Of a stretch of DNA of 51,367 nt, positions 1 through 51,367 are shown piece after piece (positions within the stretch are counted from its first letter, which is position 1; each line of letters opens with the position of its first letter). The translations under genes and the position numbers were made by a program. The notes below the pieces were generated by a model. The model ran no database searches. It was not told the origin of the DNA and saw only the letters and a program-made list of their open reading frames with translations. The stretch is from Akkermansiaceae bacterium. Lineage in GTDB: Bacteria > Verrucomicrobiota > Verrucomicrobiia > Verrucomicrobiales > Akkermansiaceae. Location of the stretch: contig CANLKN010000015.1 of the NCBI GenBank assembly GCA_947491475.1, positions 1 through 51,367 on the forward strand, read 5' to 3'.

Positions 1-226
1 GTGTCCGGCCGTCGTCCAGTTGGATTTCCTCGGGTTTCCATGTTTGGCTTTGGTCGTAGCCATCTGGATCGGGATTGGATGGATTCCGGGGACGGTTGAA
101 CCAGTCAAGATCGGGTTCTTCGTCGGGGATCCATTCCTTGATCGCCTGCGGCGGAGACACAAGACGGCAAGACACAAGACAGGAGACGAAGAGGGCTTCG
201 CGCGGATCATCGGCTTCGACGCTCAT
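1..226 (-). CDS. 5' part of an unidentified gene, running off the left edge
   Basis: An open frame starts at an ATG (224-226) and runs leftward to the window edge without a stop, giving about 75 residues. Residues after about 25 look like real protein: acidic and rich in Pro, Asp and Trp, including PQAIKEWIPDEEPDLDW and a later PDGYDQSQTWKPEE. The frame is closed upstream by a stop at 248-250. The N-terminal stretch LFVSCLVSCRLVS is encoded by a 7-bp tandem repeat (159-187), so the true start may lie downstream of it, for example the GTG at 158-160. No Shine-Dalgarno sequence is evident. I do not recognise the family. Confidence 0.45.
   Translation of the reverse strand, partial: MSVEADDPREALFVSCLVSCRLVSPPQAIKEWIPDEEPDLDWFNRPRNPSNPDPDGYDQSQTWKPEEIQLDDGRT
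159..187. repeat. 7-bp-period tandem repeat (ACAAGAC type)
   Basis: The units ACAAGAC, GCAAGAC, ACAAGAC and AGGAGAC follow each other, with one extra G after the first. They lie inside the 5' end of the leftward partial gene. The reverse-complement type of unit recurs at 291-311. Confidence 0.6.
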
Positions 227-290
227 AGAGACGCCGCTACTAGCGATTCATTCGCATGCCGCGAAAGCCCGCCGATGTGATCGCGGATTC

Positions 291-311
291 TTGTCTTGCG
301 TCTTGCGTCTT
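291..311. repeat. 7-bp-period tandem repeat (GCGTCTT)
   Basis: TTGTCTT is followed by two GCGTCTT units. This is the opposite orientation of the repeat at 159-187, so the two could pair across the 5' end of the first gene. Confidence 0.6.
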
Positions 312-483
312 TTCCGGGCGCATGTCGCGGGCGAATTGTTTCGGAGGTGCCGGGATGAGAAGGATTTGGACAGGCGATGGTTTTTCGGTCGGAGGCTCGG
401 GTTTCGGCAGTCGGATGATGCGGTCGGGGATGAGTGGGGTTTGGCCGCGGGTTTTGTGTTGGTGGCGCGGCCTCGCCGTAGGC

Positions 484-571
484 CGCATGCCAAAGGTGGG
501 AGAAAGCTGGATGCCAAGGATCGACTGGCGGACTGTGCTTGGGCTGGGCTTTCGCGTTCCTTTGGCATGCG
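484..571. repeat. 13-bp inverted repeat
   Basis: CGCATGCCAAAGG at 484-496 is perfectly inverted at 559-571, with a 62-base interior. The interior carries the near-copy GATGCCAAGGA. It resembles the end structure of a small palindromic element, but no gene lies inside. Confidence 0.4.
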
Positions 572-706
572 CTCCCGGCGGTAGCGCGCCACCTTTGATG
601 ACGGTCTGGGTGGCGGCGTTCCAGGTGATTTTCCACACCGATCATGCGGCGGGGGGGGCTTGGCTTGGAAACTTGACCGGCCCGGGAAATTAGACATCGT
701 CTCACC

Positions 707-992
707 ATGAGCCGTGCCCAATCCACCGTCACCCTGAAAAAGTGGGGGAACAGCATCGGCCTGGTGCTTTCCGCAGCCTTGGCCAAGGAGGCCCGATTGT
801 TTTCAGGAACGAAAGTGGAGATTTCCCTTGGCGATGAGGCGCTGGTGGTGCGCAAGGCGGGGGCAAGCGCACATCGAGGAATTGTGTGCGGGCATCACTC
901 CGGAAATCCTGCATCCGGAATCCGATTGGGATGCACCGCAAGGCGGAGAAGCTCGGCAAGCGTCGATGCATGACATTCGGAATCCCCCTTGA
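707..992 (+). pseudogene. MazE/AbrB-type antitoxin, frameshifted, no toxin partner
   Basis: From the ATG at 707 the frame encodes a MazE-like N-terminus (VTLKKWGNSIGLVLSAALAK, then a SpoVT/AbrB DNA-binding swapped-hairpin region to about residue 50). After VVRKAG the typical MazE tail continues in another frame: AHIEELCAGITPEILHPESD, ending at a TGA at 990-992. The switch falls near a G5 run at about 859-863. In the original frame the protein ends as an 88-residue product with an unrelated tail. MazE antitoxins normally precede a MazF toxin; here a restriction gene follows at 1068 instead. This is probably a decayed toxin-antitoxin remnant, unless the frameshift is a sequencing error. Confidence 0.75.
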
Positions 993-1015
993 ATTTGAAC
1001 ATTCAAGAGGATAAT
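988..1015 (+). promoter_or_regulatory. candidate promoter and palindrome before the restriction genes
   Basis: A palindrome (CTTGAA at 988-993, TTCAAG at 1002-1007) overlaps a possible -35 (CTTGAA), followed after 16 bases by GATAAT (1010-1015) as a -10. It lies 53 bases before the endonuclease start. The palindrome could be an operator, but no controller gene is next to it. Confidence 0.35.
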
Positions 1016-1067
1016 GAATTCTTTGCATCTGCGGAACTTGGAATAGCCTTCGCGTGATTTTAGCTTC

Positions 1068-2051
1068 ATGAAAAAGAATCTCCAGTTATTTGAATCTTGC
1101 CTCAAACACCGCGAATCGGTTTTGGATCCTTATTACTGCCATGAAGAGCCGATGATCATTTCATCCGCTGGCATTAGGAAGAGCACTGGCGTGATGAAAA
1201 CTGCAGCAGACGTCAGGGATCGCCTGACGGCGATACGCGTGGCGCTTCAAGATGCGCCCAACGCTGACATCAGCCGACATCTCAACGAAATCGCCAAAAG
1301 CCTCGCAAACCCCAACTCCAACTATATCGAGTTCACTTCCTTTTTCCCTGTGGTCGATTTCACGTTTTCTATGTATCGCAACTTGGAAAATTCCGAAAAA
1401 ATCGAGTTTCTCGACGCAGCTGCCCGCCGTTTCATTGCAGAACGGCATTCTGCTTATGAATTTCATGGATACACCGCCACCACGATTCAGGTGCGCAAGG
1501 ATTTCGAGCGACATAAATCACGCGGTTCCCATGGGTCCACAAAAATCGAGGTGATGCTCCAAGCGGGAGGCTATCGAAGCGCTGTAGGAACTTCCAAACT
1601 AGTAAAGGGAACATATGTTTTGCCCACTTCGGGAGCAGCCTACAGAGAAACCATCGAAGTGCTTCGCCGCAGTGATGGATTGATATTCACCTGGGCAACA
1701 GATCATCAAGACAAGCTTCCGGATCTTGTGTTGCGGAATTATGCCGGAGATCTCTGCATTGGCGAGTTCAAGCACATCAAGGAGGGTGGCGGCGGCCAAG
1801 ACAAGCAACTTGCCGAGCTGATTTCCCTCGTGCAACAATCCGAGGAAAACATTTCCTATCTCGCCTTCCTTGACGGCCTCTATTTCAACCGATTGGCAGA
1901 TGTGGGCATACAGCGAAACGGGCGCCCATCCAAGATGCAGCGCCAGATCGATGCGATAAGACATGCGCTTAAGGCCAATGCCCGAAATTTTTTCGTGAAC
2001 ACCCATGGCATGCAAACCCTTCTCAACCTGAAAAAATCCTGGCTCCAATGA
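1068..2051 (+). CDS. putative type II restriction endonuclease
   Basis: A 327-residue protein directly upstream of a DNA methyltransferase, with a 4-bp stop/start overlap (ATGA at 2048-2051). I do not recognise a named restriction family. A PD-(D/E)xK nuclease signature fits residues 218-235: P218-D219, a 13-residue gap, then E233-F-K235. It sits in a hydrophobic-strand context (LPDLVLRN, then DLCIGEFKH). The preceding segment (about 140-165, QVRKDFERHKSRGSHGST) is basic and could contact DNA. Codons are more AT-rich than in the neighbours, in keeping with acquisition by transfer. An alternative start at Met29 would remove 28 residues. The role is inferred mainly from the partner gene and the nuclease motif. 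Confidence 0.7.
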   Translation: MKKNLQLFESCLKHRESVLDPYYCHEEPMIISSAGIRKSTGVMKTAADVRDRLTAIRVALQDAPNADISRHLNEIAKSLANPNSNYIEFTSFFPVVDFTFSMYRNLENSEKIEFLDAAARRFIAERHSAYEFHGYTATTIQVRKDFERHKSRGSHGSTKIEVMLQAGGYRSAVGTSKLVKGTYVLPTSGAAYRETIEVLRRSDGLIFTWATDHQDKLPDLVLRNYAGDLCIGEFKHIKEGGGGQDKQLAELISLVQQSEENISYLAFLDGLYFNRLADVGIQRNGRPSKMQRQIDAIRHALKANARNFFVNTHGMQTLLNLKKSWLQ

Positions 2052-3178
2052 AAGATCCCGACATGCACTTTCCCTTTATTGCGACGCCAGCCAAAACGGC
2101 GGAGCGTGGTCGCATGCTGATATCCAAGGAACGGCAGCGGTATGTGGATATAAATGCCGACAAAGTGGCCAGAGGCTCATTCCATACCAAGGGGGATTCC
2201 TGGCTTGCGAAACCAGTCCGCAAATTCATCACGGAAGCACTGGAGTCCGGCATCACAGGATGTTTGGACCCGTTCGCCGGTGGTGGGGATTTGCTTTCTC
2301 TGTGCGTGGATGAGTTCGGCTGCCACGTTGATGGTTATGACATTGTCGGAGGCAAGTGGCCGGTCAATGACAGTCTCGTTGGAATACCTAACACCGACAA
2401 ACTACTAATTGTCACCAATCCTCCATACCTGGCCAAATACAGCGCGGCGCGCAAGGGGGTGATTGAGGAATCTGCCCGGTATTTCGGTTGCAGCAGTTGG
2501 GAGGATCTATACCAAATCGCTCTGGATCGCTGTATGGAAGCTTCCCGTCGTGTCGTCGCAATCATCCCGGAGACCTTCATCAACTCCACCTATCCAAAAC
2601 TTCATGTCGATTCGATCTGCGTTCTGGAGACGAACCCTTTTCATGATACGGAAACTCCGGTGTGCGTGGTTTGCATGGACCGGGAGCGACTCGACGGCGA
2701 GCAGCATGGGAGAGTTTACGTTGGTGATGATTTTTGCGCCACCTTGGGCGAGTTGTCGCGGATCAGAAACTCCCACTCGCCCAAAATCCCGATCCGCTTC
2801 AATGACGTTTCCGGCAAGGTGGCCCTTAAAGCCGTGGACGGGGCTACTCCCGATGATCGGATTCGATTCATGCGTGCCGATCAATTCGCCTACTCAACTG
2901 ACAAGATCAAGGTTTCGAGCCGCCTCATGACATACATTGGAATGCCTTCGCTGGCGGACAGCGACCTGGATGCGTTGATTGCCCATGCAAATGCCGAGCT
3001 GGATATCATCAGAAAGGCGTCCAGTGACCTGGTTCTTTCCCCATTCAAAGGAAACAATAAAGCAGGCAGCAGGAGAAGGCGGCTTGACTACGCAATGGCG
3101 AGAAAAATTCTTGGCCGAGTCATGCATTCATTTCATTCCTCGCCAGCAGGAAATGGGGATCTGTTTCCAGGCATCTGA
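2048..3178 (+). CDS. type II DNA adenine-N6 (or cytosine-N4) methyltransferase
   Basis: A 376-residue amino-methyltransferase. The SAM-binding motif I is CLDPFAGGGD (residues 72-81) and the catalytic motif IV is NPPY (124-127), in the order I then IV. NPPY is typical of adenine-N6 enzymes. The region after about residue 190 probably holds the target-recognition part. It would protect host DNA from the endonuclease encoded just upstream; the 4-bp overlap implies co-translation. The recognition sequence cannot be read from the protein. No specificity subunit or helicase is nearby, so this is a simple type II pair rather than type I or III. Confidence 0.85.
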   Translation: MKDPDMHFPFIATPAKTAERGRMLISKERQRYVDINADKVARGSFHTKGDSWLAKPVRKFITEALESGITGCLDPFAGGGDLLSLCVDEFGCHVDGYDIVGGKWPVNDSLVGIPNTDKLLIVTNPPYLAKYSAARKGVIEESARYFGCSSWEDLYQIALDRCMEASRRVVAIIPETFINSTYPKLHVDSICVLETNPFHDTETPVCVVCMDRERLDGEQHGRVYVGDDFCATLGELSRIRNSHSPKIPIRFNDVSGKVALKAVDGATPDDRIRFMRADQFAYSTDKIKVSSRLMTYIGMPSLADSDLDALIAHANAELDIIRKASSDLVLSPFKGNNKAGSRRRRLDYAMARKILGRVMHSFHSSPAGNGDLFPGI

Positions 3179-3213
3179 TTGTTCACGCGCTGCTGGCGAT
3201 CTGAAACCGTCCA

Positions 3214-4482
3214 TCAATCCTTCACCCGCTCGACGTCGGCACCGAGCATGAGGAGTTTCTCGTCGATGTGTTCGTATCCGCGGTCGATGTGATAGAGGCG
3301 GCTGATTTCGGTGGAGCCTTTGGCTGTTAGAGCAGCGAGCACGAGGGCGGCGGAGGCGCGCAGGTCGGACGCCATCACCGGCGCGGCGGAGAGTTTTTCC
3401 ACACCGCTGACGATGGCCGTGCCATGGTCCACCTTGACGTCGGCACCCATCCGCTTGAGCTCGGAGCAGTGCATGAAACGTTGCGGGAAAATAGTGTCCT
3501 TGATCACGCTGATGCCCGGCGTGGTGACCAGCAGCGCGGTCATTTGCGCCTGCATGTCGGTGGGGTAGCCGGGGAAAGGGGCGGTGACGAGATCGACTCC
3601 GTGGAGTTTCTCGCCACGCCAGACGGTGCAACTGTCGCCGGCCTCGTTGAACTCGACGCGGTGGCCGGATTGCTCGATGGCGGCGGTGATGGCCTTCATG
3701 TGATCGCGGCAGATGCGGCGGAGTTTCACGCCGTCTCCCGCCAGCGCGGCGGCGGCCATGAAGGTGCCGGCCTCTATGCGGTCCGGGATGACGGTGTGCT
3801 CCACGGCATGGAGTTCCTTCACGCCTTCGATGACGATGCGGCGGGTGCCGGCACCGGTGATTTTCGCGCCCATGGCGTTGAGGAAATTCGCCAGATCCAG
3901 CACTTCGGGTTCGGCGGCGGCGGATTCGATCACGGTGATGCCCTCGGCGAGCGTGGCGGCCATCATCACGTTGTCGGTGCCCAGCACGGTGGGGCCGTGA
4001 GTGCCGGAGAGATCGATTTCCGCACCGCGCAAGCCGTCCTTGGCGGTGAGAATGATGTTTCCTCCCTCGAACTCGACCTTCGCGCCGAGCGCTTCGAGTC
4101 CGCGAAGATGAAGGTCCACCGGGCGGTCGCCGATGACGCAGCCGCCGGGCAGCGAGACGACGGCGCGGCCCATGCGGGCGAGCAGCGGGCCCATCACGCA
4201 GATCGAGGCGCGCATCCGGCGGACGAGTTCGTAGGGGGCGACGTCGGAAATATCGGCGCAAGTGATGCGCACGGTGCCGGACGAGCGTTCGACGTCGGCC
4301 CCCAGCGCGCTGAGGATCTGGATCATGTAGTTGGTGTCCGAGACGTCGGGCACGCGGCGGATGATGCAGGGCTCGGCGGTGAGCAGGGAGGCGGCGAGAA
4401 TCGGCAGCGAGGCGTTTTTCGAGCCGGAAATATTGATCGACCCGCGAAGGGTGGCGCCGCCGTGAACGATGAGTTTGTCCAT
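3214..4482 (-). CDS. murA: UDP-N-acetylglucosamine 1-carboxyvinyltransferase
   Basis: MurA transfers enolpyruvate from PEP to UDP-GlcNAc, the first committed cytoplasmic step of peptidoglycan synthesis. The 422-residue length is normal. Family motifs are intact: the N-terminal GSKNASLPILAA (20-31) with Lys22, and the catalytic loop GGCVIGDRPVDLH with Cys115 at the canonical position, so the enzyme should be fosfomycin-sensitive. The longer open frame upstream is not used: the MDKLIVHGGA start at 4482 is the family start and lies just after a 7-bp repeat. It is the last gene of a minus-strand run ymdB-prmC-murA. Confidence 0.97.
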   Translation of the reverse strand: MDKLIVHGGATLRGSINISGSKNASLPILAASLLTAEPCIIRRVPDVSDTNYMIQILSALGADVERSSGTVRITCADISDVAPYELVRRMRASICVMGPLLARMGRAVVSLPGGCVIGDRPVDLHLRGLEALGAKVEFEGGNIILTAKDGLRGAEIDLSGTHGPTVLGTDNVMMAATLAEGITVIESAAAEPEVLDLANFLNAMGAKITGAGTRRIVIEGVKELHAVEHTVIPDRIEAGTFMAAAALAGDGVKLRRICRDHMKAITAAIEQSGHRVEFNEAGDSCTVWRGEKLHGVDLVTAPFPGYPTDMQAQMTALLVTTPGISVIKDTIFPQRFMHCSELKRMGADVKVDHGTAIVSGVEKLSAAPVMASDLRASAALVLAALTAKGSTEISRLYHIDRGYEHIDEKLLMLGADVERVKD

Positions 4483-4487
4483 CCGTG

Positions 4488-4515
4488 GATTTGAGATTTG
4501 AGATTTGAGATTCAG
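4488..4515. repeat. 7-bp tandem repeat (GATTTGA x3) between prmC and murA
   Basis: Three perfect GATTTGA units (4488-4508) are followed by GATTCAG. The prmC stop codon (4512-4514) lies inside the last unit, and the repeat fills nearly the whole spacer before murA. Confidence 0.8.
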
Positions 4516-5351
4516 AGCGGCCGCCGGGCGAAGGGGAAACGGGCGATGCCGGAGAGATCGGGCTTCACTTCGATTTCGGCGAAGCCGGAGGCTTGGAGAA
4601 ATCCGGCGACCTGTGAAGCCTGATCGTGGCCGATTTCCAACACCAGCCAGCCGCCGGGATTGAGATGCTGGAAGGTCTGCGGGATGAAACGCCGGATCAG
4701 ATCCAAGCCGTCCGCGCCGCTGAAAAGTGCGAGCGCCGGATCGTGAAGCACCTCGCGGGCCATCGTCGCGCGCTCGGATTCCGGCACGTAGGGCAGGTTG
4801 GCGACGATGCCGTCGAAGGTGCCGTCGATGGCGGAAAACAAATCGCTTTCGAGAAACGAAGCGTTGGTGATTTCCAGCGCGGCGGCGTTTTCCGTGGCGA
4901 GCGCGAGCGCGTCCGGCGAGACATCGGCGAGGGTGACGTCCCAGCCGGGCCGCGCGGCGGCGAGCGTGAGCCCCAGCACGCCGGAGCCGCAACCGATGTC
5001 GAGCAGCCGCTGGTTTTCCGGCAGTTCCCATGTGAGCAGCCACTCGGCGAGTTCCTCGGTTTCCGGCCGCGGGATCAACGCGCGGGCGTCGGTTTTGAAT
5101 TCGTGCTTGTGAAACCACACCCTGCCTAACAGATGCTGCAGCGGGATGCCCTCGCAGCGTTTCTTGAGCGCCCCGCGCAAGGGCGAGAGCTCGCTTTCCT
5201 GCATCGGCCGGTCGAACTGCGTGTATAAGTCCATCCGCGTGCAGCCGAGTTGGTGCGCCACCAACATCTGCATGTTGCGGCGCGCGTCCTCGATGCCGCG
5301 CTTTTCCAGGTAGCGGGTGCCGCCTTCGATCGTTTCCAGGACCGTCGTCAT
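4512..5351 (-). CDS. prmC: release factor glutamine methyltransferase
   Basis: PrmC (HemK) methylates the GGQ glutamine of release factors RF1 and RF2. The 279-residue protein has the family N-terminal helical domain (to about 85), the SAM motif DIGCGSG (118-124) and the PETEEL segment (96-101). The substrate-binding (N/D)PPY motif reads NLPY here (185-188), with Leu at the usual first Pro. The start at 5351 gives MTTVLETI and a 4-bp overlap with the upstream gene (5348-5351). An open frame extends 55 codons further, but only as an antisense shadow of that gene. Confidence 0.93.
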   Translation of the reverse strand: MTTVLETIEGGTRYLEKRGIEDARRNMQMLVAHQLGCTRMDLYTQFDRPMQESELSPLRGALKKRCEGIPLQHLLGRVWFHKHEFKTDARALIPRPETEELAEWLLTWELPENQRLLDIGCGSGVLGLTLAAARPGWDVTLADVSPDALALATENAAALEITNASFLESDLFSAIDGTFDGIVANLPYVPESERATMAREVLHDPALALFSGADGLDLIRRFIPQTFQHLNPGGWLVLEIGHDQASQVAGFLQASGFAEIEVKPDLSGIARFPFARRPL

Positions 5352-6172
5352 GCGGAAGCGGCTTCCTCCGGGGATTTTTCCGGCACCAGGCGCGACACGC
5401 GGCGGATCGAGAGGCAGGTGCCGCTGGCCGGGTCCACTTCCATGATCGCTCCGCACAGGCGCACCGGGCCTTTGGCGATCGGGAAACGCGTCGGCATGCT
5501 GGATTTGAAACGCCAAAGCACGGACTCAATGTTGCGGCCGAGGATCGATTCTTCCGGGCCGCACATTCCGGCATCGGTGAGGTAGCCGGTGCCGCCGGGA
5601 AAGATCGTGTCATCCGCGGTTTGCACGTGGGTGTGCGTGCCTAGCACCGCGGAGACCTTGCCGTCTAACAAACGCCCCATGGCGATCTTCTCGCTGGTGG
5701 TCTCGGCATGGTAATCGACGATGATCGGACCCACACCATCGGCGCGCAGCCGGGCGGCCTCCGCCTCTGCGGCGAGATACGGGTTTTCGAGCGGCGGCTG
5801 GATGAACGAGCGGCCCTGCAACTGCATCACGGCCACCCGGCCCTTGGCGGTTTCCAGCACCACGCTGCCATTGCCGGGCGTGCCCGGTGGGTAGTTCAGC
5901 GGCCGCAACAGCCGCGGCTCGGTGGGAAAATAATCGACGATTTCCTTCTGGTCCCAAACATGGTCGCCGGTGGTGATGACGGCCGCGCCGGCGCGCAGCA
6001 GGTCGATGGCGATCTTGGGCGTGATGCCCTTGCCCCCGGCGGAGTTTTCGCCGTTGACGATGATAAAATCGAGCGCTTCCTCCTGTTTCAGGATCGGTAG
6101 TTGCTCGGTCACCGCCTTGCGGCCGGGCTCGCCGACGATATCACCTAGAAACAAAATGCGGAGCGTGGACAT
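5348..6172 (-). CDS. YmdB-family metallophosphoesterase
   Basis: A 274-residue member of the TIGR00282/YmdB family, dinuclear-metal phosphodiesterases; the Bacillus member hydrolyses 2',3'-cyclic nucleotides. Metal-binding motifs are intact: GDIVGEPGR (10-18), NGENSAGG (about 40-47), TGDHVWD, DYHAE and GTHTHVQTAD. It is the first gene of the ymdB-prmC-murA run and overlaps prmC by 4 bp. The substrate in this organism is unknown; the family assignment is firm. Confidence 0.9.
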   Translation of the reverse strand: MSTLRILFLGDIVGEPGRKAVTEQLPILKQEEALDFIIVNGENSAGGKGITPKIAIDLLRAGAAVITTGDHVWDQKEIVDYFPTEPRLLRPLNYPPGTPGNGSVVLETAKGRVAVMQLQGRSFIQPPLENPYLAAEAEAARLRADGVGPIIVDYHAETTSEKIAMGRLLDGKVSAVLGTHTHVQTADDTIFPGGTGYLTDAGMCGPEESILGRNIESVLWRFKSSMPTRFPIAKGPVRLCGAIMEVDPASGTCLSIRRVSRLVPEKSPEEAASA

Positions 6173-6248
6173 GATGGAAACGTTGGGCGGTAATCAGCGC
6201 CGCCGGCAGAATCCACAGTCCATCACCCGCCGACAATCCATTTCCTGA

Positions 6249-7631
6249 ATGTCCCCGCTTCTCAAACGCGCTCTTCCGCTGCTCGTCGCGCTGGCGCTGC
6301 TGCTGCCGGCCATGATTTATCTCGCGATGAAAAATGTCCCGCCGCCACCGCTCGCCGAAACACCGGCTCCTGCGCCCACGCCCGGTGAAATTCCGCAGCC
6401 TCCCGAAAGTCCTGCTCCGCCAGCGCCGCAGTCACCCAGTCCTCCGCCGGTTACCCCCGCGCTCTCGGTGCTCGGCGAAATGCCCGACTGGGCACGGCTG
6501 GAGGCCTTTCAGGAAACCATCACCCGCGGCGATTTCGAGCGGCTTCTCACTGAAATTTTCACCGTCGGCGGCGCATGGCGGCGCTTCATTGAAATCGGTG
6601 AAAACGAAGCCCGCATCCTCACTGGCAGCACGCCGGAAGCGGAGATTTTCCACCTGCGATTCGCCCCTGACGAAACTTCCGCCGCGCCCACGCCGCGGAA
6701 TTGGCGGCGCACGTCGGATCTGCCTCCCGCGCCGGAAGGCCAGCCGCTCGACGGCCTGCACATCGCCATCGACCCCGGCCACATCGGCGGTGAGTGGGCG
6801 AAGATCGAGGAACGCTGGCTGCTCATCGGCGATGGCCCGCCGGTCCGCGAGGGAGACATGACCTTGCTCGTCGCCAAGCTGCTCGTCCCGCGCCTGCAGG
6901 CGCTCGGCGCGCGCGTCTCGCTGGTGCGCGACAAAACCGAGCCCATCACCCCGCTGCGGCCGGGCTCGCTGCTGGATCTTGCTGCCGACACCGCCGAGCC
7001 GCCGGACTCGCCCGCCGCCCTGCAAAAGCTCGCCGAACGCTTGTTTTACCGCACCGCGGAAATCCGCGCCCGCGCCCGGGTGGTCAACGAAACCCTCAAG
7101 CCGGACCTCGTCCTCTGCCTGCATTTCAACGCCGATGCCTGGGGCGATCCCGCCAACCCGATTCTTGTCGAGCGCAGCCACCTCCACCTCCTGCTCAACG
7201 GCGCCTACACCGATGAGGAAGTCTCACTCACCGACCAGCGCTTCGCCCTGTTGGACAAACTGTTGCGCCGCACCCATGAGGAGGAGGCCTTGGTGGGAGC
7301 CACCGTGGCGGATGTGTTCGCGCAGCGCTCCGGCCTGCCGCCATTCATCTATCAGCCGGATTCGCCCAACGCCCGCCCGGTTAACAATCATCCTTATCTC
7401 TGGGCGCGCAACCTGCTCGCCAACCGCCTTTACGACTGCCCGGTCATCTTCATGGAGCCCTACGTCATGAACTCCACCCCCGACTACCCGCGCCTCAAGG
7501 CCGGCGATTACGATGGCCTGCGTGAAATCAACGGGGTCATGCGCCCATCGATCTTCCGCGAGTATGCCGACGCCCTGACCGAAGGCCTCGCCAGACACTA
7601 CGCCACGCAACGCAGCCTCCGGGAGCGCTGA
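6249..7631 (+). CDS. N-acetylmuramoyl-L-alanine amidase (Amidase_3), membrane-anchored
   Basis: A 460-residue zinc amidase that cleaves the amide between N-acetylmuramic acid and the stem peptide. An N-terminal membrane anchor or signal (about 8-27) is followed by a Pro-rich linker (30-70) that could span periplasm. The catalytic domain starts near 168. Zinc ligands and catalytic acid fit DPGH (His178), Glu201, LHFNAD (His292) and MEPYVMN (Glu403). Between about 225 and 275 lies an insertion rich in Ala and Pro. It is transcribed divergently from the ymdB-prmC-murA run. Its role is probably in septal or general wall turnover. Confidence 0.88.
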   Translation: MSPLLKRALPLLVALALLLPAMIYLAMKNVPPPPLAETPAPAPTPGEIPQPPESPAPPAPQSPSPPPVTPALSVLGEMPDWARLEAFQETITRGDFERLLTEIFTVGGAWRRFIEIGENEARILTGSTPEAEIFHLRFAPDETSAAPTPRNWRRTSDLPPAPEGQPLDGLHIAIDPGHIGGEWAKIEERWLLIGDGPPVREGDMTLLVAKLLVPRLQALGARVSLVRDKTEPITPLRPGSLLDLAADTAEPPDSPAALQKLAERLFYRTAEIRARARVVNETLKPDLVLCLHFNADAWGDPANPILVERSHLHLLLNGAYTDEEVSLTDQRFALLDKLLRRTHEEEALVGATVADVFAQRSGLPPFIYQPDSPNARPVNNHPYLWARNLLANRLYDCPVIFMEPYVMNSTPDYPRLKAGDYDGLREINGVMRPSIFREYADALTEGLARHYATQRSLRER

Positions 7632-7669
7632 GTCCCCAGCTCGGCGAGGCACCGCAAGCGCTTTCCGGC

Positions 7670-7900
7670 GGATTCGTTTCCTCAATCGCGGGCTGCCGCT
7701 GCGGGAGGTCCGCGCTGATGGCGGCGCGAGAGAGATCGCCGACTTCTATGGCGACCAACCGCCTTATCTCCACACCCACAACACCACCATTTCCTCAGCC
7801 GCGAACATCGCGCGCACGGCTTTACGGGCTCAATGGCAGCGGCCTGACCATCGGCATGTGGGACGGTGGCTCCGGACTCCGCCAGAATCCTGAAGCCGCA
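7670..7900 (+). pseudogene. remnant of a subtilisin-like (S8) secreted peptidase
   Basis: In one frame FLNRGLPLREVRADG runs into REIADFYGDQPPYLHTHNTT and SSAANIARTAL. In the next frame YGLNGSGLTIGMWDGG follows. The last segment matches the start of S8 catalytic domains, where the catalytic Asp lies in (I/V)xxxD(G/T)G. Everything downstream (His, Ser) is missing, because the AraC gene occupies 7911 onward on the other strand. It is a short, frameshifted fragment with no start codon of its own. Confidence 0.6.
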
Positions 7901-7910
7901 CATCCGAGCA

Positions 7911-8768
7911 CTAGTCCTGCCAGATCTTGCGATAGGCCGATGGCGGGTAATCGCGCAGTTTACGGAACTCACGGGCGAAGAAACTCGAATCCACGAAGCC
8001 GACTTCGAATGCGATCTCGGTGATCGTCCGGTCGGTGCTGCGCAGCATTTCGGCGGCACGTTCCACACGTATCCGCTTGAGGTAGCGCTTGGGTGATTCA
8101 CCAGTGGCCTGCAGGAACAATCGGAAAAAACTCCGCTCCGACATCCCGCAACCGGCCGCCAGCGCCACGCTGTCAATTTCCTCCGCATAGCGGGATTCGA
8201 TGTGGCGGATTGACGCCGCAACGCGCGCCGAGGCATCCGCGGAAATCCGGAAGCCGGCCCCGGCGTTGCGGCTCAGCAGGATGACGAGATGTTGAAAGTG
8301 CCCCAGCGACAGGTCACGCCAACCGGGCCGCGACTCGCGGATTTCACGCGACATCTCACCCGCCAGCGCGCTAGCCTGCTCGAAATGCCTGGGCAGCAGC
8401 GTGAATACGCGGGCACCGCCAGTCGCGGTCATGCCGCCAAAGACGCGGCGGAATTCGATGGTGTGTGAGATATCCCATGCGGGCGCCTGGATGCTGGCCG
8501 GGTCGAAGCGGATCAGGGTCCACCAGAACGCAGTGCTGCCACGCAGTGCATGTCTCAGTCCCGCGGGGATCACGACCACCGAGTTGGCGCTCAGGTTTTC
8601 CTCCCTGCCGCCGTGGATGAGACGGCCGCCGCCGCTTGGAATCAACACCAGGCGCGCCCGGCAGTCCTTATGCGGCGGTGCGTCCGCGTCACCCGCATGC
8701 CTGCCGACCTCCAGATGCGACTCCGGGCGGCGTGAGGAAAACTGGCGGGCGGCGGACATGGCGGCCAT
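7911..8768 (-). CDS. AraC/XylS-family transcriptional regulator
   Basis: About 285 residues. An N-terminal cupin-like sensor domain (about 20-130, with LIPSGGGRLIHGG and VVIPAGLRHALRG) is followed by two helix-turn-helix motifs in the last 100 residues (SVALAAGCGMSERSFFRLF and ITEIAFEVGFVDSSFFAREF). This is the layout of sugar-responsive AraC regulators. The start is set at the ATG at 8766-8768 (MAAMSAARQ), or three codons later. The longer frame to 9245 is antisense to the next gene. It is divergent from the WbsX/GH99-like gene, which is its likeliest target. Confidence 0.85.
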   Translation of the reverse strand: MAAMSAARQFSSRRPESHLEVGRHAGDADAPPHKDCRARLVLIPSGGGRLIHGGREENLSANSVVVIPAGLRHALRGSTAFWWTLIRFDPASIQAPAWDISHTIEFRRVFGGMTATGGARVFTLLPRHFEQASALAGEMSREIRESRPGWRDLSLGHFQHLVILLSRNAGAGFRISADASARVAASIRHIESRYAEEIDSVALAAGCGMSERSFFRLFLQATGESPKRYLKRIRVERAAEMLRSTDRTITEIAFEVGFVDSSFFAREFRKLRDYPPSAYRKIWQD

Positions 8769-8909
8769 CGGTTTGGCAAAAATGTCCGCTTGTCGCAAGA
8801 AACACCGTAAAATCAGTGGAAACTTCACCCGAATCTGGCAGCCATGTGCTGGATGTTGGCGGCCGTAGTCAGGAATCCGCCGTCGCGGTCTGCTACAATG
8901 TTGCTCGTT

Positions 8910-10058
8910 ATGAACGATTCCTCCAAGCCGGTGATCAGTGCGTATTATTTTCCAAACTACCATGCGGATGCGCGCAACGAAGCGCTCTATGGCAAGGGCT
9001 GGAACGAGTGGGAGCTTGGGCGCGCCGCGCGGCCGCGCTTTCCCGGCCATCAGCAACCGCTCGTCCCCGCGTGGGGATATGAGGACGAGGCCGACCCGCA
9101 GGTGATGCAGCGCAAAATTTCCGCCGCCGCCAACCACGGAGTGGGCCACTTCATTTTCGACTGGTATCATTACGATGACGGGCCGTTTCTCAGCCGCGCG
9201 CTCGACGAGGGATTCCTCGGCGCGCCCAACCCGGAGGGACTGCAATTCTCACTCATGTGGGCCAACCACGACTGGCTCGACATCTTCCCCGCGCGGCCGG
9301 ATGCGGCTCCCGCGAAATTGTATTCCGGGCACGTGACGGCCGAATCCCTCGACCGCATCGTGGCGCATGTCTGCGAGCGTTATTTCCAAAGTCCGCATTA
9401 CTTCCGCATCGGCGGCATGCCCTATTTTTCGATCTATGATCTCGGGGCGTTCTCCCACACCCATGGCGGCGGCGAGGATGGCGCGCGGCGCGGTCTTGAG
9501 CGCATCCGCGAGCGGGTGGCCGCCGAGGGCCTTCCCGGCATCCACCTCAACTGCATCTCGTGGGACATCGGGCTTTTGTTAGGTGAGGAAAAACATGTCA
9601 ACGATCCGTTCCTGCGAGCTGAAAGAATCGGCTTCGACAGCGCCACCTCTTATGTCTGGGTCCATCATGTGGACATCCGCAACCCGGAGCTGGCCGACTA
9701 CTCGGTGATGGAGGATCTTTATTTCAACATGTATCAAAAAGCGCGTGATGCCTGCAGGATTCCGGTGTTTCCGAATGTGACGATGGGCTGGGACCCGAGC
9801 CCCCGCACCCATCAGGACATGCCGTGGAATCCCTTGGGCGGTTATCCCTACAGCCACTTGATGCGCAACAACACCCCGCAGGCCTTCGGCCAGGCAATGT
9901 GCCGCGCGCTGGATGCCGTGGCACCAGTGAAGGGTGAGAAAATCATCACGATCAACGCATGGAACGAGTGGACCGAAGGCAGCTACCTCGAGCCGGACAC
10001 CATCCACGGCATGGCCTACCTGGAAGCCATCCGCGACGCCGCCCGCGGCGCTTCCTGA
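8910..10058 (+). CDS. WbsX / GH99-like protein
   Basis: About 382 residues with the pattern of the glyco_WbsX family, a TIM-barrel fold related to glycoside hydrolase family 99: an N-terminal AYYFPNYHADARN, WNEWELG, a middle GVGHFIFDWYHYDDG, and a C-terminal INAWNEWTEGSYLEPD followed by GMAYLEAI. Members are found in polysaccharide loci and are suspected endo-acting glycosidases. No signal peptide is visible, so it may be cytoplasmic. The start is chosen at the ATG at 8910 (MNDSSKPVISAYYFPN); in-frame ATGs at 8898 and 8844 are alternatives. A TACAAT at 8894-8899 could be a -10 box, which would make the message nearly leaderless. The divergent AraC gene is the likely regulator. Confidence 0.8.
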   Translation: MNDSSKPVISAYYFPNYHADARNEALYGKGWNEWELGRAARPRFPGHQQPLVPAWGYEDEADPQVMQRKISAAANHGVGHFIFDWYHYDDGPFLSRALDEGFLGAPNPEGLQFSLMWANHDWLDIFPARPDAAPAKLYSGHVTAESLDRIVAHVCERYFQSPHYFRIGGMPYFSIYDLGAFSHTHGGGEDGARRGLERIRERVAAEGLPGIHLNCISWDIGLLLGEEKHVNDPFLRAERIGFDSATSYVWVHHVDIRNPELADYSVMEDLYFNMYQKARDACRIPVFPNVTMGWDPSPRTHQDMPWNPLGGYPYSHLMRNNTPQAFGQAMCRALDAVAPVKGEKIITINAWNEWTEGSYLEPDTIHGMAYLEAIRDAARGAS

Positions 10059-10096
10059 TGAAATGCCAAAACATATAAAGGCTGTTTTTTTAACAA

Positions 10097-10120
10097 GCTC
10101 ATCTGGAACAACGGATGAGC
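10097..10120. terminator. hairpin between convergent genes
   Basis: GCTCATC (10097-10103) pairs with GATGAGC (10114-10120). A T7 run lies on the left side (10085-10091), so neither transcript has a clean U-tract after the stem. It is a weak terminator candidate between two convergent genes. Confidence 0.25.
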
Positions 10121-10161
10121 CATCTCCGAGCGTGTGCCTATTGGTGACGCGCGGTGTTTCG

Positions 10162-11457
10162 TCATTCGATGAATTGGATGTCGGAGCGCTTGGTGATGGT
10201 GAGCTGAGGGCGTCCTCTTTCCAATGACACCTTGCCAGTGAGGGATGCTTCCTTGCCGATGAATGGCTCGAAATATTGACGGCTGAGATCCGGCGTGTTT
10301 TTCAAAACGATCGCGCCGCGAGGTTCGTTGGCAGCGGGCTGCTGTGAAAAATATAGATACAGGGTGGCGCCGGAGTTTGAGGATTCGATTTTTTCAAGGT
10401 GCCCAGCGAGGCTTGCAGTCTGCCCTTTTTGCAAAGCAAGCAAGTCGCCCTGAGCGATGGAAAAAACTCCTGACTGTTTCTCAAGCTCGGCCTGTTGTGA
10501 GGCAAGCAGGGCCTCCCGATCATGGTCTGCCCGTTGTGCCTGCACCCGCAATTCCTCCGCCCGCTTATTGACCGCCGAAACAGCCGCTTGCGATGCTCCG
10601 GAACCTGCCATTGCGGGAGTGGCTGGCTTGCGGGTGAGCCACCAGGCGATCATGCCGGTGAGGATGAACGCCAGGGCCAGCCCGGCGAAAACCGCAGCTT
10701 TGGGGGACTTCGGTGTCGGCGGTACGGCCGCTTGTGCAACCGGTTTCCTGGCGGGCTGCGGCAGCTCCGAGCCGATCGCGGCGGCAAGATTTTCTCGAAT
10801 CTCTCGAAGGGGCGTATTTTCCGCGCCGCGCAGCCAATTCAGCCAGGCACCAAGGCCGCGGCCTGCCTGATCGTTCACGACCAAGCCTTGCCAACCCATG
10901 AGCTGCTCGGTGAGCGTGATGATTGATTTCAGCCCGCGGGATTCATCATTGCCGCCGAGCCATTTGAGCGGGGAAATCCAAAACGTGAAGCCGCGGCCGC
11001 TTTCGGCATTTCCGAGCACGATCGTCTGGGGATCGGTCTCCACCCACACGGCTTCCTCGGCGAGCACGTGTGAAAGCAGTTCGCAGACTTCCAACGCCTG
11101 GGTGAGCAGCTCGGCGGCATCCTCTGCGGGCAGCGGGCCACGCTCAAGAATGGGCCCGAGTAAATCGCCTTCGATCCACTCGGTGGCGATGAAAGGCATG
11201 CCATCCACCGGGTCACAGCCACCGCAGATCACCGCGCGCAGCGCCGGATGGTGCAGCCCGGCCAGTCGGCCAAGCGCGATTTCGTAAGCGGTCTGCTCAT
11301 CCTCGCGCAAGCCACCGCCATTGGCCCCGAATGGAAAAAACCGCCGCACCGCCACCGGGTGGCGGGTCTCCGTGTCCAGCGCACGAAACACAACGCCCGA
11401 CGCATCCTGGACAATGAGATCTTCGATTTGGAAACGCCTTTGCACTTCGCTTTCCAT
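10162..11457 (-). CDS. membrane protein with degenerate Ser/Thr-kinase domain
   Basis: A 431-residue protein. Residues 8-230 follow the outline of a eukaryotic-type protein kinase (FQIEDLIVQDASGVVFRALD as glycine-rich loop region; HPVAVRRF at the VAIK position), but Arg38 replaces the ATP-anchoring Lys. The HRD and DFG motifs are absent (WVETDPQTIVLG and FTFWISPLKW stand in their places), so it should be catalytically dead. One membrane helix (about 254-274) follows, then a charged coiled coil (about 295-330). A C-terminal 100-residue domain with alternating strands (ATLYLYFSQQ, ASLTGKVSLERGRPQLTITK) resembles OB-fold tRNA_anti-like domains. The likely role is sensing or scaffolding. It lies 48 bases downstream of the CBM9-like gene on the same strand. 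Confidence 0.75.
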   Translation of the reverse strand: MESEVQRRFQIEDLIVQDASGVVFRALDTETRHPVAVRRFFPFGANGGGLREDEQTAYEIALGRLAGLHHPALRAVICGGCDPVDGMPFIATEWIEGDLLGPILERGPLPAEDAAELLTQALEVCELLSHVLAEEAVWVETDPQTIVLGNAESGRGFTFWISPLKWLGGNDESRGLKSIITLTEQLMGWQGLVVNDQAGRGLGAWLNWLRGAENTPLREIRENLAAAIGSELPQPARKPVAQAAVPPTPKSPKAAVFAGLALAFILTGMIAWWLTRKPATPAMAGSGASQAAVSAVNKRAEELRVQAQRADHDREALLASQQAELEKQSGVFSIAQGDLLALQKGQTASLAGHLEKIESSNSGATLYLYFSQQPAANEPRGAIVLKNTPDLSRQYFEPFIGKEASLTGKVSLERGRPQLTITKRSDIQFIE

Positions 11458-11505
11458 ATCATGAAAAGGCGCTCTGGCAAAGGCCGCGTGGCCCGGACGC
11501 TGAAA

Positions 11506-12114
11506 TCACCGCGTGCTTTGCGGCAGCGGCACGAAGACCACTTGCGGAAAATTTCCCGGGCGGTGGAAATCCGGCTCACCCGCACCCAGATCTGCCGCCG
11601 TGACGAATTTCTGCCCCGGTGAATCGAGGATGAAGGTCACATTCGCACGTGTCTGCGGCCCGAAATCCAGCCGCGCGCGCAGCAAATCGAGAGGGATGGC
11701 CATTGCGGCGATCCACGCGCCGTCCGGGGCCATGTCCGCAAAGGTGGCGATCTCCGGCATCACGATGTCGATTTCCTCGGCACGCAGCCGTGGAGCGGTG
11801 AACTCGCAAGACCACCAGGCACCGTTGGGCGCGAGATTGAACTCGAAATAACGGCCGCTTGCCGGATCGGCGAGAAACAATTCCGCGACATCGTGCCGCC
11901 AGAGCTCGGGCAGAAAAATCCCAGGTCGCGCCTGCGGGTGAAGATCCGCCGTTTGGCGGTGGTGAGCGATGAACCACAAGCGCCGCTCATCGGTCACCAG
12001 CGCGAATCCGGCCGCGGCGTCCAAGGACCCGCCATGCCAGTCTTTCGTGAGCCCCAACAACGGCACATCGAGCTCGCCCCATTGCAGTGGATCGTTGCTG
12101 GTGAAAATCGTCAT
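11506..12114 (-). CDS. CBM9-like domain protein of unknown function
   Basis: A 202-residue protein with no signal peptide. Its beta-rich pattern (ADPASGRYFEFNLAPNGAWW, PDGAWIAAMAIPLDLLR and a final ANVTFILDSPG) resembles the carbohydrate-binding CBM9-like/DOMON fold that in other bacteria binds sugars or haem. The assignment rests on this pattern only. It lies upstream of, and in line with, the pseudokinase gene, so the two may be co-transcribed. Confidence 0.6.
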   Translation of the reverse strand: MTIFTSNDPLQWGELDVPLLGLTKDWHGGSLDAAAGFALVTDERRLWFIAHHRQTADLHPQARPGIFLPELWRHDVAELFLADPASGRYFEFNLAPNGAWWSCEFTAPRLRAEEIDIVMPEIATFADMAPDGAWIAAMAIPLDLLRARLDFGPQTRANVTFILDSPGQKFVTAADLGAGEPDFHRPGNFPQVVFVPLPQSTR

Positions 12115-12270
12115 GCCAGAGCTTTGCGGGCGGCGGACGGACGTGTCGAGACGTGAAAAACCGGTGCGTTGTTAGCAAAAGCGGCCACGATGAAAAAGAG
12201 ATGCTAAATTTCATGAAAAACATCGCTTACCGGCGAGGTATCTGCTTTCAACAGCGCAGGTAATTCTTTC

Positions 12271-13020
12271 ATGGCCCGTCCCCGTCCAGGATTCTACAGC
12301 ACCATCGAATACATCGGCCCTCGTCCGCAGAAGCCGAAGCGTCGCCATTTTTTCGGCGGCTGGGTCATTCTGGTGATTGCGGTGGGCATCGCGGGATGGT
12401 TTGGCCGGCCGCTGGTGCCATTTCTGAAAGCCCAGCAGGGAGTCTCGCAGGAGCAAGCGGCCTTGCTCATTTCCTCGCTTGAGGATTCAGGCGATGCCGG
12501 CAGCCGCTTGGCCGCCATCGCGCTTCTCCATTCCCGTGAGGAGATCGCATTCGATCCGGCCTACTACAAAATTTCCTACCCGAATGGCGACATCGCGCCC
12601 GGCAAAGGCTCCGCCGCCGATGTGGTCATCCGCTGTTTGCGGAAACTCGGAATCGACCTTCAACAGGAGGTCCACGAGGATATGACCGCCCATTTCCGCC
12701 TCTATCCGCAGCTCTGGGGCGCGCTCGCGCCGGACAGCAACATTGACCATCGCCGCATCCCGAATCTCCAGCGCTTCTTCGAGCGCAAGGCCCAAACCCT
12801 CACCGCTTCGCGCAATCCTGCCGACTACCAAGCGGGCGATATCGTCATCTGGTCGCTGGCCAATGGCGATAAGCACATTGGCATCGTCGTGCCCGGCCCG
12901 GGCAATCGGGCTGGAGAAGCGTGGATCGTCCATCACCGGGACACCGTGGTGAAGTGGGAGGATGTTTTGTTCGATTTCAAGCCCGACGCGCATTTCCGCT
13001 ATCCGGTCACAGAGCAGTGA
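12271..13020 (+). CDS. DUF1287 family protein, membrane-anchored
   Basis: A 249-residue protein with a single N-terminal membrane helix (about 27-47), the rest predicted periplasmic. The C-terminal two thirds match DUF1287 (COG3738): YYKISYPNGDIAPGKGSAAD, VIRCLRKLGIDL, NIDHRRIPNLQRFF and AGDIVIWSLANGDKHIGIV. The family has an NlpC/P60-CHAP-like fold in which Cys and His would be catalytic. Here C-L-R-K and the DKHIGI histidine are candidates (inference). Its biochemical role is not established. It ends 42 bases before the metal-transport operon but is probably separate, since the palindrome at 13030-13048 intervenes. Confidence 0.8.
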   Translation: MARPRPGFYSTIEYIGPRPQKPKRRHFFGGWVILVIAVGIAGWFGRPLVPFLKAQQGVSQEQAALLISSLEDSGDAGSRLAAIALLHSREEIAFDPAYYKISYPNGDIAPGKGSAADVVIRCLRKLGIDLQQEVHEDMTAHFRLYPQLWGALAPDSNIDHRRIPNLQRFFERKAQTLTASRNPADYQAGDIVIWSLANGDKHIGIVVPGPGNRAGEAWIVHHRDTVVKWEDVLFDFKPDAHFRYPVTEQ

Positions 13021-13029
13021 ATGGGAGAA

Positions 13030-13048
13030 AATGCAAATCGCTTGCATT
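13030..13048 (+). promoter_or_regulatory. perfect 19-bp palindrome, likely metal-regulator operator
   Basis: AATGCAA (13030-13036), five bases, then TTGCATT (13042-13048): a perfect 7-5-7 inverted repeat starting 33 bases before the first gene of a zinc/manganese ABC operon. Fur-family sites (Zur, Nur) often have TGCAA-N5-TTGCA-like cores, so a Zur- or Fur-type repressor is the natural reader. No regulator gene is in the window. Confidence 0.6.
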
Positions 13049-13062
13049 AATCTTTTCGCTGC

Positions 13063-13977
13063 ATGAGGCTTCGCTTGTTGAGAACAAGCATCTTCACTAG
13101 CATGGCCGGACTGCTCGGAGTGGTCGCCGCAGCCGCCGCTCCACTTCAGGTTTCCGCACTGCATCCGCTGATGGCGGATCTGGCCCGCCAAGTAGGCGGT
13201 GAGCGTGTGCAGGTCTTTGATCTGGTGGGCGAAGGTGGTAATCCCCACCGCTACGAACCCCGACCGGCGGATCTCAGGCAAATGCAGGCCTCCGCGTTGG
13301 TGCTGGCTGGCGGCAAGCATCTCGAACCTTATCTCGACCGCTTGAAATCGACGCTTGGCGGCGTGACCATCATTGAGGTTGGGCGCACGATCCCGTCCCT
13401 GACGGTTGGCAAGGATGCGGTTTACACCTGCTGCCCCTCGCATGCCGCTGGCACGCTCGACCCGCATTGGTGGCACGGCATCGAAAACACACGGCGCGCC
13501 GCGCGGGTGGTGGCGCAGGCATTTGCGGAAAAGGATCCTGCCGGAAAAGATTACTACACGGCCAATGCCAGTGCTTACGGCAAGCGGCTCGAGGGCCTGA
13601 AAAAATGGGCCAGATCCGAGCTTGGCAAGGTGCCGCGCGGCCAACGCAAACTGGTCACTGCGCACAATGCATTTAGATATTTCGCCAAGGAATTCGGCTT
13701 CGAAGTGATCGCCGTTGCCGGCCTCACCAAAGAGCAGAACACCACGCCGCAGGAGCAGGCGAAAACCATCGAATCGGTTGGAAATTCCGGTGTGCGCGCC
13801 GTATTTCCCGAACTTGGAGCAGGCACCAAACCGCTTCAAGCCATCGCCAAGGCCACCGGCACGCGCATCGGCGCGCCGCTCATCGCTGATGGCAACGGCA
13901 CCGGCAGCGATGCGGGGTTTGAGGCCATGATCCGCCACAACGTGAACGCCATCACCGCAGCTCTAGCCGCACCATGA
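13063..13977 (+). CDS. zinc/manganese ABC transporter, substrate-binding protein
   Basis: A 304-residue cluster A-I solute-binding protein (ZnuA/TroA type) with an N-terminal signal peptide (about 1-26, AAAAAPLQV). Candidate metal ligands fall where the family has them: His62 (NPHRYEP), His135 (LDPHWWHG), His201 (TAHNAFRYF) and Asp276 (LIADGNG). There is no long His-rich loop of the ZnuA type, but a short YTCCPSHAAG segment (121-130) carries two Cys and a His near the site. It is the first gene of a four-gene operon with the palindrome just upstream, and overlaps the next gene by 4 bp. Zinc versus manganese cannot be decided from sequence. Confidence 0.88.
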   Translation: MRLRLLRTSIFTSMAGLLGVVAAAAAPLQVSALHPLMADLARQVGGERVQVFDLVGEGGNPHRYEPRPADLRQMQASALVLAGGKHLEPYLDRLKSTLGGVTIIEVGRTIPSLTVGKDAVYTCCPSHAAGTLDPHWWHGIENTRRAARVVAQAFAEKDPAGKDYYTANASAYGKRLEGLKKWARSELGKVPRGQRKLVTAHNAFRYFAKEFGFEVIAVAGLTKEQNTTPQEQAKTIESVGNSGVRAVFPELGAGTKPLQAIAKATGTRIGAPLIADGNGTGSDAGFEAMIRHNVNAITAALAAP

Positions 13978-14432
13978 GCGCACTCCGCTGGCTTACATCC
14001 CCCCTCGCCGGCACCGCAGCTGTGATGGCCGGGCTCTGCCTGATTTCCATTCCACTGCGCAAGCTCACCTCCGCCCCAGCGCTGCCCGCAGTCCAAGCCG
14101 CAACGGCGGTGGTCTCAGATACTGAAATTTCAGCCGTGCTGCGCATCAAGTCGCTCGCTCCGGCAAAACGACTCACCTTGAAAACCACCGATGGCACAAT
14201 TTTGTTAGACAAACATCCGCTGGATGCCGGCGAATCCGAGCACGATGTGGCGCTTCGATTCACCGATGGCGAATTTGACATCATCCTGCACGCGGACTTC
14301 GGCGATCACCCGTCGGAAACCGCGGTGTTTCTCACGGTGATGCCGGACGGGCACGAGGAACAAACGCACTACGCGACCGGCAGCGGCATCATCGAGGAAA
14401 CCCTGCGCTACGACTGGTCGCACGCCCATTGA
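13974..14432 (+). CDS. small membrane-anchored protein inside the metal ABC operon, unknown
   Basis: 152 residues. A hydrophobic segment (about 10-30) anchors or exports a beta-rich domain (EISAVLRIKSLAPAKRLTLK, LRFTDGEFDIILHADFGD). The tail ends in YDWSHAH, and His residues are scattered through the last 50 residues. It overlaps the binding-protein gene by 4 bp and precedes the ATPase gene by 12 bases, so it is translated with the transporter. I do not recognise the family. A periplasmic metal-handling accessory is a reasonable but unproven idea. Confidence 0.75.
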   Translation: MSALRWLTSPLAGTAAVMAGLCLISIPLRKLTSAPALPAVQAATAVVSDTEISAVLRIKSLAPAKRLTLKTTDGTILLDKHPLDAGESEHDVALRFTDGEFDIILHADFGDHPSETAVFLTVMPDGHEEQTHYATGSGIIEETLRYDWSHAH

Positions 14433-14444
14433 AACCATAAAACC

Positions 14445-15209
14445 ATGGTGAATCCCGCCCACGAATCCTGCGCCCATTGCGGCCACCATCACGAACTCCA
14501 GGTGGAGGGCCTCGCCGTGCGCTACCGCGAGGTGGACGCACTGCGCGATGTGTCATTTTCCACATCCTGCGGCGCTTGCGTCGCGTTGATCGGCCCGAAC
14601 GGCGCTGGCAAAAGTTCCTTGCTCAAGGCGATCGCCGGACTGCTGCCCGTGGCCGCCGGCCGCATCCTCTGGCGCGGCACCAAAGTGGCGCGCTGGAGCC
14701 GCGAGATCGCCTATCTTCCGCAACGCGAGAATGTCGATTGGCAGTTTCCCATCACCGTGCGCGGCGTGGTGCGCATGGGCCGCTTCCCGCAGGCCGGATG
14801 GTGGCGGCCGTTTTCCAAAACCGACGAATCCGCGATCTGCCGCGCCATCGATATGATGGGACTCAAGGAGATCGAAAACCGCCAGATCAGCCAGTTGAGC
14901 GGCGGCCAGCAGCAGCGCGTGTTCCTCGCCCGCGCGCTGGCGCAGGAAGCCCACGTGCTTCTGTTAGATGAACCGTTCACCGGACTCGACCGCCCGTCGA
15001 AAGCCGCACTCGCGGAAACCTTGAAACACATCACCGAGGAAGGCCGCCTGGTCATCGCCTCACATCATGACATGGACACCGTGCGCGACATTTATGACGA
15101 GGTCCTGCTGCTGCGCCGCAAGGCGATCGCCTTCGGTCCGGTAGCGGAGGTTTTCACCGAGGAAAAGCTCAACGAAACTTTCGGCGACGATGGAAAGGAG
15201 GCCGCATGA
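14445..15209 (+). CDS. zinc/manganese ABC transporter, ATP-binding protein
   Basis: A 254-residue ABC ATPase of the ZnuC/MntB type, energising metal import at the inner membrane. Walker A is GPNGAGKS (50-57), the signature LSGGQ (151-155), Walker B VLLLDEP (171-177), and the switch His lies in ASHHDMD. Unusually, the first 16 residues carry a Cys/His cluster (ESCAHCGHHHE) that could bind a metal ion. It overlaps the permease gene by 4 bp (15206-15209). Confidence 0.93.
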   Translation: MVNPAHESCAHCGHHHELQVEGLAVRYREVDALRDVSFSTSCGACVALIGPNGAGKSSLLKAIAGLLPVAAGRILWRGTKVARWSREIAYLPQRENVDWQFPITVRGVVRMGRFPQAGWWRPFSKTDESAICRAIDMMGLKEIENRQISQLSGGQQQRVFLARALAQEAHVLLLDEPFTGLDRPSKAALAETLKHITEEGRLVIASHHDMDTVRDIYDEVLLLRRKAIAFGPVAEVFTEEKLNETFGDDGKEAA

Positions 15210-16078
15210 TCGAGTGGTTGATGGAGCCGTTCCAGCATTCATTCAACCAGCGCGCCATCCTCGCGGCGCTCTTGATCGGTTGCACCAATGGTTATGCCAG
15301 CGCGTTTGTGGTGTTGAAGAAATCCGCGTTGAAAGTCGGCTCTTTGTCGCACGCGCTGCTGCCCGGCATCGCTGTGGCCATCCTGGTCTTCGGCTTGCAC
15401 GAATGGAGCGCGTTTCTCGGCAGCCTGTTCGCCGCGCTGCTCATCGGCCTCGGCTCGCTGGCCGTCTCCCGCGGCTCGCGAATCGACCAGGACTCGGCGC
15501 TGGCAATTCTCTACACCGCGGCCTTCAGCGGCGGCATCATCCTGCTCCGCCGCATCGGCGTGACCCAGGAAATGGATGAATGGCTTTTCGGAAACATCAT
15601 GGGCCTGCGTGATAGCGACCTGTGGACGAATTTCTGGATTTCCTTCGCCGCACTCGGCGTTCTAACAGCCCTGCACCGGCCGCTGCTCATGACGCTCTTC
15701 GACGCCGAGGTGGCGGCCACCCTAGGCGTGCCGGTGCGCGCTCTCAACTACCTGCTGCTCGCCGTGCTCATCGTGGTGTTGATTTCCTCGCTGCAAGCTG
15801 TCGGCTGCATGCTTGCGATCGGCCTGCTGGTCACCCCGGCGGCGACGGTTTATCTTCTAACAGACTCGACCCACGCCATGTTCTGGGGCGGCGCGCTGCT
15901 CGGCGGGCTGGGTGCCGCCTTCGCGGTGCTGGCCGGCTGGTGGCTCAACATCGAGCAAGGGCCGGCCATCGTGCTGGTGCTCGGCGCGGTGTTCGCCCTC
16001 GCATTTTTCTTCAGCCCGAAATACGGCCTGATCGCCCGCGCCAGGCTGGCCCGTGCACGGCAGACAAACCCATCCTGA
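15206..16078 (+). CDS. zinc/manganese ABC transporter, permease
   Basis: A 290-residue ABC-3 family permease (ZnuB/MntC type) with about eight to nine membrane helices. The family pattern AALLIGCTNGYASAFVVLKK near the N-terminus and ALQAVGCMLAIGLLVTPAAT in the middle (the coupling-helix region) are both visible. It is the last gene of the metal operon. Up to the ecotin gene there are 169 bases with no recognisable gene. Confidence 0.92.
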   Translation: MIEWLMEPFQHSFNQRAILAALLIGCTNGYASAFVVLKKSALKVGSLSHALLPGIAVAILVFGLHEWSAFLGSLFAALLIGLGSLAVSRGSRIDQDSALAILYTAAFSGGIILLRRIGVTQEMDEWLFGNIMGLRDSDLWTNFWISFAALGVLTALHRPLLMTLFDAEVAATLGVPVRALNYLLLAVLIVVLISSLQAVGCMLAIGLLVTPAATVYLLTDSTHAMFWGGALLGGLGAAFAVLAGWWLNIEQGPAIVLVLGAVFALAFFFSPKYGLIARARLARARQTNPS

Positions 16079-16247
16079 CGGTCACTCACAAGTTTCGTCG
16101 TGTTCCTGATATGCGGAGTAAGCGGGGTCTGAAGCGCCATTGATAGTCCGTGCGCGCCGCCATCATCTACACTACCAGACCGCTCGAATCACTTGTGTCC
16201 CCGTGGTGCATGGATTGCGGCATTGGATACTGAGGAAATCGCGTGGA

Positions 16248-16733
16248 TCAGCCCTCGGGCACTACCTTGGCCTCGGGATCGGCACGCCAGATCCGGTGGC
16301 GGACTTCCACACCTTTCGGCACATAAACCACCAGTGGCAGGCGGCTGTTATAGCGCATCAGTTGCGCCTCGCCAGCCAGCGTGATGAAGCGGTCCACCTT
16401 GGGAACTTCCGAATCCACCGCCATCAGCGTGCCACCCATCGGCCCCAGGTCGGAAACCACGTAACGGGTGAATCCCCAGCCCTCGATGTTCACCGCCTGG
16501 AGACTGCCACCGAAGAAATAACGATTCACCGCATCGGTTTTCACCGTCTTGCCAATTTGCAATTCCACCCGCAGCGAGTCCTCCTGCTCGGCGGGCGGAA
16601 GCATCAACACATGGCGCGTCATGCCCTGGTCAGCGGGTGGGAATGCCTTGAGATTGCGCTCCGCCTCGGTCTGGGCGCTTGCGGAAAGCACCGCCATGCC
16701 CGCCACTGCCATCGATAAAGTGAACGTCTTCAT
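16248..16733 (-). CDS. ecotin-like serine protease inhibitor
   Basis: 161 residues including a signal peptide (about 1-20, MKTFTLSMAVAG to SASA). The mature part matches ecotin along its length: FPPADQGMTRHVLMLPP, VELQIGKTV, EGWGFTRYVV, MRYNSRLPLVVYVPKG and a final VRHRIWRADPEAK. Ecotins dimerise in the periplasm and block trypsin-fold proteases. By alignment the reactive-site P1 residue is Met104 (GGTLMAVD), as in the E. coli protein. Both Cys of the classical disulfide are lost (Ala68 and Val106 regions). The start at 16733 is chosen because it begins the signal peptide; an upstream extension is spurious. Confidence 0.88.
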   Translation of the reverse strand: MKTFTLSMAVAGMAVLSASAQTEAERNLKAFPPADQGMTRHVLMLPPAEQEDSLRVELQIGKTVKTDAVNRYFFGGSLQAVNIEGWGFTRYVVSDLGPMGGTLMAVDSEVPKVDRFITLAGEAQLMRYNSRLPLVVYVPKGVEVRHRIWRADPEAKVVPEG

Positions 16734-16785
16734 TGGGTCATGAGGCTGGGTTTGCGCCGCCGGGCTCACAAGCCAAAATTTTCCC

Positions 16786-16974
16786 ATGAGACGGCCCGAG
16801 TCGAACCTATCGGCGGGGATGCGGGTGCTGCTGGGAACTTTCAGCCAGGCGTGGAACAGCCGCTATCAGCGGCGGGGGCATGTGTTCCAAGGGCGCTACA
16901 GGGTGGTGCCGGTGGCGGGCGAGCGGGCGGAGGACGCGCATTACTTCAAAAGCGTAGTCTTACAGGTCACTTGA
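16786..16974 (+). pseudogene. fragment of a REP-associated (Y1, IS200-like) transposase
   Basis: 62 codons whose middle reads GTFSQAWNSRYQRRGHVFQG followed by RYRVVPV and HYFKSV, the C-terminal pattern of Y1 REP-associated tyrosine transposases. The catalytic HUH and Tyr parts upstream are missing, and the frame ends inside the neighbouring gene. It is a dead remnant, squeezed between the ecotin and the acidic-protein genes. Confidence 0.65.
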
Positions 16975-18211
16975 GCACGCGGCGCAATTCGGTGATGCCA
17001 TCGCGGATTTCAAAAGCGGAGCTGCGGATGTGGGCCAGTGCCGCGAGTTGGTCGGGGTCTTCCTCCACGGCCATGAGCGCCTGACAGCAGGCGACCGCCT
17101 CGTTGAGCCAGTTGAGGCAGCGCTTGAGGATGGCCAGCACGTATCCGGTTTCCGGCTCGTAGCCACTGCTGCGGTCGTTGAGTGCGGCGGCCAGCTTGCC
17201 GCTCACCTGCAGCAGGTTGGAAACAAGTTGGTAAGCCGGGGTGCCGGACCCGTGGTCGCCGGGCACCACGTCCATAGCCCGCAGCGCAAGTTCCTGTGCC
17301 CGCTCCTGCAATGGATGTCTGTCCTTCTCGTCAAATGAAAAATCCTCATCCAACTCCGGAAAACCTTCGTCATCCTCGTCTTCATCGTCGTCAAAATCCG
17401 GCTCATTCTCATCAAAGGCCTTCCCGGCACTGGAGAATCCGGATTCATCACGATCGGCCAGCGCATCCAACAACCCGTCCCACCCCATCACAAAAGTCTC
17501 TTTTCGCTCGCTGTCCTCGTCCTCCATGTATTTCTCAAGCACCTCCTGGTAGGCATCCGTCAGTCGGTCGGATTCTTTGAGGCGCTCTTCCCACTCGTAT
17601 TCATCGAGCTCCTTGGGAAGCCGCATGTCCCTCGGTGCGGGCTCGCGACGGCAGATCACCTGCGCCATGAAATCCCGCATCGCATTCAGGTTGGCGAGTT
17701 TCTGTGCCTCCTCGGCATCCTCATCCATCTCCCATTCCTGCGGTGAAATTTCCAAATGATATGAGGCGGACTCGATCAATACCCGCCCGTTGCTTTCACT
17801 GAACCATTCGAGGTAAAGCGTGTTTTTCCACTCATAGGGAATGGGGGCCTTGTCCTGATAGAGTCGTTGCAATTCCTCGTCGCCCACCAGCGACACCTTG
17901 CTCTTCCGGGATGCCGTCATATCACCGACGATCCCGGCCTGCCTGGTTTCCAGGTCGTTGGCATCGGCCCGCACTTCCGGGAATGGATTTTTAAAACGCA
18001 GGCGCGTGCCGGCCAGATCGCGCCAGCAATCTCCCTCAAGCGTGATAACCAGCGGTGCGTCGCGCCCGGCCAACCAGATGTGGCCCGTGGTGCGGCCTTC
18101 GACCGTGTTGTCGATTTCACCGTGGGTCACCGCTTCATCAATCCGCCATGCCATGCGCTGATTCTCCACAAGTCGCTGGCAGGCCGTCAAGCCACTGTCC
18201 ACATCGCTCAA
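16967..18211 (-). CDS. conserved acidic protein of unknown function
   Basis: 414 residues and very acidic. A central stretch (about 260-300) is almost all Asp and Glu (DFDDDEDEDDEG), flanked by long helical segments. The C-terminal 90 residues (RAQELALRAMDVVPGDHG to the end) are helical, with several Cys/Leu pairs. No motif tells its function. It starts with TTG at 18211, overlapping the guanine-deaminase stop by 4 bases (TTGA). The downstream Met20 is an alternative start. Co-translation with the deaminase is likely. Confidence 0.75.
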   Translation of the reverse strand: MSDVDSGLTACQRLVENQRMAWRIDEAVTHGEIDNTVEGRTTGHIWLAGRDAPLVITLEGDCWRDLAGTRLRFKNPFPEVRADANDLETRQAGIVGDMTASRKSKVSLVGDEELQRLYQDKAPIPYEWKNTLYLEWFSESNGRVLIESASYHLEISPQEWEMDEDAEEAQKLANLNAMRDFMAQVICRREPAPRDMRLPKELDEYEWEERLKESDRLTDAYQEVLEKYMEDEDSERKETFVMGWDGLLDALADRDESGFSSAGKAFDENEPDFDDDEDEDDEGFPELDEDFSFDEKDRHPLQERAQELALRAMDVVPGDHGSGTPAYQLVSNLLQVSGKLAAALNDRSSGYEPETGYVLAILKRCLNWLNEAVACCQALMAVEEDPDQLAALAHIRSSAFEIRDGITELRRVLK

Positions 18212-18675
18212 TAATGCCGTTTCCCGGGCAGCGCCGCGTATTCGCGGATCAATTCCAGCGCCTCATCACGGCATGACTCGTCTGAGGGAATCGTTCGCTG
18301 CGCGGGCGGAATTTGGAACTGTTGGAAAAACTCGCGGTCATCAAAGCCGACCTCCGCGGCATCCTCGATGCGGAAACCATAATGTATCGCAGCGATGCGC
18401 GCCCAGTGAATCGCGCCCAGACACATCGGGCACGGCTCGCCGGTGGTGTGGATTTCACAGCCCTCGAGCGAATAGGATCCAAGCATGGAGCAAGCCTCGC
18501 GGATGGCGGTCATTTCGCCATGTGCCGTCGGGTCATTGTTGGCGATCACGCGGTTCCAGCCCTCGCCGATGATTTTTCCATCGCGCACCACTACCGCGCC
18601 GAACGGCCCGCCATCGCCGCGCCGCATCCCGTGGCGCGCCAACTCGATGGCCCTTTGCATGAATTCATTTTTCAT
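18208..18675 (-). CDS. guaD: guanine deaminase (CDA-type)
   Basis: A 155-residue zinc deaminase closest in pattern to Bacillus GuaD, which converts guanine to xanthine. The sequence has GGPFGAVVVRDG (22-33), NDPTAHGE (47-54) and GEPCPMCLGAIHWARI. The zinc ligands are His52, Cys82 and Cys85, with Glu54 as proton shuttle. HGE replaces the commoner HAE. The C-terminal ERTIP-like segment (AQRTIPSDES) also fits GuaD rather than tRNA adenosine deaminase. It is the first gene of a pair with the acidic protein. Confidence 0.85.
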   Translation of the reverse strand: MKNEFMQRAIELARHGMRRGDGGPFGAVVVRDGKIIGEGWNRVIANNDPTAHGEMTAIREACSMLGSYSLEGCEIHTTGEPCPMCLGAIHWARIAAIHYGFRIEDAAEVGFDDREFFQQFQIPPAQRTIPSDESCRDEALELIREYAALPGKRHY

Positions 18676-18741
18676 GGTTTTGAACGAATGGTAATAGATC
18701 GATCATTTGACTGTCGTTTCCCCAATCTCTGAAATCAAGAT

Positions 18742-18771
18742 GGATGTTTCCGCAAGGAAACCCTAGCATCC
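18742..18771 (+). promoter_or_regulatory. 5'-leader hairpin before the siroheme decarboxylase gene
   Basis: GTTTCC (18746-18751) and GGAAAC (18756-18761) form a perfect 6-bp stem closed by the GNRA loop GCAA. GGAT/ATCC outside can extend it with a bulge. The start codon follows 8 bases after the outer arm, so the stem could affect translation. Confidence 0.35.
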
Positions 18772-18778
18772 GCGCCAG

Positions 18779-19825
18779 ATGAACACCGCTACCGACGCCA
18801 CTGATGCAGCCCTGCTGGGGGTGCTGCAGGAATCCGTGCCTTTCACGCAGAACCCCTTCAGCGATCTAGGGGAGCGCTGCGGCTTGTCCGAAGGCGAAAC
18901 GCTGGCCCGCGTGCAGGCACTCAAGGAGGGAAAAGTCATCCGCCAGATCAGTGCGATTTTCGATACCCGCAGCCTCGGCTACGCCTCCAGCCTGGTGGCG
19001 GCGAAGATTGCACCGGAAAAACTTGAAGCCGCGGTGGCGGTGATCAACTCCCATCCCGGCGTGAGCCACAACTACCTGCGCAACCACGAGTTCAACCTCT
19101 GGTATACCATCGCCGTGCCGCCCATCAGCAAGCTCGGCCTCGAGGGCACCGTGGACCTGCTGCACAAGCTCTCCGGCGCGGAAACCACCCGCTTGCTGCC
19201 GACGCTGCGGTTGTTCAAGATCGGCGTGCGGTTTGATGTCGAGGGCTCGGCAAAACCCGGCGATCAATCCGCTCCCGCCTACACTGAGGCGAACCGCAGC
19301 AAAGCCCGGCCGCTCACCGCGAAGGAAATCGAATTCGTGCGCCTGATGCAGCGCGACATCCCGCTCGTGGCGCAGCCGTTTCTGGCGGTGGCGGAGGAGC
19401 TTGGCATATCCTTCGAAGAGGCTGCCGCGATGCATCATGATTTTCTAACAACTGGCCGGATGCGCCGCTTTGCCGCCGTGTTGCACCACCGCAAAGCGGG
19501 ATTCGGAGCCAATGCCATGGGCGTCTGGGCCGGGCCGCAGGATGATCCGGAAGCATTGCGAAAACTTGGTGAAACCATGGCTGGATTCCGCGCCGTGAGT
19601 CATGCCTACCAGCGCCCGAGTTATCCCGACTGGCCCTACAACCTCTTCACCATGGTCCACGGCAAGAGCGAGGAGGAGTGCGAGCAGACTCTCGCGGCCA
19701 TCGCCGGTGCCACCGGCATCACCGACCGCCACGCGCTTTACTCCACCAAGGAGTTCAAGAAAGTGCGCGTGAGATATTTTACCGATGAGGAGATGAAGTG
19801 GGAGTCCGTGCACACCCAGGCATGA
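18779..19825 (+). CDS. siroheme decarboxylase, fused AhbA-AhbB type
   Basis: 348 residues made of two Lrp/AsnC-like halves, each with a winged helix and a ligand-binding domain (about 8-155 and 178-345). The first half has VSHNYLRNHEFNLWYTI (95-111). The second has MRRFAAVLHHRKAGFGANAM (228-247) and VSHAYQRPSYPDWPYNLF (273-290), both marks of AhbB/NirDL proteins. These enzymes turn siroheme into 12,18-didecarboxysiroheme in the alternative haem route or in haem d1 synthesis. They are usually separate AhbA and AhbB proteins; here they form one chain. No other haem gene is nearby, so the product's fate cannot be told from the window. Confidence 0.85.
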   Translation: MNTATDATDAALLGVLQESVPFTQNPFSDLGERCGLSEGETLARVQALKEGKVIRQISAIFDTRSLGYASSLVAAKIAPEKLEAAVAVINSHPGVSHNYLRNHEFNLWYTIAVPPISKLGLEGTVDLLHKLSGAETTRLLPTLRLFKIGVRFDVEGSAKPGDQSAPAYTEANRSKARPLTAKEIEFVRLMQRDIPLVAQPFLAVAEELGISFEEAAAMHHDFLTTGRMRRFAAVLHHRKAGFGANAMGVWAGPQDDPEALRKLGETMAGFRAVSHAYQRPSYPDWPYNLFTMVHGKSEEECEQTLAAIAGATGITDRHALYSTKEFKKVRVRYFTDEEMKWESVHTQA

Positions 19826-19854
19826 GTGCGGCCAGCTGTTGATGGCACAACTGC

Positions 19855-20268
19855 TTACTGGCGGAACTTGCGCTTGAAGCTGATGGCGGCGGCGGACTTG
19901 GAGATGACGCCCTGGAGATAGGCCACCTCCTCGGCATCCATGCTGTGCTCGACGGCCTGGAGTTTTTCCTGCGCGCGCTGGATGGCCTCCTCGGCGCTTT
20001 GCTCGTCGATTTCATCCTCGCCGAGCGCCATGTCCGTTAGAACGGTGACCTTGGTCTGGGTGACTTCCGCAAAACCGGAGCCGACCGCGAGGGTGACAAC
20101 CTGGCCATTGTGCAGGTAGCGGAGCTCGCCGGGTTGGAGGGAGGTGACCAGGCATGCGTGCATCGGCAGCACGCCGAGTTCGCCATCCGCTCCGGGAAGA
20201 TAGACGTTGTCCACGGCGTCCGAAAACACCTTCTTCTCAGGAGTGACGATTTCGAGGTGCAAGGACAT
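19855..20268 (-). CDS. atpC: ATP synthase F1 epsilon subunit
   Basis: 137 residues. The N-terminal beta-sandwich (MSLHLEIVTPEKKVFSDAV, then YLPGADGELGVLPMHACLV) and the two-helix C-terminus (about 85-137) are both present. The subunit joins the rotor stalk and can brake hydrolysis. It is the last gene of the operon, separated from atpD by a 40-base spacer that is largely a 7-bp repeat. Confidence 0.95.
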   Translation of the reverse strand: MSLHLEIVTPEKKVFSDAVDNVYLPGADGELGVLPMHACLVTSLQPGELRYLHNGQVVTLAVGSGFAEVTQTKVTVLTDMALGEDEIDEQSAEEAIQRAQEKLQAVEHSMDAEEVAYLQGVISKSAAAISFKRKFRQ

Positions 20269-20272
20269 CTGG

Positions 20273-20307
20273 GATTTGAGATTTGAAATTTCAAATTTGA
20301 GATTCGA
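20273..20307. repeat. 7-bp tandem repeat between atpD and atpC
   Basis: Five consecutive 7-base units: GATTTGA, GATTTGA, AATTTCA, AATTTGA, GATTCGA. The unit matches that at 4488-4515, and its reverse complement matches the mfd copy (40041-40068). The centre is self-complementary, so the transcript could form a hairpin. Confidence 0.8.
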
Positions 20308-20308
20308 A

Positions 20309-21807
<1,499 letters not shown>

Positions 21808-21816
21808 GGGTGCCTA

Positions 21817-22710
21817 TTATTCCATCGCCTTCATCGCGGTGGTGATTTCGAGGAGTTCGGCGGTGATGGCACCTTGGCGGAGCTTGTTGTATTCGAGGGT
21901 GAGCTCCTTGATGAACTTGTTGGCGTTGTCAGTGGCGGACTTCATGGCGACCATCCGTGCGGAGTGCTCGGAGGCGCGGGACTCGACGTGGGCCTGGAAG
22001 ACCTCGTAGTTGACATAAAGCGGCAGGATCGCCGCAAGCACCTCGGCGGGACTCGGTTCAAAGGTAAAATCGCGGTCCGGATCGTTCTGGTGCTGCTGCA
22101 CGGAGAAGCCCGTGCCAATCTGTTCGAAGGCCTGCTCCTCGCCGTCGCGGTGGGCTTGGATCGGCAGCAGCGTGACGACTTCCGGTTCCTGGCGCAGGGT
22201 GTTGACGAAACTGGTGAAAGCGATGGAAACCTTGTCGTAGTTGCCATCGAGAAACTGCTGGCTGAGGAACTTGGCGATCGGCCGGGTTTGTGAGAAGGGC
22301 ACCGGATCGCGCACGGTGAAATCCGCGATGACATTCTTGCCGAGCTTTTCACAAAGGATGCGCAGCTTGCGGCCGACGGTGACGATGTCCGCGGTCGGCG
22401 AGGTTTGCGCCCTGATTTTGCGCGCGAGGTTGGTATTGAGTGGTCCGCAGAGGCCCTTGTCGGTGGAGATCACGAGCACCAGTTCGCGGTTGCCCTCGCG
22501 ATGTTCGAGGAAAGGGTGGGACTCCTCGCTGAAGTTCTTGCGGATGTCGAAGAGCACCTGGGTGAGGCGCTCGGCATAAGCACGGCCGGCCAGCGCCTGG
22601 TCCTGCGCCTTCTTCATCTTCGCGGCCGCGACAAGCTGCATCGCGCGGGTGATTTGCGCGGTGTTCTTGACCGATTTGATGCGGCGGCGGATGTCGCGGA
22701 GGTTGGCCAT
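21817..22710 (-). CDS. atpG: ATP synthase F1 gamma subunit
   Basis: A 297-residue central rotor shaft. The N-terminal helix (MANLRDIRRRIKSVKNTAQI, with TRAMQLVAAAKMKKAQ after it) and the C-terminal helix (ATDNANKFIKELTLEYNKLR) form the coiled coil. The middle has VISTDKGLCGPLN. Length is normal. It lies between atpA and atpD, and both spacers carry 7-bp repeats. Confidence 0.97.
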   Translation of the reverse strand: MANLRDIRRRIKSVKNTAQITRAMQLVAAAKMKKAQDQALAGRAYAERLTQVLFDIRKNFSEESHPFLEHREGNRELVLVISTDKGLCGPLNTNLARKIRAQTSPTADIVTVGRKLRILCEKLGKNVIADFTVRDPVPFSQTRPIAKFLSQQFLDGNYDKVSIAFTSFVNTLRQEPEVVTLLPIQAHRDGEEQAFEQIGTGFSVQQHQNDPDRDFTFEPSPAEVLAAILPLYVNYEVFQAHVESRASEHSARMVAMKSATDNANKFIKELTLEYNKLRQGAITAELLEITTAMKAME

Positions 22711-22727
22711 GTTTTACTGCGTAAAAG

Positions 22728-22769
22728 GTTAGAAGTTAGAAGTTAAAAGTTAGAAGTTATTTGTTAAAA
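22728..22769. repeat. 7-bp tandem repeat (GTTAGAA type) between atpA and atpG
   Basis: Six consecutive 7-base units: GTTAGAA twice, GTTAAAA, GTTAGAA, GTTATTT, GTTAAAA. It lies 18 bases upstream of the atpG start, at the promoter or RBS end of the spacer. Confidence 0.85.
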
Positions 22770-22807
22770 GTGGCTGAAATGGAGTTTGTTGGGGTTTGAA
22801 AATCACC

Positions 22808-22835
22808 AATAACTTCTAACAAATAACATTTAACT
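22808..22835. repeat. 7-bp-period repeat at the 3' end of atpA, inverted type
   Basis: The units AATAACT, TCTAACA, AATAACA and TTTAACT are in the reverse-complement sense of the block at 22728-22769. The two could pair into a long AT-rich stem across the atpA-atpG spacer. The final bases run into the atpA stop. Confidence 0.75.
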
Positions 22836-24376
22836 TATTTCCAGCTCTTCTTGAAGTCCTCGATGCCTTGTTTGACAGCGTCCACCATGGCAGCGTCCTT
22901 CTTGAGGTCGGGCTTTTCGTTGCGGATCTTGTCGAGCAGTTCGCCCTTGCGGGTGTTGAAGTATTCGCCAAGTGCGGCTTGGAAACGCTTGACGTCGGAG
23001 ACGGCGACGTCGTCGAAGTAGCCGTTCTGCATGGCGAAGAGATAGACCGACTCCATCTCCATGGCCAGCGGGCTGTATTGGTTCTGCTTGAAGAGCTCGA
23101 CGATGCGGGCGCCGCGGTCGAGTTTCTTCTTGGTGGAGGCATCGAGGTCGGAGCCGAACTGGGCGAAAGCCTGGAGTTCGCGGAACTGCGCGAGGTCGAG
23201 CTTGGTGGTGCCGGCCACGGACTTGATGGTCTTGGTTTGCGCGGCGGAGCCGACGCGCGAGACCGAGAGACCCACCGAGATGGCGGGGCGGATGCCCTGA
23301 TAAAAAAGGTCGGTTTCCAGATAGATCTGGCCGTCGGTGATCGAGATCACGTTGGTGGGAATGTAGGCGGAAACGTCGCCGGCCTGGGTTTCGATGATCG
23401 GCAGCGCGGTGAGCGAGCCACCACCGGCGGCTTCGGAGAGGCGGGCGGAGCGCTCAAGCAAGCGACTGTGGAGATAGAAAACGTCACCGGGATAAGCCTC
23501 GCGGCCGGACGGGCGGCGGAGAATCAGCGACACCTGGCGGTAGGCGACGGCGTGCTTGGAAAGGTCATCGAAAACGATGAGCACGTCCTGGCCCTTGTCC
23601 ATGAGATACTCGGCGATGGCGCAACCGGCGTAAGGGGCGAGGTATTGCATGGCGGCGGCATCCGATGCGGAGGCGGAAACCACGGTGGTGTATTCCATGG
23701 CACCGGCGTCCTCGAGGATTTTGACGGTGCGCGCGACGTTGGAGAGCTTCTGGCCGATGGCGACGTAGATGCAATACAGCGGCTTGTGGTTCTGGAGCTT
23801 GCCCTGCTCCGCGGCCTTGTTTTGCTGGGCTTGGGAAATGATGGTGTCCACCGCGATGGTGGTCTTGCCGGTGGCGCGGTCGCCGATGATGAGTTCGCGC
23901 TGCCCGCGGCCAACGGGGATCATGGCGTCGATGGACATGATGCCGGTCTGCACGGGCACCGAGACGGACTTGCGCTTGATGATGCCGGGCGCGATTTTTT
24001 CCATCGGATAATAAGCGGCGGCGGCGATGGCACCCTTGCCGTCCACCGGTTCGCCGAGCGCGTTGACGACGCGGCCGAGCACAGCCTCGCCGACGGGCAC
24101 GGAGAGCAGCTTGCCGGTGGTGCGGCACTCGGAGCCTTCCTTCACCGCGGCATAATCGCCGAGAAGCACGACGCCGACTTCGCTTTCCTCAAGGTTGAGG
24201 GCCATGCCGGTGACGCCGCCACCGAAGTCGATCATCTCGTTGAGCATGACGTCGGAAAGTCCTTCGACTTTGCAAACGCCGTCGCCGACCTGACGGACGG
24301 TGCCGACGTTGGTTTTTTCGACCGAAGAAGTGATTCCGGCGATTTGTTGTTCGAGTTCCTGGAGGATGCTGCTCAT
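22835..24376 (-). CDS. atpA: ATP synthase F1 alpha subunit
   Basis: A 513-residue non-catalytic nucleotide-binding subunit. Walker A is GDRATGKT (165-172). The family signature [17 protein letters not shown] is present and the C-terminal helical domain is complete. A 124-base spacer with two opposed 7-bp repeat blocks separates it from atpG, which is unusually long for this operon. Confidence 0.98.
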
Positions 24377-24382
24377 GGCAAG

Positions 24383-24410
24383 GTTGTCAGTTATCAGTTA
24401 TCAGTTGAGA
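24383..24410. repeat. 7-bp tandem repeat (GTTATCA type) between atpH and atpA
   Basis: GTTGTCA, GTTATCA, GTTATCA, GTTGAGA. It fills the spacer, with the atpA start 7 bases away. Confidence 0.75.
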
Positions 24411-24414
24411 GGAA

Positions 24415-24807
24415 TCAGAATGCGGCGGCGAGTCGGTCGAGGCGGCCTTGGACACTGCCGTCGAAAACGTCGTTGCCGACACGGATGCGCAGGCCGCCGA
24501 GAAGCGCGGGGTTGACCTGGTATTCGGCGACGAGATCCGCTCCGTATTGGCGGGCTAGCCCGGCGAGGACGCGCTGGCGGGTGGCTTCGTCGAGTTCCAC
24601 GGCACTTTCCACAGTCACCTTGCGGCGCTCGAGTTCGAGGCGGGTGAGGCGCTGCAGCGCGGCGAGGATGGCGCGGTAATCGCGCGGTTTGGTTTGCGCC
24701 AGGCTGGTGAAAACCGTGCGCAGCTTCGCGTCGTCGAGCCGACCGCCGGTCTGGCAGAGCCCGAACAGACGGCGGGCGGTGTTGGCGGCGACTTTGGAGA
24801 TTTTCAT
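24415..24807 (-). CDS. atpH: ATP synthase F1 delta subunit, short form
   Basis: 130 residues, against about 175-185 in most bacteria. The C-terminal half has the family end pattern (YQVNPALLGGLRIRVGNDVF, then DGSVQGRLDRL). The N-terminal helical domain that binds alpha is shortened, beginning KISKVAANTARRLFGLCQ. Gene order (after atpF, before atpA) supports the call. The start codon and upstream spacer look normal, so this is a true short form rather than a truncation. Confidence 0.9.
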   Translation of the reverse strand: MKISKVAANTARRLFGLCQTGGRLDDAKLRTVFTSLAQTKPRDYRAILAALQRLTRLELERRKVTVESAVELDEATRQRVLAGLARQYGADLVAEYQVNPALLGGLRIRVGNDVFDGSVQGRLDRLAAAF

Positions 24808-24833
24808 GGGAAGTGAAGAGAATTTCGGAAAAA

Positions 24834-25394
24834 TCAGCCTTCGACCTTGGCGAGGGCGTCTTCGTTGATGCGCTTCTGGTCATCCGCGTTGAGCACCTTG
24901 CCGGTGACTTGCGCGGTGGTGGCAGCCACCAAGCGGCCGAACTCACCCTTGAGCTCGGCGATGAGGCGGTCGCGATCGGCCTTGGCGGCGGCCTCGGCCT
25001 TGGTGAGGATGCTCTGGGCCTGGGCGATGGCCTCCTGTGCCTTCTGCTCGCTGAATGTATGGGCGCCTTGTTTGGCCTCGTTGATCAGGCGCACCGCCTC
25101 ATCATTGGCCTTGGCGATGGCGGCCGCCGTCGTTTCTTCGGATTCTGCGAGTTGTCTCTCGATGCGCTTGAGCTTCTCCTCGCCCTCGGCGATGCGCATC
25201 TTGCGCTGGTCGAGCATCTGCTGGATCGGCCCGAAGGCGAATTTCTTGAGCAGAAACGCGAACACCAGGAAGCCGATCATCTGGGAGAAAAGCAACTGGC
25301 CGTGCAGACCGAACTGCGATTTGAGGTTTTCGCCCACGGCTTGAAGCTCGGCGGCGACGCCACCGGTCTCGGCGAGGATGAAGATCAGGTCCAT
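24834..25394 (-). CDS. atpF: ATP synthase Fo b subunit
   Basis: 186 residues. About 34 N-terminal residues precede one membrane helix (35-52, LLFSQMIGFLVFAFLLKK), followed by a long charged amphipathic helix to the end (KMRIAEGEEKLKRIERQ and on), the peripheral-stalk layout. It lies between atpE and atpH. Only one b gene is present, with no b-prime copy. Confidence 0.93.
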   Translation of the reverse strand: MDLIFILAETGGVAAELQAVGENLKSQFGLHGQLLFSQMIGFLVFAFLLKKFAFGPIQQMLDQRKMRIAEGEEKLKRIERQLAESEETTAAAIAKANDEAVRLINEAKQGAHTFSEQKAQEAIAQAQSILTKAEAAAKADRDRLIAELKGEFGRLVAATTAQVTGKVLNADDQKRINEDALAKVEG

Positions 25395-25492
25395 GTTGGT
25401 GATTGGCGGGGATTAATGCGCGGAAAAATTAAAGGAAGCGGGGAAAACGCCGGAGAAGACGGGAACGCCGCCTTCTCCGGTGATGGCAGGCA

Positions 25493-25681
25493 TTACTTGC
25501 CGAGCAGGATGGTGATGATGAGCGCGCCTTCCGCGAGAGCGGAGATGAGCAGCGATTGCACGAGCACCTTGCCCGAAGCGCCGGGGTTGCGGCCGACGGC
25601 TTCGCAGGCTTTGAGGCCGATGAGTCCGAGGGCGACAGTGGCGCCGAGAGCGGCGCCGGCGATGGCGATGTTTCCAGTCAT
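25493..25681 (-). CDS. atpE: ATP synthase Fo c subunit
   Basis: A 62-residue hairpin of two membrane helices (about 5-27 and 38-60) joined by the polar loop RNPG (31-34). The ion-carrying carboxylate is Glu51 in SALAEGALI. The residue after Glu is Gly rather than Ser or Thr, so Na+ ligands are not evident and proton use is likelier. At 62 residues it is short for the family (usually 70-90), with very little N-terminal extension. Confidence 0.95.
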   Translation of the reverse strand: MTGNIAIAGAALGATVALGLIGLKACEAVGRNPGASGKVLVQSLLISALAEGALIITILLGK

Positions 25682-25762
25682 GGTAGCGGGATGTGTTTGT
25701 TGTGGTTTAGGGATTTGGAAGCCCCCGCAGTCTTTGCCACGGTCCGGATTCCAAAATTGGTG

Positions 25763-26644
25763 TCAATGTCCGTGTTCACCCTCTTCATCGTGGGTGCACA
25801 TCAGCGAGGTGAATACGGCGGTGAGAAGGGTGAAAACGAGGGCTTGGATGGCTCCGACCATCAGTTCGAGGAAATAGAACGGCAGCGCGGCCAGCCAGCC
25901 GAACCACTTGCCGCCCATGTAAAGCATCAGCTCCAACAGGCTCTCCCCGGCATAGATGTTTCCGTAGAGACGGAAGGTCAGCGTGAGCGGGCGGATCAAG
26001 ATGGAGACCACTTCCAGGAAGCCGACGAGGAAGAAGATCGCAATCAGCATGATCTTGATGAAGCCCTTGCCCTCGCCTTGATAGACGAAGATGTGGGCGA
26101 GAAAACCGCCGGGTCCGTTGGCTTTGACCGACCAGTAAAGCCACATTGCAAAGAACGCCAGCGCCAGGCCGAGCGTCATGTTGAGGTCCGCATTGGCACC
26201 GCGCAGGAAGGGTGCCCACTCGATGATCTTGCCGGCCTCGTTGACGCGATTGATGCCGATGGTGCCGACACCCGGGAACAAGCCCATCCAGTTGGCGCAG
26301 ATGATAAAGATGAAAATGGAGCCGAAAAACCAGAAAGTGTCGCGGGCCAGCTTGGCACCCATGATGGTGGCGAGGAAGTCCTGAAGCCCTTCAATCACAG
26401 TTTCCAACAGGTTTTGGAGGCCGGAAGGCACCAGGCTGATCTTGCGGGTGGCGAGCTGCGCGATGAAGATGATCACTGCGGCAACCAGCCACATGGCGAC
26501 CATCGAATTGGTGATCTTGAAAAATCCAAAATCCACAAGAACCGGCGCGTTGAAAGGCAGTTCGTGGTGGCCATCCCCGGCGGCTTGGAGAGGAAGCGCG
26601 AGTCCGAAGAGCCAGACGGCGATGATGGTGGGAAAATGGCGCAT
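25763..26644 (-). CDS. atpB: ATP synthase Fo a subunit
   Basis: A 293-residue membrane subunit forming the proton half-channels. The essential Arg is Arg225 in LTLTFRLYGNIYAGE. An N-terminal signal-like segment (1-21) precedes the first true helix. The C-terminus ends in CTHDEEGEHGH. It is the first gene of the minus-strand operon atpB-E-F-H-A-G-D-C. No atpI or atpZ precedes it; the 206-base gap to pyrG (26645-26850) holds no recognisable gene and presumably carries the operon promoter. Confidence 0.96.
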   Translation of the reverse strand: MRHFPTIIAVWLFGLALPLQAAGDGHHELPFNAPVLVDFGFFKITNSMVAMWLVAAVIIFIAQLATRKISLVPSGLQNLLETVIEGLQDFLATIMGAKLARDTFWFFGSIFIFIICANWMGLFPGVGTIGINRVNEAGKIIEWAPFLRGANADLNMTLGLALAFFAMWLYWSVKANGPGGFLAHIFVYQGEGKGFIKIMLIAIFFLVGFLEVVSILIRPLTLTFRLYGNIYAGESLLELMLYMGGKWFGWLAALPFYFLELMVGAIQALVFTLLTAVFTSLMCTHDEEGEHGH

Positions 26645-26850
26645 GCGTGGGTAGCGGTGGCGGCGGGCGCGCGGTTTTTAATGAGGATCGCGCGGTGGGC
26701 AAGTTCTAAAGTTGAAAATTTCCGGCAAGCCACGCCTTTTTTTGTAGAACACGCCGAGACTGATGATTCCCAATTCGCAAAGATCTCAGCTCTGGCATGG
26801 GCGCGCGGGCCGTTCACTGCGGGAAAAGAGGAACCCGGTTTCAAGCGCCC

Positions 26851-28470
26851 TCAGCTCTTCTTGTGTGCATGGTCGAGGGCGGCGGCGATGAAGCCGGAGA
26901 ACAAGGGATGCGGGCGGTTCGGCTTGGACTGGAACTCGGGGTGGAACTGTGCGCCGACATGGAATGGATGATCCGCGAGCTCGATGATCTCCACCAGGCC
27001 TTCCTCGGCCGAGACCGACGAGATCACCAGCCCCGCTTCCTGCAGCTGCTCCTGATAGTCGGAGTTGAATTCATAGCGGTGGCGGTGGCGCTCGTGGATG
27101 CGGTCCTTATTGCCATAGAGGTCTGCGGCCTTGGTGCCGGCGAAGAGGATCGACTCGCATGAACCAAGCCGCATGGTGGCCCCCATGTCCTCGATGCCCT
27201 TCTGCTCTTCCTGCAAACAAATCACCGGATGCACGGTGGTTTTGTCGAACTCGGTGGAGTTCGCATCCTTCAGGCCGCAGACGTTGCGTGCAAACTCGAT
27301 AGTGGCGATTTGCATGCCCAGACAGATGCCAAAATACGGAATCTTGTTCTCGCGGGCATATTGAGCCGCCATGATTTTACCTTCCGTCCCGCGGTCGCCG
27401 AATCCGCCGGGAACCAGGATGCCGTCCACTTCGCCAATGATGGCTTTCGCGCCGTGGTCCTCCACCGACTCGGTGTCCACGCGCATGATCTGCACCTTGG
27501 TATCATGATGTGCGCCGGCGTGGATAAGCGATTCGTAGATCGACTTGTAAGCGTCCTGCAGCTCAATGTATTTGCCGGCCACGGCGATGGTCACCTTGTG
27601 CTTCGGATGGATCACTCGCTGGACAAAATTCTCCCAATCCTCAAGCGCCGGCGAAGGCGTGTGACCGAGGCCGATCTTGTCCACCACCAAGCGGTCGATC
27701 TTGTCTCGGCGGAGGTCGAGCGGGCATTCGTAAATCGTATGGGCCACATCGCGGAAGGCGACGACGTTCTTGCGCTCGACGTTGCAGAACATGGCGATCT
27801 TCTTGCGGTTGTCCTCATCAAGATCCGCCTCGGTGCGGCAGATGATGATGTCCGGCTGGATGCCGATCTCGCGGAGTTTCGCCACCGATTGCTGGGTGGG
27901 TTTGGTTTTCACCTCGCCGGCGGCCTTGATGTAGGGCAGCAGCGTGACATGGATGAAACAAACGTTGTCCTTGCCCACTTCCAGAGCGTATTGGCGCAGC
28001 GCTTCGAGGAAAAGAAGGCCCTCCATGTCGCCCACGGTGCCGCCGATCTCGGTGATGAGCACGTCCACGTCCGGGTTGTTGGCGGTCACGCCCTGAAGGC
28101 GGGATTTGATCTCATCGGTGACGTGTGGGATGAACTGCACGGTCTTGCCGAGATACTCGCCACGGCGTTCCTTCTTGATCACGGAATCGAAAACCTGGCC
28201 GGAGGTGAGGTTGTTCATTCTTGATAGAACTCCGGAGGTGAAACGCTCGTAATGGCCGAGGTCGAGATCCGTCTCCGCGCCGTCGTCGAGCACATAGACC
28301 TCGCCGTGTTGATAGGGCGACATGGTGCCGGGATCGACGTTGAGGTAGGGATCAAACTTCTGCATGAGCACCTTGAGACCGCGTGCTTCGAGCAGCGTGC
28401 CGATGGATGCGGCCGCGAGGCCCTTGCCGAGTGAGGAAACAACGCCGCCGGTGACAAAGATGTATTTCAT
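26851..28470 (-). CDS. pyrG: CTP synthase
   Basis: 539 residues. The N-terminal synthetase domain starts [17 protein letters not shown] (P-loop) and binds UTP and ATP. The C-terminal class I glutamine amidotransferase domain has the nucleophile Cys383 in YFGICLGMQ and the His/Glu pair in FHPEFQSKP. It makes CTP from UTP. It overlaps kdsB by 4 bp (28467-28470), which fits because KdsB uses CTP. Confidence 0.98.
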
Positions 28471-29240
28471 GGGAGTGCCAAGTGATCAGGGAATGAGAGG
28501 ATGCGTTCGATTGCGAGGGCTTGTTGCGGGGTATCGACACCGGGCGAGGTATCGTTTGTTAGAATCACCTTGATCGAGGCGCCGTTTTCAAGGGCGCGGA
28601 GTTGTTCGAGCGACTCGGCTATTTCCAGCGGCGAGGGTGGCCAGGCGACGAAGCGTTCGAGAAAACTCCGGCTGTAGGCGTAGATGCCCTTGTGGCGCAG
28701 CACCGGCAGGCCGGGCACCGCGTTGCGGAAAAACGGCACGGGCGAGCGCGAGAAATACAGCGCGCGGCCGTCGAGTGCGGTGACGACTTTCACCACATTG
28801 GGGTCGAGCACCGCCGGATCAGCGGGATCGAGCGGGTTGGCGGCGGTGGCCATGTCGAGCGCGGGATCCGCAGTCATGGTGGCCGCGAGCTCGTCGATGA
28901 GCGAGGGCTCGATGAGCGGTTCGTCGCCCTGGATGTTGACGATGTGGGTGGCCTGCGGCACGGCGCGCGCGGCCTCGGCAATGCGATCAGTGCCAGTTGG
29001 GTGTTCAGGCGAGGTCATCACGGCGTGTCCGCCGAAGTTTTCCACAGCCTGCAGAATCCGTGCGTCATCGGTGGCCACCAGGATTTCATCCAGCCGAACG
29101 CATTGCCGGCAGCGCTCCCACACGTGCTGGATCAATGGTTTGCCGGCGATGATATGGAGCGGTTTGCCGGGGAAGCGGGTGGAGCCCCAGCGCGCGGGAA
29201 GGACTCCAAGAACATGGAAATGGGAAGAGGAAAGAGGCAC
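28467..29240 (-). CDS. kdsB: 3-deoxy-manno-octulosonate cytidylyltransferase
   Basis: 257 residues. KdsB activates Kdo as CMP-Kdo for lipid A-core synthesis, evidence of an LPS-type outer membrane. The nucleotide-binding motif is [14 protein letters not shown] (15-28). [16 protein letters not shown] and [11 protein letters not shown] are also present. The start is a GTG (29238-29240); no ATG precedes the conserved part. The upstream spacer (29241-29395) holds nothing recognisable. Confidence 0.95.
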
Positions 29241-29395
29241 GCCTACTTATGGTTGCGCGACGCTATGGCAAGCCCCCGCCCGGGGACAAGCGCGGTTTCC
29301 ATAAATATACGCCATGCGCGGCCAACGTGAGCCGCGGGGCGGATGCCATGGGCGAGGCATACCATCATCACTTTCCGGGGTTCACTCTTCTTGAA

Positions 29396-31270
29396 TTACA
29401 AGCTCCGGCTTCTGATTTCCGCGGTGATTTCCGCGATGAACTCGTCCAACGGCTTCGCGCCGAGGTCGTCCTTGTCGCGGTGTCTAACGGAGACAGTGCC
29501 TTCGTCGGCCTCGCGCTGGCCGATGACGAGCATGTAGGGGACGCGGTCGAGGCGGGCGTTGCGGATTTTCGCGCCGATCTTGTCGGAGGTGCGGTCCACG
29601 GTGAGGCGGACGCCGGCGTCGGCGAGCTTGGCGGCGGCGGCTTCGGCGTGGTCGAGGGTTTTCTCGGAAATCGGCAGGATGCGGACTTGCTCGGGGGCGA
29701 GCCAGGTGGGGAACTTGCCTTCGAAGTGCTCGATGAGCAGCCCGGTGAATCGCTCCATCGAGCCGAATGGTGCGCGGTGGATCATCACCGGAATGTGCGG
29801 CTGGTTGTCCGCACCCACATAACTGAGGCCGAATCGAACAGGCAGGTTGTAGTCCACCTGCACGGTGCCGAGTTGCCAATCGCGGCCGATGACATCCTTG
29901 ACGACGAAATCGATTTTCGGACCGTAGAACGCGGCCTCGCCGATCTCCTCGGTGTATTCCACGCCGAGCGTTTGCACGGCATCGCGCAAGGCCGCTTCCG
30001 CCTTGTCCCAGTTTTCGGGTGAGCCGACGTATTTGTCGCTGTCCGGATCGCGCAGCGAGAGGCGCACGCGGTATTCGTGCATGCCGAGGGTTTTGAGCAC
30101 GGTTTTGACGAGGTCGAGGCAGCCGGTGACTTCCTGCGCCACTTGCTCGGGCGTGCAGAACAAGTGGGCGTCGTCCTGGGTGAAACCACGGACGCGGGTC
30201 ATGCCGCCAAGCTCGCCGGATTGTTCCCAACGATAAACGGTGCCGAATTCGGCGAGGCGGACAGGAAGATCGCGGTAGGAATGGTGGTCGCTCGCATAGA
30301 TCTTGATATGATGCGGGCAGTTCATCGGCTTGAGCAGATAACCTTCGTAGGTTCCGTCTGACAGGCCATTGACGAGTGTGGCGCAACTGGCGTCTTCATC
30401 GGCGAGTTTTTCCAACACATCGCGCTCGGCGATCGCCGGATACTGGCTTTCCTGATAGAACGGAAAGTGGCCGGAGGTGCGGTAGAGCTCGAGCTTGCCG
30501 ATGTGCGGGGTGAAAACCTGCGAGTATCCCTGCTTGTCGAGCTCGGCGGTGATGAAATCCTGAAGCGCGCGTCTAACAAGCGCGCCCTTCGGCTTCCAAA
30601 GGACGAGTCCCTGGCCTACCATTTCATCGATGTGGAAAAGCCCCAGCTCGCGTCCGAGGCGGCGGTGGTCGCGTTTTTTCGCCTCTTCCAGGCGGTTGAG
30701 GTGTTCCTCCAACAACTCCTTGTTTTCAAATGCGGTGCCGTAGAGCCGCTGAAGCTGGCCTTTCGACTCATCGCCCAGATAGAACGACGAGGAAACCGAC
30801 ATGAGTTTCACGTTCTTGCACTTCGAGGTGTAGCCGACGTGCGGGCCGGCGCAGAGATCGATGAACTCGCCGTTTTGAAAACACGAGATTTCCTCGCCTT
30901 CCGGGATCTTGTCGATGAGGTCGAGCTTGAAGCGCGAGGGATTGCCCGGGCGCTCGGAAAGTCCGCCGAGGCGGCCGCTTTCGGCCATGGCTTTTGCCTC
31001 GTCGCGCGAAATCGCCTTGTATTCGAACTTCTGGTTTTCCTTGGCGATTTTTTTCATCTCCGCCTCGATTTTCTCGAAGTCATCCGGAGTGATGCGGTGC
31101 TTCATGTCGAAGTCGTAATAAAACCCGTTCTCGACCGGCGGGCCGTAGGCAAACTGGGCGTCTGGCCAGATACGCAGGATGGCGGTGGCCATGACGTGGG
31201 CGCAGGAGTGGCGGAGGCGCTCCAGGTCGGTCATTTGCTGGCGTTCGTCGAGAGTCTTGCGTTCGTTCAT
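29396..31270 (-). CDS. thrS: threonine--tRNA ligase, without TGS domain
   Basis: 624 residues from the ATG at 31270 (MNERKTLDERQQM). The N2 editing domain starts almost at once, with the HxxxH zinc site H21-S-C-A-H25 and CAGPH further on. The class II core has the zinc-site segment MNCPHH, the motif 2 RWEQSGELGGMTRVRGF and a C-terminal anticodon domain. The N-terminal TGS domain of about 60 residues seen in most bacterial ThrRS is missing. The open frame continues upstream to 31462, but that part does not look like TGS and overlaps a plus-strand remnant. Confidence 0.95.
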   Translation of the reverse strand: MNERKTLDERQQMTDLERLRHSCAHVMATAILRIWPDAQFAYGPPVENGFYYDFDMKHRITPDDFEKIEAEMKKIAKENQKFEYKAISRDEAKAMAESGRLGGLSERPGNPSRFKLDLIDKIPEGEEISCFQNGEFIDLCAGPHVGYTSKCKNVKLMSVSSSFYLGDESKGQLQRLYGTAFENKELLEEHLNRLEEAKKRDHRRLGRELGLFHIDEMVGQGLVLWKPKGALVRRALQDFITAELDKQGYSQVFTPHIGKLELYRTSGHFPFYQESQYPAIAERDVLEKLADEDASCATLVNGLSDGTYEGYLLKPMNCPHHIKIYASDHHSYRDLPVRLAEFGTVYRWEQSGELGGMTRVRGFTQDDAHLFCTPEQVAQEVTGCLDLVKTVLKTLGMHEYRVRLSLRDPDSDKYVGSPENWDKAEAALRDAVQTLGVEYTEEIGEAAFYGPKIDFVVKDVIGRDWQLGTVQVDYNLPVRFGLSYVGADNQPHIPVMIHRAPFGSMERFTGLLIEHFEGKFPTWLAPEQVRILPISEKTLDHAEAAAAKLADAGVRLTVDRTSDKIGAKIRNARLDRVPYMLVIGQREADEGTVSVRHRDKDDLGAKPLDEFIAEITAEIRSRSL

Positions 31271-31304
31271 GGCGGGGAGAGGAAACCCGCACTGCGGCGC
31301 ATGA

Positions 31305-31457
31305 TCAACCCGAAAGGTGTGCCATGCGCGGACAGGAAAGGATGTGCTCGATGCCGAGGTCATCAATTTCAACAACACCGCCTCTGTCATCAATCCGGTG
31401 ATCTCCGACTCCAATTCGTGCCGCTGCACGGAAACCATGCGTTTGATGACTGCCTGA
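31305..31457 (+). pseudogene. possible C-terminal gene remnant
   Basis: Between thrS and the rhomboid gene, the plus frame from 31305 to the TGA at 31455-31457 has strongly GC-rich third positions. It reads as plausible protein: GKDVLDAEVINFNNTASVIN then PVISDSNSCRC. It has no start codon, and I cannot name a family. It is recorded as a relic only. Confidence 0.25.
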
Positions 31458-31554
31458 TCCATCGGTTCACCCGATTCCCACCGTCAGGTCCGGCACACTC
31501 CACAACAACCCTGCCGCCGTTTTTGCACCCGCCCGCTCTTCTTTTGGATAGGGA

Positions 31555-32277
31555 TTACCCGCCCTCCCGCCGGGCGCGGTCCCGGCGGAGGCTGGCCAGC
31601 GTGACGCGTGGCCGCAGGATCCAGCGGCCGTAGATCCAGCCCGCCAGCGCGCCGCCGAAGTGGCAGGCATGGCCGATCCGGAACCATGATCCCATGCCGT
31701 GATCCTCAAGCGCATTGCCCAGCGATGACAAACCGGGCAGATCGAGCGCCGGATTGATCAAAGCGAGGATCAATGCCGCCAGCAGGATGCCCAGCCCCAG
31801 GTTTTTGGCGGACAGCGGCACCGGCATCATCCGCGATTGCGGCGAGAGCGTGGTCAGCAGCAACAACAAGGCCAGGCAACCTCCGGACAAGCCGACGAGC
31901 AAGCCATTGCCTAACAGCAAATGTAACAACCCACCGGCCAGCACTCCCGCCGACGTCGCGAGCAGCATCACCGCTTTTCCCGCGATGTGCTCGATGCGCG
32001 CGCCCATGAGCAATAACAACAATCCGTTCAGCCCGAGATGCCACCAACCGCCATGCAGCAGGCCATGAGTGAAAACCTGCCACGGTTTTCCTGTTAGAAA
32101 ACCCTCCCGGCTCAGGCCGAAAGTTTCAAACCACCATGCGGCGTCATCCGATCCGCCAGGTAGGGAGATGAAAAGCTGGATTCCCGTCACCAGCGCCAGA
32201 CACGCCCATGAGGCCCGGGCTTGAAGGATTTGCCGCAGGTTTGCCGCCGGATTTGCGAGCGGACCAGATGCCTTCAT
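31555..32277 (-). CDS. rhomboid-family intramembrane serine protease
   Basis: 240 residues with about six membrane helices. The catalytic Ser131 lies in VGLSGG and the His206 in HACHFGGALAG. The conserved HGLLHGGWWHLGLNG (71-85) supplies the oxyanion-site His and Asn. Cleavage of membrane-protein segments is the expected activity; substrates are unknown. It follows nuoC after 35 bases on the same strand, so it may share its transcript. Confidence 0.88.
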   Translation of the reverse strand: MKASGPLANPAANLRQILQARASWACLALVTGIQLFISLPGGSDDAAWWFETFGLSREGFLTGKPWQVFTHGLLHGGWWHLGLNGLLLLLMGARIEHIAGKAVMLLATSAGVLAGGLLHLLLGNGLLVGLSGGCLALLLLLTTLSPQSRMMPVPLSAKNLGLGILLAALILALINPALDLPGLSSLGNALEDHGMGSWFRIGHACHFGGALAGWIYGRWILRPRVTLASLRRDRARREGG

Positions 32278-32312
32278 GATGCGGGTCGCCTGGCGGCCGT
32301 GATGCGCTCATC

Positions 32313-32882
32313 TCACTCCACCACCCGTGCGCGCGGCTCACGGCGGACGGTGTCCTCGCCGCCGGCACAAGTCACGAACGGCCCGCCTTCCAGCGGAGCC
32401 ACCCCACTGAAGGCGACATCCGGCATTTCCGATGGCCGCCCGGCGAGCGGAAAATCCTTCCTCAACGGGAAAAACGGATAGCCCTCCCACATCAGGATGC
32501 GCTTGAGATTCGGATGACCGGAAAACCGGATGCCCATCATGTCGTAAACCTCGCGTTCGTGCCAATCGGCACCCGGCCAGATGTCGGTGGCACTCGGCAC
32601 CTCCTCGTCCTCGGCCACCCTGGCCTTCACGCGCAGGTGTTTGGAGTCATCCACCGTCGCGATTTCATAAACCATCTCAAAACGCGGGTCGTCACCGAAG
32701 TGATCGATGCTCGAAACATCGAGAATCATCTCATAACCGAGCTTGTTGCGGCACTCCGCAAGCACATCGTGGAGGTCCGCAAGCCCGGTGATGAGGGTTT
32801 GCTCACTGCGGAACTCGACGGTTTCCAGAATCCGCGCACCAAAGGTTTCGCGGAGTTTCGTCACATCTTCTGCTGCTGGCAT
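32313..32882 (-). CDS. nuoC: NADH-quinone oxidoreductase subunit C
   Basis: 189 residues. The 30-kDa subunit signature (ATDIWPGADWHEREVYDMMG) is followed by HPNLKRILMWEGYPFFPLRKDFPL. It is a peripheral-arm subunit of respiratory complex I. It sits directly after nuoB, but nuoD does not follow, unlike in usual nuo operons. Confidence 0.95.
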   Translation of the reverse strand: MPAAEDVTKLRETFGARILETVEFRSEQTLITGLADLHDVLAECRNKLGYEMILDVSSIDHFGDDPRFEMVYEIATVDDSKHLRVKARVAEDEEVPSATDIWPGADWHEREVYDMMGIRFSGHPNLKRILMWEGYPFFPLRKDFPLAGRPSEMPDVAFSGVAPLEGGPFVTCAGGEDTVRREPRARVVE

Positions 32883-32897
32883 GGCTGGTAAAAAGTT

Positions 32898-33434
32898 TCA
32901 GGAAGCACCTTCGAAAAACACCTTCTTCTGGGCCATAGTGGACTCCTCGCCCTCGATCTTTTTCTGAAGCTGCATCAGCCCCTCAATCAATGCCTCGGGC
33001 CGCGGCGGGCAACCGGAAATATAGACGTCCACCGGGATCAGTTGGTCGATTCCCTGCAACACGGCGTAGCTGCGATACATGCCGCCGCTCGACGCACAAG
33101 CACCCATCGCCACGCACCATTTCGGCTCCGGCATCTGGTCCCAGATCCGTTTCACCGCCAGCGCCATCTTGTAAGTGACCGTGCCGGAAACAATCAGAAC
33201 ATCCGCCTGGCGCGGCGAAAACCGCATCACTTCCATCCCGAACCGCGAGATGTCAAAGCGGCTCGACGCCGTGGCCATGAGCTCGATCGCGCAGCAGGCC
33301 AGGCCCATCGGCATCGGCCACAACGAGTTCTTGCGCATCCAGTTGATGGCGGCATCCACGCGGGTGAGGATCACGTTGCCCTCGATTTTGGAATCGTAGG
33401 CGGTGTTTAGGGTGTTGGAGGAAGGGCTGACCAT
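32898..33434 (-). CDS. nuoB: NADH-quinone oxidoreductase subunit B
   Basis: 178 residues carrying cluster N2, next to the quinone site. The four cluster Cys are Cys47, Cys48 (GLACCAIE), Cys113 (GACASSGG) and Cys142 (SGCPPRP). The start [15 protein letters not shown] at 33434 gives a normal length; the open frame upstream is not nuo-like. No nuoA precedes it: the 291 bases up to 33725 contain no recognisable gene. Confidence 0.95.
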
Positions 33435-33725
33435 GGTGGAAACGGCTGGCCGGAATCTGGCGGCCGAACCCCGTTCTCTCAAGCCGTTTGTGAAAAAACC
33501 TTGATCCGTGCTTTCCTTCCCCGATTTGAAACGCCTTGTTCCGCCATTATTGCCAGTGGGGTGTTCCGCCCATGCGACGGAAATCGAACCCGTTGCCACT
33601 CGCTCAAACCGTCCCACCACCCTTCCATAAAAGTATTCTCATGAACACTCTTCGCGCTTTCCCTTATTCCGCCACGCAGTCCTTGCGCAGCGCCCATTTG
33701 ATTCCACCTTGAATCCCTGACACGG

Positions 33726-36700
33726 TTGCCTTTTCGATCATTGATTAGGCTGAAAACTCGATTCCTCCGCTTGTGGTTTCTCGGGTCAACGCTGCTTTGC
33801 GGTCCTGCGGAGGCGGTGAACTACGAGGTCTATCCTGGTTCCGCGTTTTATCTCACCCAGATGCTCGATCGCACCAAGTGGTCATTCGTTGCGGGCCAAT
33901 CCAACGGCATCTACCACCATCCGGTGGGTTTCAACGATCTCGACGCCACCCAGGAAACCACATACACCAGCCACTTCACCAACCGCTTCGCGATGGTCGA
34001 GGGCGACATGGGCAGTGGCTCGACCACCAGTGACGTGCCCAACCTCCAGCGCATGTCCGCGCTCGGGCTCACTCCGGTGGCCGCATTCGTCAACCGGGCC
34101 TCATCGAATCTCGCGACATGGCGGCAGTTGATCAGAAACAACGCCGCCGAGGGCGCGCCATCCTACGAGATGCTTGCGCCACATGTCATCGATGACAACC
34201 CGCTCGGTTGGAATGATCCGTCATACGATTACGCCCGCGACAACATGCGGGTGCCCGGATGCATCGGAAGCGGCGTGGACGCCCCGGTGTATCTTTTTGT
34301 AAACCGGGACCAGGCCTACCGTCAAAGCATCTACGATCTGCAGGAATGGACCGTTTCCAACGGCAGGGAGTTCAACTATCTGCTCTCTCCCAACTTCAGC
34401 TACAACGCCGCGCTGCTCGCGGATACCCAAACCACCGTCCGCGCGCTGGAGGACAATGGCCACGAACCCGATGTCTATGGCATCGTGCTCTATGGCGAGC
34501 GACCGGTCGCTTTGACTCCGGAAAAAGTAAACGTCAATGGAGTCGATCGGGCTGCGTCCACCATCACCGGACTCGCATACTGGCTGTTGAAACATCACGA
34601 TGGCGAACCCGGCACGCTCGATCTCAGTGCGATCCACGGCGAAACCACCCATGGCGGCGGCGTGATGCAGCCCACGCTTGCGACACCCTCGCAGATCGTT
34701 CCGCTTTCCTCCACTGCCAGCCGCACGTTCACGCTTCGCCTGAATAATACCAGTCCGTGGCTGGACTACGCCGGAGTGCTCCGCGCCCGTGCTCACGGCA
34801 GCGTCGCGGATTGGACGATCACCTTCACCATGGGCACCCGGGATGTGACGGCCCAGGTGCTTTCCGCAGACGGGAAACTTTTCGTTGGTGCCGACCGCTG
34901 GATGCCCGGATCCCAGCACGAACTTACCATGACGATCACGCCTAACGGATCTCCCGGTCCGCTCAAGCTGGTCGTCGAGGCGCTGCCTCACGCCGGCATC
35001 GACCACGCGCTGGATGTGCTTTCCTTCGAATTGGGGACCCACGGCAATACTCCGCCGACGCTCGCTTTGAACACGATCCCGCAAATCACCCGCGAAGCGC
35101 TGCCCTTCGGGCCGCTCTGGTTCACCTGTGGCGATGCCGAAACCAGCTCCACTTCCCTTGTGGTAAGCGCTTCGTCATCGGACACGCTGCTCGTTCCAAA
35201 CAACAACATCAGCCTCGGCCAAAACGGAGTGCAGCGCTGGCTCCGCGTCGTCCCGGCCACCGGGCGCTGGGGCATCACCAACATTTCCGTGACGGTCAGT
35301 GACAGTGTTTCCAGCGTGACGAAGTCGTTTGCTTTGACAGTCGATCGCACCACCGTGCTGCCCGTCGTGAAGGCGGACAATCCGCTCAACCTTGAACTCG
35401 ACGAGAGTTGGCAGGGCTCGGTGAGACCAGGACCAGTCAACCAGGCCGTGTGGGATGCCACAGTCACGCGGCCGAACTCAGTGAACCTGGCTGCGGACTT
35501 CGAACTGGCCGGCCTTCGCATTACCAACCCCGGCGGCGATGTCACCATCAACGGAACATCCACGCTCTCCATCGGTATTTCGGGTATCGACATGGCAAGT
35601 TCGACACGGAACCTGACACTCCATGCTCCGCTGGCCTTGGACGAATCGGCTGAATGGAAAATCGCCACCAGCCGGCTTGTGCGTGTGACACAAGACATCA
35701 CCGGCAGCGGAGGCATCGCAAAATCCGGCGGCGGCCGGCTTGAACTTCTGGGCGATGACACTTTCACCGGTCAGCTTTCCACCCATGGCGGCGAAATGGT
35801 CAAGAGCGGCTCCGGCGCTCAGTCCAGCACCATGGTTACGGACAACGCGCGGTTCCGTGCTTCCCACAGCGGCGCTTTCGGCATGGGCGACCTCAGCGTC
35901 GGCGCGGCTAACAACTACACTGGCGGCATCATCCTTTCAGGTGACATCTCCGTATTAACTGAAAAATCAGTGACTATCGCCGCCCGCAACAGCAATACCG
36001 ACGCCGTTTCAAGCGTTTCGGGAAACAATACTTTCGGCGGCAACGTCGCATTCGGAACGGGCGGCGTATTTTACGGCTTCAGCAGCACGGGCGGACTCCT
36101 GACACTATCAGGAAACTTTTCGTCCAAGGCCACCGGCAACCGCAACTTCACACTGCGCGGCGCGGGGGATGGACGCATGACAGGAAAAATTTCCGACGGC
36201 AGTGGTGTTGTCGGACTGGTCAAGAGCGGTTCCGGCACATGGTCTCTCGCCGGGGTCCACACATTCAGCGGTGCCGTCAGCCATCAGGAAGGAACGCTTG
36301 GAGTTTTCAGTCCGCTTGCGAAGCAGGCGGTGACGGTTTATCCGGGCGCGGTTCTGACGGGAAATGGAACACTGGGAGGAAGCGTTTCAATATCAGGAAT
36401 CCACTCGCCCGGCGATGGGGTGGGAAGCCAGTCCATTCAGGGACCGCTTTCCTATCAGGACGGCGCCCGCATCCGCTGGGAGATTGGCGGCCAGTCGCCA
36501 TCAGGTGACCTGATCACCGCGGCCGCTGTCACGGTTGCAAGCGGCGCATCCATTGATGTGGTTGCGAATACTCCGAACGGCACCGTGGATTTCACCCTTC
36601 CATTCTGGCGCGAAGCCAGGACCTGGCCCGTTCTAACAGCGAACTCGATCGCCGGTTCCTTCACCCTGGCTTCCGGCGCGGTCGATTCGACTGGCGGCTC

Positions 36701-37124
36701 CTCTTTGCCATACGGAGATTTCAACCTCGTCCAAACCCCGGCCTCCGTGTCACTTCAGTGGACTCCCGCGCCGCCGTTCAGAACCTGGCAATATGTGAGC
36801 TTCGGAACTTCCTGGGACGATCCCTCCATCGCGGGTGCCGATCAGGATCCCGACGCCGACGGTTGGTCCAACGCGAATGAATGGATCACCGGCACCGATC
36901 CCAAGAAAGCGTCCTCACGCTTCACGGCGACCTTGGACCAGTCCGGACTTTTCTTCAACCGTGTGGAAGGCAGGAGCTATCGCATCGAGACCACTGCAAA
37001 TCTACAGGACGAATGGACGACGCATGCAATCGTCCCATCAGGTTCAGGTTCTGTCACGATTCCAATCATACCAACCGGCGAACCGCGCCGATTCTACCGC
37101 GTGGCCGTCGGTTGGAATCCGTGA
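33726..37124 (+). CDS. large secreted protein with autotransporter-associated beta-strand repeats
   Basis: 1132 residues, starting at TTG (33726). A signal peptide (about 1-31, LRLWFLGSTLLCGPAEA) comes first. The N-terminal 300 residues form a domain without obvious catalytic motif. About 440-560 looks like an Ig/cadherin-type beta domain. From about 600 to 950 come passenger-type repeats (GSGGIAKSGGGRLELLGDDT, FTGQLSTHGG; GLVKSGSGTWSLAGVHTFSG) that form a beta helix. A C-terminal ADQDPDADGWSNANEWITGT is a calcium-binding-like segment common in verrucomicrobial exoproteins. No outer-membrane beta-barrel is present, so it is not a classical autotransporter. Its function is unknown, perhaps adhesion or polysaccharide-related. 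Confidence 0.8.
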   Translation: MPFRSLIRLKTRFLRLWFLGSTLLCGPAEAVNYEVYPGSAFYLTQMLDRTKWSFVAGQSNGIYHHPVGFNDLDATQETTYTSHFTNRFAMVEGDMGSGSTTSDVPNLQRMSALGLTPVAAFVNRASSNLATWRQLIRNNAAEGAPSYEMLAPHVIDDNPLGWNDPSYDYARDNMRVPGCIGSGVDAPVYLFVNRDQAYRQSIYDLQEWTVSNGREFNYLLSPNFSYNAALLADTQTTVRALEDNGHEPDVYGIVLYGERPVALTPEKVNVNGVDRAASTITGLAYWLLKHHDGEPGTLDLSAIHGETTHGGGVMQPTLATPSQIVPLSSTASRTFTLRLNNTSPWLDYAGVLRARAHGSVADWTITFTMGTRDVTAQVLSADGKLFVGADRWMPGSQHELTMTITPNGSPGPLKLVVEALPHAGIDHALDVLSFELGTHGNTPPTLALNTIPQITREALPFGPLWFTCGDAETSSTSLVVSASSSDTLLVPNNNISLGQNGVQRWLRVVPATGRWGITNISVTVSDSVSSVTKSFALTVDRTTVLPVVKADNPLNLELDESWQGSVRPGPVNQAVWDATVTRPNSVNLAADFELAGLRITNPGGDVTINGTSTLSIGISGIDMASSTRNLTLHAPLALDESAEWKIATSRLVRVTQDITGSGGIAKSGGGRLELLGDDTFTGQLSTHGGEMVKSGSGAQSSTMVTDNARFRASHSGAFGMGDLSVGAANNYTGGIILSGDISVLTEKSVTIAARNSNTDAVSSVSGNNTFGGNVAFGTGGVFYGFSSTGGLLTLSGNFSSKATGNRNFTLRGAGDGRMTGKISDGSGVVGLVKSGSGTWSLAGVHTFSGAVSHQEGTLGVFSPLAKQAVTVYPGAVLTGNGTLGGSVSISGIHSPGDGVGSQSIQGPLSYQDGARIRWEIGGQSPSGDLITAAAVTVASGASIDVVANTPNGTVDFTLPFWREARTWPVLTANSIAGSFTLASGAVDSTGGSSLPYGDFNLVQTPASVSLQWTPAPPFRTWQYVSFGTSWDDPSIAGADQDPDADGWSNANEWITGTDPKKASSRFTATLDQSGLFFNRVEGRSYRIETTANLQDEWTTHAIVPSGSGSVTIPIIPTGEPRRFYRVAVGWNP

Positions 37125-37230
37125 ACCTTTTGAATTCCCGTTGATTCGGGATGTTGGGATTCTTTCACCCAAGCGGCAAACTGCCGCACAATCGCTTGCG
37201 AACCGCGGCCGCCGCCTCTATCCCTCACCC

Positions 37231-37413
37231 GTGTCCCGCAAGGACGATCCCGCCCACGGTTGGCTGCGCCGCGCCGTGACCCACCCGGATTTTGACCCAC
37301 GCCTGGCCCGTTTGGCCGATGGCGAGGGCGAACTTGTGCTCGATCACGTGGCCGAGGCCGCGCAGTCGTTCATCACGGCGCTCGTTTGCGAAGCGGCACG
37401 GGAGCGGAAATAG
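37231..37413 (+). pseudogene. mfd: 5' end of mfd, cut off by an in-frame TAG
   Basis: From the GTG at 37231 the frame reads SRKDDPAHGWLRRAVTHP, then LARLADGEGELVLDHVAEAA, ending ARERK-stop (TAG at 37411-37413). The same frame resumes at once as PRVWLVCDMPRHRERLAAEM, the expected continuation of a transcription-repair coupling factor. One base change (TAG to CAG) would restore a 1062-codon gene. Confidence 0.7.
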
Positions 37414-37437
37414 CCGCGTGTCTGGCTGGTCTGCGAC

Positions 37438-40419
37438 ATGCCGCGCCACCGCGAGCGGCTGGCGGCCGAGATGGAGCTGTGGGGCATCAACGCGCTGGTC
37501 CTGCCCGAGCCGCCGTCTGAAACCGGCGACGGCACGATCGCCGATCCCGAGTCCGCCGCCGAGTGGTTCTCGGTCTTGGAAATCCTCGCCCGCGCGGAAA
37601 GCTGCGCAGTGCTCTGCGGCAGCGAGGCGTTTTCGACGAAAGCCCCCTCGCCAGCCGCATTGCGGTCGAGCCGGACGACGTTGAAACCCGGCACCGAACT
37701 CGATCCGGAGCAACTTGCGAAATCACTAGCGGATCACGGCTACGAGCGCGTCCCGGGCGTGATCTCGCGCGGCCAGTTCGCCGTGCGCGGCGGCATTATT
37801 GATCTCTTCGCATGGCAGGCCGCCAAGCCGCTGCGGTTGGAGTTTTTCGATAGGGATCTGGAATCGATCCGCGAGTTTGATCTCGATTCGCAGGCGTCCA
37901 CCGCAAAGTTGTTAGAAGCCGAGTTGTTGCTGGCGGAACCGGCGACCGACGCCACCATCGCCGACTACCGCAGGGCGGACGACCTGATCGTTTCCATCGA
38001 TGCGGAAATGGTAAAACCGGACGTGCGCATTCTCGAAGGCGCGGCGGAGTATAACAGCGAGGAGGATTTCACACTCGCGAGTTATGGCAGCCCGCTCGGC
38101 ACCTTCGAGGCCGGCGATTTCGTGCTGGAGGAACTGCGGCGCGAAAACTTCTTCCGCCAGCTCAACGACTGGAAACGCGACGGCTGGGACATCGCCATGG
38201 TTTTCTCCAACAAGGGCGAGCAGGAGCGTTTCGAGGAACTCGCCGGCAAGGATCTCGAACGCGATCTCGGCCTCGCACCGGTGCGCGGCGAGTTGATGGC
38301 GGGTTTCACGCTGCCGTTCATCAAGCTGGCGGTGCTATCATCGTCCGAACTCTTCGGCCGCTACCGCACGCCGGGTGCGTCGCGACGCAGCACACTGGAA
38401 AAAGCCCGCGCCGCCCGTGCCCGCGCCACCGTCGATGAGATGGAGGAAGGCGACCTCGTCGTGCACTACGAATACGGCCTGGCGAAATTCCGCGGCATCC
38501 AGCAGGGCGACGATGGTGAGGAACTCGTGCTCGAATACCGCGACGGCGCTCTGTTAGGTGTGCCACTCGAACAAGCACACCTCGTCGGCAAATACGTCGG
38601 CATGGGCGGCAAAACGCCGGATCTCAACAAGCTCGGCGGCACCGCATGGAAAAACGCGCGCAAGGCCGCCGAGAAATCGATCCTCGACTACGCGGCACAA
38701 CTCCTCCGCGTGCAGGCCGAGCGCCAGCACGAACCCGGCTTCGCCCACCCGCCGGACACCAAGTGGATGTGGGAGTTCGAGCGCTCGTTCCACTACACCG
38801 AGACCGCCGACCAACGCCGCGCCATCGATGAGACCAAACTCGATCTCGAACAACCCCGCCCGATGGACCGGCTGATCTGCGGCGACGTCGGCTTCGGCAA
38901 AACCGAAGTCGCTATCCGTGCCGCCTTCAAGACCATCACCAGCGGCAAACAGGTGGCCATCCTCGTGCCCACAACCGTGCTTGCCGAGCAACACTGGCGC
39001 ACCTTCCGCGAGCGCATGTCGGACTACCCGATCCGCGTCGATCTGCTCAACCGCTTCCGCACGCCATCGGAAATCCGCAACACGATCCAAGGCATCGCCG
39101 ATGGCTCGGTGGACCTCGTCATCGGAACGCACCGGCTGATTTCCGGCGATGTGAAATTCAAGGATCTGGGGCTTGTCGTCGTCGATGAGGAACAGCGCTT
39201 CGGCGTCGCCCACAAGGAGAAGTTCAAACAACTCTTCCGCCAGGTGGATGTATTAACTCTCTCCGCCACGCCGATCCCGCGCACGCTCTACATGGCGCTG
39301 ATGGGCGCGCGCGACATGTCCACCATCGACACTCCGCCGCCGAACCGTGTGCCGGTTTCCACCACCGTCTGCGCCTATGACGAGCGCGTCATTCGCGACG
39401 CCATCCGCCGCGAGATGAAACGTGGCGGCCAGGTCTTCTTCCTGCACAACCGCGTCAAAAGCATCGAGCAAATGCGCTCGCGAATTGCCGAACTCGTGCC
39501 TGAGGCGCGCATCCTCGTTGGCCACGGCCAGATGGAAAAGGACGAGCTCGAAGTCGTCATGCACACCTTCGTCAAGGGCGAGGCCGACGTGCTGCTCGCC
39601 ACCACCATCATCGAGACCGGCATCGACATCCCGAACGCCAACACCATCCTCATCGACCGCGCCGACCGCTTCGGCCTGGCCGATCTCTATCAGCTCCGCG
39701 GCCGAGTCGGCCGCGCCGGGGAAAAAGCCTACGCCATCCTGCTGCTGCCGCGCGACATGATGACCGTCGGCGACGCCCGCAAGCGCATCCACGCCATCAA
39801 ACAATACACCGCGCTCGGCTCGGGTTTCAAAATCGCCATGCGCGACCTCGAAATCCGCGGCTCCGGAAATTTGTTAGGCACCAAACAATCCGGCCACATC
39901 GCCCAGATTGGTTTCGAACTCTACTGCCAGTTGCTCAAGCAATCCGTCGAACGCCTCAAAGGCCGCAAGGACGCCCCGCGCTGCGAATGCACTTTCAAGG
40001 CCGACTTTGTGATCCCCACGGAGAACGCGTGGCTGCGCCAATCTCAAATTTCAAATTTCAAATCTCAAATCCCCGCCTTCATCCCGTCCAACTGGCTTTC
40101 CGAAACCCAAGTCCGCATCACCGCCTACCGCGAACTCTCCGAGGCAGGCACCGAAAAAGCCGTCGATGCCCTCGAAGCCTCATGGCGCGACCGCTTCGGC
40201 CGCCTGCCGGTCGCCGCTGAAAATCTCATTCACATCGCCCGTATCAAAGCACTCGCCGCAGTCGAACGCATTTCCTCCGTCGAGATACAAGGCCAGCGCC
40301 TCATGCTCCACCGCGGTGGCGACTACATCCTGCTTGAAGGCCGCCGATTTCCACGCCTCAAGTCGGATTCCCCGATGGCAAAACTCACCGAAACCATCGA
40401 AATGCTTCGGGTGCTGTAG
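37438..40419 (+). CDS. mfd: transcription-repair coupling factor
   Basis: 993 residues from the first ATG after the in-frame TAG. Mfd displaces RNA polymerase stalled at lesions and recruits UvrA. Visible parts are the UvrB-like N-terminal region (GYERVPGVISRGQFAVRGGI onward); the RNA-polymerase-interaction region (EEGDLVVHYEYGLAKFRGI); the RecG-like motor with GDVGFGKTEVA, VVVDEEQRFGV, LSATPIPRTL and GRVGRAGEKAYA; and the C-terminal TRCF domain. Near residue 870 a 7-bp repeat is translated in frame (SQISNFKSQIP). The missing first 69 codons include part of the UvrB-like module. The TAG stop of the gene falls in a REP-like element. Confidence 0.9.
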   Translation: MPRHRERLAAEMELWGINALVLPEPPSETGDGTIADPESAAEWFSVLEILARAESCAVLCGSEAFSTKAPSPAALRSSRTTLKPGTELDPEQLAKSLADHGYERVPGVISRGQFAVRGGIIDLFAWQAAKPLRLEFFDRDLESIREFDLDSQASTAKLLEAELLLAEPATDATIADYRRADDLIVSIDAEMVKPDVRILEGAAEYNSEEDFTLASYGSPLGTFEAGDFVLEELRRENFFRQLNDWKRDGWDIAMVFSNKGEQERFEELAGKDLERDLGLAPVRGELMAGFTLPFIKLAVLSSSELFGRYRTPGASRRSTLEKARAARARATVDEMEEGDLVVHYEYGLAKFRGIQQGDDGEELVLEYRDGALLGVPLEQAHLVGKYVGMGGKTPDLNKLGGTAWKNARKAAEKSILDYAAQLLRVQAERQHEPGFAHPPDTKWMWEFERSFHYTETADQRRAIDETKLDLEQPRPMDRLICGDVGFGKTEVAIRAAFKTITSGKQVAILVPTTVLAEQHWRTFRERMSDYPIRVDLLNRFRTPSEIRNTIQGIADGSVDLVIGTHRLISGDVKFKDLGLVVVDEEQRFGVAHKEKFKQLFRQVDVLTLSATPIPRTLYMALMGARDMSTIDTPPPNRVPVSTTVCAYDERVIRDAIRREMKRGGQVFFLHNRVKSIEQMRSRIAELVPEARILVGHGQMEKDELEVVMHTFVKGEADVLLATTIIETGIDIPNANTILIDRADRFGLADLYQLRGRVGRAGEKAYAILLLPRDMMTVGDARKRIHAIKQYTALGSGFKIAMRDLEIRGSGNLLGTKQSGHIAQIGFELYCQLLKQSVERLKGRKDAPRCECTFKADFVIPTENAWLRQSQISNFKSQIPAFIPSNWLSETQVRITAYRELSEAGTEKAVDALEASWRDRFGRLPVAAENLIHIARIKALAAVERISSVEIQGQRLMLHRGGDYILLEGRRFPRLKSDSPMAKLTETIEMLRVL
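40041..40068. repeat. 7-bp tandem repeat inside the mfd reading frame
   Basis: ATCTCAA, ATTTCAA, ATTTCAA, ATCTCAA: the reverse complement of the units at 4488-4515 and 20273-20307. It is read through in frame and encodes about ten residues between DFVIPTENAWLRQ and PAFIPSNWLSE, so it inserts into a TRCF-domain linker. Confidence 0.8.
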
Positions 40420-40540
40420 CCGCGCTCTATGTTGGCGTCGTTGCCCATGAACCGCGCGAAGCTTCGCCATCTGCTTTCTCCATGGCATCCCTGCCTTCGG
40501 GCCACTTAGCGACAGCCCTGACGCCCCACGCCCCGGCGCG
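40415..40540. repeat. REP-like palindromic element, copy 1
   Basis: It begins GTAGCCGCGCTCTATG and shares with the copy at 43277-43392 the words AACCGCGCGAAGC, GCTTTCTC.ATGGC and TTAGCGAC, in the same order and spacing. Its right end is degenerate. The mfd stop (TAG, 40417-40419) lies in its left end. Confidence 0.7.
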
Positions 40541-40593
40541 GATGGCACCGTTTTTTCTCGCCAAGTCCGGTGCATGTGCATGATGCGGCCCGC

Positions 40594-41520
40594 ATGGAAA
40601 TCTCTTCACCGGCCGGAAATTATCGTTGGATCGAAAACTGGGTGATCATACCAGAATCCCCGGAAGGCCTCGTCAACGGGCGCACCCACGGCGTCGCTGT
40701 CACGCGGGATGGGCGCATCATTATTTTTCATCAAGCGGATCCCGCGGTGTTGATCTATTCGCCTGAAGGAAAGCTGCTCGACGCATGGGGGTCTTTTCCC
40801 GGCGCGCATGGCCTCACCCTGATCGAGGAAAACGGCGTGGAGCTTCTCTGGCTGGTGGATGAGAAAACCAAGGCCGTGGTCAAGACCACCCTGTCCGGCG
40901 AAGTCCTGCAGTCGCTGCCGATGCCCGAGCACGATGATTATCGCGAGGGAAATTACATTCCCACGTGGCTGGCCGTGGATGAAATCCGCCATGGCGGCGA
41001 TGGCGGGCTTTGGCTGGCCGATGGCTACGGCAGCAGCCTGGTGCACCATTTCGACGCCTCCGCAAACCACCTGCAAACCTTGGACGGGACCGAGGGTGCC
41101 GGACGTTTTGACTGCCCGCACGGCTTGGGCTTCCGTTTGCTTGGCGGCTCTTCCGAGTTATACATTGCCGACCGCGGAAACCGGCGCTTTCAAGTTTACG
41201 ACCGCGCTGGAAAATTCCTGCGGTCCTTTGGAGAGGACTTTCTCACCAGTCCCGATGTCTGCGCTCCTTGTGGCGACTTGCTCATCGTGCCGGAACTCTG
41301 CTCACGACTGACCCTTCTCGACGAGCGGGATGCGCCTCTGGCGATTCTTGGCGCGAACGACGAGGTGAAGCATGCGCAAGGCTGGCCTAACAACCGGGAC
41401 CTTGTGGTGCCCGGCAAGTTCAACAGCCCGCATGGCGCGGCGGCCGATGCCAGTGGCAATCTCTATGTGGTGGAATGGATCACCGGCGGCCGCATCACGA
41501 AACTTGAGAAAATTTTCTGA
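40594..41520 (+). CDS. NHL-type beta-propeller protein
   Basis: About 308 residues from the ATG at 40594 (MEISSPAGNYRWIENWV); an earlier GTG at 40570 is possible. Repeated blade patterns are typical of six-bladed NHL propellers, some of which act as lyases or lactonases: THGVAVTRDGRIIIFH, AVLIYSPEGKLLDAWGSF, LYIADRGNRRFQVYDRAGKF, LRSFGEDF and SPHGAAADASGNLYVVEWIT. No signal peptide is visible. The reaction cannot be inferred. It stands alone between the REP-like element and the CII-like gene. Confidence 0.75.
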   Translation: MEISSPAGNYRWIENWVIIPESPEGLVNGRTHGVAVTRDGRIIIFHQADPAVLIYSPEGKLLDAWGSFPGAHGLTLIEENGVELLWLVDEKTKAVVKTTLSGEVLQSLPMPEHDDYREGNYIPTWLAVDEIRHGGDGGLWLADGYGSSLVHHFDASANHLQTLDGTEGAGRFDCPHGLGFRLLGGSSELYIADRGNRRFQVYDRAGKFLRSFGEDFLTSPDVCAPCGDLLIVPELCSRLTLLDERDAPLAILGANDEVKHAQGWPNNRDLVVPGKFNSPHGAAADASGNLYVVEWITGGRITKLEKIF

Positions 41521-41630
41521 GCAAGCAACGCGTCAGACCGTAGTTGACGGCCGATCATCGCGCAAACGACACCCGGATTTTCCCATTTGTCGGCTTCCCA
41601 TAGTGGCTTGAATTCATTACTTGGCTGCGC

Positions 41631-42095
41631 ATGGAAAGCCATGACGTTCTGAAAAAGGCACTGCAAAAAACCACGCCCAAAGCGGTGGCGGCCAATCTGG
41701 GGGTGTCCCTATCGCTAGTTTACAAATGGGCGGAAAAGCCGGCTGATGACGCAGCGGGCAACAGGAATCCACTGGATCGCTTGCTGCAAATCATCGAGTT
41801 GAGCGGTGACAATGCAATCGTCGATTGGCTTTGCCTCAGGCAGGGCGGGTATTTTGTGAAAGACCCCGAAGTGAGCGGCATGCAGGTGGAACACGTGATG
41901 CCGGCCACCCAGGAGATGATCCGGCATTTCTCCGAATTGTTGAACCAAATCTCGGATGCGGCTGTGGACCACTCGGTGACGAAAGGCGAGGCGGACGATA
42001 TCCGCGAGACATGGGACAAGCTGAAAAGCCACGTCGAGGCCTTTGTCAGGGCTTGCGAAAAAGGCGACTTCCGAACGATGAAACGAATGCTCTGA
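41631..42095 (+). CDS. CII-like (Phage_CP76-type) helix-turn-helix protein
   Basis: 154 residues. The N-terminal HTH (VLKKALQKTTPKAVAANLGV, SLSLVYKWAEKP) is followed by NPLDRLLQIIELSGDNAIVD and WLCLRQGGYFV, the pattern of the phage regulatory protein CII/CP76 family. The rest (about 85-154) is helical (MIRHFSELLNQISDAAVDHS) and ends in a basic tail. No other phage genes are near, so it is more likely a chromosomal regulator. It precedes the eRF1-like gene by 68 bases on the same strand. Confidence 0.75.
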   Translation: MESHDVLKKALQKTTPKAVAANLGVSLSLVYKWAEKPADDAAGNRNPLDRLLQIIELSGDNAIVDWLCLRQGGYFVKDPEVSGMQVEHVMPATQEMIRHFSELLNQISDAAVDHSVTKGEADDIRETWDKLKSHVEAFVRACEKGDFRTMKRML

Positions 42096-42163
42096 GCCGT
42101 GGTGGAAAATTTGCGGCAGATTCCATCGTGCGTTTTGCGAATGTTCGGTAAGCTGATGCGAAC

Positions 42164-43258
42164 ATGTCAGCCACAGCCAACTTGCCCACGCTTGGAAATT
42201 CGATGCAACAACTGCGTCGTCACATCTTGGCGCTTTCCACCTTGCCGGAGAACGATGCGCCGGTTCTGAGCGCCTACTTCGACTTGCGCCGCCCGGTTGA
42301 AATACTCCGTGCTGCTTTTGAAACCTGGTCCACTGCGGCGCGCAGCGCCCTGCCCAAGGCGCAGCGGCCGAGATTCGACGAGGCGAAGTCAGAACTCCGC
42401 GCGCTGCTCAAACAGGTTTGGCCCGAGGACATCCAAGGCCTTGCGGTATTTGCTCGCTGCGGAGAGCATCAGCTGTTCATGGCGCTGAAGTTCCGAGCGG
42501 CGCTGGAAACCCATTTCGAAGTCTCTGCGCGCCCGGCAATTTTTCCGCTGGTCCAGCTCAAGGACCGGTTTCACCGCTTCGTGCTGGTGATTTGTACTGA
42601 GGATACCGGGCGGATCATGGAATTGACGCTGGGGGCCGTGACCGAGGAAATCCTCACCACGCGGCCAGATCACGGGAGTCGCCTCGGCCGCCAGTTGAGT
42701 CGCGAACATTTCCATCACCGCCGCGAGGAGGACGCCCGCAGATTCGTGCGAGATCAGGTGCTCATTATCAGCAACCTGATGGCCCGGCGTGGACTCAACC
42801 ACCTGATTCTCGCCGGACATCCGCGCCATGTTTCACCGCTGCGGGAGCAACTGCCAAAGCATCTGCAATCACGCGTTGTCGGCTCGGTTTTCCATGCGCC
42901 TAACGGCCAAGACTACTCGCCGTTGCTCGATCAGGCCATCGACACGTTCATCGAGGCGGAACAGGAAGAAAGCCGCGGCGCGGTCGAGCGGCTGCACGAG
43001 CAGGTTCGCCGCCAGGGACTCGCCGTGGTGGGCATTCATGCCTGCCGCGAGGTGCTCGAGGCCGGGGCCGCTTCCCAGTTGGTGATTTCCGAAGAATTGC
43101 CGATACCCGACCGTGAGGAGTTGGTGCGGCTTGCGACGCAGCACGAAGTGCCAATTGAGGTCTGCGAGGGTGACGACCTGCTCCAAAGCCACGGAGGTGT
43201 GGGGTGCCTGCTTCGTTTCCGGATGGAATATCTCCACACGGCGATACCTGACGCCTGA
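42164..43258 (+). CDS. bacterial archaeo-eukaryotic release factor-like protein (baeRF)
   Basis: 364 residues with three eRF1-like parts. The first is an N-terminal domain (about 12-120, VLSAYFDLRRPVEILRAAFE). The second is a middle domain (about 135-240, RFVLVICTEDTGRIMEL), where GRQ (175-177, GSRLGRQLSREHFHH) stands in place of the peptidyl-hydrolysis GGQ loop. The third is an L7Ae-like C-terminal domain (about 255-360, LLDQAIDTFIEAEQEESRGA; GLAVVGIHACREVLEAGAAS). Families of this type are suspected to act in ribosome rescue or hibernation. The lost first Gly makes classical hydrolysis uncertain. Confidence 0.75.
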   Translation: MSATANLPTLGNSMQQLRRHILALSTLPENDAPVLSAYFDLRRPVEILRAAFETWSTAARSALPKAQRPRFDEAKSELRALLKQVWPEDIQGLAVFARCGEHQLFMALKFRAALETHFEVSARPAIFPLVQLKDRFHRFVLVICTEDTGRIMELTLGAVTEEILTTRPDHGSRLGRQLSREHFHHRREEDARRFVRDQVLIISNLMARRGLNHLILAGHPRHVSPLREQLPKHLQSRVVGSVFHAPNGQDYSPLLDQAIDTFIEAEQEESRGAVERLHEQVRRQGLAVVGIHACREVLEAGAASQLVISEELPIPDREELVRLATQHEVPIEVCEGDDLLQSHGGVGCLLRFRMEYLHTAIPDA

Positions 43259-43276
43259 TCCCGAATGGTCAGCAAT

Positions 43277-43392
43277 GTAGCGGCGCTCTATGAGCGTCTA
43301 AGCAGAGGAACCGCGCGAAGCCTCTTCATTGGCTTTCTCTATGGCGTCCCGGCCTCGGGGGTGATTAGCGACGGTCTCAGACGCGCCGCTAC
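43277..43392. repeat. REP-like palindromic element, copy 2
   Basis: 116 bp with perfect 10-bp terminal inverted repeats (GTAGCGGCGC at 43277-43286, GCGCCGCTAC at 43383-43392) and an inner GCGTCT/AGACGC pair. Its right end supplies the stop codon (43389-43391) of the deacetylase gene on the minus strand. Confidence 0.75.
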
Positions 43393-44303
43393 AGTCCGCG
43401 GAACTCGGTGGCGAGTTTCTTGGCGGTGGCGATGGTATTGCGGTGGAGCTTGGCGGTGAACTCGGGCTGGCGGTTGTAGCCGCCGCCGTAGAGCACCGCC
43501 ACCGGAATCCGGTTCTTGATAAACGCACCTAACAGAACTTCGTCGCGGCGCTGGATGTCTTTTAACGAAAGATGCATCTGGCCGAAGCGGTCGTTGCGGT
43601 GGTTGTCCGCGCCGGAAATCCAGATTACCAGATCCGGCGCGAAGGCATCCAGCGCGCTGGCAAGGCTGGTGAAAAGCTGGTGCAGATACATCTCGCCTTC
43701 CACATAGCGCACGGTTTCCACGTCCAGGGTGCTGATGGTTTTTTTCGTGGGATAATTCCGGCCGACATGGATCGAGTAAGTGAAAACCCGCGGATCATGG
43801 GAGAGTAGGGAGGCGGTGCCGTTGCCTTGGTGGGCATCGGTGTCCACCACCATGATTTTGATGTTTGGCTGCTTGTCCTGAAGGTCGCGAATGGCGATGG
43901 CCACATCATTGAAAACACAATAGCCTTCGCCGTGTTCGCGGAAGGCATGGTGGGTGCCGCCGGCGAGGCAAACGCCCACGCCCTCCGCCAACGCGGCATG
44001 GCAGGCGAGGCGGGTGGCCTCCACCTCGGTGGCGCTGCGCTCAAACAAGCGCGGGGTGGCCGGCAGGCCTAACAGGATCTGCTCTTTGCGCCCGAGCAGG
44101 CCGCTCTCGATCCGGCGGATGTAATCCGGCTCGTGCACCCGCTGGAGCAGGTGGACATCCGCGCGGCGCACCTCGATGATTTCCTCCGGCCGGAGAATCC
44201 CGCCCTCCAGCAGCATGTCTTTGGAGACACGGAATTTTTCCATCGGAAACGGGTGTCCCGACGGCAGTTCAAGTTCCAGATTTTCCGAGTAAAAGCAGCG
44301 CAT
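43389..44303 (-). CDS. histone-deacetylase-like amidohydrolase
   Basis: 304 residues from the ATG at 44303 (MRCFYSENLELEL); a TTG six codons upstream is the alternative. The class II-type metal site is complete: the GGTHHAFREHGEGYCVFND general-base pair His118-His119, zinc ligands Asp156 and His158 (VVDTDAHQGNGT) and Asp233 (SGADNHRNDRFG), and the transition-state Tyr in YGGGYN. Bacterial members act on acetylated polyamines, lysine side chains or acetoin-related substrates; which one is not clear here. Confidence 0.9.
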   Translation of the reverse strand: MRCFYSENLELELPSGHPFPMEKFRVSKDMLLEGGILRPEEIIEVRRADVHLLQRVHEPDYIRRIESGLLGRKEQILLGLPATPRLFERSATEVEATRLACHAALAEGVGVCLAGGTHHAFREHGEGYCVFNDVAIAIRDLQDKQPNIKIMVVDTDAHQGNGTASLLSHDPRVFTYSIHVGRNYPTKKTISTLDVETVRYVEGEMYLHQLFTSLASALDAFAPDLVIWISGADNHRNDRFGQMHLSLKDIQRRDEVLLGAFIKNRIPVAVLYGGGYNRQPEFTAKLHRNTIATAKKLATEFRGL

Positions 44304-44378
44304 GACGGCAACCCGAAACAACAGTGGAAAGCGGCATCTGGAAAGGGGAAATACGGCGGCTTTACCCGGGCGTCCGGC

Positions 44379-44678
44379 TCAAAGCTTGCGCATCTCATCC
44401 TCAAGCCGCTCGGCGAGCCATTGTTTCATCATCGACTGGTAGTTGAGAAATCGCGAGCGGGCGATGCGCTTGATGCGCGAGAGCATGCGGGGATCGAAGC
44501 GCAGGGTGATGGTGGTGGATTCGCGGGAATCGGCCTCGTGCACGGAGGTGGCCATCAGGCGGCCGTCGAGCTCGTGGGCTTCCCAAAAGCGGGCTTCGGC
44601 CGTTTCATCGGCAAACTCGGGAATCTCTGACCAGCGGGAAATGATGTTCATGGGATTGGGTGGAATCTGGGTGTTCAA
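44379..44678 (-). CDS. brnA: CopG-type antitoxin (BrnA family)
   Basis: 99 residues. The C-terminal half has the ribbon-helix-helix core (TTITLRFDPRMLSRIKRIAR, then YQSMMKQWLAERLEDEM). The N-terminal half (WSEIPEFADETAEARFWEAH) matches BrnA/CopG antitoxins. It starts 4 bp before the brnT stop (44675-44678), so toxin comes first and the two are co-translated, as in known brnTA pairs. It probably represses its own promoter. Confidence 0.8.
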   Translation of the reverse strand: MNTQIPPNPMNIISRWSEIPEFADETAEARFWEAHELDGRLMATSVHEADSRESTTITLRFDPRMLSRIKRIARSRFLNYQSMMKQWLAERLEDEMRKL

Positions 44679-44953
44679 CGGAACTCGGCGTATTTGCGGT
44701 CGTAGAATTTCCGCTCGGACTCGGACATTTCGCGCGCGGCGACGACCCGCGCGGTTTTGCCGTCGGTGGAAAATGCGAAGAACAGGTAGCGGTCCGCCAC
44801 CGTGCGGCCGAGTGCGTAGAAGCGGGTGGCGCCGTCATCGCGCTCGCTATCAGGCAGGAAACGCACGGCGAAGGGGTCTTCGAACGCCTCCTCCAACTCG
44901 CGCGGCTTGATGCTCCAGAGGTCGAATTGGACGTCGATCAGGTCAAGTTCCAT
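44675..44953 (-). CDS. brnT: BrnT-family ribonuclease toxin
   Basis: 92 residues from the ATG at 44953 (MELDLIDVQFDLWSIKPREL). BrnT is a small RelE-fold mRNA nuclease. The family pattern is EEAFEDPFAVRFLPDSE, then RFYALGRTVADRYLFFAFST and ARVVAAREMSESERKFYDRK. It is paired with brnA. The longer open frame to 45049 overlaps the malQ 3' end and is not used. Confidence 0.8.
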   Translation of the reverse strand: MELDLIDVQFDLWSIKPRELEEAFEDPFAVRFLPDSERDDGATRFYALGRTVADRYLFFAFSTDGKTARVVAAREMSESERKFYDRKYAEFR

Positions 44954-45011
44954 GGCCGGAGTGTGTGGATGGCTCTTGATGTGTGCAACAAAGAGTTTGC
45001 GGGCGGGTGGA

Positions 45012-46916
45012 TCACGGGATGCGGCGGGTGATGCTGATGACGGCGGCAAACTTGCGGCAAATATCGCTCAGCTGGGCATCGGCGGCGATTTGCTTGAGTG
45101 TCCACGGCAGGCGGTAGCGCCAGTTGCGGCCACCGCGCGTGCCCGGTTCGTTGATGCGCTCGTCGAGGCCGAAGAGCTCGGTGATCATCAATACGGCGTA
45201 GCGGGAGTTGGACGAGAGCAGGGCCTTGTTGAGGCGCAGTCGGACGCCCTCGGTGAAGGGCGGCCAGGGCCCAGGAGTGGGAATCGGAATGCCTGCGAAC
45301 TCCGAAAGGATGCGCAGCGTGTTGTTCGCGCCATGGGACTGCCAACCGGAGTGCTCGGTGGGGTTTTCCTGATGCTGCCGGATGACGTGCAGGCAGCCGC
45401 GCCAAATGCCGCTGACCGGGTCGTGATCGTGGGTGGAAAAGGTGGCGAAGGAGTTTTCCGGGAAACAATTGCCGGGTGTGGGGTGGCCGTATTCGTTGCA
45501 ATCCCAGTGGGGAATGCGGAAGCCGGCGATGTCGAGATCCGCAAGGTGGGGCCGCACGTATTCGGGCACCCAGCCGAGGTCCTCGGCGATGACTTCCGCC
45601 CCATTCGCGGCTTCCATGATGGCGCGCAGGCGCACATCGCCATCGGCGCGGTTGGCGGCCTTGTTTTCCACGGTATCGTCCGGCCGCAGGAACCAACGCG
45701 GGTAGCGGCCGGCGGTGAGTGCGCCGGCTTGCTCGTGGGACAGCCCGAGAAACTCATGATTGTGCTCCGGCCGCCACGGGAAGGCGTAAATCCGGTAAAA
45801 CCCGAGGATGTGATCGAGCCGGAACATGCGGAAAATCCGCGTGAGCCGCGTGATGCGGGATCTCCACCAGCGGAAGCCGTTGGCCTCCATGTGATCCCAG
45901 CGGTAGAGCGGAATGCCCCAGTTCTGGCCCCATTGTTGGAAAAACGGATCGCTCTGGCTCATCCCCTCGGGCGGAGAACCGCCGCACCAATCGAGGTGGA
46001 ATTCATCGCGTTGGAAAAACACATCGCAGGAATGCCAGCTGATGCCGATGGGCACATCGCCCATCAATTTCACGCCGCGCGAATCCGCATGCTCGCGCAG
46101 CGCCTGCCACTGGCGGTGGCACAACCACTGCACGAAGGCGAAAAACCCGAGCCGGTAATCAACCACCGCCGGATCGCGCCGCCGCAGATCGTCCACATAA
46201 TCGCGGGCCTTGCGCGGCGTCTGGCAGGCCGCCGGCCACTGGTCCCAGGTGAGCGACTCGCCATGCAGCTCCATCAAAAAACGGAACAGGCAGTAATCAT
46301 CCAGCCACTCGCCCTCCTGCCGTTTGAAGCGCGCGAGGTCCTTTTCAAGGCATTTTTCAGCCCCATCGAATTTCGACCACGCCAGCTCCAGCAGCGTGCG
46401 TTTCGCCCGGCGTACTGCCGGGTAATCGAGCCATTCGGCAGCCAACGCGTCGCCCAGGCCCTCGCGGATTTTCGAAACATCCGCCGCTGCCAGCCACGGC
46501 AGCCGTGTTTCATCGATGGTCAGGTAGATCGGGTCGAGCGCGGTGGAGGAAATGGCGCTGTAGGGGCTCTCGTCGGCACCGTTTTCATTGATCGGCAGAA
46601 GCTGGATGAAAGAAACGCCATGGTCGGCGGCCCAATCGACCCATTGCTGGAGCGCCTGAGTGTCTCCGATGCCGAGATCGCCCTCGCGGCGGGGTGAGAA
46701 TGCGGGAATGAGGATGCCGGCCTGGCGTTTTCCGGGTGGATGCACGCGGCGAGTCTTGGCGGCCACTCCCACCGCGTAAACACCGAATTTCCGCCAGAAC
46801 CTGCCGCAGGCTAACAGGCGACGCCATTCCGGCGCGGCACTTTCCGGGGCCGGCGAAAAAAAATCAGATTTTGACAGAAGTTGGTTACGGCATGAGTATT
46901 CTGGCAGGAATGTCAT
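45012..46916 (-). CDS. malQ: 4-alpha-glucanotransferase
   Basis: 634 residues from the ATG at 46916. This GH77 disproportionating enzyme moves alpha-1,4-glucan segments between maltodextrins. The core begins at RQAGILIPAFSPRREGDLGI. Catalytic motifs are FRLDHILGFYR (nucleophile Asp), VIAEDLG (acid/base Glu) and FSTHDHDPV (Asp). The first 65 residues are poorly conserved in character and overlap a possible plus-strand promoter at 46871-46899, so a later start (a GTG near 46770) is possible. No other glycogen genes are adjacent. Confidence 0.93.
   Translation of the reverse strand: MTFLPEYSCRNQLLSKSDFFSPAPESAAPEWRRLLACGRFWRKFGVYAVGVAAKTRRVHPPGKRQAGILIPAFSPRREGDLGIGDTQALQQWVDWAADHGVSFIQLLPINENGADESPYSAISSTALDPIYLTIDETRLPWLAAADVSKIREGLGDALAAEWLDYPAVRRAKRTLLELAWSKFDGAEKCLEKDLARFKRQEGEWLDDYCLFRFLMELHGESLTWDQWPAACQTPRKARDYVDDLRRRDPAVVDYRLGFFAFVQWLCHRQWQALREHADSRGVKLMGDVPIGISWHSCDVFFQRDEFHLDWCGGSPPEGMSQSDPFFQQWGQNWGIPLYRWDHMEANGFRWWRSRITRLTRIFRMFRLDHILGFYRIYAFPWRPEHNHEFLGLSHEQAGALTAGRYPRWFLRPDDTVENKAANRADGDVRLRAIMEAANGAEVIAEDLGWVPEYVRPHLADLDIAGFRIPHWDCNEYGHPTPGNCFPENSFATFSTHDHDPVSGIWRGCLHVIRQHQENPTEHSGWQSHGANNTLRILSEFAGIPIPTPGPWPPFTEGVRLRLNKALLSSNSRYAVLMITELFGLDERINEPGTRGGRNWRYRLPWTLKQIAADAQLSDICRKFAAVISITRRIP
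46871..46899 (+). promoter_or_regulatory. candidate promoter of the Ala-rich lipoprotein gene
   Basis: TTGACA (46871-46876), 17 bases, then GAGTAT (46894-46899), 45 bases before the lipoprotein start. The -35 is perfect and the -10 weak. It lies within the annotated 5' end of malQ on the other strand. Confidence 0.4.
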
Positions 46917-46943
46917 GACGCATTCCCTAACAACGAAACTATT

Positions 46944-47315
46944 ATGAAACACAAACTTTGGATCCCATTGCTCGCCTTGCCGCTGCTATTCGTCGCCTGC
47001 AAACAAAAGGAAACCGTGACGGAACAAATGGACGCCGGGGCCGAAACAGTGGCAGAAGCCGCTGCCGAGGAAGCCGCCGCAAACGCAAAAGCCGCCGCTG
47101 AGGCAGCTGCTGCACAAGCCAAACAGGAAGCCGAGGCAGCAGCAGCTGCTGCACAAGCCAAACAGGAAGCCGAGGCAGCCGCAGCAGCCGCAGCAGCCGC
47201 ACAAGCCAAACAGGAAGCCGAGGCTGCAGCCGCAGCCGCAGCAGCAGCCCTTGAGGCGGCGGGTGACGCAACCCAGGAAATCGAAGAAGCGGCTCAAGAC
47301 CCGATGCCTGAATAA
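46944..47315 (+). CDS. Ala-rich repeat lipoprotein
   Basis: 123 residues. The signal ends in a lipobox (LLFVAC, lipidated Cys19). The rest is a long helical, coiled-coil-like chain of Ala, Glu, Gln and Lys with three copies of the motif AQAKQEAEAA, then an acidic tail (DATQEIEEAAQDPMPE). Such short helical lipoproteins resemble Lpp-type or wall-spacer proteins in layout, but there is no C-terminal Lys, so covalent linkage is not indicated. It is followed by a clear terminator, so it forms its own transcript. Confidence 0.8.
   Translation: MKHKLWIPLLALPLLFVACKQKETVTEQMDAGAETVAEAAAEEAAANAKAAAEAAAAQAKQEAEAAAAAAQAKQEAEAAAAAAAAAQAKQEAEAAAAAAAAALEAAGDATQEIEEAAQDPMPE
47100..47245 (+). repeat. coding tandem repeat in the lipoprotein gene
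   Basis: Three near-identical 26-base blocks start at 47112, 47151 and 47199, each GCACAAGCCAAACAGGAAGC plus CGAGGC. They are separated by Ala-codon runs of different length. The spacings (39 and 48 bases) keep the frame, suggesting expansion by slippage. Confidence 0.8.
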
Positions 47316-47366
47316 GAATCATCCAATCATTGCCGGGGCCTGCGGGTCCCGTGCCTTGTAAATCAC

Positions 47367-47408
47367 AAAACCGGCGTTTCCATCGAGAAATCGCCGGTTT
47401 TCTTTTCA
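47367..47408 (+). terminator. rho-independent terminator after the lipoprotein gene
   Basis: AAAACCGGCG (47367-47376) pairs with CGCCGGTTTT (47392-47401) around a 15-base loop, followed by CTTTTC. The A/U-flanked stem suits both directions, but the only gene ending nearby is the lipoprotein. Confidence 0.85.
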
Positions 47409-47481
47409 ACCCCCGACTGGCCGATGAAGATTCGGGCTGGCCACGCCGGAGATGGCAGGTGAGCTTGGAGCGCCCGATTTG

Positions 47482-48603
47482 ATGTCCGAAACCAGCGCAC
47501 CCATTTCTGTTTTCCGCCTCCGCTTCATCGACATGGCGCGCGCAGTGGCGATCCTTTTGATGCTGGAAGGGCACTTTGTGGATGCCACGCTGGCTCCGGA
47601 GTGGCGGGTGAGTGGGCAGCCGGTCTATGAACTATGGAACTACATCCGGGGCATGACCGCGCCGATGTTTTTCATGGTGACGGGCTTGATTTTCGCATAC
47701 CTGCTGAGCGGCGCGAGGGAGCCTGGATTTTTCAAGGTGGTGCGAGTGCGCAAAGGCCTGCTGCGCGCCGGCGAGTTGTTATTCTGGGGCTATCTGCTGC
47801 AAGTCAACGTGCTGCACCTGCTAGGGATGCTCAGCGGGGTGCCGGACCCGTGGCTGCAGGCATTCCACGTGTTGCAGTGCATCGCAGTGGGGCTGCTGGG
47901 AATGATTTTGATATTCGGCGTGATGCGGCGCGCGGGAGCCTGGGCACTTGCGGCAAGCTATGTGTTATGTGGGCTGATGGTATTCCTCGCCTCGGTCTGG
48001 TTGGCGAATCAAGCGGGGCCGGTGCCGCAGGGAGCACCGGTATTTTTGCAAAATGCCATCAAGGGGCCGGCATCTAGTTTCCCGTTGGCACCATGGATCG
48101 GCTTCACCTTCTATGGCGCGGCGATCGGCGTTTTGGTTCGCCGCCGCACCCAGGGTCGTGATTCAGGCATGAGCCCGGCACCATTCCTGATCGTCGGCGT
48201 GGCGTTCAAACTGGGCGGTTGGGCGGTGGAGCGGTTCTTGGGAAACAGCCTGCTCACCTGGTTCGGGCATCCGGCGGAGGGCCGGGTGCTGCCGGATGCC
48301 TTCCACGGGCGGATTTCCGAAATCCTCATGGTGCTTGCGGCGCTGGTGTGGATCGAGAGCCACTTGCGTCCAGGCGCGTCGTGGTTCCAGACGATCGGGC
48401 GCAATACGTTTCCCGTTTATGTCGGTCACGTGGTGATCCTTTATGGCGGCATTTTCGGCATCGGCCTGCAAGACGCGTTCTCGGCCTCGCTCAACCCGTG
48501 GCAGGCGGCGCTCGGTGCGATCCTGTTCTGTGCCTTCTTCGGATTTTGCGCGCAATGGGTGGAGCCTCTCACGCTGCGCTGGCGCGATTGGCGATCCAGA
48601 TAG
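47482..48603 (+). CDS. membrane acyltransferase (DUF1624/HGSNAT-like)
   Basis: About 373 residues from the ATG at 47482 (MSETSAPISVFRLRF), which has a GGAG 13 bases upstream; an ATG ten codons earlier is the alternative. About ten membrane helices. The N-terminal RLRFIDMARAVAILLMLEGH and later APMFFMVTGLIFAYLLSGAR match the heparan-alpha-glucosaminide N-acetyltransferase-like/DUF1624 family, which moves acetyl groups across the membrane. Late segments (IGRNTFPVYVGHVVILYGG) are also typical. The acceptor is unknown. Confidence 0.75.
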   Translation: MSETSAPISVFRLRFIDMARAVAILLMLEGHFVDATLAPEWRVSGQPVYELWNYIRGMTAPMFFMVTGLIFAYLLSGAREPGFFKVVRVRKGLLRAGELLFWGYLLQVNVLHLLGMLSGVPDPWLQAFHVLQCIAVGLLGMILIFGVMRRAGAWALAASYVLCGLMVFLASVWLANQAGPVPQGAPVFLQNAIKGPASSFPLAPWIGFTFYGAAIGVLVRRRTQGRDSGMSPAPFLIVGVAFKLGGWAVERFLGNSLLTWFGHPAEGRVLPDAFHGRISEILMVLAALVWIESHLRPGASWFQTIGRNTFPVYVGHVVILYGGIFGIGLQDAFSASLNPWQAALGAILFCAFFGFCAQWVEPLTLRWRDWRSR

Positions 48604-48720
48604 CGTGGCATCGATCCTCAAATCCCGCATGAGGGCACTCGCGCGATTTACGAATTGTCAGACAGGTGAATGTGGCGTGCTTGCCAGATGGAGCAAAGGC
48701 GCTATCGGTAGCTGCGGCCG

Positions 48721-49680
48721 ATGAATCTACTTGCCGATAATCTCATTTCACCCGTGGTGCTTTGTTTTGCACTCGGCATCGTCGCGCGCTGGATCAAGAG
48801 CGATCTGAGTGTGCCTGAACCGATCTATCAGGGACTCTCGATCTATCTGTTGCTGGCGATCGGCCTCAAGGGCGGTTCCGCACTGGCGACCACGCCCGCC
48901 ATGGAGATGGCGGCACCGGGATTGCTCACCGTGGCGCTGGGAGTGGTCACGCCGGTGATCGCGTTTTTCCTGATGCGGCGCTTCGGAAAACTCGGCATCG
49001 AGGACGCGGCGGCGGTGGCTGCGCATTACGGTTCGGTCTCGGTGGTCACCTATCTGGCGGCGGTGGAGGCGGTCAATCGCGCGGGCATGCCGGGAGAGGG
49101 ATTTCTGCCCGCACTGGTGGCGGTGCTGGAGGTGCCGGGCATCATCGTGGCGCTGATGTTTGCCAGCGGCGCGGCATCGACCGGGGGGTGGAAAAAGGCG
49201 CTGCACGAGGTGGTCACCGGCAAGAGCATCGTGCTGTTAGGCGGCGGGCTGATTATTGGCGCGCTTTGCGGGCCGGAGAAACTCGCCGATGTGCAGCCGT
49301 TTTTTGCCACTGCATTCAAAGGCGCGCTGTGCATTTTCATGATCGAGCTCGGACTTTCCGCCGGCAAACGCCTGCGCGATGCCGGCCGCGCGGGGGGGCG
49401 CCTGTTGGTGCTCGGCTGCGTGATTCCGTTGATCAATGGAACACTCGGAGTAGCGGGAGCCACACTGGCCGGCATGTCACCCGGCGGAGCCGCGGTGCTC
49501 GGCGCGATGGCGGGCAGCGCGTCCTACATCGCCGCGCCTGCCGCGGTGCGTGTCGCCCTGCCGCGGGCGAATCCCGCCTACTACCTCACCCTCGCTCTCG
49601 GCATCACCTTCCCGTTCAATCTCGCTCTCGGCATCCCGCTCTATCAGAAAATCTCCACCCTTTTCCAATCATGGCTTTGA
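48721..49680 (+). CDS. sbtA: SbtA-type sodium-dependent bicarbonate transporter
   Basis: 319 residues with about ten membrane helices in two inverted halves. Family marks are LSIYLLLAIGLKGGSAL, AAAVAAHYGSVSVVTYLAAV and the second-half AVLGAMAGSASYIAAPAAVR. SbtA imports bicarbonate with Na+. It is followed, with a 10-bp overlap, by sbtB, the PII-like regulator that plugs SbtA in cyanobacteria; this pairing supports the call. No carboxysome or RubisCO gene is in the window, so it may supply bicarbonate for carboxylases or pH balance. Confidence 0.9.
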   Translation: MNLLADNLISPVVLCFALGIVARWIKSDLSVPEPIYQGLSIYLLLAIGLKGGSALATTPAMEMAAPGLLTVALGVVTPVIAFFLMRRFGKLGIEDAAAVAAHYGSVSVVTYLAAVEAVNRAGMPGEGFLPALVAVLEVPGIIVALMFASGAASTGGWKKALHEVVTGKSIVLLGGGLIIGALCGPEKLADVQPFFATAFKGALCIFMIELGLSAGKRLRDAGRAGGRLLVLGCVIPLINGTLGVAGATLAGMSPGGAAVLGAMAGSASYIAAPAAVRVALPRANPAYYLTLALGITFPFNLALGIPLYQKISTLFQSWL

Positions 49681-49979
49681 AAATCCATCTGCGCAAAGTG
49701 ACCATCATCGCCGAGCGCGTGCTGCGCGATGATTTGCTCGAACTGCTCAAGCGCCTGGGAGCCACCGGTTGGACGCTCACCGCCGTCGAGGGCGAGGGCT
49801 CGCGCGGCATCCGCGCCTCGGAATGGGAAGGCAGCAGCGTGCAGATCGACACACTCGTTTCAACCGAAACGGCGGATGCCATCATGGATGAAGTCGGCGA
49901 AAAGTATTTCGCCGACTGGTCGGTGATCGTCTATGCCGCCGATGTTGAAGTCCTGCGCGGCGAGAAATACCTCGGCTGA
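49671..49979 (+). CDS. sbtB: PII-like SbtA regulator
   Basis: 102 residues, from the ATG at 49671, which overlaps the sbtA stop. It has the ferredoxin-like PII fold pattern: LRKVTIIAERVLRDDLLELL, a T-loop region around GEGSRGIRASEWEGSSV, and SVIVYAADVEVLRGEKYLG at the end. SbtB proteins bind adenyl nucleotides such as cAMP and AMP and control SbtA. The C-terminal Cys pair of the redox-sensitive R-loop in some cyanobacteria is absent here. The longer frame to 49188 is a shadow in sbtA. Confidence 0.85.
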   Translation: MALKIHLRKVTIIAERVLRDDLLELLKRLGATGWTLTAVEGEGSRGIRASEWEGSSVQIDTLVSTETADAIMDEVGEKYFADWSVIVYAADVEVLRGEKYLG

Positions 49980-49989
49980 GAAAAACAAC

Positions 49990-50310
49990 TCAGGCAAGCG
50001 CCAGCAGCTTCGCCTTGAGCTGCTCCTTGGTCACGCTGGCGCCCACGATCTGGTCCTTCACTTCGCCGTTCTTGAAGAACAACAGCAGAGGGATCGAGCG
50101 CACGTTGTATTTCACCGCGAGATCGCGGGCTTCGTCCACGTTCACCTTGCCCACCTTGGCCTGGCCGGCGAGTTCGGAGGAAACCTGATCAATCACGGGA
50201 CCGATCATTTTGCAGGGACCACACCATTCGGCCCAAAAGTCCACGAGGACGGGCACGCTGGAGTCGATTACTTCTGATTGGAAATTCGAGTCGGTAAGGT
50301 TAAGAGCCAT
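49990..50310 (-). CDS. trxA: thioredoxin
   Basis: 106 residues with the active site WCGPCK (Cys30, Cys33) in VLVDFWAEWCGPCKMIGPVI, the cis-Pro in RSIPLLLFF, and GEVKDQIVGA. A cytoplasmic disulfide reductase of normal length. It is convergent with sbtB, 10 bases apart. Confidence 0.97.
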   Translation of the reverse strand: MALNLTDSNFQSEVIDSSVPVLVDFWAEWCGPCKMIGPVIDQVSSELAGQAKVGKVNVDEARDLAVKYNVRSIPLLLFFKNGEVKDQIVGASVTKEQLKAKLLALA

Positions 50311-50342
50311 GCGGGGACCATGGAGCTTGATGCAGGATACGT

Positions 50343-50379
50343 CAAGAGCCGCCCTGCGCAGATCGCCAGGCGGCTCTTG
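50343..50379 (-). terminator. strong hairpin between the small membrane gene and trxA
   Basis: CAAGAGCCGCC (50343-50353) pairs perfectly with GGCGGCTCTTG (50369-50379), an 11-bp stem. It has no long T-run on either side, so it is either a weak terminator of the upstream two-gene unit or a processing/stabilising stem. Confidence 0.5.
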
Positions 50380-50402
50380 GAGATGGAATCAAAGTGCTTG
50401 TT

Positions 50403-50489
50403 TCAGAGACCGGTGGAGAGTCCCCCGGCGCTGAGCGCGATGTAGAGGACGGCGGCGGCGAGCACTGCGTTGATGATGGGCCAGACCAT
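50403..50489 (-). CDS. 28-residue membrane peptide
   Basis: From the ATG at 50487-50489 the minus frame reads MVWPIINAVLAAAVLYIALS then AGGLSTGL and stops. It is one hydrophobic helix with a short polar tail. It starts 26 bases after the stop of the Pro-rich membrane protein, in the same direction, so the two are probably co-transcribed. Codons are GC-rich at position three, as in real genes of the window. Function unknown. Confidence 0.6.
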   Translation of the reverse strand: MVWPIINAVLAAAVLYIALSAGGLSTGL

Positions 50490-50515
50490 GGTTTTAATAG
50501 GTTGGGGTGAAGGGA

Positions 50516-51091
50516 TTATTCGATGAGTTGTGACCAATCACCGGACTTCGGATTGTCCTCCGCGCTGATCCAGACGTTGGCAAGCATCAGTTGGAACACC
50601 AGCACCAGGATGGCGGCGGCAAAGCCAACACCGGCCAGAATGTTGATGAGGCCTTCCTGAGGTCCCTTCTCCTCATCGTCCTCCACCATCAGTGTGGGTG
50701 TGGGTGCCGCGGTGCCAGCCGGCGTGGTGGGCGGGTGGAGTTGGACTGTGGCCTTGGGAAGCGTCGGGGTGCTGGCCGGAGAACCCGGCGGCTTGAGGGG
50801 CACGGTAGAAGATGCCGGAGTAAGAGGTGCGGCCGAGGTGGCCAGCTTGATCGTCGGCGCGGGGGCGGTCGCGGCACCCGCAGGACGCAGCGGCACAGTC
50901 GGCGCGGCAGTCGGTGGGCGCGGCGCTCCACCAGGAACCGGCGGGCGCACCGGAGGCGCGAGCGGCACGGTCGCGGACGGCACGGCAGGCGCATCGGCGG
51001 CTTTTAGGGTCACGCGAACCGTCTCTTTCTTGAGAGGCACGCTGGAAGTTTGTTTGGACGGGCTCGGGGCTTGGTTGTCGTTATCGCTCAT
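50516..51091 (-). CDS. Pro/Ala-rich protein with one C-terminal membrane helix
   Basis: 191 residues. About 130 residues of disordered Pro/Ala/Thr sequence with recurring TVPLxPP-like motifs (TVPLAPPVRPP, TVPLRPAG, TVPLKPPGSP, TVQLHPPTTP) are followed by an acidic turn (MVEDDEEKGPQEG). One membrane helix follows (about 150-172, INILAGVGFAAAILVLVFQL) and a short polar end. The layout suggests a tail-anchored cytoplasmic tether. It is divergent from proS. I do not recognise a named family. Confidence 0.75.
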   Translation of the reverse strand: MSDNDNQAPSPSKQTSSVPLKKETVRVTLKAADAPAVPSATVPLAPPVRPPVPGGAPRPPTAAPTVPLRPAGAATAPAPTIKLATSAAPLTPASSTVPLKPPGSPASTPTLPKATVQLHPPTTPAGTAAPTPTLMVEDDEEKGPQEGLINILAGVGFAAAILVLVFQLMLANVWISAEDNPKSGDWSQLIE

Positions 51092-51237
51092 GCGCTCACG
51101 GGGTTTTGGTTGCTACCGGGGCGAGTAAGGCAACTAGGTCTGGCGCTGTCAAACCCCCAACTTGGGATTTTCCCGCTTTTTTTGATGCTCTTTTTTCCGT
51201 GTCGTGATTCCTATCCGGCCAGCAGCCATGTCCGCCG

Positions 51238-51367
51238 AAAAGACCGCCATCACCCCCACCCGCGCCGAGGATTTTCCCGAGTGGTATCAACAAGTCATCA
51301 AAGCCGCCGATCTCGCGGAAAACTCGGAGACGCGCGGCTGCATGGTCATCAAGCCGTGGGGCTACGG
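51238..51367 (+). CDS. proS: proline--tRNA ligase, 5' part, cut by the right edge
   Basis: The first 43 codons read MSAEKTAITPTRAEDFPEWY, then QQVIKAADLAENSETRGC and MVIKPWGY. This is the N-terminus of the archaeal/eukaryotic-type ProRS (no INS editing insertion expected), including the RGCMVIKPWGY segment. It continues beyond the window. Confidence 0.9.

Follow-up and report, generated by a model that had tools for sequence, protein, structure and literature searches.

An eRF1-type protein of baeRF family 10 from an Akkermansiaceae bacterium carries a derived GRQ motif and is probably a non-hydrolytic ribosome-binding factor

The window (the whole 51,367-nucleotide stretch of Akkermansiaceae DNA analysed here) encodes a three-domain eRF1-type protein of baeRF family 10. 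The protein (364 aa; positions 42,164 to 43,258, + strand) was identified from Pfam, NCBIfam, PDB and Foldseek matches together with dN/dS estimates, and is probably a baeRF-clade factor that binds the ribosome and would occupy the A site without hydrolysing peptidyl-tRNA, in a Balon-like manner. The homology, the domain order, the missing GGQ and NIKS motifs, a basic helix and purifying selection were observed directly. The GRQ motif that the protein carries seems to have arisen late, within a single small lineage.

The open reading frame is real and under purifying selection. Its dN/dS was 0.145 against L020, the protein of an Akkermansiaceae MAG that is its nearest named relative (81% identity), and 0.143 against L003; these values are rough because dS was approximately 0.9 and 1.2, respectively. 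The N-terminal domain, of the decoding-site type and lacking NIKS, spans approximately residues 20-120 (42,221 to 42,523, + strand), its approximate borders being taken from an alignment of profile residues 24-310 with residues 6-294 of Rv2629 (8v9k). The middle domain, an RNase H-type domain equivalent to eRF1 domain 2, comprises residues 124-260 (42,533 to 42,943, + strand) and was matched by positions 1-140 of the 143 in PF18854. Within it, GRQ occupies residues 175-177 (42,686 to 42,694, + strand), in the loop before a long helix. The C-terminal domain (eRF1 domain 3, L7Ae-type) covers residues 272-354 (42,977 to 43,225, + strand) and aligned with positions 6-106 of PF03465; additional residues that Rv2629 and eRF1 have in this domain are missing from it. 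No RNA elements were detected in the window at gathering thresholds.

Assignment to family 10 was based on a match of residues 124-260 to the Pfam baeRF_family10 model (PF18854; E = 4.8e-19), at 69.5 bits against a curated cut-off of 27.1, which was also passed by all five other subfamily members scanned. The eRF1_3 model (PF03465; E = 8.9e-6) matched residues 272-354 with 26.6 bits, just over its cut-off of 25.8; among the window protein and the five relatives scanned, it exceeded this cut-off in the window protein only, two relatives scoring 22.5 and 22.6 and three having no listing. The NCBIfam models all scored below theirs: Rv2629_fam_RHF (residues 27-310, E = 1.8e-16) gave 60.3 bits against 320, MSMEG_1130_fam_RHF (residues 106-311, E = 5.6e-11) gave 42.1 against 480, and the pelota and aRF1_eRF1 models gave 11.9 against 177.65 and 27 against 234.7, respectively.

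An alignment of 17 rows (A1) was built from the window protein and 16 of the 18 matches from other genomes (L003-L019 and L020); the alignment excludes L017, which covers just the C-terminal part (residues 241-358), and L019 (residues 108-354). When the A1 profile was compared with the PDB, the best sequence match was Pelota 3j15 (E = 6.9e-7), followed by the Balon structure 8v9j (MSMEG_1130; 9.9e-7), aRF1 4af1 (9.7e-6), Balon 8v9k (Rv2629; 6.5e-5), human eRF1 1dt9 (0.0018) and many other eRF1 chains. Since the Rv2629 alignment covers residues 24-310, the homology includes the N-terminal domain. AlphaFold2 models from a single sequence and from two sequences had mean pLDDT values of 44.1 and 45.6, too low for placement of the loop. 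In a Foldseek search with the two-sequence model, ranks 1-27 among the best 50 of 1002 matches were all eRF1, aRF1, Balon or Pelota chains, and the top match was Balon MSMEG_1130 (E = 1.6e-10, 384 alignment columns, TM approximately 0.24 with this weak model). Because the TM-scores of ranks 1-27 were low (0.17-0.28 by query length, with an rmsd of 12-23 Å), this result supports the domain order, not the geometry. Together with the two Pfam matches, these searches bore out the three-domain eRF1 layout that had been claimed for the protein.

The main rival to a Balon-like action is that of a Pelota/Dom34-like rescue factor, which would enter a stalled A site without hydrolysis and promote splitting of the ribosome or its hand-over to another rescue factor. 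It is the main rival because the residues missing from the C-terminal domain make its length Pelota-like: the segment 305-340 comprises 36 residues in every one of the 17 rows of A1, the domain being short as in Pelota, and the alignment of the profile with 3j15, its best match, runs through to the C-terminus with small gaps only. Rescue is also proposed as one baeRF role in the accessible text of Burroughs and Aravind (PMC6514570). The score with the pelota model lay far below its cut-off, however, while Balon 8v9j was nearly as good a match to the profile and Balon came top in the structure search; rescue was accordingly judged a minor possibility, and a non-hydrolytic Balon-like factor remains our preferred reading. 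As a separate observation on the C-terminal domain, Cys348 is invariant in the 17 rows, in a C-terminal GG-[VA]-GCLLR motif, and is replaced by Ala in the more distant L063.

The first-pass annotation had placed GRQ at the position of the GGQ motif of release factors. The triplet G175-R176-Q177 is indeed present, and conservation around it was assessed in A1. Position 175 is Gly in all 17 rows, position 176 is Arg in 15 and Gln in two, and position 177 is Glu in ten, Gln in five, Asp in one and Gly in one. Trp occupies position 178 in 12 rows and Leu in the other five, which are the five with Q177; Glu is found at position 181 in 16/17 and His at position 182 in 17/17. The commonest loop motif of the family is G-R-E-W-[STG]-R-E-H-[FY], and both L063 and the fragment L064, which lie outside the clade with Q177, likewise have GREW. 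The length of the loop is identical in all 17 rows, and no column between positions 170 and 184 contains more Gln than position 177. The profile pairs position 183 (Phe or Tyr) with residue 190 of human eRF1 in the 1dt9 row, in an alignment that is weak at its start. With the human GGQ at what we take to be residues 183-185, a gapless reading of this alignment would put GGQ on residues 176-178 (R-Q-L), with its Gln facing L178, the position that is Trp in 12 of the 17 rows. For Q177 to lie opposite the GGQ Gln, a one-residue gap would be needed in the weak alignment, which is conceivable. In the gapless register the proposed placement is thus off by one residue.

No GGQ was found in 16 of the 17 proteins, the window protein included, and NIKS was found in none of the 17. 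The exception, L013, has a GGQ at 171-173 (window numbering), upstream of the invariant G175 and in a part of the alignment that differs between rows; it looks fortuitous. A GxQ outside the loop occurred in 5/17 proteins, and therefore a lone GxQ means little. When a distant family-10 protein from Azospirillum was aligned with the profile, no Gln lay opposite positions 175-178.

The history of Q177 was examined in trees of 19 rows (A1 plus L019 and L063) that were built with and without the motif columns. In both cases the five Q177 rows and L019 formed one clade nested among proteins without Q177; its members are the window protein, L020, L003 and a lineage with GQQ-L (L018, L014 and L019). 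This clade had support of 100/98, and Q177 required one change compared with a shuffled mean of 5.3, with 0/500 shuffles as low, on trees that are midpoint-rooted and have long branches leading to L016 and to L018/L014/L019. Because Q177 arose once, in one nested clade, GRQ is a derived substitution, and its interpretation as a decayed GGQ was rejected. Nor was there support for GRQ as a conserved replacement of GGQ: in the gapless register it is displaced by one residue, and it arose by one derived change in a family whose motif is GRE-W.

These data bear on a second rival, a peptidyl-tRNA hydrolase that would use Q177 or another loop residue and be active in special conditions. In the accessible text of Burroughs and Aravind (PMC6514570), family 10 is named as a baeRF family whose loop Gln is well conserved and which might therefore be active; the same text describes narrow loop lengths for families that keep the Gln and loose ones for families that lack it. 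Given that pattern, the constant loop length of the 17 rows is evidence against a free, inactive loop, and the window clade does have a Gln two residues after the invariant Gly175. Against hydrolysis, Gln is present in just 5/17 rows, the others having Glu, Asp or Gly, and it has one origin, nested in proteins without it. Moreover, Q177 is one register off GGQ in the gapless reading, and the residue before it is Arg or Gln, not a tiny one. A well-conserved loop Gln, as described for a family 10 proposed to be competent, was not found in this subfamily: at none of positions 170-184 did a majority of the rows carry Gln. Hydrolysis by the window protein is considered unlikely, and a hydrolase of this conditional kind very doubtful. 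Still harder to credit is a reversal in this clade in which E177 to Q plus W178 to L turned a ribosome blocker whose loop had no Gln back into a peptidyl-tRNA hydrolase or releasing factor with a non-GGQ motif. If it were true that the GRQ clade releases peptide, it would put to the test how small a part of GGQ suffices for catalysis.

A-site blocking, in hibernation or shutdown, was the best reading when homology was used as the guide. Under starvation or stress, the eRF1-shaped protein would enter an empty A site with its N-terminal domain towards the decoding centre. The middle-domain loop (G-R-[E/Q]-[W/L]-x-R-E-H-[F/Y]) and the basic helix that follows would then rest on 23S rRNA close to the peptidyl-transferase centre, with no catalytic GGQ, and the outcome would be blocked translation with the ribosome kept intact. 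The helix has Lys or Arg in 15/17 rows at positions 180 and 187, in 13/17 at 186 and 192 and in 14/17 at 196; in the accessible text of Burroughs and Aravind 2019 (PMC6514570) such a helix is taken as a sign of contact with large-subunit rRNA. The window protein has both features of the baeRF clade, the three-domain aeRF1 architecture and the basic helix after the loop. By analogy with its relatives it may bind the ribosome and occupy the A site, and a role in stress, the timing of that role, its reversibility and its purpose may likewise be shared. Counted against a Balon-like reading were the absence of RaiA from the 20 neighbours scanned, the NCBIfam scores far below cut-off and the missing EF-Tu-hairpin insertion, as were an eRF1_3 cut-off that none of the five relatives scanned reached and the constant loop length. 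The earlier proposal of ribosome binding without hydrolysis, for example in hibernation, therefore stands in part: the eRF1-type architecture, the lack of GGQ and the Balon matches agree with it and hibernation is plausible, but GRQ is not supported as a conserved stand-in for GGQ. The genome also has three RF-1-type matches above cut-off elsewhere, and with bacterial factors of its own the eRF1-like protein need not be a termination factor.

The eRF1-like gene is patchily distributed, being found in 16/99 related genomes (its own included) and 2/20 genera. Across 387 genomes of the phylum, the A1 profile had matches in four, including its own genome, and one of these was a fragment. A search with PF18854 gave matches in 7/288 genomes, five of them above the cut-off, and in 8/14 control genomes, four of which were archaeal. 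No match was found in the phages database at E 0.01, and none was confirmed with the profile in viral_contigs. The plasmids database yielded one distant match, from Azospirillum (28.6% identity), which as a query retrieved Azospirillum only from the plasmids and one unrelated weak match from the solved structures. A phage or mobile origin of the gene was thus without support beyond one distant plasmid match. The Azospirillum protein (L074, 2875-4104) is the distant family-10 protein referred to above; it has two Cys-x-x-Cys pairs in its C-domain, and genes for a sigma factor, DnaJ, CbpM and a universal stress protein lie nearby on the plasmid.

The neighbourhoods of the eRF1-like gene had little in common between loci. 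In close relatives, it is adjoined by a bactofilin gene (L020, L043) or by an ABC ATPase gene on the opposite strand (L020, L042). The 20 of 34 immediate neighbours that were scanned for families had mixed functions (bactofilin, ABC ATPase, LpxB, Mg-chelatase of the ChlI type, Maf, SecD, MnhE, cyclophilin and others, with two lacking any family), and RaiA/HPF, Hsp20, DnaK/DnaJ, OsmC and sigma factors were absent from these 20. Two RaiA/HPF-type genes are present in the window's own genome, on other contigs. The same genome contains, on contig C24 (L065, approximately 1501-1678), the N-terminal stump of a second eRF1-like copy, with approximately 50 matching residues; it is closest to L009 (61% over 46 residues), had no further significant match in its 3.2-kb locus and is the remains of a lost paralogue. 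Another locus, L058 (6774-7124), retains only the C-terminal part (residues 241-357) inside a contig, the rest having no significant match in any frame, and is a truncated copy of the gene.

Upstream of the eRF1-like gene, positions 41,631 to 42,095 (+ strand) encode a CII-like (Phage_CP76) HTH regulator of 154 aa, identified by Pfam (E = 3.7e-7, 30.6 bits, curated cut-off 26) and by the PHROG 101 profile of CII-like activators (E = 1.5e-14). The first-pass annotation had suggested that this gene may control the eRF1-like gene, and it does end 68 bases before the eRF1-like start, on the same strand. No promoter- or terminator-like site was seen in the gap, and a shared transcript is therefore possible, although the scan is a weak one (promoter-like sites, 0 compared with 0.5 in shuffles). 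The wider distribution argued against a functional pair. The CII-like gene is far commoner, occurring in 60/99 related genomes (its own included) and 17/20 genera of the order, with at most one match per genome, compared with 16/99 genomes for the eRF1-like gene. The eRF1-like gene occurs in 15 other genomes, 11 of which possess the CII-like gene as well, and the two were adjacent in none: among the matches listed, they were on different contigs in nine and on one contig in two, separated by approximately 38 kb in G031 and 970 kb in G004. Of 16 loci examined in other genomes, 14 had at least 900 bases upstream of the eRF1-like gene, and the CII-like gene was there in none; these 14 represent ten of the 11 genomes. 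The remaining one is G036, where a contig end coincides with the start of the eRF1-like gene and the CII-like gene is on another contig, which had no eRF1-like match despite more than 3 kb available downstream. Conservation of the gene pair, which had been named as a check, was not borne out, and a conserved CII-like/baeRF pair was rejected for these genomes. That the regulator controls the eRF1-like gene is highly improbable; it appears to be beside it by chance, and its wide occurrence with no more than one match per genome suggests a regulator of phage type that has become a chromosomal gene.

These results extend the baeRF and Balon-like proteins by a subfamily of patchy distribution from an Akkermansiaceae-type genus. 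They also advise caution: a GxQ in one sequence cannot be read as a relic of GGQ, since the relatives here have GRE-W and the Gln is new. Among the papers listed in a literature search covering few subscription journals, none dealt, by title and abstract opening, with this subfamily or with GRQ in baeRF proteins.

Compared with known systems, the window protein shares with baeRF family 10 (PF18854; PMC6514570) the middle domain, at 69.5 compared with 27.1 bits, and the three-domain layout; it differs in that Gln, well conserved in that family according to the accessible text, is absent at position 177 in 12/17 rows. Like aRF1/eRF1 it has the domain order, with eRF1 domain 3 just above cut-off, but it has neither GGQ nor NIKS and scored 27 bits against 234.7. 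It resembles Pelota/Dom34 in lacking GGQ and in its short C-terminal domain, but not in its score with the pelota model (11.9 against 177.65 bits). With Balon (MSMEG_1130 and Rv2629), as far as the accessible text of PMC10901736 describes it, the three domains in aeRF1 order and the absence of NIKS and GGQ are held in common, and Balon was the first-ranked structural match, with a weak model, in addition to the profile matches. In contrast, both NCBIfam cut-offs were missed (60.3 vs 320 and 42.1 vs 480), the C-domain insertion with the EF-Tu hairpin that this text describes appears from the sequence to be missing, and the linkage to RaiA or stress operons that is frequent for Balon was absent from the 20 of 34 neighbours scanned. 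Rv2629 has approximately 27 more residues between the aligned C-domain blocks, the second of which is weak (1.4 bits). An HP dipeptide, a possible counterpart of Balon's HP motif, is present at residues 102-103 in L020, L003 and L005 and absent from the window protein. Since the insertion is missing and the NCBIfam cut-offs were not reached, the window protein is not Balon in the strict sense; it belongs to the known baeRF family 10/Balon-like proteins, and its motif is a local derived change.
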